From the NCBI GenBank assembly GCA_019400425.1, contig JAFREE010000051.1, positions 1 through 64,000 on the forward strand: a stretch of 64,000 nucleotides of DNA, read 5' to 3'. Position 1 is the stretch's first letter; every line of letters begins with the position of its first letter. Source of the stretch: Hymenochaete sp. R1. Taxonomy: Eukaryota > Basidiomycota > Agaricomycetes > Hymenochaetales > Hymenochaetaceae. The notes beneath the pieces are model-generated. The model saw only the letters and a program-made list of their open reading frames with translations, was not told the DNA's origin and searched no databases. Below, in pieces: positions 1 through 64,000 of the stretch. A program made the translations under genes and the position numbers.

Positions 1-128
1 TGCAAACCCTCCTCTTTTCTAAGTCGTAGCGCGACCTGGTGCCCCATCCCTCGGCCACTTGTAGTCGGTTGCTGACAACAAGGTGAGTATCCAAAATTTG
101 GGGTAAGATGAGGATGGAAACGACGTAC

Positions 129-192
129 CGATCGCAGGCATTTTTGCGCCCGTATTGAGGGTTACATAGGGTATTGCTTCGGTGGAGGACAT
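129..192 (-). CDS. Aldo/keto reductase paralogue, first exon only (gene runs off the window start)
   Basis: A 64-nt first exon begins at an ATG at 192. It encodes an N-terminus ending [13 protein letters not shown], the same strand-turn motif as the two complete aldo/keto reductases downstream. It stops at a GTACG donor in the same phase (1) as theirs. The expected second exon (GLG...W) is not visible in the remaining 128 nt. Either intron 1 is longer than the 55-81 nt of the paralogues, or this copy is degraded. The ATG and splice site are intact, so I call it a partial gene rather than a pseudogene. Confidence 0.6.
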
Positions 193-523
193 AATTCACC
201 TGGATACACCCTACGTCTGTTCTGAGTAAGGAGAGTCTCGGTGTGAGTAGGGGACGATTCACAGAATTCATCGATCGTCTTCAATCTGCTTATATTCACG
301 TCGACGATCTGGTCCCGAGCCTATTGTTAGCAAAAGTGGGACAGAACAGCAGCTGATCGATGGCGGAAAGCCGTTGGACTCCCACAGGTACATGTTCCCA
401 GTATTAGTATCAGTGCTTCGCCGCATAGCGCATACATTCAAATGGGCAACCTTAAATTGGATATTTGAAACCCTATGACATCAGTCTGAGAATGATATCG
501 GGCCAATCCATTCAATCTTATTT
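193..523. other. Intergenic stretch between reductase copies
   Basis: This 331-nt stretch lies between the 3' end of one reductase gene and the start of the partial copy. I see no open frame with family similarity and no clear regulatory element. Confidence 0.5.
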
Positions 524-1828
524 TTACCATCCTAATTGGCTATACGTCCATCCCAAAGCAGCCTTCTCTCCGTTGATTTCCGTCGGTTCCGGATACCGAC
601 AGTAACGTGCGCCCTTGTTCAGCTTGTCGATAGCTGAAATATCCTCAGCACTCAGCTTCGGAAGTCCCTAAGGCGAACAAATATTTTGTAAGTAATCCAG
701 GTAGCCCGCAATATTTGCCCTAAGTTAACACTCACAAATAGATTACCCCGTTGTCTCTCCTTGTTCGAACTCTTTGGCACGGCTGTCGCTCCCCTTGCGA
801 CATGCCATGCTAAGCTCACTTGAGCCGGACTTACACCATGCTTCTTCGACAACGTAACCATGACGGGATCTTCAGCTACCTGAGCGAATCCCGATGGAGA
901 ATAGGCAGTCAATATGATACCATGCTTCTTGCAAAAGGCGAGGAGGTCGTTCTGGCTCAGGTGTGGGTGGCATTCTACTTGGTTGACGGCGGGAATGACA
1001 GTGGCAGTTTCCAGCAGTTTGCTCAATCTTGAAGCACGTCAAAAATACGCAAGAGGAAAAGAGAACAACAAAGGAGCATACGTTTTGATACTGAAGTTGC
1101 TCACTCCGATTGCCCTCACCTTGCCAGACCGGTAGCATTTCTCCATCTCTGCCCATGCGTCAACGAACGTGACACTGTCATCCATGACAAAGTTTCCACC
1201 ATTAGGTTCGCCATTGGGTCCCGGATGACGAGGGTAAGGATTTTCGTCAATATTCATCGTTGCTTGTGGCCAATGCATCAGCCACTATAATTGTTTCGTG
1301 GACCCATGGAATCAATGCATTAATCAAAAGGAATTAGCTATAGTGTGCATAATGAACGCAGTGAGTCTGACATACGAGATCGAAGTAATCCAGTCCCGCA
1401 TCTCTGAGGGACTCCTCCAGAGACTCCGCGACTTTCTTCTGGTGGTGCAGGCTAATATAGCCCCAACACTCCATAAACATTCGAGGAAACGGTAGACAAC
1501 AGGCAAAAAAACTTACGGCATCTTTGTCGTAATGAATAACTCTTCTCTTTTTATTCCACTTTCACGAACGGCTTCGCCGACAGTCTTCTCTGTGCCATAC
1601 ATGCGCGCAGTATCTACATGACGATAGCCCGTCTTTAGGGCTGTGAGGACCCATGCCTTTCCCGCGGCACGTTCTTCGGCGGTTACACCAGCCCAGCCGC
1701 CGAGACCTGTGGAAATCGAGTGTGTCAGGTATAAATTGGGGCTGAAGGATTCGGGACGTACCGATTGCTGGCATTTTGGCTCCTGTGTTGAGCGTGACAA
1801 AAGGCTGAGACTTTACTGAATCTGACAT
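524..1828 (-). CDS. Aldo/keto reductase, 323 aa, six exons
   Basis: Exons on the minus strand are 1828-1762, 1706-1517, 1451-1376, 1284-1082, 1027-736 and 667-524, closing to 324 codons. The protein is a full-length NADPH-dependent aldo/keto reductase (TIM barrel, cytosolic, carbonyl to alcohol). The catalytic tetrad can be read: Asp in HVDTARMYG, Tyr in the same motif, Lys in ITTKMP and His in LMHWPQA. The segment [13 protein letters not shown] is the cofactor-binding loop. Length is normal for the family (about 310-330 aa). All five intron positions and phases match the paralogue at 4879-6211, so the two arose by duplication. The substrate cannot be inferred. Glycerol/GCY1-type or aromatic aldehyde reduction are both possible. 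Confidence 0.92.
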
Positions 1829-2180
1829 TTGGACTGTTTAAAGTTCTCGAAGTTGATGGTTGCAAAAGACACGGCCTGAGGGCAATAAAGTAGCTTCAGT
1901 CTATGAGACTTACCCACAAATCTGATCGTCTTTTATATCAAGAAGATAGTTATTGGATGATAAAGCACACCAGCAGCAGCGATCAGTCATCAAGTTTACA
2001 ATGCAACATTGACATAAGCAGGTCGCCAAAAGCAAGCTGAGCAAGACGGATGTATTGCGTCGTCGGCTCCGGAAGTAAAACCGGAGATATGGACAAGCCA
2101 CTTGCAAATGAAGCCTTTTGTTTTATTCATGTTGCATACAACAAGAGATTCGATGTGACTCGAGAGCCGTGAGAGCGCTT
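1829..2180. other. Intergenic: reductase upstream region and monooxygenase 3' flank
   Basis: This 352-nt gap lies between two minus-strand genes. It should hold the promoter of the 323-aa reductase and the 3' UTR of the monooxygenase. I recognise no motif in it. Confidence 0.5.
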
Positions 2181-4325
2181 TCACACTGAAGACATGCGCT
2201 GGGGAACCTGATCCACCGACACCGATGCTAAATTCGAGAATTTGGCGAGACCAAGTTCTTCCGATTTAATAAGTATTCCCTGTTTGAATTCGACTGAGTT
2301 GCATCAACTTATCTGAATAAGTAGCTCACCAGTTGCTTTGACATATATCTTGAGTGAAAGAAGTCACCCGCAACGTACCAGAACTGCAGGGTCAAGTTTG
2401 GATGACTAATGCTTTACATTTAGCGAGTAAAGCAGTAGGGCTTACCCCTGGATGACCGGAATGACGATAGCAGCCCCGTAACTCGCCTTCTTCGTCAAGC
2501 CCCCAAACTTTGCTCGTACTTTCAATAATTTCGGCACCAAAGACTTTTGTAATGGACGGCCTCATGTTCTCATACCCTGTTCTGATTTCATTTCCATACA
2601 GTCAGGAAAGCAATGAAAAGTGATAAAAGTGGGACGGAGGACGTACGCAAAGATGACTACGTCTGCAACAAGAGATGAGCCGTTCGAGAAGTGAATGTCC
2701 GTGCCATTGCCGTCAAAGTGCGAGATATCAACATTTGTTTTCAACTTGACAATGCCATCAATGATGAGTTGAGCTGCGCCCACGTCTATCCAGTAGCCTA
2801 GATATTGTCTTCGTAAGGAACAGAATTGCAAAGCTAGCTGTGACTCACCGCCTAATCGATCATACACAAGCTCCCTCCTCCCTCCACCATTGGGTCCATC
2901 CCAAACCAAAAATCCAGCATCCATTAACCCCTTTCTCAACTCCCCGTCAACCTTCTCTCTTTTTTCTCTCTCCGCTTCACTCCTCGCAATTCGCAAACTC
3001 AAACCCAATGGCATCCCCGCCACTCTGAAATCACTCACGTCGACGTCCCCGCCTTCCGGCCACGCGCGGAACTCGGTGTCAGCGAGCTCGCGCGAAACGA
3101 CACAAGTGGGGCTTCGTTGAAGTAGGGTGATAGAGGCTGCGTTGTGCGCATGCAGATCCAATGCGATGTCTGCCGCTGTGGTTCCTGCACCGACTATAAG
3201 GACACGTTTGTTCGTAAAAGGGTTGGCGCCACTGTATCGAGAGGCATGTAGAGTTTCCCCTTGGAAACAGTGAAGGGATGGAATGACAGGAGTGTAAGGC
3301 TCGCCAAGTGTGCCTGTTGCGAGAACAATGTGGGCTGGGTGAAGAGTGATCCTGACATTATTTCGAAGAAGGGTGACAGTCCAAGTTCGGGTCTGATGAT
3401 TGTACACTGGATTTGGGAGAAGTGCGGTTGATGTCCAAACGATGAGATCCTGTATGTCTGCGTAGTATTCGAGCCAAGATGCGACCTTGTCTCTGGGAGC
3501 GTATTTAGGCCAGGTAGATGGATACGGTGCGTAAAGTACTGTACTTAAATCAAAGATCTGACTGAATACATATAACTTTTTGCACTCACGAGAATGATGG
3601 GTGCGAGGGGTGTTGAGACTGAGGGTCGGATAGCGCTGGCGCCAGTTGTCACCTACCCTTTCGTTTCGTTCAATAACGATAGTTCGTATATCCAATTGCT
3701 CGAATCGCGCTGCAACTTGCAGACCCGTCTGCCCAGCTCCAACTAACCGTAAATTTGAATAATTTTTCTATTAAAAAATCAAGAGGATTTGCTCACTAAT
3801 GATAACCTGGGGATCACTTTCGACAGCCATTCGGAGCTGATTTTTGATTTCCGACCACGATTGGGCACATCCATGGTAGAGACCGAGTTCGCTCCCTCTC
3901 TCACCATGACCCCTTATTTCATGAACAGAAATGTATACCGATAGTGCAAGCCAACGACGCGAATCGAGGTCCTGCTGAAGGCGTACGAAACCACGGCCAA
4001 TAATCGAAGGCGTTTCGAAGCGGATGGCGAACTCGACACCTTCTACACCAACGCACAGGGCAAATTTTCGAGGGGCGAGACCAGATACACTTTCCACTTG
4101 AAACGTTCCCTGCATAAATAGTGTTTCATGTAAATGCTGTTCAAGGTATTGCGATATCCTCTCGTGTCCTTCTAGTGAGCGGTTGTCCCAAGTGAGGACC
4201 AAAGAGTCTCGGAGCCATCCAGAGGGAAGAAAGAGTCCCGCAGTCGCTCGAGCATCCTTTGCAAGTAATGCATTCTCGAAAGAGTTCGTCCATTCATTGG
4301 CAACATCGTCCAGGTCTTCAACCAT
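2181..4325 (-). CDS. NTF2-fused FAD/NADPH monooxygenase, 603 aa, seven exons
   Basis: Exons are 4325-3797, 3742-3590, 3538-2849, 2797-2647, 2581-2446, 2383-2330 and 2279-2181 (604 codons). Roughly the first 150 residues are an NTF2/SnoaL-like domain (motif LFLPSGWLRDSLVLTWDNRS). A class B flavin monooxygenase domain follows. VIIIGAGQTGLQ is the FAD Rossmann site, FQGETLHASRYSG is the FMO signature, VLIVGAGTTAADIA is the NADPH site, and VIFATGY is the late ATG motif. Such proteins insert one oxygen atom into N-, S- or carbonyl substrates in secondary metabolism or detoxification. The reductase paralogues on either side suggest a shared metabolic role, which is inference. The start at 4325 is the Met closest to the family N-terminus; an upstream in-frame Met at 4421 would add 32 poorly matching residues. 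Confidence 0.9.
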
Positions 4326-4878
4326 TGCAGCAAGAAGAAAGACAAAGCGAGAGTCGAGTATCGTTCGGCAGATAGCACTGGCACCCACGCTCGGCTTGGT
4401 CCATGTGAACAGATAGTGCACGCTATCTTGTACCTTTATGACGAGCTTTCAACAGCGATGAAAACATGTCGAATACAAATTTACGATGCAATTTGCGTTA
4501 TTCAGTATTGGTGATGAAAGTTAGCGAAGGTTGGGTAAAGGAACAACGAGCGTGAACTACGATTACGGCCGGGTAATGCGGCTAAGCTGAGGTAGAAGTT
4601 GATGCCGGTCGGCCCGACCCGAAGGCGGCAACGGCAACGAGTCCATCGAACACCTCTCTCTAGATCTCTCTTGGGTCCGTCCTTTAATCATCTCCAGCCA
4701 CGACATCATCGAAAAAAGTTATCATATACAGTATACGCCGGAACAGAATGATATAGTCTCAAATCGCAACAGAGTAATTTGTAAGTAAACCAGACGTTCA
4801 TGTTCTCTGATTAACTAGTCTACCCAAATCACTACGATATATTTTGCTGAACGTACACATCGATTCTTACAGGATCTT
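4326..4878. other. Intergenic: monooxygenase promoter and reductase 3' flank
   Basis: This 553-nt stretch precedes the monooxygenase start and follows the second complete reductase. Apart from short purine/pyrimidine bias I see no feature. No TATA box can be named with confidence. Confidence 0.4.
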
Positions 4879-6211
4879 TTACCACCCCAACTGGCTAACC
4901 GTCCACCCAAACACCGACCTCTCACCATCCCGTTCGCTCGGCTCTGGGCCCACACAATAACGAGCATTCTTATCCAGCTTGTCTATTGCACTAATCTCCT
5001 CCGCGCGTAGCTTCGGTAATCCCTGCGACCACAATACACCATGTCAGCGTGGAGTACTAGTAATCAGCTATATCATTCAATCTTGATAATGGTACTCACA
5101 AACAGATTTGCCTTCTGCCTTCCCGCGTTGGCACTCTTGACCGCAGCCGTCGTCCCTCTCGCTACGTGCCATGCTAGGCTTACCTGTCCAGGACTTACGC
5201 CGTGCTTCTTCGCGATACCTGAGATGACGGGGTCCTCGGCGACCTGGGTGTAGCCTGTCGGCGAGTATGCGGTGAGTATGATATTATTCTCCTTGTGGAT
5301 TTTGAGGAGAGCGGATTGGGCTTGATGTGGATGACATTCGACCTGGTTCACCGCAGGAATGACTTTGGCTGTTTTCAAGAGCACAGGGAGTCTACGAGAC
5401 ATCAGAAACTAACATCATGGACTTTCATAACCTCCACTTCGATACGCACGTTTTTGGACTGAAGTTACTCACGCCGATGGCTTTCACTTTACCCGTCGCA
5501 AGCACTTTCTCCATCTCCGCCCATGTCTCGTTGAATGTCAAGCTCTCGTCTATCAAGAAATCACCCGGTTTTCCATCCAATCTTTGCGGGTGCCTTGTAT
5601 TGGTTTTATCATCCGAGTTGACTATAGCTTGCGGCCAGTGCATCAGCCACTACGATCGATCGAGACGGGGACATTTCAGAGAGGTGCTCGGATGGAGATA
5701 GAACAACCATTGCGCTCACGAGATCAAAATACTCCAGTCCGGCATTCTTCAGCGACAAATCAATCGACTCCGCCACTTTCTTGTGGTGATATTGTCTACC
5801 AGTGCATTCCCCAAAGTTACCCGTACGTTAGCGTCGACGCACAGTGAAAGGTAACACCGACACAAAAAGAGAGACATACGGAAGCTTGGTAGTCACGAAT
5901 ATTTCTTCTCTAGGGACGCCCGAAGCTCTCAACGCTCGACCCGCGGCGCCCTCCGTCCCATAATCGTACGCGGTATCGAGATGGCGGTAGCCCGTCTTGA
6001 GCGCTGTGAGGATCCACTCCTCGCTTGCTTCTATATCTTCGGGGCCTGAGTCGACGTAGCATCCAAGGCCTATAGGAATCATATCGAAGTTTTTAGAGAT
6101 CTAGATGCATGCAGTCACGGTGACGGTGTGGAGCGAACGGAGAATCGTACCTATGGCAGGCATCTTTGCACCCGTGTTGAGCGTCACGTACGGTTGGGCT
6201 GGAGCGGTCAT
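4879..6211 (-). CDS. Aldo/keto reductase paralogue, 320 aa, six exons
   Basis: Exons are 6211-6151, 6069-5880, 5795-5720, 5649-5450, 5391-5100 and 5022-4879 (321 codons). It is a complete aldo/keto reductase with readable tetrad motifs: HLDTAYDYG (Asp, Tyr), VTTKLP (Lys) and LMHWPQA (His). Five intron positions and phases are identical to the gene at 524-1828. Where the paralogue has VPKSSN in the cofactor loop, this copy reads AAVKSAN, so coenzyme handling may differ. The C-terminus VSQLGW is nearly the same as the paralogue's YSQLGW. It is divergent from the small gene at 6978. The substrate is unknown. Confidence 0.92.
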
Positions 6212-6977
6212 TATCGATAGCTCGCGTTCGCGCAAGGGGATCGTCGAAAGGTAGTGGAAAGCACAAGCTTTGGGAACAGTTCGTGGGCATTGCCAGTGCT
6301 TGCTCTGCGGTTATAAAGACATGCTCAAATGACTTGAAGAGCACCGGCGCCCGAATCGTAGGAGAATAGTGACGCGTCCGGCAACCCTCGGTCATCCATG
6401 AGCGCGTTGTAGGAGCTAGAATGATGACTGAGCAAACGGGGTTTGGAAGAGGAGAATGAACTAGGTTTCTTATTAAGACGAACTGCTTTGTGACTGGTTC
6501 CCAACAAACCGGGACAAGCAAAGAGCCCGGCGGGTACGTGTTGTTGGTGCCTGTTGACGCGTCGCCTGCTACATAAGTACGATTCATCGCCACTATCGCT
6601 ATTTAACGGATGCTTTCCTCCTGGGCACGTTTGTCGACTCCCGATTGCAACAATAACTCCAACGGAATAGAGGAGGAAAGCCAATTGGCCTCAGCGAGCA
6701 TAGCGGAAAAGGTCTTTCCCCGCTTGTTTTACATACAGCTAACGTCAGATACGACTAAGGCAACTTTGCTTCACCTCCTCCCCACTGGCAAGACTTTGCT
6801 CTTTCCATCGCCCAATTTCTCTCCCTCCACTTTCTATAAATCTTCCCCCACAATCAACTTCGACTACCCGCCTACCCGCCAGTATCTTTCAGAAACAGAA
6901 ACAAAAGTCGCTGCTAGTAATCTTACCACCCCACACCAAATTGAAGCTCCAATCTTCCAAAGTCTTCCAAGTCCAAC
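6212..6977. promoter_or_regulatory. Divergent upstream region with a TATA-like box
   Basis: This 766-nt region lies between the minus-strand reductase and the plus-strand small gene. A TATAAAT-like sequence at about 6835 lies some 140 nt before the ATG at 6978. C/T-rich sequence follows it, as is common in basidiomycete promoters. I identify no factor-binding site. Confidence 0.4.
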
Positions 6978-7205
6978 ATGTCCACCAAACCAACCAAGCC
7001 CAAAGACAAGAGACAATCCGCCCTCCCAAACGATCAACAACTGACCTCTTTCCCCCCGCTGAGTAGCGAGGTAGAGGCAGCTGCGGAAGAGGCCCAACAT
7101 CTGCGAGAGACGACGGAGCAGCTGCACCGAAACGACTCGGGGGATGACCAGAAGAAGAAGGAGAAGCCGAAGGTCCGGAAAGGGAGTATCGTCATTGAGA
7201 AGTAG
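6978..7205 (+). CDS. Small hydrophilic protein, 75 aa, unrecognised
   Basis: A single uninterrupted frame of 75 residues starts MSTKPTKPKDK and ends GSIVIEK. It is rich in Lys, Glu, Asp and Gln, with a central stretch likely to be helical (EVEAAAEEAQHLRETTEQL). There is no signal peptide, membrane segment or Cys. Support for it being real is the TATA-like box and C/T-rich leader ahead of it, and its amphipathic composition. It is short and has no family I recognise, so it could be spurious. The sequence after 7205 becomes low-complexity. Confidence 0.5.
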   Translation: MSTKPTKPKDKRQSALPNDQQLTSFPPLSSEVEAAAEEAQHLRETTEQLHRNDSGDDQKKKEKPKVRKGSIVIEK

Positions 7206-10200
7206 GGCTTGGGGCAATGCGAGCCTAAGTGGGACGTCGGACTCGAGTTGTGTCGTGGACCGTGGTGGTGGTGGGCGGGCGAGCCTGAGAGGGGCTCGGA
7301 GAGGGAGACGCCGGAGTTATAATTATGATATCGAGTCGCCGTCGAAATGCATCCTACTTCCGCACCTTAATTGATGCTTCCTTACCTTGCTCAGGCGCGA
7401 ATGCCAGTGGATGACGCGCAGACGTTTAACTCGATGCCGCAGGGTCTCAAGCTGTGCATATAAGAAAAAACCCGACGGCTGAGTACGTTGGCAGTCGATC
7501 TCGAATCCCGTAGTAGGTAGGTTACCGTAGTCCGTGGTATGGTATGCAAAAGAACGAAGATGGTTAGACTATGCTGAACGCGCGAGGAAGGATCCCCCGA
7601 CAAATCACCTCGACTGGCATTCACAACTCCGTGGTACTGATTGATACGTGGTGAAACCGCACTGCGCCACACGCCACCGTGACCGTATACTCATCTCTCA
7701 CTGGCACCATACCAGTATCGTCCAGCATGGCTTCGAGGCTCGGTCGCAGTTTCGAGTTTCGATAGTGTAGCCCGAGTGCAAAGAAAGGCTGAAACGCCTT
7801 CCTTGGCCTCGGTTGCAAAGCAGACGAATAAGGTTAAAGAAGTTTCCGCGAACAGGAGGTGGGTATGCCGATGACGTGCATACTCCTATGGTAATTGCCA
7901 CACGCGATACTGGTGTCATATTATTAGCTTTAAGGCTTGTTTGGCTGCCAAGACTTTAGAGCTTGAACAATTGAATTTCGTACGCTGATTTTTTATTAAT
8001 AGTATGTACGAAGAAGACACACCGTTTTATTCAAGTCGACCCGGAAACGATCGCACTGGCAGTCGGTAACCCGTCGAGGCGAGATCAAGTGAATAGCATC
8101 CAGAATCAACCGCACGATACTTAATTCAAACGATGACGATAGCAACGACGACGATTTTTCTTTTCTTTTCGCATCCGAATCCGCATCCGTTTCCGTATCC
8201 GAGTCGTCGTCGTCATCATCATCATCATTATCACGACCGTATGGCGAGCTAACAAAGCGAAGCACTGGCACTCAGGCTGGCAAGGCCCGATCCACTCCCG
8301 CCCCCGCCCCGATCCGAAGAACCAGCGAGTCTGGGCCTCCAAGTCAGCGAACCCGACCAAGTAACCAGATAACCAGGCTGAAGTCCTACAGTCCTACAGT
8401 ACTCCAGTAGCATTCAAAGACGAACGAATCCTCGGGCCTCTGTCAGTGGTAGTCATATGCCAGTTCCAGTTCCAGTGCATAGTACGCCCGAGTCGAAGCT
8501 CTGCCGTTGTGACTTCAAGTTCTACCGAGACCGAGACCAAGACCAAGACCATACTACGTATACTCCCTTCGGCTCCCTCCGCGATTCTACTACTGTAATA
8601 ATGTATATATGTACATGTACGTGTATATTGTATATTGGGATTACCGCTGGACCGGCGGGAACGGTGAACGGTGAACTGTGAACTTGAAATAAACCCGTTT
8701 GGTGGCGCGCATTGACACATCGACGCATCGACGTATTGATATTAATTGGCGAGGGTTCGAGTGGTTCGAGTACGGTACTGAATTGACTCGGAGTACTGCT
8801 ACTACTACTACCGCGATGGGCTTCGAGAAGTGCAAGCGTGTGGATGTATCAAGCTCGGAGTAAAACCCACTGGCAACTTGAAGTTGAAGGGGCCTGGCCT
8901 TCTATAGACGCTTGGTCCGCGCGCGCTTGGGCTTGGGCTCCTCCGAGAGGTTGTTCCGAGAAGTGCTACTAGTATAAGCTGAAGTTGTGGATAGTTAATA
9001 GTTCAAACTGGTCACGATTGCGTGCAAATGACAACAGCAAGTAGCAACCAGCAACGGGCGAGGTTCCCCGTTCCCCGTTTCCGTCTCACCTTTGCATCTA
9101 CTGGCAATCCGTCGTGAGAAGCAAAAGAAAAGAAAAGAATAGAATAGAACAGAATAGAACAGAAAGAGCGTCCATCACCAGTCCGTCGCCAAGTTCCCGT
9201 TACCTTGATCTTGCTCCGTCTTCATGTCGTATAAACGAAGACCACTAGCAAAGGAAAAGATAAAGCACGTATGAAATTACCAGGAAACGGAGGTCGTTGG
9301 CCGTAGCAGCCGTAGCAGCCGCAGCCGAGGCCATAATCACCAAATCTCGAGCCAAAGCCAAAGCCAAACCAGAGCAGAAGAAGCAGAAGGGTAAAAAAAA
9401 CGAGCGAAGTATGTCCGAGCGCGAGCATGAACACTCGGAGCAAAAAACACGACACCGTGGTCCGTGACAACATCGACAACAACAAAAAAAACCCCTTGCA
9501 TTTGAAAAGCTATATGCATGAGTACGATTCATCCTGAGCGTAATGATCGCTGCCAGTGGTAGACTCGGAGTCGGAGTCGGAGTCGGAGGCTCCGACGAAT
9601 GTCCGGGAACTGAACTCGAAGACGTTGGATTTTTTCGGGCCCGGCGTGGTCGGAGATGGAGATGGAGGTGCCATGGCCAGGTGGGCGTTGGCGTGCGTCT
9701 CATTCACTATTCCAGGCTTGATCGACGTACCGTCTACCCACTGCCACTGTGCCAGTGGCATGTACGAAGTTACAAGACAACCTTGAAAAAGAAAAGAGAA
9801 GAGAAGAGAAGAGAAGGAAAATGATAGCACTCACTTTTCTCAAGTCCGAATTCGAGTCAGAGTGCTATTCCGAGTCTGCATTCAGTTCAGTGCTGAGTGC
9901 TGAGTGCTGAGTACCGTCCCGTCCAAGCGCCACCTCCACTCCCCGCTCTTCAGTGAGCACCGCGACTGACTGACACCACACGGACACGGCACACGGACAC
10001 GGAAACGGAAACGGAGAATGGCCAACTTGAAGGATGCCAGCACAGACTGAGAGGTACACTGGCATGCGACCCCATTCGACACGACCGATGGCCAATGAGC
10101 GTTGAGCATTGAGCGTTGAGCATTGAGCATCGACCAGTAATACTATTACTACCCCTTCTAAGACTTCAAGTTTCTCCACTCGAGACCACTCTCGGGCCTA

Positions 10201-10430
10201 TTGGGTGTTCGTGTGTTCGTTGTTCATTGTTCGTTGTTCGTTGTTCAGTATCGAGTGCTCGGCGTTCTGGGATCGATCCACCATCGCCAGCTTCCCTTCC
10301 CCTTCCCGTACGTATCCAAGAATACTCCTTTCTTTCGGTCGGTTTCCGCGTTTCTGCGTTCGGCGCTTCTTGAGCGAGAACGAGAGCGAGGAAGGAAGGA
10401 AAGAAGGCCGCTACTTGTATCTGTGTGTGT

Positions 10431-10444
10431 GGGGGGGGGGGGGG
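10431..10444 (+). repeat. Poly-G tract (14)
   Basis: A run of 14 G preceded by a GT dinucleotide run. It can be a slippage site or form G-rich structure; its length may be unreliable in sequencing. Confidence 0.8.
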
Positions 10445-11214
10445 AGCGTCAAAAGCCGTCGAGTCGAGGTCAAGTAGTACTGCTAATAGTACTAAATTGT
10501 AGTTCTATTAATATCAGTAGTGTACCGGACATTCATAGCGAGACACCTGGACCTGGACCTGAAAAACGGAGCACGACTCGGAGCACGAGCACGAGTACTA
10601 GTGAATACTTTGTTTTTTTGGCGCGCGTGCCAGTGGGGAGCACCATATAGTAAGTACCAGTACTAGTACTAGTGAGTGATGGAGAAGCCTTACTATATGC
10701 ATGGCGCTGGTCACGTACGCATACGCATACGCAAAAAGAAAAGAAACGAAACGAAACGAAACGAAATGAAACGAAGGAAGAAAACGAAAAGAAGCCACCC
10801 TCGAAAATCCAGAGGGATGGCGGACGCGGACGTGGGCGCGGGACGTGTGGGATGGGATGGGATGGGGCGGTACTCAGTACCCAGTACTTCAAGTAAGCAC
10901 CGTGAACTATGCGCGGTTTGCTGCGTTCTGCGTTCTGCGTTCTGAGTTCTATGAGCCGTGTAACCTGTCATCAGCCAACCTACACGTACTGTACATCGAG
11001 AAGCAAGTCAAGTAAGCGTAAGCCGGAAGCCGGAAGCGTAAGACAAAGAGCGAAGAAGAAGACGTCGAGATGGGCACTGGCCGAGAAAGGGAAAACCCAA
11101 GAGAGGCCTAAGAATTGGGCGCTTTGGCTTTGGCTTTGAGAGGTCTGAGGAGGGCCTGGAACCGTCCCCTTTGCTAAGAATGGACGAGGGGAATAGTAAT
11201 TAATGGGCGCGAGG

Positions 11215-11239
11215 GCGCGATCGATCGATCGATCGATCG
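11215..11239. repeat. GATC tetranucleotide repeat
   Basis: About six units of the self-complementary tetramer GATC, able to fold on itself. It lies in the gene-free region. Confidence 0.8.
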
Positions 11240-13116
11240 GGGTTCCCTCGCTCTCTTTGCCCACTCACTCCCTCACCCTCACCCTCGCCCTCGTTTCGGT
11301 TCGTCGTTTTCTCGAGCGATTCTTGGGGAGAGAAGCCAGAGAAGCACGCGGGACGGAGATAAGTGATGAGAGGGTTCGTCCGGTGGAGGGTGGGTGGGGG
11401 GGGGGGGGAGGGAGAAGGTGGCCGTCGCGTCGTTACCTTTTTTTTTGGTCTCGTTCTCACTGAATTGTCGTTCTCAAGTGAGAGAGAGTGTGTGTGGCGC
11501 ACGGACTCGAAAGACGGGGTACTCGCTACTTTTACTAGTACAGCATGGATGTAATACTCATAGTGAGAGCGAGATTCGAGTACCAGTCATTTCGTGTTTG
11601 ACGAGGAAGTGCCAGTGGACCTGGTTGAGCCGAACCCGTAGTCAAAGTCAAAGCTATCGCCCATAGCCGTCGGACGGACAGTGGAAAGATAAGGGCTTCG
11701 GAGAAATAGATAAAAGGGCGCAAATACAAAGAAAACGCAAATGCAAATGTAAATGGTTGTCGAACGAGTTGGAGTGGATGCGACTCAAAGTGGCGCGGAG
11801 CTGAGATGAGGGAGACGTCCGCGGAGAAGGAGAGCTGAGATGAGCTGTTTTTTCTGTCGGTGTGTCGGTTGCTGAGGGGAAGTGAAGGAAAAGGAAAAGG
11901 ACAGGATGAAACGAGCGAGGCTGTGCTGACCGACCGGGCCGGAGAGAGATGAGGATATTAATATTAATGAATGGAATGAATGGGGCGTTGTCGCCCCGCA
12001 AGGATGTGGGGGCGGGATGGGATGGGACTCCTGTAGGACCCGGGTATTCGACATGTATGGAAATGCGGCGAGGACGAGCGTCTAAGACTCTAACGATAGG
12101 AATGACTTCGGAAATACTTTAATGCGCGAGACGCACGAAAACTCAGCGATAGTGGCGACCAGCTTGCTGCAGCTGCTCCTCAGCTTTCTTTCCTCGAAAT
12201 TTGAAAAGAAAGGAGAGACTATTAGTCATCGAAGACTCACTCACTCAGGAACGGCGGAAGCAGCAGCAATTATCACATGAGTTGAGTATCGGAAGGAACC
12301 GGAAGAGCGGGGAGATGAAAGATCCGGCACCGGTCCGAGATAACGGCTGCAACGGTAGGAACGGCCGAGAGGACCGGAAGACGGAGAGAGTCAAAGAGTG
12401 ATTGAGAGTGAGTGAAGGAGCGTCGTCGACGAAAATAAACAAAGACGTTTTAGAAAAAAAATTTGAGTGGAGTGCAAGCAGCTCATCTCGACTCAACTCT
12501 CTCTTGATCTCTTACCACCATCATCCTCCCATCCTATCCCCACACTTCCCGCTCTGCACAAAAAACACACGCAACCATCAGTCAACCCCGCGCTTCATTT
12601 CAATTACATTCACCTTACAGCCCAAACAGGTTCTCGCCGGGGTTTCCCCGCTTTTACAACTCACTCGTCTTCCCCTTCTCCCTCATCCTCACCTCACCCT
12701 CCTCCTCCTCTTACCTACTACTTACTCTCCCTCACTATATTTTCTCTCCCTTCTCTCTCTCACATTTCCCTTCTCTCATCCTTGCTATTCATCATGTCCA
12801 ACTAAAGCAACACCCTGTTTCTCTTTCCCCTGCCAACTCATAACGTCTAGACACATAGAACTTCTCATCTTCATCTCTCTCTCTCTTGCTCTTTTGCTCC
12901 CTTTTCTTTCTCTTTCTTATTGCCATCTGCTGCCTTCTCCCGTACGATCTCATTCAAGACCCCCTCGCACGTCCTTCCTTCCTTTCCTTCCACTCACACA
13001 TCACCCTCGGTCATCTCGACTCCCCCGATACACGCTTTCCGTTCTCCTATTAAACGCTCCAACTCTCGGCCTGCCTCATCTCCCCTCCCCCACCCTCCTG
13101 CCCTTCCTCTCAGACG

Positions 13117-15756
<2,640 letters not shown>

Positions 15757-16631
15757 ACGGGAATAGGAATCGGGGTCGGGGTCGGTGTTATGTTGGGGTT
15801 GTGGGTGGTGTGGTATTGTCGACGGAAAGGGGGGATGTGGTTTGTCGGGAAGTGGTGATGTCTTACGTGCTGCGTGAAGCCTTTTAAATTTATTCGTTTC
15901 TCATTCTTCTCTTACCTTCTTGCATTACTCTCGACTCAACTTCCTATCTTGTCTTGTCTACCCACGTTCCACTCAATCTCTCAACTTGAAGCATCGTATG
16001 TCTGGAATCTCTGCTCACCTAGGACCTTTTAGACGTCGGTGGTTATTTCTTCTTGTTTTATCTTTTCTTTCTTTTCGTTTCTTTTCGACTCTTGTTTGTT
16101 TGTTTTTCGTTTGCTCGTACGTACGTTTGTACCCGTAATACTTGTGTGTTTAGATGTGTGCGTGAATGTCTGCATGTCATGTCTGTTTCCTGGGAAGACG
16201 ATCTTGTTCGCTGTTTGGTGTTTTTCTTTCTTTCTTTCTTCTCTTCTATCCCCCTTCCGCCCCTTCTTTCACATCACTGTCTTACTATATATGCAGGCCT
16301 AGATGTCGTATGTTTATCGGGTTTGTGAAGTTTATGCTTGTGTTGTTAGCCGTTAGCCCTTTCACCGTCGTTGTCGTTTCTCCCATGTTTATCTTTGACT
16401 ATTGTACTCTTGTACTCGCAGACATGCTCAGAGCAGTGATCCATGATACTGTCTTCATTCCCTCTATTTCTTCCAATGACATGCCTGAGGTTTTGAGACA
16501 CACGGAAGGACCAGCGCTTGGACCCACAACGTTGATCGTTGATCGTGAAATGATCGGAGGACGGGCTGAACGCGACCTGGGCTGAACACACACAAAAGCT
16601 GAATTGGTTCTCTTTTGCCACTCATGTAACT
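15757..16631. other. 3' flank of CreA-like gene and promoter of the next gene
   Basis: This 875-nt stretch is T-rich (typical 3' UTR) up to about 16300, followed by a plain region before the ATG at 16632. I see no gene. Confidence 0.5.
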
Positions 16632-18233
16632 ATGTCTGAACGCCTCAATGACGGTACGTCACCCTCCCTTCCCTCCTCTCTTCCCTTCTCAGCTTACCAT
16701 GAACCTATATCACGACGACCGACGACCGACAACCAACAACCGACACCCACCCACCTCCTACCCCAGAGGCCCTCACCTCCACCCTCAACGCCCTCCTCAC
16801 CGCCCTCCACATCCCCCTCACCCTCTCCTCCCCCCTAGACCTCACCCCCTCCCTCATCCTCGCCCTCTTCGAGTCCACGCTCCGCACCCGGCTGCCCCTC
16901 CCGCCCTCCACACGCACGAGCGCGACGTACGCCGCGAAGGTGGCGTGCATGAAGATCGTGTTGGGGGTGTTGGAGGACGACGTGCTTGGGGTGGATGTGG
17001 GGCTTGAGAGGGTTGATCCGAGGAGGGTGGCGGAGGGGAGGGGGGAGGAGGTGAGGTATCTTGGGAGGGTGCTTTGTTGGCTTGGGAGGAGGGTGGGGTG
17101 TTTGGGGGAGGTGGTGGGGGTAGGGGTGGGTGGGGAGGATAGGCCTGTTATGACGGGGTTGGGGTCGGGGTTGGGGACAAGTGGGGATGGGGGGATGAAG
17201 GATGGGGGGCGGTCGAAGTCGGTGGTGGGAGGGAGTACTAGGGATAAAGCTAAGGATGGGAAGAAGGAGAAGGAGAAGGAGAAGGAGGCGAATGAGGAAG
17301 AGGACGTGTTTGGGCCTGTGGGGAGGGTCCCGCCGAAACCGATGTCGCCGTCCATCTCATCGATGAGTCGCGATTCGTCGTTGTTGCACACACTCGGCAC
17401 GGACGAGTCGCACACCGCCATGAGCGTGCACGACGGTCTCTCAATCGAAGACGAGGGCACCTATAACATCAACGACAACACCTACGACGATGTATCGTTT
17501 TTTGACGCTGACTCGTTTTCGATTCTGAGGGCACGGGATGGGGATGTCCTGGACCGTTCGCGAGTGAGGGATTTCCCTGCGCATGAACACCCGGATGGGG
17601 ACGAAGAGGGGGAGACGGTCGACCTGGACGAAGTTGCGGAGTATCTGAACTCGAACTCAAAGTCACCTCAACCTCAACCTCAGCCTTCTTCTTCGGCGAC
17701 GCCTTCGTCGAACAGGCCAGGCTCGCAAAGGAGACCTATCAGGGTACCTTCGAGGCGGTACGACTCGGACTCAGACGAGGAAGGCGACGATGAACCGATC
17801 GAGGAAAGCTTTTGCAAGTGCGCGCATGAGGAACTACCTCCTGTTCGGAGGGCTGGGTACCTCGATAGGGTGGATTTCGACGAGGAGTTACGGTCGTATG
17901 AGGCTCAGAGGCGCTCGACGCGTACACCGACGGCATCTATGCGCGTGCCTTTACCTTCTTCCGCACGCTCGAGGCGGCGGTTTCCCGTAAGTTCGTTCTC
18001 ATTGACTTCAACATAACGAGGCATATATACCATGGTTTTTTTATTAGAACATAGACTACAGGACGCCTTCTCGCCCCTCCTCGACGCCTGGAAACATGAA
18101 CCTGAACTCGAACGGAGCTTCGTCATCGCCAACGCCGATTATCACGCGACATAACTCTCCGACTCAGTATACTCTCGCGTTATTGGACGAGCGGGCCCGT
18201 CTTCTTGCGGAGATTGCTAGACTCAAACTTTGA
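16632..18233 (+). CDS. Uncharacterised 475-aa protein, DUF5745-like N-terminus
   Basis: Exons are 16632-16653, 16767-17986 and 18048-18233 (476 codons). Residues from about 8 to 120 are Leu-rich and helical (EALTSTLNALLTALHIPLTL, then YAAKVACMKIVLGVLEDDVL and RYLGRVLCWLGRR). This resembles the calponin-homology-like DUF5745 domain of basidiomycete cytoskeletal/centrosomal proteins; the match is from memory and tentative. The middle is disordered, Gly/Ser/Asp-rich with a KEKEKE patch. The C-terminus is again helical and ends LLDERARLLAEIARLKL, a probable short coiled coil. The 22-nt first exon and the TTATTAG acceptor of exon 3 are set by phase: the alternative acceptors give premature stops or a C-terminus that does not fit. 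A role in spindle-pole or microtubule structure is speculation. Confidence 0.75.
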
Positions 18234-21200
18234 TTTGGTTTATGTGGATCGTGGATTTGGGATCTTGAATGGGATTCGATTTGTGCGGAGGGTCGGGTGA
18301 GAGGGCCTCCATCGACGAGTGGTTGGTTGCCTTTCTTTTTCCCCGCACGGTCGTGGGTTTATGTGAGGTGAGGGTTGGTTTCGAAAGCTCTTTGTGAAGG
18401 ATGATTATTCTATTGCTAGATCGTGTTTGATGTTACCGTGATGCACTCATTTATTCTGAATTACCGTTCGATGACTTTCCTGCAGGTTCTAATTGATCTG
18501 ACTGGTTGGTTTTTTCGTCTAGGTTGACCTTGTTTTATCCACTTGGTAGTTTTGGACGCGTCCTAGGAATACTTTGTACGTGTACATTTCTTGCTTTATT
18601 TGACGTATAAAAATGATTAGCTTGTTGCCTTTTTTTGAACTCGACGTGTTATCTTTTGTTTTATTCTGACTTGCCTTTTCTGTCACGTTTATTGTAATTT
18701 TTGCCTGATATTTTTCATTTGGCTTTTACGCTCCAGATATCACGTTTGAAACGGATCTCTAGCGTGAGTGATATCTGTCTTCGGCTTTCGCTTTCTTGAG
18801 AGGCAGCAAAACATGATGTTACAAACTATTCCCTTCCATCAGAAGCCACATGTTGATTTTCCGTCTGATCTATACTCTCAATTTCATTTCTTGACCATAT
18901 TTTCGAATCCGTTGAATGACATCCTTTTCTTCACCAGGTACCTGTTGAGAGCACCCAACCCCAAATCCCATTCCCTCCCCTCATTCTCATAGAAGTGAGC
19001 ACTCTTACACTTCCCTTTGTCTCTGAACGCGCAAGGACGCACCCGTAGATGATGGAATGCAATTAACCAGATTCAGAAAAATCCCTTTGTGATGAGCTTT
19101 TTTTCATTTACTCCAACTTGTCATCTGAGTTTTCCTTTTTTTTCTGCTTTGGATTGGAATTGTGTGTGATGCTGATGGCTTTATATGCAGATATTGGTTC
19201 GGTTTGGCTCGGTTGGGGGACTCGAGGCTCGAGCTGGTTCTTGCTGCTTGCTGTATTGTGGAATAGGGGTGTTTTCTTTCTGGCTTTAGCCTCCGTCCTT
19301 TTATCTTTCGACCTTCCGGTTTCTCAATACGATTGCGTAGCCTTTCTATAATGTTTCCGGATATGTGCGTTTTCGTTTTCGTCTTCGTTTTTTTCGTATT
19401 GAATCAAGGCTTCCGCTTTTTCCTGAACGATGAATGATGATATTGTATTTTCTTTTGTAGATGTAGATAAATTGCGATAACGGAGTGGCTTAATCTTTTG
19501 GTCTTTTATATCCGTGTTTTTTGTGTGTGTTTTCGGAGATGAGGTGCAACTGGAAGGGGCATGCATCTACCGCGACATCTACGGCGTGTCACCTTCAAGG
19601 TTAGGCTGGCTTCTTTCCTTCGCCCGCGACGGTGTTTCAGCTTCTTTGTGAGTGCCGGTTCGCTCTTTATACAACGTAAGGAGATCATTTGACAACGTCT
19701 TTGGTAGGATATGGATTACATTACAGGTACCCGCCATGCTCTTTTTTTGGCGCCTATCAATATGGAGAGGGAAAGGCACTGGCAGTTTGTTGGGTACAGT
19801 TACGGCGGGACATGATTCGACGTTGTAGAAGTTAATACCTTTGCGTTTTTAGGTGAATTGGACGGGCTCGTCTTTTTGAAGGGAGAGCTGGGGTTGATAT
19901 TGGATCGGGATTTTCAAGTTGGTTGCGATTTCGATTTCGATTGCTAGCGTGGACTCTGGACTCTGGAGGAGGTTTTCTGGATTGGGTGCAGGATTGATTA
20001 GATGAAGCTGAAGCTCATTCGGTTGGATGTGTCGGGCAACTCTGGTACTGCTTGTTCGCGCGACCGTGCCAGTGAGTGAGGTGAGGTGAGGAACTTTTTT
20101 TTTCGAGTCTTTGAAGAAAGGCGTTTGTTCAAGTTGACGTTTCCATGACGTGGACTTGGAATTGGACTTGTATTCGATTTTCTTTTTTTTTCTTTGTTCG
20201 ATGTTTCATTGCATATCTTCAATGACTTGACTGACTTTCTTTATCTGTGTTTAGATCGGTCGGTTTTGTTCCCGTTGCCAGTACCAGCGGCTTGGGGGGT
20301 GGCTCCGTCGTTGCGAGTGAAAGTGTATGTGCACGTCTTTTTTGCTCCGTTTAGTGTACCAGAATGATGTGGTTGTGTTGAGCTACTTTTTTGAAACTTC
20401 GAAAACATGTTGAATTTTTTTAAAAAAACCTGACTTTCTGCTCCTTACTCCTTACTGCCAGTGTGCTTGTTGTGATCTTTTACTGACTTGTTTCATCCGT
20501 GGTTTTTACGCCACAACCAGGATGTTCGATTCGATTGAAGTACGGATATGAGTGCTGTTCGACCCCCTCCCCCACTGGCAGGCCCCTTTCGCAAGACAAA
20601 ATAACGGTATGATAGTACGAGTTCGGTTGGGTTCTATCTGTCTCGTATGTTGACTCCCCTACTACCTGATCTGCCCTTTCATCCTTTCTCTCGCTCGTGT
20701 TGTTGCCAGTGAATGCGCTAACAGGCGTCCTTGTCTTTTACCAGATATTTGCCAAGCGACCTCATTGGCAATACTAATTTCACTTGCTCGTCCCCCCCCC
20801 CCCCCCGCGGAAAAAAAAGCGAATGTTCCGATTTGTTTCGTTTTGTTTTCGAGTGTGCGAAAGTGCCTACCCTCCAAGATGTGATTCGAGTACCCAGATT
20901 CGACATGAGACTCGGAGTCCTCTACCGAACGGTCGTTTATTCCCAGACCGATCCACTAGTACTACGATTGCATGTAGAGATAATGTAATGAATTCATTCG
21001 CGGACATCAGCCGATTCTTGCTGTGGGTCGGGGTTCGTTTCATTACTGGTTCCATTTTCTTTTTCGAATGTGCTTTGCCTGGTTTTCCATTTTATGATCG
21101 GATTCTTGTGAACGATGATAGCACTTGTCATATGTTGAAAGGCTACAATCTCAAGCGATCACGTCCGAGGATGGTTTGAAGTCATAGTAACCCCAATACT

Positions 21201-21422
21201 TCACGTTGAAATTGGAGGGATTGTGCAAGGCAAGGCAAGCATGAGGCATGACCCATATGGCGAGTTGACCAGAGCTTCATATGCTTCCAGGCATCAACCC
21301 ACCTGCAGTGCCGGTCAGTATTACTGGGCAACGAACACAAATTTTGGAAGAAGGATTATCATAAGCATAGATTACAAGTATACGAGAACGAATAAATACA
21401 GTTGGGAGTGAAGGTGAATTTT
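18234..21422. other. 3.2-kb gene-free region
   Basis: The first 1.5 kb is T-rich with many short T tracts. The rest resembles the 7-12 kb region, with five exact CACTGGCA/TGCCAGTG words between 19777 and 20711 and a GACTCGGA at 20909. No frame here has splice support or similarity to a family I know. Confidence 0.55.
20792..20806 (+). repeat. Poly-C tract (15)
   Basis: A run of 15 C followed by GCGG and an A run. It marks low-complexity intergenic DNA, and its length may be a sequencing estimate. Confidence 0.8.
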
Positions 21423-22465
21423 TCAATCCACCTTACGAGCCCAGCGGCGACCACTTGGCGAGCCAAACCGCTGCTGACCAACTGGCGAAGCAGGTTGCAC
21501 AACAATATCGACCGTCCCAGGTCCCTGTACAAACTTCTCGCTTCCGATATCCAATCCCTTAGCTTCACCGACAACGTCCTGTCCTTTACCCCAGTACATC
21601 CACATCTGCGCTCCAAGCACGACGTTCAACGCCAACGCCGTCGCGAAACCCAAGAATAGAAGCGGGTCGCCGACCTCCGTGCTGGTCGTGAATAGTCTTG
21701 CAAGGCAGCCCGCGATCTGGGAGATAATCGCGAAGGCGGATAGCTGGCCCGTCGAGCGCGCGCGGTGGTTGGTGATGATTTGCGGGAGCTTGGAGAAAAC
21801 GCTGAGGGGGAAGGTGGAGAGTTGGAGGAGGGCGAGGGCTGGTTTTGGGACGAGGGAAAGGAGGGAGGCGCCGGACACGAGGGCGAGAAAGGTGAGGAAG
21901 GCATTTAATAGGGAAGGTTGCGTTCGGCGGGTTGTTGCAGATGAAGGGGCGGATAAGGAGGGAGGGGAAGGGTAGTAGCTCATGAGGATGGTGATAAGGG
22001 CGTTTTGAAGAGTGAGGAAGAAGTTCTCGCCGTAGGTAGAGAAAGGGAACTCGTTGCGGTAGGAGTAGGCGAGGGTGATGGCATAGGAGAAGGTCTCGAG
22101 CACGTAGGCTGCGAAGGAGAGGCCTCGCGCTGAACGTGCTCGAAGGACTGTGAGTTGAGTGTTTACCTGTCAGCCCTTTTTGTGAAAAATAAAAAGGTAA
22201 AAGTGGGCTCACTGATGATGAGCTGGGGAACTTTCATGATGGACCCGCCAACAACGATGCCTATACCGAGTCCCTTGGACACCGCATACTTCAGGCAGTC
22301 GACGTCACCGACGTTAAGTTCTTCAATGAGGGAAACGTAGCATTTCTGGAAAGACTTTCATGAGGTCCTCGAGCAAAACATGGTTTGGCTAGTTCTTACC
22401 TCGCCAATGATAGACACGGCAGGCTCACGAAGGAACCAGGGCAAGTTTTTTGTGATGGCGGTCAT
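21423..22465 (-). CDS. MPDU1: Mannose-P-dolichol utilization defect 1 homologue (PQ-loop), 307 aa
   Basis: Exons are 22465-22400, 22345-22213 and 22147-21423 (308 codons). The protein has two PQ-loop repeats. The first reads IMKVPQLIIILRARSARGLS and the second FSKLPQIITNHRARSTGQLS. They sit in a multi-pass hydrophobic protein with about seven membrane segments, as in MPDU1/Lec35. Family members in the ER membrane are needed for use of dolichol-phosphate-mannose and -glucose in N-glycan, O-mannose and GPI-anchor synthesis. Length is slightly above that of animal MPDU1 (about 247 aa); the extra residues are a Ser/Pro/Thr-rich loop before the second PQ repeat and a C-terminal tail. It is divergent from the small gene at 22789 with a 323-nt shared upstream region. 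Confidence 0.9.
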
Positions 22466-22788
22466 GGCACCGATGTTGTGGGGTCAAAGTCAAAGGACGA
22501 AGAAGAGTTGAGAAACGCGTTCCCGATTTCCGCGACGTGTCTCTTTGAGTCTTTCCAAATTTGATTGCATAGTGTCGATCATTAAACTCTAAATTCTATT
22601 TGAACCCGGAACGTTCGCACTTTGATCTGTTTCATTTTCTCCTTCATGAAGCAGCGAAACAAAGCACGATAACCAGACTTACTCGAAACACACATGTCAA
22701 ATTCTCTCTGATATATTTGTGCAGTCTGGTCTAGAACGATGCTTAAAGCCTCAGATTCGGTTTGAGAAGGCCATTCCTATAACCCACG
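22466..22788. promoter_or_regulatory. Shared divergent upstream region
   Basis: This 323-nt interval lies between the MPDU1 homologue (minus) and a small gene (plus), so it must hold both promoters. No motif stands out. Confidence 0.4.
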
Positions 22789-23055
22789 ATGAGCTCCGTC
22801 AGAAACGACCAATCCGTCTCAAGATCCAGTATCCACAAAGGCAGCGTGGCTTTCGAGGATGACGCTGAAGAGATTGGAGGCAGGAAGCCGCTGCCTCGGC
22901 GGCTCAGAGACAAGGTCAGCAGTACTTCCCGTAACAAGGAGCTCAGGCGCAAGGTTCCCACCAAAGAAGGCGACGTCAGTAAGCCGAAGAGAAGAGGGAC
23001 ACTAGCCGACATATCGGAGCGTAACAAATCGACCGAAAGGATGGCTGATGACTGA
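22789..23055 (+). CDS. Small basic protein, 88 aa, first of a tandem pair
   Basis: A single exon of 88 codons starts MSSVRNDQSVSRSS. The core SVAFEDDAEEIGGRKPLPRR followed by LRDKVS is shared with the next gene (SVSFDEKVSQIGGKKPLHER, IKDKFS), and both end in a similar segment (SERNKSTER / MSRNVSIES). It is highly charged and probably disordered, with no membrane segment or Cys. The shared core in two adjacent single-exon frames of different length argues that both are real genes born by duplication. The function is unknown. Confidence 0.65.
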   Translation: MSSVRNDQSVSRSSIHKGSVAFEDDAEEIGGRKPLPRRLRDKVSSTSRNKELRRKVPTKEGDVSKPKRRGTLADISERNKSTERMADD

Positions 23056-23416
23056 AGGCGTTTGGGGAGGGATTGTAGGGCTGTTGCTGGGCTGAAGGCC
23101 TGGATGACTATGACTCTGTCAGCACCTCTGACTTTGAGGTCTGAGACGAGTCTTGGTTCCTATCATGTACGTCCGATGAAATGCGAGCTCTTGTCTTCAT
23201 TTTATTTCCCCTTTGTCAAAATTTAAACTGAAAAATAGCTTCATTAATACCTTTCTCAACTCTCCTCTACCCCGCTGATATCGTTTTGTGTCAAGAAGCT
23301 GCAAAGAAAAGCTTTGTTGCATCCGCCTCTCTGACTTTGCTCAGACAATTTTGCGCCGTTCAGGCTGGCCATCAATCTTTAAACTCAGCCTTAGTTGCGC
23401 CTCTTCCATAACCATA
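23056..23416. other. Spacer between the tandem small genes
   Basis: This 361-nt spacer ends in a short stretch (CCATAACC-like) that resembles the leader of the first copy (CCTATAACC). This suggests the duplicated unit included some promoter. Confidence 0.4.
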
Positions 23417-23785
23417 ATGAGCACAGGCAGCGGCAAAAGGTCGTCGCTGAAATCTGGATCTGGCGGATCTAGGAAGAGCGTCTCGTTCGACGAGAAGGTT
23501 TCACAGATAGGTGGGAAAAAACCACTGCATGAACGCATTAAAGACAAGTTCAGCCCTGGCAAGAGCCACGAGGAGGAGGACGGGAAAGAGCTCGAAAGAG
23601 TGGTTTCCATACACGAGGAAGGGTATACCGGCAAGAAGCTGCACTATACAGGTAAAGAGGAAGGAAAGAAAGGGAAGAAGGCAAACTCGAGATCGTTGGT
23701 GGATCAGATGAGCCGTAACGTGTCGATTGAAAGCCTCGTAAACTCTGAGGGCGAGGAGGCGGAAAGCGGGAAAGAGTCAGGTTGA
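23417..23785 (+). CDS. Small basic protein, 122 aa, second of a tandem pair
   Basis: A single exon starts at 23417 (MSTGSGKRSSLKSGSGG). An in-frame upstream Met at 23288 adds residues that do not match the paralogue, so I prefer 23417. The core SVSFDEKVSQIGGKKPLHER aligns with SVAFEDDAEEIGGRKPLPRR of the upstream copy. An acidic/basic insert (EEEDGKELERVVSIHEEGYTG) and a Glu-rich tail make it longer. It is likely disordered, with many Ser next to basic residues. I recognise no family. Confidence 0.65.
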   Translation: MSTGSGKRSSLKSGSGGSRKSVSFDEKVSQIGGKKPLHERIKDKFSPGKSHEEEDGKELERVVSIHEEGYTGKKLHYTGKEEGKKGKKANSRSLVDQMSRNVSIESLVNSEGEEAESGKESG

Positions 23786-24730
23786 AGAGGCCGATTTGAT
23801 AAAGGGACTGGAACCTAATGACGACAGCAGTCGAATATCGAGTTCGTTGTGACCTTCTGGTCTCTACATCATATGATATGTTTCTTCGTTCCTAACGAAT
23901 ACTAAGCACCACTTCGCGTCTTTGAGGGGCACAACTTGAAGTTGAAGATGCCTCAGTTGCATCCCCTTACTTTGCATGTTGCAGCATGTAAAGCTGTCGC
24001 CAATACCCTGATAAGCGACACTCTTGAGCCCACCCGCCAAAATTTATATTGGTACTAACAGCAAATTATAATGAAGAAGAGACATTCTACTGAGACGGAC
24101 TAATCAGCCCCCATTCCAATGTGTCCTGAGGTGGCCCTAAAAATAGCAGTCACCGGTCAGCCCACTGGCAAGCGGACTGCTTCAAAACCCATGTTGTTCG
24201 CAACGTCCCAACCCCCACCTTCTTCCTCTGCCCCCCACCACCTCTTCCACGGCAATTCGTCCATTGCAGTCCACTTGCCCTATTCACTTTTACTCATCTG
24301 GATCACCTCGTCGCTCGACGACATCTATCGTATATCCTCTCGTACTCTCACTGCAGCTGCGATCTCTCTCAGGCTGGACTCAGGACTTAGCTTATTTGTG
24401 TCCTGGTGCCACCCGATGTCGCCATTGTTGAACATTCTCGGGGGAGTTAAGAACAATACACAGATCACTGGCACGAGCTCTCGCGGAGCACTGGGTCTCT
24501 TTACTAAAGATACTCCCCTCATTCACTCTGATCCAAGTATCTCGAACGGTATGTTTACCTCGCTCCTCGCTGGTTCAAAACGATCTCATTCCCGAGGGCT
24601 GACACTTACTATGATTCTGTGCCATTCAATCCAAGACCAGACCGAAACGAGGCTCGTAGGGTTTCACCAGCCTCACGCCATTGACATTCCACCAACAGTT
24701 TTCCCCAATGCCCCCTCCCCATTCAAATCG
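23786..24730. other. Downstream flank of MFS copy 1, similar to the flank of copy 2
   Basis: This stretch holds one CACTGGCA at 24163. From about 24110 it shares scattered similarity, in the same order, with 27040-27685 behind the second transporter: the words CCATTCCAATG, GACTGCTTCAAAACC, GGTGCCACCCGA and CTACCAGCCTCA-like. I see no convincing gene on the plus strand; the long open frame here is not supported by splice sites or composition. Confidence 0.5.
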
Positions 24731-26709
24731 TCAAGTATTCCTCAATCGTCGCCTTACCCTGATAGCGTCCGTGCCAAATCCTACAAGCGCGATGACAGCA
24801 ACTCCGGCGAAGCATGTCCCAACGTACACGATCATCTTTGAGAACTTTCCATCGGCGACATCGAATCCAAAATTTGGATGAGGTGTCTCCGGTACGGATG
24901 AGGCAGATCTTGAAGCTGACCGAGCTGTATCCAGATGCGAGAGCGCTGTTGAGATGGGTGTGGAGAGAATGTTGCCAATGCCCCTTGTGAACATACAGAT
25001 ACCGAGAAGAGTCGTATTCAGCCTGGGGTTGTCCTCTTGCGACGTCCGAAAGGTGAGTACATCCATTGACTACCTGTATACTGAAGCAGAACTTACTGGC
25101 AATAGGTTTAACAAACCCGGTAAAAAGGCTGGTCCAGCCACTGGCTAGAGCACCGTAGACCATCCCGAATGCGAGGACACCGGCAAAATTTCGGGAGAGG
25201 ATTCCCCAAAGAACAAAAGTCGTGACAGAAGTGCTGAAAGTCGTTGACGCCGCAAGGATCCAAGGGCCCCATTTATCGGATAGGTAACCCACCGCGATAC
25301 GCCCAAGGACAGCCGATCCTACAGGAATAGGGTAAATACAGCATGTACAGAATGGTAAGTAAGGTAAGTCATCACCATTGAGGAAGGCCAGAGCTAGGGA
25401 CGATTCTGTATCGCTCAGCTCAAGCTCACTTGCAAATGCTAGACTTTCATCAGGTGCAACATAGAAAGGAATCTAAGATGTAAGTCTCACTTGGCAACCA
25501 AAGCAAAGGTACGAAATATGCCAAACCCTGCAAAGTATTTGCAGCTAGGGCGGTCATAAATGCCGGATTCTTTATCCATTCCCATTTCAGATTTTCGTCT
25601 CCAGGGCGAGACTCTAGGCCATGTGCTGTCCTTTCTGGAAGCCTTGGCTTTAGGAATGGAAGCCCAGGTATAACAAGCGCCGCGAAAGATACTGCCAAAA
25701 TCCTTAAAGTCGTCGAGGGACCGTATGAGTTGACCAGGACAGGAAGGATGAGCGGAAAGAATAGCCCTCCGATGGCATTCCCTTTTCAGTATAGAATCGT
25801 TAGGAGTTGCAAGACCAATGCAATAGTCATGGGTCAGTACCTGCGAACATAATTCCGTTGGCTAAACCTCGTTTGCGCACAAACCATTCGGTCATGAAAG
25901 ATATGCATGGTACATATAGGAGAGCTGAAATGGAAGTGGTGAGTGGGTGGTAGTAAGAGCGATAAATGCACTTACAACCACCGATTGCGTATACAAGGCC
26001 TTGTAGGACAAGCAAGTCGCGGACCTATATTTTCAAGTTGTCAAAGACTGGGCATGAATAATCATTGGTGCTGGCTTGCCTTCGTCGCAAAGCTAGCACC
26101 TAGTAAACTCGAGATGCAAGTCACAAGACCGACGTAAAGAGACACACGTCTCATCCGAGGATATTCGTTCAGGAAAGGGAGTACAAATGGGTCTGTTTAA
26201 ACTCAAGGTAAGACAGATGAGAGAGAGGTGATTGGTCATACACTCACTGGAGCAGTACATGATCCCTGACGCAATTGATCCAATATTCGGAAGCACTTCT
26301 GAGGCACCCTTTTGAGCGTTGAACGTCGGGTCACGCATGTAAGCGCTGAGCAGAACACCATATGATGTGGGAAATGCCCAAACGAAGGCCCAGACAATAA
26401 AGCCTGACGCCAGCTATGCGTAGCTATTCAACCAGAGACACTGCATCACTGTAGATTCACTCGACTGACAAATGACCAGGCTCTGAACCCTCCATCCGTC
26501 GGTGCAAGATTGGAAAGGTTCCTTCGGGGCGTAGACTCTGTGCATTCCAACACATGAACAGGAGAAGTCGCTTCCGTAAAGGTTTGCGGATCAGAAGAAT
26601 GGACGGTGACGTCAAGACCTAGCGTAGAGAATGAATGCAATGATGAACCGCTCATGGTTGATAATTCCACAGCCTCTTGTCGAGGTCTGGACTCGGAGGA
26701 GGTCGACAT
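24731..26709 (-). CDS. MFS transporter, monocarboxylate type, copy 1, 510 aa, nine exons
   Basis: Exons are 26709-26470, 26413-26248, 26192-26080, 26024-25976, 25924-25841, 25781-25491, 25438-25376, 25318-25097 and 25035-24731 (511 codons). A variable cytosolic N-terminus ends in LAPTDGGFRAWSF, the start of the first membrane helix in fungal MCT/MCH-type permeases. About twelve membrane helices follow. YMRDPTFNAQKGA, the EWFVRKRGLANGIMFAG loop (RKRGLA is a conserved MFS element) and GYLSDKWGPW can be read. Such proteins move monocarboxylates, riboflavin or related acids across the plasma membrane, proton-coupled. The intron after exon 3 begins GCAAGC, a GC-AG intron. The nine-exon plan is shared with the other two copies. 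Confidence 0.88.
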
Positions 26710-27685
26710 GGTGGAGAGAGACGAAGGTAAAGGGTGTCACAGGTCGCTCGTTCAAGTTGATTTCTAAGAATCAGTGTACGCGAGTAGAGTAAAAAGCTAT
26801 TTGGATTATGATTATTTGTAAGCTTCTACTACGAATAGCGAGCATTGCGGACTTTTTCCGTTGGCTCAATTCCGTCCCTGCAAGCTTCAAGTTATAAATG
26901 AAATGAAATTCCATCTTGAGGCTCTTCTCAAAATTTTACCGAATGATATGCTCAAAGAGCCTGTTACTGTCTTGCTACTAAGGGAATTCAATGACAATGA
27001 CAAAACCGTACCCTTCTTTCCGGCCGACAGTGAGTGAGTGTCAGCCACCATTCCAATGCAATCTGGCAAATTCTATAATTAGCGACTCCATGGATCGTCA
27101 GCCCGCACAGCCTAGACTGCTTCAAAACCAGCCAGCGTCGCTCCTGGTCTCCGTCACCCTTCTCTCCTAATAACCACCACCATCTCGTCCTCTACGACAC
27201 ATCCGCTCCAGTATACTTACCCTCTCTCACTATCCCCCCACTTGACTGGCTCTTGTTCTGCCATTCTCGATGACGAACACATCCGTCGGTAACCCCCTCT
27301 ACTCGTCCTGCCACTCTGTCCTTTCTGCCTTGCACCGGTGCCACCCGACGTCCGCCTCACAAAACGACTCAACGGGACTTGTTAGTATGATCCTCGTGAA
27401 AACTTGACGAAGTTCAGACCACTTCTCTTCCGAATCGAGACGCGCTCTCTCCTCATCTACCAGCTCTATGTGATACGGACTTTTGGAACGGAAGGTTCAC
27501 CTTCTTCTCACTACTCGTCTGACTGGTGGGGCTGACACCAACATTTCTGTGCCACCTGATTCTAGTCCAGACTATAACATGCCTCGCGGCGGAAACTCCA
27601 CTTCTACCAGCCTCATCCTACACCCCATCGAAATCCACCAACAACTCCCTTCACAATGCTTTCCCTCGACCTGGATGTTCATTGT
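26710..27685. other. Spacer between the tandem transporters
   Basis: This stretch holds the promoter of copy 1 (minus) and the 3' flank of copy 2. The 27040-27685 part is a diverged duplicate of 24110-24730. I see no gene. Confidence 0.5.
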
Positions 27686-29696
27686 TCAAGCACTCCTCGG
27701 ACGCTGGCTCACTCTGACGGTGTCCATTCCAAATCCGACAAGCGCAATGACTCCGACTCCAGCAAAACACGTCCCTACGTACAAAATCATTTTTGCAAAC
27801 TTGCCATCTGCGACATTGAATCCGAAGCTTGGATGTGCGGTTTCTGGCGGGGATGAGGTGGGACCTGAGGCTGACCGGGTTTCATCCAGATGCGAAAGCG
27901 CTGTTGAGATAGGTGTGGAGAGGATGTTACCGATCCCCCGAGTGAACATGTACAAGCCAAAGAGAGTCGTGTTCAATTTTGGGTTATCCCCTACGGCGAA
28001 AGGTGAGTATTGAGTATAACTATCTACACATTACGACGTACTGGCAAAAGGTTTCACAAATCCGATGAACAGGCTAGACCAACCGCTGGCAAGGGCACCA
28101 TAGACGATCCCGAAGGCAAGTACCCCAGCAAAGTTTCGAGAGAGGACTCCCCAAAGGACGAAAGTCGCGATGGATGTACTAACACTTGTCAACGCTGCAA
28201 GGATCCACGGACTCCACTTATCGGACAGGTAGCCCACCGCAATCCGACTAAGGACAGCCGATCCTATATGATAGAGTAAGTACAGAATGTATGGAATGTC
28301 AAAGTAAGTCATCACCATTGAGGAACGCCAGGGCCAAGGACGATTCGGTGTTGCTCAGATCAAGCTCACTTGCGAATGCTAAAACCCCATCAGACACATG
28401 GGAGAAAGATTCAGAGGCGCAGCTCACTTGGCAACCAAAGTAAAGGTACGAAATATGCCAGCCCTTGCAAAGTGTTCGCAGCAAGGGCAAGCATAAAGGC
28501 TGGGCTCTTTGCCCACGCCCATTTCAACGACCCTTCATTTGAACGTGACTCTGGAGAATGAATCCTCCGCTCTGAAAGCCTTGGCCTTAGGAAGGGAAGA
28601 CCTGGTATGACAATCGCTGCAAACGACACAGCCAGGATTCGCAACGTTGTTGTGGGGCCGTATGAATCGACCAAGATAGGAAGGACGAGCGGGAAGAATA
28701 ATCCTCCGACGGCAGTCCCTTTTGGACACCGCTCATTAGAATACTCAAGAGTGCCAAAGGTGGTAGGCATACCTGCGAACATAAGACCATTTGCTAACCC
28801 TCGTTTACGTACAAACCATTCGGACATGAATGATATACATGGCGCATATAGGAGGGCTAAAGAAAGAAAGACAGCGGTGAGTGAATGTCATTGAGAGAAT
28901 TGAATGACACTCACAACCACCTATTGCATACACAAGACCTTGGAGGATGAGCAAGTCCCGGACCTATGTGATGTCAAAGGACGGTCCGGTCTTATGTTAA
29001 TGCTGGCTTGCCTTGGTCGCGAAGCTGGCGCCCAGCAGGCTCATGACGCAAATCACAAGACCGACGTAAAGAGACACGCGTCTCATATGGGGGTATTTGT
29101 TTAGCAAAGGAAAAATGAAGGGGTCTACGGATGACAGGTAAGAGTCCTAGCTATGGGTTGTGTTCAGCATACGTACTGGAACAATACATGATCCCTGACG
29201 CTATGGACCCTATGTTTGGAAGGACCTCTGAAGCATCCTTTTGAAGGTTGAACGTAGGATCTTGCATATATGCGCTGAGGAGAACACCGTAGGATGTGGG
29301 GAAAGCCCACACAATGGCTTCTACAACAAAAGCTGCAGCCAGCTGTGGTTTATTATTTCAGTCAAAGAAAAAAAGGCTGAAATTGTGGGTGCAATGGGAG
29401 AGACTTACAAATGACCAGGCTCGGAACCCTCCATCTGTAGGTGCCAGAGAAGAAAGGTTTCTCTGGGTGGCGGAATCTGTGCTTTCAAAAGCACGCAAGG
29501 AAGACTCTGTATCTGTAGGAATATCTGGATCAGGAGTCCCGGAAGCACCAGCACCAGTGGCATTGCCGAGTGATACATCGGAACTTTCAGCTCTCCTTTC
29601 TGCAATGTCGAAGGCTAATGTAGAGAATGAAGGATGTGATGCGAATCGTATGCTTGCTAGTTCAACGTCTTGTTGGGAAAAAGTTGAGGTCGACAT
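27686..29696 (-). CDS. MFS transporter, monocarboxylate type, copy 2, 526 aa, nine exons
   Basis: Exons are 29696-29409, 29342-29177, 29124-29012, 28963-28915, 28856-28773, 28718-28428, 28378-28316, 28263-28042 and 27990-27686 (527 codons). Exons 2-9 have exactly the same lengths as in copy 1; only exon 1, coding the disordered N-tail, differs (288 against 240 nt). Shared landmarks are LAPTDGGFRAWSF, SEWFVRKRGLANGLMFAG and GYLSDKWSPW. The third intron again starts GCAAGC. The start Met (MSTSTFSQQDVELAS) aligns with copy 3 (MTGTQKHSQDIELES). It is divergent from the membrane-protein gene at 30136. The substrate is unknown. Confidence 0.88.
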
Positions 29697-30135
29697 GGTG
29701 GAAAGAGGTGAAGGTAGGTGTAATGAGTCAGTCGTTGAGTCAAGCTTTGGAGATGAAGATGTGTGCCGATCAGCGGAGAGATGGATTCTTCCCGCTTGCT
29801 CGTCCTCGTCATTTTTGAGGACGCTTGTTACAGCAGCAGTTTCAGAAAACCTTGTCGGAGGGTGATTTTTCGTTGGTATCGCAAAAGGGAAGTTACCGCA
29901 TTTGTAATGCTTACCAAACGATTCCCACGACTCTTTGGCCAACGATTCCTTCGCAGCTCTCATCCTCGTCCACGACCATGAAGGCAGCGATGTCCGTTCC
30001 TCTGAACTCTCTGGGGACGACGATGATATCGACGAGTCGCTTGGCAGGAATGAGCATCCCCTCGGACATGGCATTGTGCTCAAACCCCAGCTTGCATTCA
30101 TCTACTTCCTCTCCCCGTCTCTGAAGGTGGACGCT
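29697..30135. promoter_or_regulatory. Divergent promoter between MFS copy 2 and a membrane-protein gene
   Basis: This 439-nt region lies between two outward-facing starts. An open minus-strand frame runs through it in phase with the transporter, but its translation is Ser-rich and lacks any match to the other two copies. I treat it as leader rather than coding sequence. Confidence 0.45.
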
Positions 30136-30964
30136 ATGCACAACCTCAGTAGTCAAGCACCCGTCAAGATATCCCTCCTTGCCCTTCTTGTCTTCTCGTT
30201 CTTGTCAGTATTCTCACGTCAGATTTGGTCTTTGCTCGCTCGGTACACGCACAAGACGGATGTAGGAGACATTGTAGCGGAGGCATTCGCGAGGGGCCGA
30301 AGTCATGACACGGCCAAGTCTTTCATCAGGACCTCGACTCGATTCTGCAGCTTGCTAGTTCGCTTGCTGCTGGCTGTTGTGTATTGCAAAGGTATGAGCA
30401 GTCATTTAAGCGTGTCTGATATGTGAAGCTGAAAGTCGAGCGGGCGCGGTCAGCTGTATGGAACCTCTCTGGACCGCCCCTACTCCTGTGCCAATATCTC
30501 TCGTGTTGTCTATTGTGTTCACCATCTTCCTGTCATGGTTTTGTGTATCATCGTCTCTGGAGAGCAAACGTTTGGTATATTCCAGCAGTTTCTCGAACGG
30601 CTTGTATATCGCATGGCTTATTGGGATTGACTACGCCCACGCCGAAGGTTCACTCAACACGGACAAAGTCATGGTGGCACAGGGCCGTTTGTTCCAGGAC
30701 ATCAGTAAGCTTGCAGCAAGGTCCCTGAATACTGAGTCCATAAGCTGACTTCTTCCCAAAGCCTCGGTAGCATTTTCGTTCGCATCGTTCTCGACTCTTC
30801 AGATTTACTCTGGGATAATGAGACTTCGTGGGAGCACGAATAAGAAGGGAAAACGATACCTCTCCGTGTCCTCCATGTCTTCCATGGCAGGGCTTGTCGG
30901 CACGGGCCTTCTTCTCCCTCTGCTCTTCCCATCCGTCAAATTTCACGGCGACAAAGATTACTCG
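30136..30964 (+). CDS. Multi-pass membrane protein, 3' end unresolved
   Basis: Three exons can be supported: 30136-30391, 30429-30704 and 30762-30964, with phases 1, 1 and 0 agreeing. The translation carries about six hydrophobic segments, including ISLLALLVFSFLSVFSRQIW, SLVLSIVFTIFLSWFCV and MAGLVGTGLLLPLLFP, with short polar loops (FARGRSHDTAKS). After the GTACGCC donor at 30965 no acceptor gives a convincing continuation: the frames available either stop soon or lose hydrophobic pattern. It could be a decayed gene, a short six-helix protein, or the first part of a longer transporter. The first intron (37 nt) is short for this genome, so that junction may be slightly off. I recognise no family. 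Confidence 0.5.
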
Positions 30965-33900
30965 GTACGCCTTCTCTCATTCGCAAATGGCACGGTCAGC
31001 TTAAACTCATCTTTTTATGTCTATCCCCTCCTCTCAAATGTTTATCTGGTTCTTGATTCGTCACAAAGGACCACTCATCTATTCGTTCGTCATCTTTCCC
31101 CCTTTTGTTTCCATCTGCTTCGATTCTCTCACTCCGCCTCAGTGTTTGCCTCGCACTCTCGATCGTTCACCTACAGCAGTATAGTCCCTCATATCGTCGT
31201 CCGTTTTAAGCTCCTGTTGATATATCAAAGGTGTATATCTACTGCAATGCAACTTTTACCAGGAACTATATCCTCCGTGTTGTTGACTATCATTGACGCA
31301 TCAAGTCCAGTCAACCTAGTCGCCAAGGTACCAAAATTACATGGCACAAAGCAATGTGAGCCCATCCCTAAACTCCCTCTAAACGTTGCGGTAGCGTGGC
31401 ATTTGTCATACCGATTTTCCTAAAAGCCGGACAAGTTGTATGAGAACCTAAGTGCGATGCTCACCAACTCAAATAATTGTCGAACGGTTATCCCTCCCCT
31501 TTGCAGAGTAGCACTCAAGTAAATGCCAGTAGGGTCAAAAACGCAGGGGAGCACTCTGTTGCTTACACTCCGACGACGGCCAGATGATAAGAGAGTTTAA
31601 CTGGCATCCCCATTCCAAGCGGGTTGATAGATAGCCAGAGTTCCAGAGCTCGAGAAGTCTTGTGAAGCCAGCACGCCACTCAGATGACGGTGAAAAGGTG
31701 AGATCCGGAAGATGCGTTCGACAAGGACAAACAATCACAAAGAAACGAAAGTCGTTTCGTGTAGGGAAAAAACCCGTCGTTTGTCCAACTTACCATCATC
31801 ACACTAGAAACCATTAACGCGAAATCGTCATAAGTTAGAAGAGTAACTTAATATCTATCGGCGCTCTGCTACCCGGAAGAGCGCAGTTGAAAAAAAGCCA
31901 CTCACCGTCGGAGGTGGTCCCGCCCACCCACCTCCCGTCGGCTCCATATTGGATGTTTTGCGCCGACTCCCGGTCTCGAGCCAGACCAAGCACCGTTTTT
32001 TTAGAAAAAGAAAAGGAAATTTGCAATATATCATCAGTATATTGCCCCCAATAATCCTCGGTCCATCTGTCGTCAGGTCCTGAGAAACAAGGTGAGTCGA
32101 AAGCTAAAAACTTGAAAGTGATTCTACGTACCAGAATATAGGAATCAGCATGCCTCCGCAGAATGGCGGCCCAATACTCGGTCGAAACAAGAATGGCTCT
32201 GCGCATATAAGCACCAGGAACAGGAAGCGACAATGAAGTCGAACCCATCGCCATAGTACGTCGGGAGTAGAAGAGGCCCTGCCACCCACTTCCTTTTGTT
32301 GACCCAATCTCGTAAGATTGGCCAACCCCGGTCATTTCGCCTGACCCCGGCGTATCGAGAGTGCGACTCGGAAGAAGCACCCTCGAGTGAGCTGGCCCAT
32401 CCACCCAGACTCACTGTGCTGCCACTGAAATGACAGCCCTCTGTCAACTCGCCTTTTTGAGGCGGAAGACCAATATTTATATGCTGAGGCTGACAGAGAC
32501 AGTGAGTCAGTGCGTTAGTTGTATGAGTGGAAAGCTCGCTTACATGGCCAATTCGATGCCTCACTGTCCACGATGCGGCCACCCCCACCGTGGAAGCCTG
32601 GATCGGGTTGTTGCCCTGGCCGTCGAGAGATGCTTGGTTAGTGCGGTGGCAGTCTCTGGTTGGAGCTGCCACTCGCCGCAATGATGCTGCCTGAAAGAGG
32701 AATGAGTACGAAGAGTTTACGGTGAGTGGCACATACCTCTATCTCGAAGCGGCCAGTGTGGTACATGTGCTCGTGTCGTCTGCGGTGTGTATGTGTATGA
32801 GTTATATGGTGCAGACGACGGAGGATAAGGATGCGGAGTGGCAGAGGTATGAAAGAATGATGTGTGGCATCGCGCAGAGCCTATGAGCACAGTAAAAGAT
32901 GAAGCCTTGAGTGGCTATGATGAGAGTCCCTCGTCCCTATGAAGGGATGGTAGTGGTTCGAGGGAGAGATGGGGAGACGAGAGGGGAGCGAGAGGGGACG
33001 TCTTTTATAGAATTTGGACCAAAGAGCCTGGGAAATTTCAAAAGCTGTGCTACTTTCTAGAGAACAACCACTCGAGAAACGGTCACGGTATTCCAGTCCA
33101 GTCTGGAATGGTTGTGTCATAGCAAAAGTGACTGGGCTGGTTGAGATGCCACCGAGGTCCCCGAGAAGCTACCAGGAGCGAGAAGGAAACATATGACTGA
33201 GTGCTGAGTTGAGTGATGTGAAAGATCTCGGCAGAATAGGTGCGTCTTGGGAACAAAAGCTGTGCACTTTCTAAATGTGGACCGCGTTGTTGACAGCTAT
33301 TTACGCGCCGTAGGCGGATACCTCACCCTCACCCTCACCCTCACCCTCACCCCTTATTCATTTCTTGCTTTTATTCGTTTTACGAACGCAGGGCATAGTG
33401 GGTAAGTCTTGAAATGACAGCCGTTCCACACAGTTTGACGGACGATCGGACAGGCAGGCTCAAGAAAGTAAGAGGTTCCAATCGGTCGCGACCGACCTCA
33501 AATTGACCGAGTGCCGTTTCCACTGAAAAGCCGCCTTGGAGCGACTGGGTCTTCGATTTCCGATCCTTCAGAGCTTTCAGTTCTCAGCTTACCATTGAAA
33601 TCATCACAGGTAAGGGACAAGCGTTCAAGGAATGGGGCACCGGGCACCGCCTCTAATAGCGAAAGGGCCAAGTGCATGTGTCGTCGGGCAGGCTAAGACA
33701 GAGCTGGAATGAGCGACACCAATATTAATGACTGTGGGGAATGTCAATTCTAAGCGCGCATTTAAGATCTCGCTCAGCGGCCTTGTACACAGCACTAATC
33801 GATATCTCGCGTTTCGACCGATACAAGTCTTCGTCGGGTAGTACGAACTCGATGGAGTCATCCCCGGGGTGTTCTCTGGATCTGGCCGGCCATACCGAGC

Positions 33901-35330
33901 TTCGAACTAAGGACTTCGGGATGTCCGACAGCCTAATCTTCGTCCAAAGGCTGAGCGTTTCCCTCCAGCGACGACATGCGATACTCGTATAGGAAACATC
34001 GGTATTTCGACATTGAGTGGATCGTCCTCTGAAGTCGGACCCTTCGTCGCTGATATCCCTATCCATCCGAGTCGCTATCTCTTCTCTTTTCTACATGATG
34101 TCGATGGTACCAACTTCGAAAATATATGACAGGATTTCTGATGGGAGTCTATCCGTATCCATGACTCGGAGACAGTCTTTGCCTACGAACAGCCTGGATT
34201 CCGGTTTTGTTGTTTTCCTTTCTCCGTGCGTATGGAGAGATGTGTAGGAAATCGCTATAGATGTAGGGACTTAGAGTAGGTTAGGTGAGGTGAGGTAAGC
34301 AACTTGAAGATCTGAACGCGACACCAGCGAAAAAAACACACACCCCCTGGCAAGGTTTTCTGAAACCGCTGTAACATGATATGAAATGAAGCAGGTTGGA
34401 GGTGTACATACCGTACCAGACTGGTCCAATTGTATGATCGTGTTCACAACATTTTTAAAGCTGAGATGCAGAAATAGAGGACATGTCGGCCCGATTGCAC
34501 CGGTATAGTAGCACACTAACCGTACCGTACTGACCGACGTACAGCGGTACAGCCTGTAAGTACAAAACGACGCCCAGGAGAGGGGGGGTTGGGTTGGGTT
34601 GAAATTGCGAGAGTGCGCAGGTATACGGAAGAGATCCGAGCGGCAGAGATGGACGGCAATGTCACGATGTGAGGGGACGACTCGGATGTCTGGAGAGGTA
34701 ATTCCGAAGGGTTTTTTTTTGGTTGGAGGTGGCTTAAGCTTATTTTGTTTGTAAATGGTTCGTCGGATGAAGCCGAGGGTGGCGTCGGAGGGCTCGGAGA
34801 AGCTAACCACTGGCAGCATTTGGGAGCGTAATGGGATCATGGTTTGATTTTGAGGATCAGACTCAGAGGAATTTGAAAAATGAACGACGTGGAAGGGGCG
34901 ACGGTGTGTGGTGCTTTGGTGGTGAGCGCTAGTACTAGTGTTTGCACAGGATGGTTGGTCGTTCGAGCTTCGTCGTCGTTGCTTCGACTCGAGAGACCAG
35001 AGCGCGCTGAAGTGAAGTGAAGGGAAACGCCGGCCGGGAGTTGAGCCGAACCGAACCGGCCCGAACCAGATTGAATTGAATTGGAGTCGCTTCAGGTGTT
35101 TGATCTAATCTCATTTTTGTGGCGTTTACATTTAAAAAAAAAAGAAAACGAGTAGGCCTAGGATTCCAGTGGGAAGCAGTCGTGACGTTGTTGTGAAACT
35201 AAGAATCAGTGAGATGTACAGTATATATGTATATATAGTGTTATGTGGAAGACGAAGGAGTTGTGCGCTGGGTGGAATAATGCTACTCGCTATTACTATT
35301 TCCAGGAAAGGAAAGTCGAAGGTCCGGAAG
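30965..35330. other. 4.4-kb region without a supported gene
   Basis: A minus-strand segment at 31850-32300 is open for about 190 codons and has one good intron-like signal (GTACGT donor, TTTCTCAG acceptor near 32090). Its product has no family I know and no clear start or end, so I do not call it. A hexamer run CCCTCA lies at 33321-33353. The 33.7-35.3 kb part resembles the low-complexity stretches, with GACTCGGA-type words at 34066, 34163 and 34679 and CACTGGCA at 34808. Confidence 0.5.
33321..33353 (+). repeat. CCCTCA hexamer microsatellite
   Basis: About five units of a CCCTCA hexamer. It differs from the CCCTAA telomere unit and is isolated, so I regard it as a microsatellite. Confidence 0.8.
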
Positions 35331-35333
35331 ATG

Positions 35334-35366
35334 CACTGCGTTCAAGGGGGTGCTACACCAATTCGG
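35334..35366 (+). repeat. Left terminal inverted repeat
   Basis: It begins CACTGCGTTCAAGGGG, then G, then TGCTACACC. It matches the complement of 38162-38194 at 30 of 33 positions. ATG precedes it. Confidence 0.88.
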
Positions 35367-35795
35367 AGGATGTTGTGTACATGATCTGTGCCGATCTACC
35401 CCAATTCCGTGCCTATCCCGGCTAGAATGCATGGTGTAGGTTAGTGTAGCCGAAAAACACCGAAGATACATCAATTTGTGATATACTGAGTCACGCGACT
35501 TCACCTAGTTTGGTGTATGTAATGTAGTTTGAGTTGTTATGGGTATATAATGTTGTAGTCAGGGTACACCAATTTGAACATCACGTGTTGTGATTGACGC
35601 CGGGGCTTTTTTAGACTCTAGATTTGTATCTGTTAAGTCTCTTCCCTCTTCCCGTACAGTAGCCGCACCTATATGTCTATACATGCCAGGATCGACGGAC
35701 TCTGGTTAGCGACATATATGAGCCCCAAGTTCAACATCGCGTCGTCGTCTTTTTCTTCACGCCACCACCACCACCACCACCATCCCAGCGACGAA

Positions 35796-36525
35796 TCGAC
35801 AGAATATCTTCGACATCAACGATGAGCGTCGCTACCGTATTTTCTACGACAAGAAGATGTCCCAGGAGGTGCCCGGAGACTCCCCCGGCGATGAGTTCTT
35901 ACATCTTCCGTATCTCTGGCGGAAACGACAAGTAGGGCTTCCCTATGAAGCAGGGTGTCCTCCCTCACCGTGTCCGCCTCTTGCTCTCGTATGGTCATTC
36001 ATGTTACCGTATCCGTCGTGCGGGCGAGCGCAGGCGCAAATCTGTGCGCGGATGCATCGTCGGTCCCGATATCGGTGTACTTGCTCTCGTTGTCGTTAAA
36101 CAGGGCGAGAGCGACTTACTGGATTGACCGACACTGTTCTCCCGAAGCGCCTTGGACCAAAGCGCGCAACGAAAATCTGCCGCTTCTTCTACCTTAGCAA
36201 AGAGGATGACGTCCGGAAGTATGTTGTCCGTCATGAAGTGAAGAGCCAGAAGAATCCGGAGAAGAAGCCTTATACGAAGGCGTGAGTATTCTCTCTGCCT
36301 TCTTAAATCTACTCATATCGGACGGTGATCCTCTTTCTTAAGCCCCAAAATCCAGCGCACCGTCACCCCAATACGTTCGCAATGTCGCCGTCATGTCCGT
36401 GCACTTAAGACTCGTAGAATTGACCGCCAGAACGAGCAGAAGAAGGAATACCAGTACGTACCAGTTACGCTTGTCTGTAGAGCCCTCCTGGCTAACAGGC
36501 GCAAGGAAAAGGTCTCATCGCATAC
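35796..36525 (+). pseudogene. Ribosomal protein S6 (eS6) copy 1, broken
   Basis: The translation in shifting frames follows eS6 from near residue 15 onward: [59 protein letters not shown] and DDVRKYVV. Damage seen: a few bases lost just after the GDEF segment shift the frame, a TAG replaces the expected Gln codon before GFPMKQG (near 35934), and one base is missing near 36114. The first codons of the gene are absent. Two introns remain (about 36283-36342 and 36454-36487) with GT-AG borders, so the copy came from genomic DNA rather than mRNA. It lies inside the CACTA-type element. Confidence 0.85.
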
Positions 36526-36686
36526 CTTAAACTCGCATACTTACTGATTCTAACCATCTCAAAAACAGGGCTACATCTGCTTAAACTGTCCTTTCCCGTT
36601 CCCTTATATCGACTTCTTCCTTCTCCCCCATCGCGTGTTCGTTCCGCCTCCCACTCGCCTCACGTCGACCCCTCTCCTCCCTCATT

Positions 36687-37211
36687 ATGGCCGTATGGAA
36701 AGTATCATATGCCCACCAATGTATGTCATGTCCTTATCTGTTTTCGCTTCCAAAATTGTATGGCATGGCGCGGCCGATGTCAGCTAATGAAGGCGAGCCC
36801 CAGGCTTTTGCGTTCGATTATTTCCCGGGCGTCGTAGATCCTGACTTTGCGATCCAGCCAATCCCATGGCTGCCCCCTCTGAGCAGGTCATCCTCGACAG
36901 GCTCGCACTCTAGCAGTCATTCTCGCTCGAGCATTGGCTATTCGCACGTGGCCACCGGTGGCGTTAATGGCGCAACGCAAGTCCCCGACATGTGGCAAAA
37001 CGTTTCGGACGCGAGCTTCCATCCATTTCCGATAGGTGCTGAGGATGCGTGGTGTCTCCCTTCCCTCGACAACACAACGGGCCTGGTAAAATGGCCATCC
37101 TTGCACCCGCGGTCCACTTTAGAGAATAGAGGTCGCTCTCGCGCACTCCCTCAGATGCTTTCTCCTATTCACGCGAAAGAAGTTGGTGCATCTTCGTCGT
37201 CGTTCCATTGA
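36687..37211 (+). CDS. 174-codon frame inside the mobile element, unrecognised
   Basis: An intact frame runs from ATG at 36687 to TGA at 37211, between the two S6 copies. It is preceded by about 100 nt of C/T-rich, promoter-like sequence. The product is Ser/Pro/His-rich with no membrane segment; [20 protein letters not shown] and [14 protein letters not shown] can be read. It does not resemble a transposase. It may be a captured fragment of another host gene, with its own leader, or chance. The first codons could instead contain an intron. Confidence 0.4.
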
Positions 37212-37277
37212 TGATAAAAATTTATTTATCTATTTAGGTTCTCTTTATCATTGCATGTTATACCCCCACACCCTTTC

Positions 37278-37770
37278 GGGCGAGAGCGACATCCGTGGAT
37301 TGACCGACACTGTTCTCCCGAAGCGCCTTGGACCCAAGCGTGCAACGAAAATCCGCCGCTTCTTCAACCTTAGCAAAGAAGATGACGTCCGGAAGTATGT
37401 TGTCCGTCGTGAAGTGAAGAGCCAGAAGGACCCGGAGAAGAAGCCTTACACAAAGGCGTGAGTATTCTCTCTGCCTTTTCAAATCTACTCATATCTGATG
37501 GTGACCCTCTTTCTTAAGTCCCAAAATCCAGCGCCTCGTCGCCCCAATCCGTTTGCAACGTCGTCGTCACGTCCGTGCACTCAAGGCTCGTAGAATCGAC
37601 CGCCAGAATGAGCAGAAGGAGTATCGGTACGTACCGTCATCGAAGCAGTTTTTTTGACATTGTTTCTGACTTATGCTTGTCTGCAGGACTCTCATGGTTA
37701 ACAGGTGCAAGGTGAAGGTCGCGCCGCAGAAGGCGCACGGCACGAGCAGAAGGAATATCGATATCGGTAC
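37278..37770 (+). pseudogene. Ribosomal protein S6 (eS6) copy 2, 5'-truncated
   Basis: This copy begins abruptly at GGGCGAGAGCGAC, matching copy 1 from 36103, so the two are offset by 1175 bp. The frame is intact through [34 protein letters not shown] and KKPYTKA. An intron (about 37459-37518) and PKIQRLVAPIRLQRRRHVRA follow. After the second intron the product drifts (NRCKVKVAPQKAHG), and a repeat of the GAGCAGAAGGARTATCG segment appears near 37745. The first half of S6 is missing, so it cannot make the ribosomal protein. It is less damaged than copy 1. Confidence 0.85.
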
Positions 37771-38161
37771 GTGCATCATGCAACGAGTCGTTCATGCATG
37801 TGGTTAGGTAAGGTAGTGATTACTAGTATTAGATAATAGGAAGTTGTATGTAATACTAGTATGGACAATATTATATAATGCATTTTCCAAAAAAAGCGTC
37901 TGAATAAGAGAGGTGTCCGGGGGCAAGGAATAAAATATAAAGGATCAGCAATTATATTAGCCGAGAAACTACACCAATCTACACATAACTACACGAAGTT
38001 GCGTACATAAAGGGCACCGATCTACACGAAATTGGTCGAGATCATGTTTCTCGCGGTTGGTGTAGAAGCTGAATCTCGAATTTCCATAGTTACGCCAATT
38101 TCGTATAGCTTTGTGGTAGTCGCGTGTACATCGGGTGTATTTAGCCTACACCCGCGTGTAC

Positions 38162-38194
38162 ACCAATCGGTGTAGCATCCCCTTGAACGCAGTG
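38162..38194 (-). repeat. Right terminal inverted repeat
   Basis: On the minus strand it reads CACTGCGTTCAAGGGG, then A, then TGCTACACC. The ATG duplication follows at 38195-38197. Confidence 0.88.
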
Positions 38195-38197
38195 ATG

Positions 38198-38764
38198 ATA
38201 GAGCGGTTGGGGTCGAAGGCGAGAGATGGACAAAAGCCGGCGGTTCGGGAGCGGCGGGGGGAGGAGAGGAGACCAGTCCTCGACGCCAAAGTGAAAGTGT
38301 ATGGGAGGGTCGATCCACCCACCTGTGATAGTTAATATTATTACTATAAAAGGGATTGTTTTATAATATGATTACATAAGTTAAAGAAAGGCACCCTCAG
38401 CTTCATCCTCGCCTCGCTCATCTCATCGACGTTCCTTTCCTCGTTCATCCTCTCATCCTCATTGTCTTCGTCTTCGTCGTTGTCGTCGTCGAGAACAGTC
38501 CACAACGCACAAAGAGATTATCGCTTTACACTCCGTCTCGCATCGTATTCAATCCCACCCACCCACTCACTCCAACAGCTTTCTCACATTCTCTCTCTCT
38601 CCCAACTTTAGCTCAATCTCTTCTCTCCTGTGGAGACTTCTCCTTTGTGTGAGTCCCTTTTTCAATTCATCCCTTCTCTTCCTCTCCTCATCCTCTCACT
38701 TCGGTCTTTGGCCTTTTCCTGCTTTCAATCCGACCATGGCTGCCCTATACACATGCAGCGGCTG
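38198..38764. promoter_or_regulatory. AMPK beta upstream region bordering the mobile element
   Basis: This 567-nt stretch separates the element from the start codon. It contains C/T-rich sequence from about 38400, as expected of a leader. The element therefore forms the far side of this promoter. Confidence 0.45.
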
Positions 38765-41075
38765 ATGGGAAATACGTCGTCCTCGCACTCAAACCGCTCA
38801 ACAGCGAACTCAAGCACAGACCCGCCCTCCCGCTCAGGCTCTCGCAGGTCTCGCTCTCTACACCACCGCGACGCTCCTGCGCCCCCGTCTTCAACAGCCT
38901 CCTCCGCAAATCATTCTCCGAACCGCGCAGCGTCAACAGCAGCCGCTGGCGACGCACAAAACTCTTTGGCTCCTGACGATAACAGTAGCAAGTCTCACCA
39001 GCAGCAGCAGCAACAGGCGGCTACCCCAAAACGCCTCCCGCATCGGTCCCTTCGGACCAAGAAAAAGTCCCTGGAGCTCCCAGACCTGGCTCTCGCTCTC
39101 ACACCACCCGTCCCCTCGGGCCCGGGCGGCCCAGGTATGGCGGGCCCTTACCGTCGTCCGACCGCCTCGTCCCCCATCGCGATCCCAATCAAGCCGAACG
39201 GATCATCAGCAACAGAGGAACCCCGTCTTAAAACCATCCCGACAGAAATAAACGTCAACGCAGACGCCGATACGAATGTCAATGGTCAACAACAGCAACA
39301 GCAACAGCAACAGAAGTACCCGCCTATGGCGGAGGTCATTGTCCAGCAGCCGTCAGAGACGGCGGCGACGACACGCGGGCGGGGCCACTCGCATATACGC
39401 GGGGGTCCGCTCCCGTACAACTCGACGAGGTCTTTCACGGGTGCGTCTGCGCGAGGTCGAGCCCTGCCGAGTTTCGTCCTCCGCGCCCAGGCCACGAACA
39501 TGTTCTCCCCTGAGGATATCCACAGTAGCATACCCCTTGCCCTACGCAAGGCGGAGCCGAGTGGTGGTGGTGGTGGTAGTGGAGGAGGAGGTGAGGAGGC
39601 CGAGTTGGAGGGAAGTGGAAGACGTGGAGGTGGTGGTGCAGAGGATGATGGGGAGGGAGTGGAGAGCGGAGCCGTGGCCAGGGATTCGAAGAGAGATTCG
39701 ACGGGGGAGAAGCTGCCTGCGCAGGCGTGTATCGTATGGAGGGGAGGGGGCAAGAGTGTGTTTCTTATGCGCGCGGGAGATAATAACTGGAAGGGGCGCC
39801 GGCCTTTGGATTACGAGTGAGTATATAAATATGCGTCTCATTCATAAAGGGAGAGAGAGAGAAAGAGAGGGAGCATTTTCGCTGCAACCGATTCTCTCCT
39901 CTCCCTCTCCTCTCCTCTACTCCACATTTCTCCCTCTTTTCTCCCGTCTGCTGCTCGCTGCTCACCCCCTTCTCTTCTACTTCACCCTGACCCTGTTTGC
40001 TCACTTCCCATTCCCACATCTCTTCTTACTCACTCTTCTCGCTGATATGGCGATTGCTCTGTGCTCACCTCTTCGTTTCCCCTTCAGCGAAACATCGAAC
40101 CAGTGGTCAACATGGGTCCCCCTCCTCCCCGGGACCCACCACATCCGCTTCCTCGTCGACGGCGTAGCCACGATCGCCGAAGACCTACCCACGACCGTGG
40201 ACGACAACGGCTCCCTCGCCAATTACGTCTCCGTCCCCATCTCCTCCTCCACGCCTCCCTCCACAAGCGTCCAAGTCATTCCCGCCATACCGCGCGACCG
40301 TGACCGCGAGCACGACCAGACTCTAAACCAAACTCAGACCCAGACGGCGGCGCCGACGACAGGGAACGGCAACAGCTTCTTCGCGGATGCCGAAGCGCAG
40401 AAGGAGGCAGAGGACGGCGCATGGACGGATAAAGTCCCCTGGCAACTCGAGTGCGCGGCCGAAGAGGAGGAGCAATGGCTCAACCACTCCCATTCGCACG
40501 CGCATAGCCACCAGCATCAGATCCCGCCACCTCAGCACCCGCAGGCACCGTCCCTCCCTCGGCATCTGGAGAAGCTGATCATGAACCAGAGACCGCCGAC
40601 GGGGGCGAGGGCGGTTGGAGGAGGAGCGGCGGCGGGGGCGGGGAAGCCGGGTGGGAGCAGCACGGCGCTGTTTGGGGATAGGGGCTCGTTGCCCGTCACC
40701 ACCGCGAGCGGGACGAACCTCAGCGCGACCGCGAGCAAGAAGTCTGGTTCTTCCGCCGCTGCTTCATCGTCCCCGTACACGAAGCTGAACGACGCTCCGA
40801 CGGGGGTGCACGCCGGGCCCGGGTTGGCGGACGACGGGAGCGTGTTACCGGTCCCCTCGCATGTGGTGCTCCACCATCTCGGGACGAGCGCGATACGGAA
40901 CGGGGTGTTGGCTGTTGCGGATACGGTGCGGTATCGAAAGAAGGTGCGTTGGTTTGTGCGTTTGGGTCTTTTCTTTTTCCACCTGCGAAACTGTTTGCTG
41001 TTTACTGACGGCTTCGTTTTTTTTTTTTGCTTTTTCATTCAGTATATTACGACCATTTATTACAAGCCGACGTGA
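38765..41075 (+). CDS. SNF1/AMPK beta subunit (Gal83/Sip2 type), 646 aa, three exons
   Basis: Exons are 38765-39816, 40088-40943 and 41043-41075 (647 codons). The start MGNTSSSHSN fits the N-myristoylation pattern MGxxxS, as in Gal83/Sip2; an upstream in-frame Met at 38630 would destroy it. A glycogen-binding CBM48 lies near residues 322-390 (IVWRGGGKSVFLMRAGDNNW, PLLPGTHHIRFLVDGVA). The C-terminal ASC domain follows: VPWQLECAAEEEEQW, LPRHLEKLIMNQRPPTG, VPSHVVLHHLGTSAIRNGVL and the last exon YITTIYYKPT. It scaffolds the kinase that derepresses genes when glucose is low, partly through CreA/Mig1. The protein is longer than usual because of Gln, Ser and Gly-rich inserts. Intron 1 (271 nt) is unusually long here. 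Confidence 0.92.
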
Positions 41076-44000
41076 ACACGGTATGGCTCGACTCGACACT
41101 CGGACGCACGCACCATTTTATTGCCATGCCATGCCGTCGTCCCGAACGGACACACACATATTACTTCACCTCTTCTCTCTTACCTCTCTCAGTCCATCAG
41201 GTTACAGCATTCGTATCCACATTCACATTCGCATCTACCCTTTTCCTTACCTCCTTCTTCCTCTCTTCCTTCCTTTCCGTCGCCTACTTTGTTCGACTTC
41301 CAACTTCAACGTACCGTGCCGCCACCCCGCCGCCCCACCGCGCTCGGGCTCGGCCTCGGGCTCTGGACTGTTTTGACTTACTTACGCACTACGTTCCGTG
41401 CCTCGCCTCCTCCCCTCCCTTTCCTTGCCGCCCTTCCTCATAGCATTATATCGTTTCCTCCTTCAGCCTCTCCCCGTGGGTCCTTTCGCCTTTCCGACTC
41501 ATCCTCCTCCTTCGCCCCTGCTTCTCGTCACTATGCAGTTCTCACCTGGCTGTTCACACTCCACCGGCACCGTCGGTGTCACCGTGCCGCCCCGTCCCCC
41601 CCCCCCCCCCCTTCTTCAAAAAACAACGGAACATGAACACTTTTCTTCTCCCTAGCACACCTCTACCTTTTAACCCTCTTCCTCCCCCTCCCCCTCCTCC
41701 TCTTTTTCCCTTACTACGTTCGCTGGCAACTTTCGCCTGGAATTCGGAATTTGTAGACCACCCTCCCCACCCCCTCTCTCCCGGAGAATCCCGTCCAGAC
41801 ACCAAACCTAAACGCAAATGAAACCCGACCCGCTTACGAGCTTACGAGGAACTGAAACTCGATTCGACTATTTTCTTGAATCTTTACTTTTTTTTTTCTT
41901 TTACGAAGCTTGGATGTGACCTGCGTTTTCCGTTCCCTTTTTTTCGCCGTTTCTCGTTCTAGTGTTCGTTTCGACCTCTTTTTACTCTCTTTCTTTTCAG
42001 TTCGCGCTCGTAGTCTCCGTTTGATCCTAAACATCTGTAGACGTATCGTTACCCTCGTGGGACCTTCTGTCTGTGTCTGTATGTTTGTCTTTTCCTTTCC
42101 CCTTCTTATTTCTTTTCTTTTCTTTCCTCTCTTACTCAGATTTGCTTCCTTCTCTCGTCATAGTGTATCGTGTATCGTCGCCATTTCATCTTCCTCCCCT
42201 CCATCCCTTCCCTCCAACCTCTTCTTTCTTTCTGTCTTTCTCATCTCATATCATCTCAGTATCCAGTATATCATGTTACGGATCATCGTACCACATATCA
42301 CATAACGCGTGTAACGGGAAAGAAACAAAAGAGATAGACGTCTTCGCAGATGTTGGCATATTCCGAGATTTGGAACTTTGAAGCTTTTCAAGAAGATTGA
42401 GGGAAGTAGCAGTTTCTTTTTTCGTTCTTGACTTCTCGGTTTCCTGGTGGAAGGGAGCGGTAAGTGGTAAGTGGCCTTCATGCTGGGCCAGCACCGTACA
42501 CCGTACCAACACCACTACTAGCAACGTCCCACTGGGCCCTGGCATGGTATGATAACGATACACTCAGTACTGTACATGCATGATCTATCATCTATCAGAA
42601 TCAATGAAGATATGGAGATGTATCATATACTAGTAGGGATGAGTGAAGATCAATCTACAATCAACGATCATCACATATTAATAGTAAACACTTACTAGTA
42701 CTGTATTACGCTGGGACTGTACTGTTACACCTCACGACTCGGAGTCTTCTCTTCGAGAGTCTTCCTATCGTGGCTCATCGTAATCGCAATCGCAATCGCA
42801 ATCGTCATTGGTCTCCTCAGACTTATCTCTTGTCTCTTCAAGTTATCTCTTGTTGTGAATTTGTTGCGATCGCGTTCACGATATCACGACTCGGATCTGC
42901 CAGTAGTCTACCTGATTAAACTTGAACCCCCCAAACTTGTACTAGTAGTCTGAAGGCTTATCCGTTCCCATCAAGTTCTACATGTACGCTTCATGATATT
43001 AAGAAGATAAAAACCAACGACGACGAGTTTGAATTGGTTGGAGACTCGGATGGAAGTGGAGATCATGATGGAGTTCAAGTTGGAGTACACGCTAACCTGA
43101 ACTTGAAGTATCGAAGCACCAACCGACTTGAACACACCAACCTAGAAAAGAAAAAGGATGATCTCCGGTATTCATTTCGGTGGGGGGTTCAGGCTTCGGG
43201 TCAGGTCGGGTCAGGTTGAATGATTGGTATTGGTATTGGGGTATTGACCTTGACTGTCGCTTTCGCTTTGGCGCCGTTCAAAGCTACTGCCGATGCGTAC
43301 GCACACTATGTACCAGTACATGTATACAATCCAAGTTCAAGTCGGCGCGTCACTTTCCCTTCGATTCGAATTCGAATTCAGACGCGCGATTCGGAGAGCG
43401 TCATTTGTAAATTTAGGTACCGTACCCAAAAATACCGGCGATCGACGGGACACTGGAAGACGAAAGAGGGTCCGGACGACGAAGACGGGGGGACGAACGT
43501 GTTGGTGACCTTGACTCGGAAGGCTACACTGACGTGTATTTTTGGAAGTTGTGCTCGTCTTGACCTGAGACGGGCCTGGCCTCAGGCTGAGTGGGAAAAA
43601 AGGTGTGTATTCTCCCGAATGAACCTTAGCCTGAGATGTATTGGCATTTGCATACGTGTGTGCGAAGGCACCTTTTTTCTCTTTCTCCTTGTCTTCTTCT
43701 CGTACCTGAGTTGGTTTGCGTTCTCTGGACAAAGGGAAGTCGATGACGGTTTGAAGAAGGCTTCCGTAAAGTAAGAACAATAGTTTGCTGGCTGTTGGCG
43801 AGACCGATGACGACGGGCATCTCTTTCGAGCCTGCCGGGTGTACGCACCCTTCCGAGTCCTTCGCTTCAATGGATGAATCATCCGTAGTGTTCGAGCGGG
43901 GCTAAGACGTCTAAGTCGGCTTGAAGGAGATCACATCAAACGAACGACTCGGGCTTCCATGCTGCAGTTACTATGAGTCTGACTCAATTTTCCGTACCTC

Positions 44001-46049
44001 CTGGAAACTTTTTTTCTTGGGAGAAGAGGGGGAAGGGGGAGTAGAAAACCTCGTACATTCAGTCGGTCGATGTCGATGACGAACGTACTTAATTGGGATA
44101 AGTTCTATCGCCGAAGTAAAGCGAGTGCACCTAGTAGCGTCCCCTGGATTTCAACGCATCATCGTTGCGGGAAGGCAGCCTATCAATTGAGTTGGTCTTC
44201 AATACTATTTTACCAGTCGGATCTGCAGATGTCGGCGTGAAGGGGCGCACTGTGGTACTTTTAGCAGTTTTTTAGAGCGTCAATACAAAGCAACCCACGA
44301 CAGATAACCGGAACCGGTGTGAGACAGCCAAGGTCATTGCTCGAACACCATACGTCACCCAACGAGAGAGAAAGGAAAGCGACCGAAGCCGTATGCGTCG
44401 ACCTCGGAATAGAGAATGCACGAAATGAAGTGACTGAAGCTACTTTAGCCACCGAGAGGAAGTTAGAGCGTGGTTTATGCGTTGCCGCCGAGCGATTCTC
44501 GCGGTCCGCCTTCAGCTGTTTGAAAGCGTATCAAAGTCTAGGTCACTTCGAAGTAAAAGGTACATACGTCACCCTTGAAACTCACGTACGGCAGTTACGA
44601 AGATGACGACTGGGTCCAAGAAGAATGACGAGCGATCGAGACCCGAAAAAATTCTGGCCGGGAGAAGTCAAAGGGCGACGGACAGCCAGAGGTGTGCCAT
44701 CGTCGGACGAAGCGGGGTCATGGCGGGAAACGGATCCATTTTTTGCGCAGCTTCACCATAATCGAAGATAGATGCGAACGTCTCAATATGAAAGGGCCAG
44801 ATGAGGCATGCTTCTGAGTGCAGATCGTGGGTAGTACACCTATTCAAAAACTCGATTAACTTTGATAGTGCAGGACCATCATGATAGAGTGCGGAATAAA
44901 CCCGAGATTTATTTGCAAGCAGAATTCGAACCGCGTTCCCAGAGGATGACAGGCACCGACCCGGAAGAAGCCCTAGAAGCTGGGATGGCGTCACCCTTGT
45001 GCGATCTAATACAGCCATTGCTTTTGAGTGATTGCGATTCCAAGCCACTGACGTATCAGTAAGTCAATATCGAAGTGAATGGGACGGAAGTTGCGGGCGA
45101 CCTTCGCTTCTTTAGTACGAAAGGCTCTCTGACTCATGCACATGGCCCTCGGTTCTCGCTCGCTAAGTAATAGCTCGAAGTAGCTCGTTACCTCGCCCAA
45201 CGTCCACCAGTCCTTCCCGGTCGAGGGTTTCGCCCGTATTGGGTCGTACGACATGAGAAAGGGACGGGTAAGAATAAAAAGAGCTTTGATGGATTTTAGA
45301 ACACCAGGGCTGGATGTCTTTCCGTTTGATTCAGGGCTGACAAGGAAGCCATCCGTTTATCCAACTTATGGCTGGCAGCGAGGGTGTTGGTGTTGGCCAA
45401 TAAATAAACGGGGGCTGGCCGACTTGCCACCGGCTGGTCTATTGAACCACTGACATAAATTGGCATCCATGACCACCAAAGCTTTGGGATGATAGAGAAT
45501 CGAACTGGTCTTTGAAGCTGACAGGCGAACATTTCCATCTGAATTAGTGGGGCTGGTCATTGAATGATGCGGCTATCACCCAGACCTTTACGGCGCGAAC
45601 CGAAATCAATACCTCCAAGTTCTGAACGTGATTTGCTCAATTCCCGAAAGAGCGGCATCCAACAAGTAGCATTTTAAACGAGACGGAAGGGCTGAGCTGG
45701 GTGTAACAGCGAGTCACCGGCTGACGCCGTTGTCACATTGGGCAGATATTTCTCACAGTCTAAAGAGGCTGACTCACATTCAAGACGGGGTACCAATCCA
45801 AATAATGAAAGGCGATTGTCAGCCTCAATTTCGAATGTATAAAATCACTGTATGGTGGATGGGATGGCCAAAGGGTTTGTTGACTGGACACTTATCGAAG
45901 GGGGGCTGACATGTTCAGCTGAGAGGACAGGTTTCTGATCACTGTATTACTAAATGTGAATTTGGTCAATCTGCATCCCGTATCCAATCAACACTTTCGG
46001 AATGAGAGATCCGTATACACACAAAGTGTTCATTCTGGAAAGCTTCCTC
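41076..46049. other. 5-kb gene-poor region
   Basis: 41.1-42.3 kb is C/T-rich 3' flank with a C tract. 42.5-44 kb contains many repeated short words, with GACTCG-type words at 42736, 42888, 43043, 43513 and 43852 and ACTAGT at 42632 and 42700. 44.6-45.9 kb contains open frames of 60-126 codons without family similarity. I see no splice-supported gene. Confidence 0.5.
41596..41611 (+). repeat. Poly-C tract (16)
   Basis: A run of 16 C in the C/T-rich 3' flank of the AMPK beta gene. Its length may vary. Confidence 0.8.
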
Positions 46050-47513
46050 CTAGAACGTCGTGTATAAGCCCCCCACTGCAGACGGAACAGTACACTTCCA
46101 TGGTACCAGCGGCTTCTCTACGTTTCCGGTACTGAGGGTAAACCCATGCTCCGACGAGATTAGGAACACATTCTCCAACACCTGTGCTTCATCGGGCAAG
46201 CCGCCATTTGCAAACATTCTTTGGTCCGACGTTCCCACTTCACCGTCAACACTCGTAACGACGGAGCCTATGAATGCATGCGCTGATGGTAGCTGCAGAG
46301 CTCGTTTAGAAAGTCGAATCGGCGACGACTTAGGGCGAAAGTAGAACTAAATCGAGTATGAGAAGGATCGAGATACAGGCTTTGACGAGCTCACTTCTAT
46401 GATCGCCCCTTCTGGCGGTGCTGAAACGTCTTCGACGGCGATGGAACCTCTTGAAGGACTTCCCGCAATTATTTTCAATAACCTAGGCTACGGCCGAATC
46501 AGTAAAACTGTTGGTTGATAATAAATCTCATCGCTTACCGTAGCTAAGATGTCTTTCCCTTCTTCTCGAACGCCGATGTAGAAGTCTATGTCCTTCGCCA
46601 TGTCACCAGGAATACGATGATTTTCAATGGCTTTGACAAGGATACGTGCTGGCATTGAATCACCGACTGCAAGTATCAGATTGCCTTCCACTTTTTTGAC
46701 AGGCATCGGGCCAGTCAATTTGGCAAGATCCTCATATTCTAAAACTGTCGCGGATGGGCTGAATGGGAGGGTTAAACCAACCGCACCAGATGACTGGGCC
46801 ATGCCGTTACGAAGAAGCGTGAATGGACGACCGGTTACGAATGGAGTCGAGGACGCAGTCATACCTAGCTATAACCAGGTTTAGATATGAAATGAAGGTG
46901 CGGACATCAGACGGACCAGAAGAGCTTTTGGAAACCTTTCGTACAAGGACCCGGATAATCCAGACGAGGAGTTGTCGGAGAAGTAGAGGATTGCCTTGGA
47001 GTCGCTGAGAAAACAGTAAGACTTTGATCAAATATAAAAGAATATCAGACAAACAGACCTAGCATCTCGAAGTCCCTCTGGGAGATATCGCGATGTATCT
47101 CTCGATTCCCATATTTCACTCCATTTCTCTTTGGACGCAAACACACGTTCGTCAATGGCTTCTGCCCCGCTCTTGTCCAGCCGACCACTGGGATAGGAGT
47201 GCGATCGACCAATCTGAACCACGGGTGGGCCAGCCTCCAGGGCCTCAAAAGGGGTGGCACCATTAGATTTGAAAACCGCTATAGAACACGAAAAGAAAGG
47301 GTTTCGGGAGCTTAACGGGAGGCGGGCAGAGAGGCATCCGATAGATTCTTTCGTTGATGAGGTTAATTGCTTGACAGAATCTTCCAGATTTGGACAGTCG
47401 TGGCTCAGACTGTATATTAAAACATTGCCATTAGCGAGTCCTTTAACAGTGCTTAACAGTTTGCTGAGCTGAAGATGAGAGCGGAGGAGAAAGGTGGAAG
47501 CATAGAGGCTCAT
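46050..47513 (-). CDS. FIST-domain protein, 420 aa, five exons
   Basis: Exons are 47513-47059, 47004-46917, 46868-46539, 46487-46395 and 46346-46050 (421 codons). The layout matches fungal FIST (F-box and intracellular signal transduction) proteins. An N-terminal sensor part reads MSLYASTFLLRSHL and IGCLSARLPL. A middle part reads AILYFSDNSSSGLSGSLYER and GMTASSTPFVTGRPFTLLRN. The C-terminal part reads VREEGKDILAT, PSRGSIAVED and EHGFTLSTG. FIST domains are thought to bind small ligands such as amino acids; no enzyme motif is visible and no F-box is fused. Two donors are slightly off consensus (GTCTGT, GTCCGT) but the phases and the family alignment agree. It is divergent from MFS copy 3. Confidence 0.82.
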
Positions 47514-47914
47514 CGGAGAGCAACGACAACTTCGGCTGAGCTGGTTGGAAAAAGGAAAGATCGTCGCTTTTCCGAATGCCGAACATCAAGAAAAGAAACT
47601 TGAATTTCATCTTGACCTTCAGCCACCACTTCACTCTTCTCTCCACGGGCAGAATCACTCTTGACCGTTCTAGGATCTTTTGCTTCTTTTATATAACACA
47701 ACCGTAATATACCATCGTAATATGCTACAGGGTCAGATCAGGTATAACTTTCTGCCCGACATCGGACTCTCGTGGCGCCAGGAAGAACGGGTTTTTCTGT
47801 GGATAATCTACTGGAAGTTTGCCTCTTCCCCCAGTTCCACATTGACTCAAATACATGATAAAAAGAATGATGAAACTATCCTCAGCCATCAGCTTGTCTT
47901 GCTTTGCTTTGGTC
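47514..47914. promoter_or_regulatory. Divergent upstream region, FIST gene and MFS copy 3
   Basis: A 401-nt region shared by two outward-facing genes. I see nothing specific in it. An open frame in phase with the transporter begins at 47855, but the Met at 47915 aligns with the paralogues. Confidence 0.45.
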
Positions 47915-49962
47915 ATGACTGGCACCCAGAAACATTCCCAAGACATTGAACTAGAGTCTCGAATTCTGTCGTCAAAATCATTGACCGACCTTCACGTCGA
48001 ATCTGTCGAACGAACATCCTCGCCCCTTCCTGAACAAGAACGAGGTCAGTCAAATAACCCAACGCCAGAGTCTCCATCAAATGTAGAACGACAAGTCGAC
48101 ACTCTTGAAAACTCCGAGAATCTGATCTACAGAAATGTATCGTCTTTAGCCCCCATAGATGGTGGTTTCCAGGCTTGGTCGTTCGTGAGTCTTTCATCCT
48201 TTCACCACGAGGAATCTTGACTAAAAGGATCATTCAAGTTGGCAGCCGCTTCCGTAGTCGAGGCTATCACTTGGGCGTTTCCAACTTCCTATGGCGTTCT
48301 CCTCAACGCATATATGAACGATCCCAACTTCAGCACTCAGAAGAACGCATCTAAAATCCTTCCTAATATTGGTTCTATTGCTTCGGGTATCATGTACTGT
48401 GCAAGTAAGACCCTTTTCTTAAACTCGTCTAGGGACCAAATCTAATTTTGAATCAGTCCCGTTCATGTTTCCGGTTCTGAATAGATTTCCCCATCTTCGG
48501 CGTGTCTTTATCTATGTAGGCTTTGTGATATGTGTCGTGAGCTTGTTGGGAGCAAGCTATGCAACCAAGGCAAGCGCATATTGATATCTGCATTTTACTC
48601 GATGACGAAAATTTTTCTCAGATTACAGACCTTCTTCTTCTACAAGGTCTTCTGTACGCAATTGGTGCATGTAAGGGACTCCAGCATATTCCCCCATCAC
48701 CAATATTGACCGCATCTATCGCCCTCCCAGCTCTCCTCTGGGCGCCTTTGGTTTCCTTCATGTCCGAATGGTTTGTGCGCAAGAGAGGATTGGCCAACGG
48801 TATCATGTTTGCAGGTATCTTGAGCAACTTTCCGTCTAAATCCTGCGAAGTATCTGACACATCTGATATCTGCAAGGGTCTGGCGTTGGTGGCGTGGTCT
48901 TTCCGATAGTTCTTCCTATCCTTGTCGACCGCTACGGACCCTCGACAACATTGAAGATTCTATCGGTGACTATCATCGTGGTCATACTACCAGGTATACC
49001 ATTCCTTCGTCCACGTCTTCCAGAAGGGAGAGTTCACGCCCCAGAGTCCCGCGAAAGCGAGTCATTCAAATTTGAGTGGTTGAAAAGCCCTGCCTTCATG
49101 CTGGCATTGGCTGCAAATACGCTTCAGGGTCTAGCATATTTTGTACCTTTGCTCTGGCTTCCGAGTGAGAGTTTTTCTTGAGTTTTCCTCCGCTATCACT
49201 CATTTATAAGCCTGAAGCTTTTACAAGCGAGCTCACTCAGAGTAATACTAAGTCTTCGCTTGCACTGGCGTTCCTCAATGGTGGGTCAATGCACATGTGT
49301 ACTACTCCCTTTCTTTGGTTGACCTACTTTTGTAGCTTCAGGCATTGTCAGCCGCATCGTCATCGGCTATCTCTCTGACAAGTGGAACCCATGGATCCTT
49401 GCTGCCTCCACGAGTCTCTGGACATCCCTTGCGACATTTGTCCTTTGGGGTGTTCTCTCTCGGAACTTTGCCGGTATACTTGGTTTCGGGATTGTATACG
49501 GTACTCTGGCAAGCGGATGGCCGACCCTGTTCGTTGGCTTCGTAAAACCTTTTGCGAGTGCGTCATTTCTTTTCGCCTCATTTACTTGTATGTCTAGGTA
49601 GAGGTCGAGCACTGACAGCTCTCCATTGCCATTTGATAGAAGACAACCCCAAGTTGACAACGACATTGTTCGGCGTCTACATGATCTCTCTGGGTATAGG
49701 CAATATCCTTTCCACACCTATTTCTACAGCACTCTCGAAGCTTAACATCTCTGACCTTGATGGGGCTGAAATGGCTGCATCATCGATTACCTCACCGAGT
49801 CCACATTTCGGTTTCGATGTCGCGAACGGCAAGTTCGCCCAGATGATCATATATGTCGGGACATGCTTCGCTGGCGTAGGTATTATCGCGCTTATAGGTC
49901 TTATGGTGGATACATATAGGATTGGCGAGCGCACACGTATCTTATTCTCTGATAGGCGGTAA
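47915..49962 (+). CDS. MFS transporter, monocarboxylate type, copy 3, 523 aa, nine exons
   Basis: Exons are 47915-48184, 48239-48404, 48457-48569, 48622-48670, 48731-48814, 48877-49164, 49218-49280, 49342-49557 and 49640-49962 (524 codons). The plan is the same as the tandem pair at 24.7-29.7 kb, in opposite orientation 18 kb away. Exons 2, 3, 4, 5 and 7 have identical lengths. Motifs are LAPIDGGFQAWSF, SEWFVRKRGLANGIMFAG and GYLSDKWNPW. The third intron starts GCAAGC, as in the other copies. The C-terminal tail is longer (ERTRILFSDRR). It is diverged from the pair, so it is an older duplicate. The substrate is unknown. Confidence 0.88.
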
Positions 49963-50080
49963 TAATCGGACGGAGCTGCCACTTGTTTTCAGGAGTGGAG
50001 GGTCAAAATAGAATTGTTTTTGTTTTTAGATAGTCGCGTCGTGATTTAGTTTCTTTACAAATCATACATGCACCTGCATT

Positions 50081-53000
50081 TTAACTCGTCTTTTGCATTG
50101 CTTTTGCGGCAATATTATCGCTCGTAGGCTGAACAGGAGCGGCGCTCGATGGTGCCATTTGTTGGCAAGCCTGAATAATTTGTAGCTCCTCCAGCAGCGT
50201 TTCATGTCTAAATGTCAGTCGGCTATCTGGAACATTGGTCTGTTACGACGGAGTTCATGTCAGTTGGCTTTTTCACCGTCCTTTGTATCATTTTTACGTC
50301 CAGCATATACTGACCTTGTTTATATCATTTCCCTCTGCTCCGGGTAGGTGCCAATTATCGCCCAACCAATGACGCTTAATTTCCATTTCGAACCCACTCT
50401 GTATTACAGAATTTCGAGCCAACTCGGCCAGAGAGCTCTGAGGAAATTTATAAATCTATGATAATCAGGTAAGCCTCGAAAATAAGAACGTAAAACAGGG
50501 ACTAGAAGCTCACATGTGCAGCGACGCTGTATTCCTCCAGCAAAGGTTCCTATAGCATGTACAGTTATTCAAGTGCTTAGATTCGGGGAAGGAAAACGAA
50601 ATACCTTCGTGAAGTGAAATTGCAGAGGATCATCCGTACTCAAGCTCACATTTAACCCAATATTAAAGAAGTCTGGGAATGGGTTCCTTTCATATGTCAA
50701 GAAAAGTGAGTTGTTACTGAGTGGGCTCATGGCGAGCCCGATCTGCTTGAGATAGAACAAATACTGTAGGGCTGGAACTTTCCGGAGAAGGATACCGTGC
50801 GAGATCGAATGCGAGGTAAGGAATGCAGATGCAAGATGGTCTGGATCACCAGCTTCTCCGCAGTGCGGCCGAAGAACGAAAGTATCTGATAGAAAAACCA
50901 GAGATTAATAACTACGTGATTGGTACACTATACTCAAAGTTGCTTACTAAAACCTCTGGAGTGTCGCCAATTGTTCAAACTCGCCATATTGGCGAATAGA
51001 TAGTAGATCCTTTTTTGGAATTTGAGCCTCTCATTACTGTTTGTGTACGTGTAAAATGAGGTCTCACCAGTATGAGTAAGGCGGATTTTGATCTAATGTC
51101 CAAACACGAGGGAATGGAAACTTCCGATGAATTCGACGTTCTGGCTTCGATTCGTCGTCGACCGAATCAAAACCAACGACTCGTTGGAGGAAAACATGAA
51201 GCTCCGGATGTGAGCTAGGATCTTTCGTTACCTCAAAAAGAGGAAGAAAGATATCTGAAAATTCGGTGAGTGCTGATACGCTTCGAAAAGGCGGTGACCT
51301 GTTTACTTTTAATGACGTCTTCGAAGCTCTGAACATTACCGCTCTTTCTAAAAATCTCGTACAACCGGGGGACTTGCACAAGCCACCGTACGTTATGCGA
51401 GAATAGCTTATTGCCGACAATCCATTTCGCGAGTTTGTCCCATTCGTCCACGTTCCGTCCATATATACTGATTCGCCATTCTACATTCTGAGGGATGGAA
51501 TTCAGTTACGAGACCCGAAAAACAATAGGGACATACTTGATATTTACTTTGCTCCAAGTCCGTCATTAGTTCTGCGAAGTGCTTCAGTGATCTGAGCGTC
51601 TCTTGCGAGCATAATGATTACCTTTCGTTAACTCAGCAAAATATCTCCCCTGTATGAAGTTATCCGTCTTCAAAAAAATTTCACGCAATCGTGACTCTCC
51701 GATCGGGTTGTATTTGAGATTAAATTTGTCAAAGCGATGGAAAGAGTCCGTATGTGCGTGCATGTCTAGAGTATCAATGGAAAGATCATATGCCGAAAGG
51801 TGGAGTGACTCAAAGACCTCAGCAAGGGTGAGTGTTTTACCGTCACGGATAATCACTTCGTCCTGAGTGAGCGTCAGCATCTGGATGAATTTGAGAAAGT
51901 GATTATCGTACGTCTGGAGATCGCTTCATCTTTGACTTGATAAAGCGCAAGAGATGCTTTTGATTCATGCTACTTGAGTGGTGGACGTGCGTATCAACCT
52001 TGCGGACATTGTAAAAGTCACTGAAAGTCCCCAGTTAGCATTTTTCATGAAGTCTTGTAATTCGGAGCCTACCGATGTGGAACTTTCTGGTTTACTCGTC
52101 AGAGCTCTCATCAAAGTTCGGGAGTAAGAGGAAGCTTACCTTCATATCAGCTACTTCCTGGTATTCGTTCAGTAAGCTGTGCATCGACCATTTGCTAGCT
52201 AGGTATTTCAAACGGCGGTATGCAAAACTCTTCACGGGCCCGTCAGATATGACATTGAGCAATTGGTCAAGGTCCATGTAGTATTCCTTGATAGTTGGAA
52301 CATCGTATACCGGCTTTTGTCCCTCAGCTGAAATCTCCTGAGATTGTGACAGATACAAGTTGGCCATAGTACTCACAAACTTTGGACTCGTAGATCTGGA
52401 AGACGCCTGTACTGTCAATCTCGAAGGACATATCATCCGCCTCGGGGATGATACATTGCGAGAAATCAAACTCCTTCTCGGTTTGCCCGTCCGGAAGGGA
52501 GCCCGAGGCTTCTGGGTTCTTGCCCTTCCAGTGCCAGTGGGGAGGCGGAGGTTTGGGATAAATTTTCCAAGGCTCAAACTGCTTGATGGATCCCTTCGCT
52601 TTACGTGCATTTGCGTCGGGCCGTATACCCGTTACATCTAAAGAGTCATCTGTGATACCTTTGAAGGAGGCACCGTCATGATCGCGAGGGTCATCACCTA
52701 GTCTTTGCCTCGACCGTTTCATGTACTTGTCACGGGCGTCCAGGCAGTTTTGCAGAGACTGATAGAGGTCCTTCAGTTCATCCGTAAGGGTTGTGTCTAT
52801 TGGGGTGCTCAATGACAAGCGGTGGAAATGTAGGTAAATATACACATACATCCAACCGTTCCTGTATGACTCTCCACTTTGACTTCGCTTTCGTCGTCCG
52901 GAGCAACGTAGGAAACTGGCTGATCCTCCGGTACATTGTTGAGAGGGCGAGAATTTAGAAGCGGCGATACAACTGGAGATGTAGACCCAGTCATATTAAG

Positions 53001-53274
53001 AGACGCAGGTTTGGTCGCATCACTCGCAGACTGCGATATGCGTCTATGAGCCAACGTTTTCTCTTCGATCTAGACAATGACACGTCATAACACTGTTTTC
53101 ACGAGCGATTTATATAATGCACACATGTTGGAGAGTCTTCTCCTCATTATATGGGAAGAAGCTATCCTTGTTCTCGAGGTCTGCGTGGCTTCCGGATGTG
53201 GATGGCGGTGGGGTGAAGAATTCTTGATCGTTTCCTTTGATAGCTCGAGCCTGAGGATCAGACATGCAACTCAT
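50081..53274 (-). CDS. AMP deaminase, 807 aa, fifteen exons
   Basis: Exons are 53274-53125, 53069-52850, 52796-52377, 52327-52140, 52086-52073, 52020-51912, 51862-51622, 51571-51537, 51487-51307, 51254-51068, 51009-50948, 50885-50605, 50549-50514, 50455-50315 and 50239-50081 (808 codons). The enzyme converts AMP to IMP and ammonia in the cytosol, setting adenylate balance. Zinc and catalytic motifs are present: [49 protein letters not shown] and the signature [20 protein letters not shown]. The regulatory N-terminus is short and disordered. Two internal exons are tiny: 14 nt and 35 nt, both fixed by phase and by family residues (KVPHRDFYN). The first exon start is uncertain (53274 or 53265; a further in-frame Met at 53424 looks like leader). 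Confidence 0.93.
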
Positions 53275-53564
53275 TCTTTTCAAGCAGTCGTAAGAGATGC
53301 GAGAAACGAGGTGAAGGAGGCTTTGGGAGGCTGTGATGACGGGATGGAATGAAGAGTGAGTTGGGTTGGTTCGATCGATGTCGAATTGTTGACTCGGCTG
53401 AGATTTTTGGATTTTAGAACCCACGTGAGTCGTTCTTTTCCTTTTTTCGACTGGATGAGACGAGAAATGTAACTGAATGGCTTTTCGTGTTAAAGTCTAT
53501 GACCGTTCGTTATTACATAGCACCTAAAATAGATCATTAAAAGCATACGCCAGTCTCAGGTAGA

Positions 53565-55268
53565 TCAATCAATGAAAAGAATAATAGCCTCGCTAAGATC
53601 ATCTGCGACATAATAAATTGCACCACTGTAAAACTCCACGTTCAAGCTATACGTTGCTGGTCGTTTCGTTAACATGCTTGCGTCTAGCGGCTTCAAAGAA
53701 ACAGAAGAGTCGGACGAAAATGTGGAATAGGTCCGCGAGAACCTCTTCTCGGGCTCCCTTTCATCGAAGAACGCTAGGATAGTCGATCCAGCTTGTGCAG
53801 GTGGGTTCATGGCAGTGTACGTGCTGAATTCAAAGTCTAGCTGGTCTAGACGCGAGCGACCAATGGGTAGAATTTTTGGTAAGTGAGGGAGGGATTGAGA
53901 TAGCTCTGAGTCGTCAAGCTTGAGAGAGAAAAATAAAGCCACTGGATAGTCATGTTGCGCAGTTTGGTCGTAGACATCTGAGAAGACTGTAAGTGATGCA
54001 TCTTGTCGCGATCCGGAGTTTTGCCAATGAAATTTGCAGATTGATAGTTGAGAACGACCCAGGAGAATGTGGCGGGGAGACGTTAGGGGACACTCCGAGA
54101 CCGGGATGCTTGAATAGCTGAGATGGGTGTCGCCGGACTCTTGGATTTTCTTTAAAATAAAATGCGCAGAAAAAGCGAAGAGAATGTGGCCGTCGAAGTC
54201 TGCCTTGACGCCAATGATGAAGCCGTCCAATATTTGCGCATAATCCAGCCCAACCTTCAAAGAAATTAGCTGTGCTTCTAAGATGCGACTGCTTGCGACA
54301 ACTCACATCTGTGAGAACAACAGTTCGATCTTCCTTCCAGAACCACATGATTAGATGGCCTTCAGTATACACCATACACAAGTTACCGCGTATATACAAG
54401 AAAAGTGCCATTCCATGCCAAACGTCAAGTTCATGAGGCTCAACTTCATGGAGCACATCGAGGGTCCTGCTGGAAGTATCAAAATGCAGAATCTGCAGCG
54501 TCCTGTGCTCCCAACACTATAAAAATGAGTTCTTAACTGACAATCTTGATGGTACAGACCTTATCTCAGGACTGGCAGATGCCTCGCAAACAACCGCAAC
54601 TTGCACGTTACCGTCGGGAAGCAAGTCGCACGCAAAGTTACTTACCGCCAAGTCCTGCACCTGCCCGATCTCAGGCCTCTTGGGATACGTCCATTCTACC
54701 TCCCGACTTTCAACATTCCAGCATTGAAGGAATCCAGATGGCCATTTTATGAGAAAGTACTTCCTTCCGGGGAGGAGGAACGTGTCGGCACCCCAGACGA
54801 CCGGCGTACCTAGACTCCCATCGGTGTTCGTACTCCCAGTAGGTAAGGTGATTCTTCGGGTAGCTTTGAGAGGGGAAGGTCCACTGCAGTGCAAGAATCT
54901 CTTCTCCGAACGTATCACTATATCTCGTAACTCGGAGAAGCTAAGTGAATCGACTGAGCGGTGACTCGGCAAATCAGGTGCTCGGTCCTTCCCTAGCCCC
55001 GCCAACAAGCCGGACCAGAGCTTTCGATTGAGAGACAGACCGAAAAAGAAGCTGCAAGTCTGTAAGAATTTGAATCAACTTTTCGTTCGCGACAATAGAG
55101 TGAAAGGACTGCGCTCACTTGTTCAAGCCGAATGATGGTCTGCACGTTACATAGCAAGAGGATCTGATGCCAGATGTCTGGAGGAAGTCCACCCACTCCA
55201 TATCTATCCTCCAATGCCTCTAAAGGAGACGGTTCGATGTTGATTTCTGTATCAGGGATGAGCGGCAT
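53565..55268 (-). CDS. F-box protein, 511 aa, four exons
   Basis: Exons are 55268-55119, 55059-54560, 54502-54307 and 54254-53565 (512 codons). An F-box lies near residues 27-70 (GGLPPDIWHQILLLCNVQTI, then TCSFFFGLSLNRKLWSGLLA), which would bind Skp1 in an SCF ubiquitin ligase. The rest reads like the beta-strand-rich substrate region of many basidiomycete F-box proteins (RKYFLIKWPSGFLQCWNVES, MVYTEGHLIMWFWKE, GFIIGVKADFDGHILFAF). No WD or LRR repeat is obvious. Splice choices for exons 3 and 4 were made to give 52-57-nt introns in phase; alternatives only 37-39 nt long exist. The target is unknown. Confidence 0.8.
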
Positions 55269-55682
55269 GATGAAGGAAGTCGCAAGAGTGTCTCTGCATG
55301 AGCGAGAGGGATCTTGCGCTCATTGCAACTGGACACGAATAGACTTTGCTGCCTGTTGTCTTCGATTCCTAGTATCATGCAAACTAAGTTCGAAAATGGG
55401 GGAGAATACGTTACAAAGTCATTATGCGCGTCGCCAAAGAATACTAGGATTGTCATCACGGTCGTGGGGTGAGGTACAGTCGCCGCAGATAGGAAGGCTC
55501 ACGCGGCCAGATCAGACTTGACTTGACGAAGGTCAAGATGCCTTACGTAATGAAAGCGGGGGGGAAAGATACAGGTTTGGCGAGGTTGTTATAATCATGT
55601 AATGCACAAGGGAAATGGTATTGCTAGTGAATATAAAGGCGTTACTAATATAATAATACAGTTGATTTGTATACAGGTTCCT
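55269..55682. other. F-box gene promoter and APC2 3' flank
   Basis: A 414-nt spacer between two minus-strand genes. I see no motif. Confidence 0.4.
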
Positions 55683-58600
55683 TCACTTATTCAGCTTCCA
55701 TAAACCACCACTTGTAATGACTAACCCCTCCCTCTTCGCGGCCTCCATGAACACCGCCAATTGTTCAATCGTCTTGCTATAGTTGGGTGCAAACTTGAGC
55801 ATGGTCTGAATCCTATCGAGCGGCAATTGTCCCAGGTTTGTAAGCATCCCTTCGATGAACTTCCAGTAAACGCGCATCTGCTCGGCTTCTTCCTGCTGTG
55901 CAGAAGACAGAGCAGGTGCTTGCTCCTCTGTTATTACTATGGTCGAGAAAAAAAAGTCAGGATATATTAAGCAGCTGAAAAAGAAGGAACGTACCATGAC
56001 GCGGTGCTGTTCGTCGAGCAGCATCGGCAGATTCTTCGCCAGCCTTCTCCATAAGCAAGAATTTATTGGGTTCCACTTCTTTTAGGACACCATGATCTAC
56101 CCATATGTACAGGGCTTTTTGGATACCAGGCTCCGACACTTGGAGCTCTTTGCTTAAATCGAGAACCAGCCATTCATCTAACGCAAGCTATTTCAGTGAC
56201 GTAACCCAGACCGGCTATAGCAACACTCACTTGTACCAGAAAACAGATCGATAATCGCTGCTTCAAGCGGGGGTACAGTGACATCAACTGTGCGATCCTC
56301 CAATTCAATCGATAAATCAACGGTGCCCAACTGTGGTAAAAACTTGAGCTTTTTGTCTTGCTTGAAGCCGATGAAGGCTTTGATGTACTCTTCCATGATC
56401 CTGTGAAGAGATGTAAGAGGGCTAGTCACAATTTAGACATTTTGAGCTTACTCTGTGAACTGCTTAGGCATTTTTAGCTTGCCCGCTTCAAGCGGTGGCC
56501 AGAAATGTTTTGAGATGATTGTAGGATGAAGAACGAGCTAAAACAACGATCAGTATCGAAACGTTCATGAGGCTTTTAGAGCTCACGGGATTTTGCGCCT
56601 GGACATGCTGGTCAATGCGCCTCGAATCGGTCATGTCCCGCAACATGACTTCGCACACTTGTAATGCAGCTTCGCCAAATCGAATCTTGAGAATTTCTAT
56701 ATTCCGTCTCTGAAAGCGGTGGAATTAGTAAGTCTAACATCGCGTTTTTTATCATGTCCTTACCTCTTTTTCAAATTTCCCATCGGTGATCGCAAGAAGG
56801 CGTTGCGCCAATAAAACTTGCAACTCCTTCACAAACAGGTCCTTCGAATCATATATGCTGACGAGTGTGCTAATAACGTCACTGGCTTTGTTGGCACGGA
56901 ATTCTGCAATAATTGAAAATAAGCAAAAGGGGAAGATCTTAGAAGGATGGAAGACGAGCGAGACCTGGGCCAGCGTCAATTGGGTCAGGTTCCCAAGATG
57001 GATCTGAATAGTCTTCAACGTGCATTTGCAAAGGCTGTGGCGGCTCATTGCCGTCGACAATGTCGTTCCCTTCCCCTACAAGGCTTCCCATGATGCTCCT
57101 GATAGTGTCAGGTCGTCCTCTGGGTAAGAGTCAAAACTGCGTTCAAGTCGTTCAACTGACGCAGAGCCTACCTGAGATACCTTCGGACTGGTTCTGCGAT
57201 TTTGTGCAACAATACGCCAGGAGGATCTATGACTCGCAGACATCGAATCATAGAAACATACTGTGTAAGAATGTCTTTCGTGTCCGCTCCTGGGTGAAGT
57301 AATCGCCTTTTATTGCTGATAAATGTAATGAGCGGCTGCAGAGATCGGTTTGAAGCTCAGGATATGAGAAACATACGAGCGGCGCAGGGATGAGACGACT
57401 TGACTCCTCATATCCACACGTTGGAGGCATTCCTACCGTAAATAAGAGCCTGTCATTATAATGAAGAAGTTGGCTTACATGAAGGTCAACCAGAGCAGGA
57501 TTTGAATCCGGGTAGTCAACGATGATGTCAAACAACTCTGAAATTCTTATTTCAAGAAATGAGAAAGAGGCAAGCTTGGAACGTCTTATTCCTCCACCTT
57601 ATCTCACAAAGTGACTTGCAGACATGATAGTCAAATCGGGTCCCAATGCCTGATAGCATAACACGCATTTCATCCTCTGAATAAGAAAGTCGGTAAGAAA
57701 CATGATAAAGAGGTTGTTGCCACCTCACGCGTTTTTGCCCCACGAGCGTACGGAAGTATCATCCAAGGTACAATTTGATCAGTCATCCATTTTCGTAGCT
57801 TTGGCAACATTAGTTGTCCCCAATCACTCGTGCATGTTTCTTTGGCATATCTCTCGATCCGTTCGTAGCAAACGCTTGCAAGAAGATTCTCGTATCTGTC
57901 AAGAAGACCAAGAATTTCAAATGCGTCCCAGAGATCAGGATCTTGGGGAGCGTCAATTGTATGCTCGCAAAGTCGCTTGAAGGACGTTGCGAATGAGGAT
58001 GGAAGAGATGCGAATAAGTTGTGATGAAATTCATTGTTAAACGTCGTGTAAAGCAGGGCACCTAGCCTTTCGAGTTTGGATGAGCTAGCAGGAGAATAGA
58101 AGAAACTATTACAAAGCTCAAAACTTACTCTTGAGTTGGCGCCCAAGCTTTACACCAACCAGCCAATCTGAATACCATTCTTCTCATTACGCTAATGTCG
58201 GAACATTCCTATGTTACTTTGAATGAGCATAGCATAATTTTTTTCAAAAACTTAATTTCAGCCAGTAGCTCACTTCGTATTCGACCATGAAGGCATCAAT
58301 TTCCTCCGAGACGATGTGAAATTGTTTCCGAAGGTCCTCTGCGTACCTTTGAGAACGCGCTACAAGATGTAAATCATTAATACCCACCAACGTAGCACTC
58401 CGCGAGTATCCAAAGCATTTTCGACTTTGCGATCATCATGAAAGCATCTTTCAGTTCCGTTGTATTCTCTTCATACGCAACGATAGTTGAGTCTCATTTC
58501 AGTGAGTAGTTATGGTGGCTCACCAAAGTCACGTTCCTTCACAATTCGAATGTCGCGAGGCCAGAGAAATCGTTGAGCAATTGTCCACGCCTAATCTACC

Positions 58601-58772
58601 ATTAGTCTGTCTTTCATGGAATCATTTCGTTTGGCAACGTAGTGCTTACGTCGGAGAATGCCATGAGACCCGGCACGCCTGGCTGGTCGGTGCTCATCCG
58701 CCGGATAGCATTATCCCACTTCTCTTTCCGAACAGTTTCCTTGAATGTCTCTAGATTTAATGTCTCAGACAT
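55683..58772 (-). CDS. APC2: Anaphase-promoting complex subunit 2, 740 aa, seventeen exons
   Basis: Exons are 58772-58650, 58590-58524, 58468-58388, 58338-58274, 58208-58129, 58084-57724, 57674-57598, 57545-57479, 57432-57377, 57306-57172, 57119-56965, 56903-56764, 56709-56587, 56537-56452, 56400-56231, 56177-55995 and 55936-55683 (741 codons). It is the cullin-like scaffold of the APC/C ubiquitin ligase in the nucleus. The cullin-homology part reads ELFDIIVDYPDSNPALVDLH, YVSMIRCLRVIDPPGVLLHK, DLFVKELQVLLAQRLL and LKFLPQLGTVDLSIEL. The C-terminal APC2 winged helix reads WKFIEGMLTNLGQLPLDRIQ, ending LVITSGGLWKLNK. For introns 2 and 3, acceptors giving 28-31 nt also exist; I used the in-phase ones giving 55 and 49 nt. 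It is divergent from the amidase gene. Confidence 0.9.
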
Positions 58773-59066
58773 GGAGAACTGCTGGAGCCAAATAGCTTGT
58801 GGTCTCGTAAAGTAGAGGTAAAAGTCAGAGGGGAACGCGAACTGAACTCAAAGCTCACGCGTTCGCGAATCGTGTCGTGATGAACGCATTTTTTCACGTG
58901 ATTCATGGGGTTTGACTTAGGAATTTCGGAACCGGGAAGCTTCACAGCTCTTTCTTGAACCACACCTCACCATACTTCGACCCCTATAGCTCTGCTCAAT
59001 TCTGGAGATATTATTTGGAATAAATTCTCCAAACACTTGCCTCTCGTGAGGCGTTACGCTGCGTCG
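58773..59066. promoter_or_regulatory. Divergent upstream region, APC2 and amidase genes
   Basis: A 294-nt interval holding both promoters. The start of APC2 was placed at the Met of MSETLNLETF; upstream minus-strand frames do not join it in phase. Confidence 0.4.
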
Positions 59067-60260
59067 ATGTCGGGCCATCAACGGTTGAGGGTAGCAGTCG
59101 TCCAGTTTGCACCCATCGTGCGTCCCTTATTCTCTATACTCGTAGTATCGTGTGCTTACATGATGTTCAGCTAGGCATGGTAGATGAAAATCTGAAGAAG
59201 GCTTCAGATGTTTGCTCGAAGTACGATTGCTTGTAACCGATACCCAATGATTCGTTAGACCTGAGGATCTGCTCAGGCTAAAGCCGGATTCCGTGGATCT
59301 CGTTTGCCTACCAGAAATGATAATGACCGGTAATGAAACATGTTTAAGAGAGTAATACTGCTGGCACTGACTACTGCTACTTGAAAGGTTACAAGTTCCG
59401 CAATGCTGAAGCCATTTTACCCTATCTCGAATTACCAGGGGAAGGCAAAACCTCACAATTTTGTAAGGCATTGGCGCAACGACTGAGCTGTTGCGTAATT
59501 GCCGGATATCCCGAAATGCTGCCTGAGAATGAAAGTAATCTTCTTGAAAATGGGTTTACAGCGGTTGGAGCCAATAGTGCCTTGATCTATGACGCGGACG
59601 GGGCTCTTCTAGAAAATTACAGGAAGGTGAATATGTTCGAGACAGATAAAACATGGGCCAAACCCGGTTAGTATGGATACATTACTCTCATCTCAGCGTC
59701 ATTGATGCACGGGAAAGGTGAAAGCTTCATGACACTGCAGTTGCGAAGCCTCCCTCATAGATTTCAGACATTGAGCTTGGGTATTTGCATGGATTTAAAC
59801 CCTCATCCGCCAGTAGAATGGACGCTTAAGAGTGGCCCATACGAGCTTGCGGAGTACTGCAGAAGCACAGACGGAAAGGCGCGAACGAACGTGCTTGTAC
59901 TACTGAATGCATGGCTTGATTCGAAGGAGAACGAGGATAATGATTGGGATGAGGGGACGCTTAATTACTGGAAGGCGAGACTCCGGCCCTTATGGGACAT
60001 CGAGCACGCTCGTCGCAACGGATCGAACAAGGACGAAGCCGCTGAAACGATCGTGATCATTTGCAACCGTTGCGGGGTTGACGACGGTGAGTTGACGAGA
60101 ATGATCTTCGTTGTGTATTGGGTATTGAGTTGCTCTTATTCCAGACGCTCTTTTTGCTGGGACGTCTGCCGTTCTCCGACTACGTGAGGGCTATGGTGAG
60201 CCGGAAGTAGTCGGTTTGATGAAACGTCGTGAAGAAGCCGCTAAGATCTATTATGTTTGA
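59067..60260 (+). CDS. Carbon-nitrogen hydrolase, N-terminal amidase (Nta1-like), 305 aa
   Basis: Exons are 59067-59117, 59171-59220, 59277-59329, 59388-59666, 59718-60086 and 60145-60260 (306 codons). The nitrilase-fold triad can be read: Glu in VCLPEMIMTGYKF, Lys in ENYRKVNMFETD and Cys in LGICMDLNP. The KVNMFETD and GICMDLNP contexts are those of protein N-terminal amidase Nta1, which deamidates N-terminal Asn/Gln and feeds the Arg/N-degron pathway. The C-terminal strand reads DALFAGTSAVLR. Length is shorter than yeast Nta1 (457 aa) but usual for basidiomycetes. The acceptor of exon 3 was chosen to give SKLKPDSVDLV with a 56-nt intron. A broader amidase role remains possible. Confidence 0.87.
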
Positions 60261-60636
60261 ATCGACTTTCGTCGTTGAACTGCAGGCGGAAGGGCTTGCT
60301 TATGGCAAAGATTCGCTGTGGCGAATGAGCGGGCTGGTGGTTGCCATGTCATTTGTAGCCAATCTGCATCAACTTCCATCTGTTCAATGCATCAGTATTT
60401 TTTGAATAGGAATAGCATTTGTATTCTTTTGCGATTGTAAAAGTATCTGTTGTTTGAAATATCCATAATGACGGGGACTGGCTATGCGTGGGAAAGCTTC
60501 CGTCTTTGATTTGCTTCGCTTCACTTCACTTCACTTCGCCATTGCGCACATAAACGCGTTCTCTCCTCTTCCTCCTTTCCTCATCTCCCTGATTTTGTCG
60601 TCCGCTATAGTATCGGGAGATACGATATAACGTACC
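60261..60636. other. Amidase 3' flank and MAPKK promoter
   Basis: A 376-nt spacer. A short TTCAC/TTCGC repeat lies near 60520, and C/T-rich sequence precedes the ATG at 60637. Confidence 0.4.
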
Positions 60637-62311
60637 ATGTCGACTCCCATCGTCCGCAAGAAGCGGAACTTCAAGGCCCTCCAGCTCGATGTCACCAAAT
60701 CCTCCCAACCCAACCCCCAACCTCCAAACGCCGCGCCGCCGCCCATGGTGCAGACAGAGCCAGTGGCGACACGAGCAGCTCCGCCTGCAAACGGACGCAA
60801 ACGTCCGCCTCCGATGAAACTAGCCGCACCCAAGGTCAGCACGGCAGCCACCGCGACCGAGGATGGTCTCTTAATGGTGAACGGAGATAGAGCAAGCTCT
60901 GCTCCGTCCACGGGCCTGCCTTCGTCGAAGCAGGGATACCACAATGATCTTACGCAGAAGCTGGCAAACCTGGATATGAATGCTGTCACAAAATATGATC
61001 TTCGAAACGAGGATCTGAAAGAATTGCAGGAGTTAGGCCAGGGCAACGGAGGCAGCGTAAAGAAAGTGGAACATGTGCCAACGGGAAAAACAATGGCTAA
61101 GAAGGTGAGCTGGATCCATGTGTTTCCACGGCTCTCCTATCCTTTCAGCCATTCTTCCCTTTCCTTTCATATCCTTATTGGTTATGCGGCGTGACTTTTA
61201 TGCGAGAACTTAGTTTGCTGACTCGATAATTGCCTCAGATTGTTTTGATCGATGCTAAGCCCGCAGTGCGAAAGCAAATTCTACGAGAGCTCCAAATTAT
61301 GCATGACTGTCATTGCGACTATATCATTTCTTTTTACGGCGCTTTTCTTTCCGATCCTAATATCTGCATATGTATGGAGTTCATGGACAAAGGCTCGCTC
61401 GACGGGATCTACAAACGTATCGGCGCCATCGACATTGACGTCGTGGGCCGGGTTGCTTTAGCCGTGCTGGAAGGCTTGACGTATCTGTATGACGTCCACA
61501 GGATCATTCACCGCGGTAAGAATATCGCGACGCGGAGAGAATTTGGCTGGCACTGACAAAGTGCCATTTTTCAAATAGACATCAAGCCATCAAACATACT
61601 CTGCAATTCATCGGGGCAAATTAAGATTTGTGATTTTGGTGTTTCAGGCGAACTCATCAACTCCATCGCGGACACGTTTGTAGGCACTTCGACATATATG
61701 AGTGTGAGTTTCCGTTTGTCTTACCTGAGAGATAACCCCGAACAAACGTCACTATGTCCAGCCGGAGCGTATCCAAGGCGCCCAATATACAGTCAAATCC
61801 GATGTTTGGTCACTCGGCATCTCTCTCATCGAACTGGCTCTCGGACGCTTCCCTTTCTCCGAGGACGACGCCTCGGACTCCGACTTATCAGATCTGGAAG
61901 ACCTCGAAGGCACGCTCTCACCTCAACGACCGGGTTCTATGCTTCCTCTGCCCCGTAAAAGAGAGAAGAGCGAAAAGACGAGCAAGAAGGACAAGAGGAA
62001 AAGCAAAGGCGTAAGTTTACAGGGTGGTGGAATGACGATGAGCATTCTCGAGCTCTTGCAACACATTGTGAACGAGCCTGCACCTCGGTTGACTCCGGAA
62101 GGCCGCTTCCCAAAAGAAGCGGAAGACTTCATCGATGGATGTCTGCTGAAAGAGCCAGATGAACGACACACACCGAAAGAGTTGCTGGTAAGTTTGTCCC
62201 TTGTGTTTGGAAAGGCATTGAGCTAATACGCCGGACGTATAGAATCATCCTTGGATCGTCAATTCACGGAACTCATCAATTGACCTAGAAGCGTGGGCGA
62301 ATACTTTCTAA
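60637..62311 (+). CDS. MAP kinase kinase (Ste7/Fuz7 type), 454 aa, five exons
   Basis: Exons are 60637-61104, 61239-61515, 61579-61703, 61762-62187 and 62243-62311 (455 codons). The kinase domain starts near residue 125: the glycine loop is [12 protein letters not shown], the catalytic Lys lies in TMAKKIVL, the loop is [10 protein letters not shown], and [20 protein letters not shown] carries the MAPKK activation sites (Ser and Thr before FVGT), followed by TYMSPERIQG. An acidic and then Lys-rich insert (about residues 335-385, [27 protein letters not shown]) splits the C-lobe, as in fungal Ste7/Fuz7 proteins of the mating and filamentation pathway. The disordered N-terminus [15 protein letters not shown] has a basic cluster typical of MAPK docking sites. 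NHPWIVNS closes the domain. Confidence 0.93.
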
Positions 62312-63584
62312 GCTGAGCAAAGCCCTTCCCCCCTCTACGTATGTCTTCTGTTTCGTATACCAACAAGACCAGAATCGATAAGGGTTCCCTGATCACAATC
62401 CAGTCTCGTGTCTCCATTGCTTCATGTCCCTTACTCCCCTTCACGCATTTTCATGTTGTTATTCTTCCCTTCTCTGTGTTTTAGTCCGTACGTGCTGTGA
62501 AAGTCGTGAAAATTCAGGAGACGAAGTCCTCATGCTGTACATGTGTACATTTGTATCATATAGAATTCTTGATTTAATTTTGCTTCATGCTCTCGCATGA
62601 GGAATGCAAAGGCAGACAAGAACAGGTTTTTGACTCAGGTCGATCCATGGAGACGCTTCATCCCTAGTCAGCAATTCAGTTCTTGACGTTAACTTCCAGT
62701 GAGTGACACATCTCAAGTATTTTACTGGTTTGTGACATAAACAAAACAGTAATATTCAATCTTCAAAGCAGACTGCTCTCAAAATTACTTTGCAGGCTAT
62801 ACATGGATTACGCGACTGCCGAGATTTCCTTCATTCCGAGGTTCAACTGAAACACTCAAATCCCGCGGTTCTCTACAGGAAGACAGCCAGGAGCAAAGAT
62901 CGGTGGCAGGATGGCGTGTCTCTGATATTGAATTGCCCCCTTTCGTTCAGAAGGATGGATGAAGTTTGGCAACTCGGAGTCAGATTGCCGAAATACCTCT
63001 ATTCAGGATGATATTTGACACATATTGCGTGTTATCGGACGAGAAACAAATGTGCCGCGGGCGGACTTGGAGATGACCACTTTGCCAGTGGGCAACATGG
63101 TTTTTGTAAAGGCTCAGAAGAAAACTTAGGGTGATAAGGGACTAGTCAACATGAACCAAAGTTTTCCATCTGATGAAACGGTGTGTATTATTCGGCGCGA
63201 GTCACTTCAACATAGAAAACTGGACATAGTATGTGTGCCGAATGCAACGCAATGTAAGTTTCTATCACTGTGCTAAAATTCATTCAGCGTTGAACTCATC
63301 TCCAATTTTCATTCATGACCAGCACCCACCTCCAACGTCGCAAAGACTACTAGTGGATCCACTTGTCAACATGATCTTTCAGAGAGTGCAATTGCTCACC
63401 AATTATCGTTCATTTTTCAGATATACCCCCAAATTACCGTTCAATATCGACATTTCCGGAGTGCGTCTAGATCTTTATTTTTGATCCGCAAAGTCACTGT
63501 ATTTTCCGTGGCTCTCATTTATACGAAACGAGTACTTTAAGAAAGTACTTCTCGAGTGCTTCTTCTTGCAGAGTCGCCATCGCA
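62312..63584. other. Intergenic between MAPKK and the final gene
   Basis: 1.27 kb with no supported gene. One TGCCAGTG word lies at 63083, in the symmetric context TTGCCAGTGGGCAA. Short open frames at 62790 and 63233 lack similarity or splice support. Confidence 0.5.
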
Positions 63585-64000
63585 ATGCCCAGTCACGATT
63601 CTAGCAAACGGAAGCATGAGAAATGTTCTCCTTCTCCCCCTCCGTCGCCTTCCAAACGAATCAAACTTGAGGAGCCTACGTCCGATCCTGTCGAGCCAGC
63701 TGTAGAACCTACTCCATCACAAACAATCGACGCTCTCTGGTCCCGTCTGGAGCATCTCCAAAAAACCTACAACACTCGCCTCGCGCGGTTTATCGCCAAC
63801 TCCAAGCAGACTCGCCACAGCTACGTTCAGAAAAAGCGTCGCGCGAAAGAGGTGTACTGGAGTAACATATACGATGCGTTAGACGACTATGGGAACACCG
63901 ACGATGGAAAACGGGATCCGGACCTGCAGGCGCTGGTGGCGGATATGCATGCCAAGCTGCAGGCTGTGGATGAGCTGGTGAAGGAGAAACGCGAACTAGC
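63585..64000 (+). CDS. Charged, probably coiled-coil protein, N-terminal part (continues past the window)
   Basis: An uninterrupted frame runs from ATG at 63585 to the end of the window (138 complete codons). The start MPSHDSSKRKHEK and SPPPSPSKRIK look like nuclear-localisation clusters in a disordered tail. From about residue 45 the sequence is helical and charged (IDALWSRLEHLQKTYNTRLA, KKRRAKEVYW, KLQAVDELVKEKREL), consistent with a coiled coil. No intron is seen so far, unlike most neighbours. I do not recognise the family. A chromatin or RNA-associated role is only suggested by composition. Confidence 0.7.
   Translation, partial: MPSHDSSKRKHEKCSPSPPPSPSKRIKLEEPTSDPVEPAVEPTPSQTIDALWSRLEHLQKTYNTRLARFIANSKQTRHSYVQKKRRAKEVYWSNIYDALDDYGNTDDGKRDPDLQALVADMHAKLQAVDELVKEKREL

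Follow-up and report, generated by a model that had tools for sequence, protein, structure and literature searches.

Capture of gene fragments by cut-and-paste transposons with terminal inverted repeats has been documented in plants, animals and some ascomycetes, with most descriptions coming from plants. Plant Pack-CACTA and other Pack-TYPE elements, as described by Gisby and Catoni (2022, PMC8903248), are like the element reported here in being non-autonomous, in having CACTA-type termini and target-site duplications, and in being multi-copy. Near their ends, CACTA elements are described as carrying arrays of short repeats in direct and inverted orientation (PMC8978399). In basidiomycetes, the CACTA element CNIRT6 has been caught moving in Cryptococcus neoformans (PMC12810828). 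In ascomycetes, transduplication by hAT and Tc1/mariner elements is reported from Pyrenophora (PMC3538342). The titles and abstract beginnings of the open-access literature that we surveyed contain no fungal Pack-CACTA or Pack-TYPE element; one fungal paper cites these terms in its references only.

Here we analyze an element in a 64-kb window (the whole stretch of DNA under study) and its relatives in the same assembly. We conclude that it is very probably a CACTA/EnSpm-type DNA transposon that moves by cut-and-paste, is non-autonomous and has Pack-TYPE composition, with host DNA from two loci.

Structure of the element

The features of the element are given in Table 1. The terminal inverted repeats begin with CACTGCGTTCAAGGGG and pair at 28 of 30 positions (93% complementary) across a spacing of 2801 nt, such that the element runs from CACTG to CAGTG. 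The site context is gaagATG on the left and ATGatag on the right, a 3-bp duplication. The original prediction described near-perfect inverted termini of 33 bp, with 2861 bp between them and an ATG flanking both ends. The inverted repeats are present and ATG was found directly outside each of them, but the repeats are 30 bp long (33 fits 30 bp plus the flanking ATG), and 2861 bp is the length of the entire element rather than the distance between the repeats.

Table 1 Features of the element and its flanks (window coordinates; a dot marks a feature without strand)
Feature	Position	Strand	Remarks
Whole element	35334..38194	.	2861 bp; terminal inverted repeats and ATG duplication; 92%-identical second copy
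Left copy of 3-bp target duplication, ATG	35331..35333	.	Adjoins element outside
Right copy of 3-bp target duplication, ATG	38195..38197	.	Adjoins element outside
Left terminal inverted repeat	35334..35363	+	30 bp; CACTG start
Right terminal inverted repeat	38165..38194	-	30 bp
Left subterminal array, TACACCAAT-like 9-mers in both orientations	35354..35573	.	5 matches, <=1 mismatch
Right subterminal array, same TACACCAAT-like 9-mer	37970..38174	.	5 matches
Captured piece 1, from the eS6 gene (coding and intron sequence plus 3' flank)	35772..36780	+	83% to C258
Captured piece 2, copper-fist transcription-factor gene: last 143 codons and 69 bp past the stop	36777..37280	+	C57
Captured piece 3, eS6 again (3' half, intron sequence included)	37278..37740	+	90.7% to C258 over 463 bp
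Right end of element, no donor found	37741..38194	.
Chimeric 174-aa ORF	36687..37211	+	31 eS6 3'-flank codons fused in frame with copper-fist C-terminal 143 codons and stop

Within the window, the exact 16-bp terminus occurs at two sites, which are the two ends of the element. When up to three mismatches are allowed there are four matches, against 0.47 expected and a maximum of two in 100 shuffles, so chance is a poor explanation. CACTG conforms to the CACT[A/G] inverted termini that define CACTA/EnSpm elements. Short repeats in both orientations clustered near the ends are a further trait of this group, and the element has them: 18 matches to TACACCAAT (at most one mismatch, both strands) are distributed as five in the left 240 bp, five in the right 240 bp, one in mid-element and seven in the other 61 kb of the window. 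The total of 18 was reached in 3 of 100 shuffles; it is the clustering of these 9-mers at the ends, not their total count, that is the telling feature.

Two further observations concern the window as a whole. It holds seven exact inverted 16-mer pairs spaced 200-10,000 bp apart, the ends of the element included, compared with 0-2 in 20 Markov controls. An ORF with the AMPK beta-subunit domains AMPK1_CBM and AMPKBI (window 39276-41072) starts about 1.1 kb downstream of the element, and the insertion may therefore sit in the upstream region of that gene.

A family of insertions in the assembly

The original prediction proposed a genome search for sibling termini and named the lack of any other copy as evidence against it. 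Searched across the assembly (27.8 Mb, 336 contigs), the exact 16-bp terminus was found at 10 places, contrary to that refuting outcome: the two window ends, one on contig C94, and seven at the ends of contigs C8, C64, C91, C113, C138, C282 and C308. At these seven, the contig ends within 210 bp, leaving 74-208 bp of element, probably because short-read assembly breaks at near-identical repeats. Left-type ends number four (window, C94, C138 and C282). The six right-type ends (window, C8, C64, C91, C113 and C308) are all distinct and, given one right end per insertion, there are at least six insertions.

The 3-mers outside the left ends on C94 (AAC), C138 (ATT) and C282 (AAT) recur at right-end contigs, which pairs C94 with C8, C138 with C64, and C282 with either C91 or C113 (ambiguous). 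The chance of three matching 3-mers is 0.0005 when calculated with random window 3-mers and 0.004 with AT-rich words. The right end on C308 adjoins ACC and has no partner. A variable 3-bp target-site duplication, as in CACTA/EnSpm elements, is thus seen as ATG in the window and probably as AAC, ATT and AAT elsewhere, the latter three of the four being obtained by pairing contig ends on 3-mer words alone. When the flanks of the four contig pairs with equal 3-mers were joined, no recognisable gene was found across the site, and we take the insertions to be intergenic; a 96-codon open frame crosses the C94/C8 join.

The C94 copy is 92% identical to the window element over query positions 4-2253 (2242 bp, to the contig end) and has a different flank. 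It contains the same captured pieces and both of their inner joins; therefore, the composite transposed. The left flank of this copy (L035 1441-1500) holds GTGTAGTAAATACACCC, which resembles GTGTAGGCTAAATACACCC in the right end of the element, and BLAST of that flank against the element's right end gave no match at E 0.01.

Fragments of two host genes

The interior includes sequence of two genes, encoding ribosomal protein eS6 and a copper-fist transcription factor. Ribosomal protein S6 sequence had been recognised in the original prediction, which made no mention of the copper-fist gene, the second eS6 piece, the chimeric ORF or the subterminal repeats. The profile PF01092 (Ribosomal_S6e) matches one element ORF with an E value of 1.4e-19; eS6 was also found by translated search. 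Source loci exist outside the element on C57 (96%) and C258 (83%), and the termini are absent from the examined stretches of both. The copper-fist piece aligns to C57 without gaps over 504 bp at 96.2% identity. Its source ORF there is 503 aa long and the Copper-fist domain lies in the ORF just upstream; we take the two ORFs to be one copper-fist gene across an intron.

The reading frame of piece 1 is interrupted by stops and indels. Piece 3 holds 33 bp of intron that are missing from piece 1 in both copies of the element, and it is doubtful that a piece which alone keeps this stretch is a tandem copy of piece 1. The retention of introns indicates that DNA was copied, not a spliced transcript. 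At the two inner joins, ATGT and GGG are common to both parents (4- and 3-bp microhomology).

A Pfam scan of all 16 ORFs of at least 60 aa touching the element (minus-strand ORFs without their first codon) found no transposase, as the original prediction had stated. Ribosomal_S6e was the only match above its cut-off, and four weak matches fell below theirs. The element thus shows the Pack-TYPE features of a missing transposase, host-gene fragments with sources outside, and transposition of the composite. The earlier Pack-CACTA reading is upheld by the CACTG termini, the 3-bp duplication, the multi-copy family and the host-gene fragments from two loci.

The eS6 gene in the assembly

Sequence of eS6 was found in the assembly only on C258 and in the element copies (three matches to the Pfam profile, eight in the protein search). 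The frame on C258 (L036 2063-2572) is open. It was compared with 19 named Agaricomycete eS6 proteins, hand-picked from 120 listed of 7355 matches among 8000 scored, with a twentieth protein, P0002, left out. C258 differs at 13 of 107 positions that are invariant in the 19, lacking the six residues RKSVRG and having seven other invariant-site changes. Its identity to the 19 is 78.8-85.9%, which overlaps the 79.4-94.3% found among them (median 86.9%). The element pieces keep the common residue at those C258-altered sites that they cover. Their own invariant-site changes number 7 of 83 (C94), 1 of 45 and 1 of 38, counted on readable stretches only, with stops as X and gaps uncounted.

C258 was set aside as the intact donor on the grounds of its altered invariant sites, the six-residue deletion among them, at which the element pieces keep the common residue where they cover them. 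The overlap in overall identity, the open frame of C258 and the invariant-site changes in the element pieces themselves speak against this judgement. Since it is only 83% identical and looks damaged, C258 is at best a sister or a decayed form of the donor. We think that the donor would have been an intact eS6 gene not represented in the assembly, C258 being probably a decayed duplicate. The lack of an intact gene would leave room even for the unlikely case that the eS6 locus itself was affected by the element family. Among the matches listed, the closest named eS6 relatives are from Coprinellus, Amanita and other Agaricomycetes; this fits the basidiomycete host named in the original prediction.

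Probable order of capture and proposed mechanism

Relative to C57, the copper-fist piece has six changes common to the window and C94 copies, and 12 and 11 private ones. The six common changes place its capture before the copies split, and probably only shortly before. In piece 1, 980 columns compared with C258 contain 61 common changes and 30 private to each copy. The age of the eS6 capture is uncertain because part of the 61 common changes lie in C258 itself; judged from these counts, it is probably but not certainly older than the copper-fist capture. Piece 3 is 89.3% identical between the window and C94, compared with 93.3-95.2% for the other segments, and mosaic conversion is one possible reason for its higher divergence.

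We propose that the element has kept the signals needed in cis (CACTG termini and subterminal array) and that a Tnp2-type transposase from another locus would mobilize it in trans. DNA would have been captured first, probably, from the eS6 gene, and later from the 3' end of the copper-fist gene on another contig. The joins suggest repair of a break inside the element, during which synthesis jumped between templates at 3-4 bp of microhomology. Once assembled, the composite moved, as is evident from the joins shared with a second copy in another flank and from the 3-bp duplications. With captures probably of different age in one element, order and mechanism can be read from the joins, and the genome is small enough to resequence.

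Transposon class and candidate transposases

Transposase profiles matched the genome 10 times for Tnp2 (over cut-off), 16 times for Plavaka and twice for KDZ. The first 10 bp of the terminus, CACTGCGTTC, occur at 53 sites versus 43 for the control, none of them near the ten Tnp2 matches. With up to three mismatches, the terminus has 188 matches genome-wide versus 134 for a reversed-pattern control, and among the approximately 100 matches listed none is near Tnp2. None of 29 transposase loci (L048-L076, mostly with about 1.5 kb on either side and further on C194) resembles the element. In 28 of these (L048-L075, about 1.5 kb on either side) there are five inverted pairs of 13 exact bases, none with a duplication of 2, 3, 4, 5, 8 or 9 bp. 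CACTGCG or CACTACG is present in many of the transposase loci, and in none does it extend into the element terminus. Within the stretches covered by these searches, no autonomous element with the termini of the window copy was found.

Beside a Tnp2 ORF on C194 lies a 379-bp element (L076 6293-6671, equal to C194:19292-19670) with 30-bp inverted ends starting CACTACGGGG that pair at 29 of 30 positions, and with the target duplication TGG. Such a pair is suggestive of CACTA-type movement here. By itself, CACTACGGGG is hardly more frequent than the control (21 versus 20), and the pattern CACTACGGGG followed by GTTCAA yielded nothing. CACTACGGGG also occurs 67-77 bp from the starts of C23, C120, C131, C233 and C311, as if another repeat family had broken the assembly there.

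Other superfamilies differ from the element in their ends or duplications. The target of PIF/Harbinger elements is the 3-bp TWA, to which ATG, AAC, ATT and AAT do not conform. Helitrons are without terminal inverted repeats or target-site duplications. A hAT duplication of 8 bp (5-7 in variants) is absent, the element having 3 bp. PlavakaA elements are described with TGT..ACA ends and a 2-bp duplication, PlavakaB with CATCA..TGATG ends, and Zisupton with an 8-bp duplication (PMC12730594); the element has neither kind of Plavaka terminus, and the 8 bp of KDZ (Zisupton) are absent from the window site. With its CACTG termini, 3-bp duplications and subterminal repeats, the element matches the CACTA type, of which CNIRT6 is an example.

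A chimeric reading frame

The chimeric ORF that spans the join between the eS6 flank and the copper-fist piece is uninterrupted in the C94 copy as well. When 5.8 billion proteins were searched (lengths 0.55-1.75 times the query), 55 candidates included a single relative: P0001, a protein of 162 aa that is 99% identical over 93% of the query (2 differences in 162). P0001 is encoded on a 14.7-kb contig with sources labelled jgi and lgn. No Pfam domain was found in the chimeric ORF.

Between the window and C94 copies, this frame has a dN/dS of 0.28; of its 19 changes, 10 are synonymous, versus 5.8 expected (P = 0.034). Substitutions number 19 in 436 positions, compared with 126 in 1786 for the rest of the element (P = 0.04). 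There are no indels versus 11 elsewhere in the element (P = 0.14), and the chance of zero stops among the 19 changes is 0.59. These signals may be read as hints of selection only.

Alternative explanations

Several other accounts of the element's origin were weighed. Segmental duplication or assembly error, in place of transposition, could be suspected where seven of ten termini lie so close to the ends of contigs, and a contig end also truncates the C94 copy, the assembly being unreliable there; we consider this extremely improbable, since the termini are clean, the sequence beyond them differs from site to site, 3-bp duplications are present, and a complete and a partial interior share one composite arrangement. 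If the element did transpose, its mover might have been Plavaka or KDZ, which the genome also contains, rather than a Tnp2/CACTA transposase. Plavaka is related to CMC, and its duplications can be 2 or 3 bp long (PMC12730594), and its matches and those of KDZ are at hand in the assembly, but the ends or duplications described for Plavaka and Zisupton in the same source differ, and CACTG ends with variable 3-bp duplications match the basidiomycete CACTA element CNIRT6 (PMC12810828), which makes such a mover distinctly improbable. The manner of capture could also have been that of the model published for Arabidopsis Pack-CACTA, in which complementary ends are lost from a pair of adjacent elements and the intervening DNA comes to lie inside (PMC13317346). 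That model would be expected to leave locus-contiguous DNA; here, however, the sequences of two contigs are joined directly at 3-4 bp of microhomology, with eS6 on both sides of the copper-fist piece, and we regard it as rather unlikely. A CACTA/EnSpm element of Pack-TYPE, composed of DNA from two loci, is the reading that we retain.

A different question is whether this transposon carries a new gene rather than being a parasite with debris, that is, whether the chimeric ORF is a working gene under selection. The frame is open in both copies, P0001 is nearly identical, and the dN/dS value and the lower substitution rate point in this direction; against it, all P values are weak and uncorrected, the absence of stops and indels is compatible with chance by the tests above, gene conversion with the donor could yield the same pattern, and the ORF has no Pfam domain. 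We consider a working gene unlikely, if somewhat less so than capture by neighbouring elements. The fuller proposal, that a fungal Pack-CACTA element built and spread a selected chimeric gene made of a 31-codon eS6-flank leader and a copper-fist tail, would be a degree less likely again.

Comparison with known systems

Some plant Pack-TYPE elements hold genic material from more than one locus, as does the element described here, which differs from the plant Pack-CACTA elements of that source in its Agaricomycete-like fungal host and in termini that begin CACTG and not CACTACAA (PMC8903248). In contrast to the plant model of fused neighbours, the joins here suggest template switching. Animal Pack-TIRs similarly show microhomology at many joins and include multi-copy cases with distinct target-site duplications, but the cases compared here are hAT and Tc/mariner elements of animal hosts (PMC8277862).

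In fungi, a close counterpart in its ends is CNIRT6, likewise from a basidiomycete, with CACTG inverted repeats (24 bp) and variable 3-bp duplications; unlike the element here, it is about 7.5 kb long and has its own transposase, and the description consulted makes no mention of captured gene fragments (PMC12810828). EnSpm elements of Puccinia are also from a basidiomycete, with a 3-bp duplication and an acquired gene, but what they carry is a TET/JBP dioxygenase gene along with a transposase (PMC12730594), whereas the cargo here is host-gene fragments, with no transposase. Helitrons of the mushroom Pleurotus ostreatus are likewise DNA transposons that have captured genes, but they are rolling-circle elements (PMC4289320). 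A housekeeping gene, that for histone H3, has also been transduplicated in fungi by hAT elements, in Pyrenophora (PMC3538342) and in Pseudocercospora (PMC6710886). These hosts are ascomycetes, the duplication in P. fijiensis is 8 bp, and the H3 sequence there is taken to be a transcript or retrocopy (PMC6710886), whereas the element described here keeps introns. To these systems the element adds a fungal CACTA case with intact ends, target duplications, and source loci for both genes.
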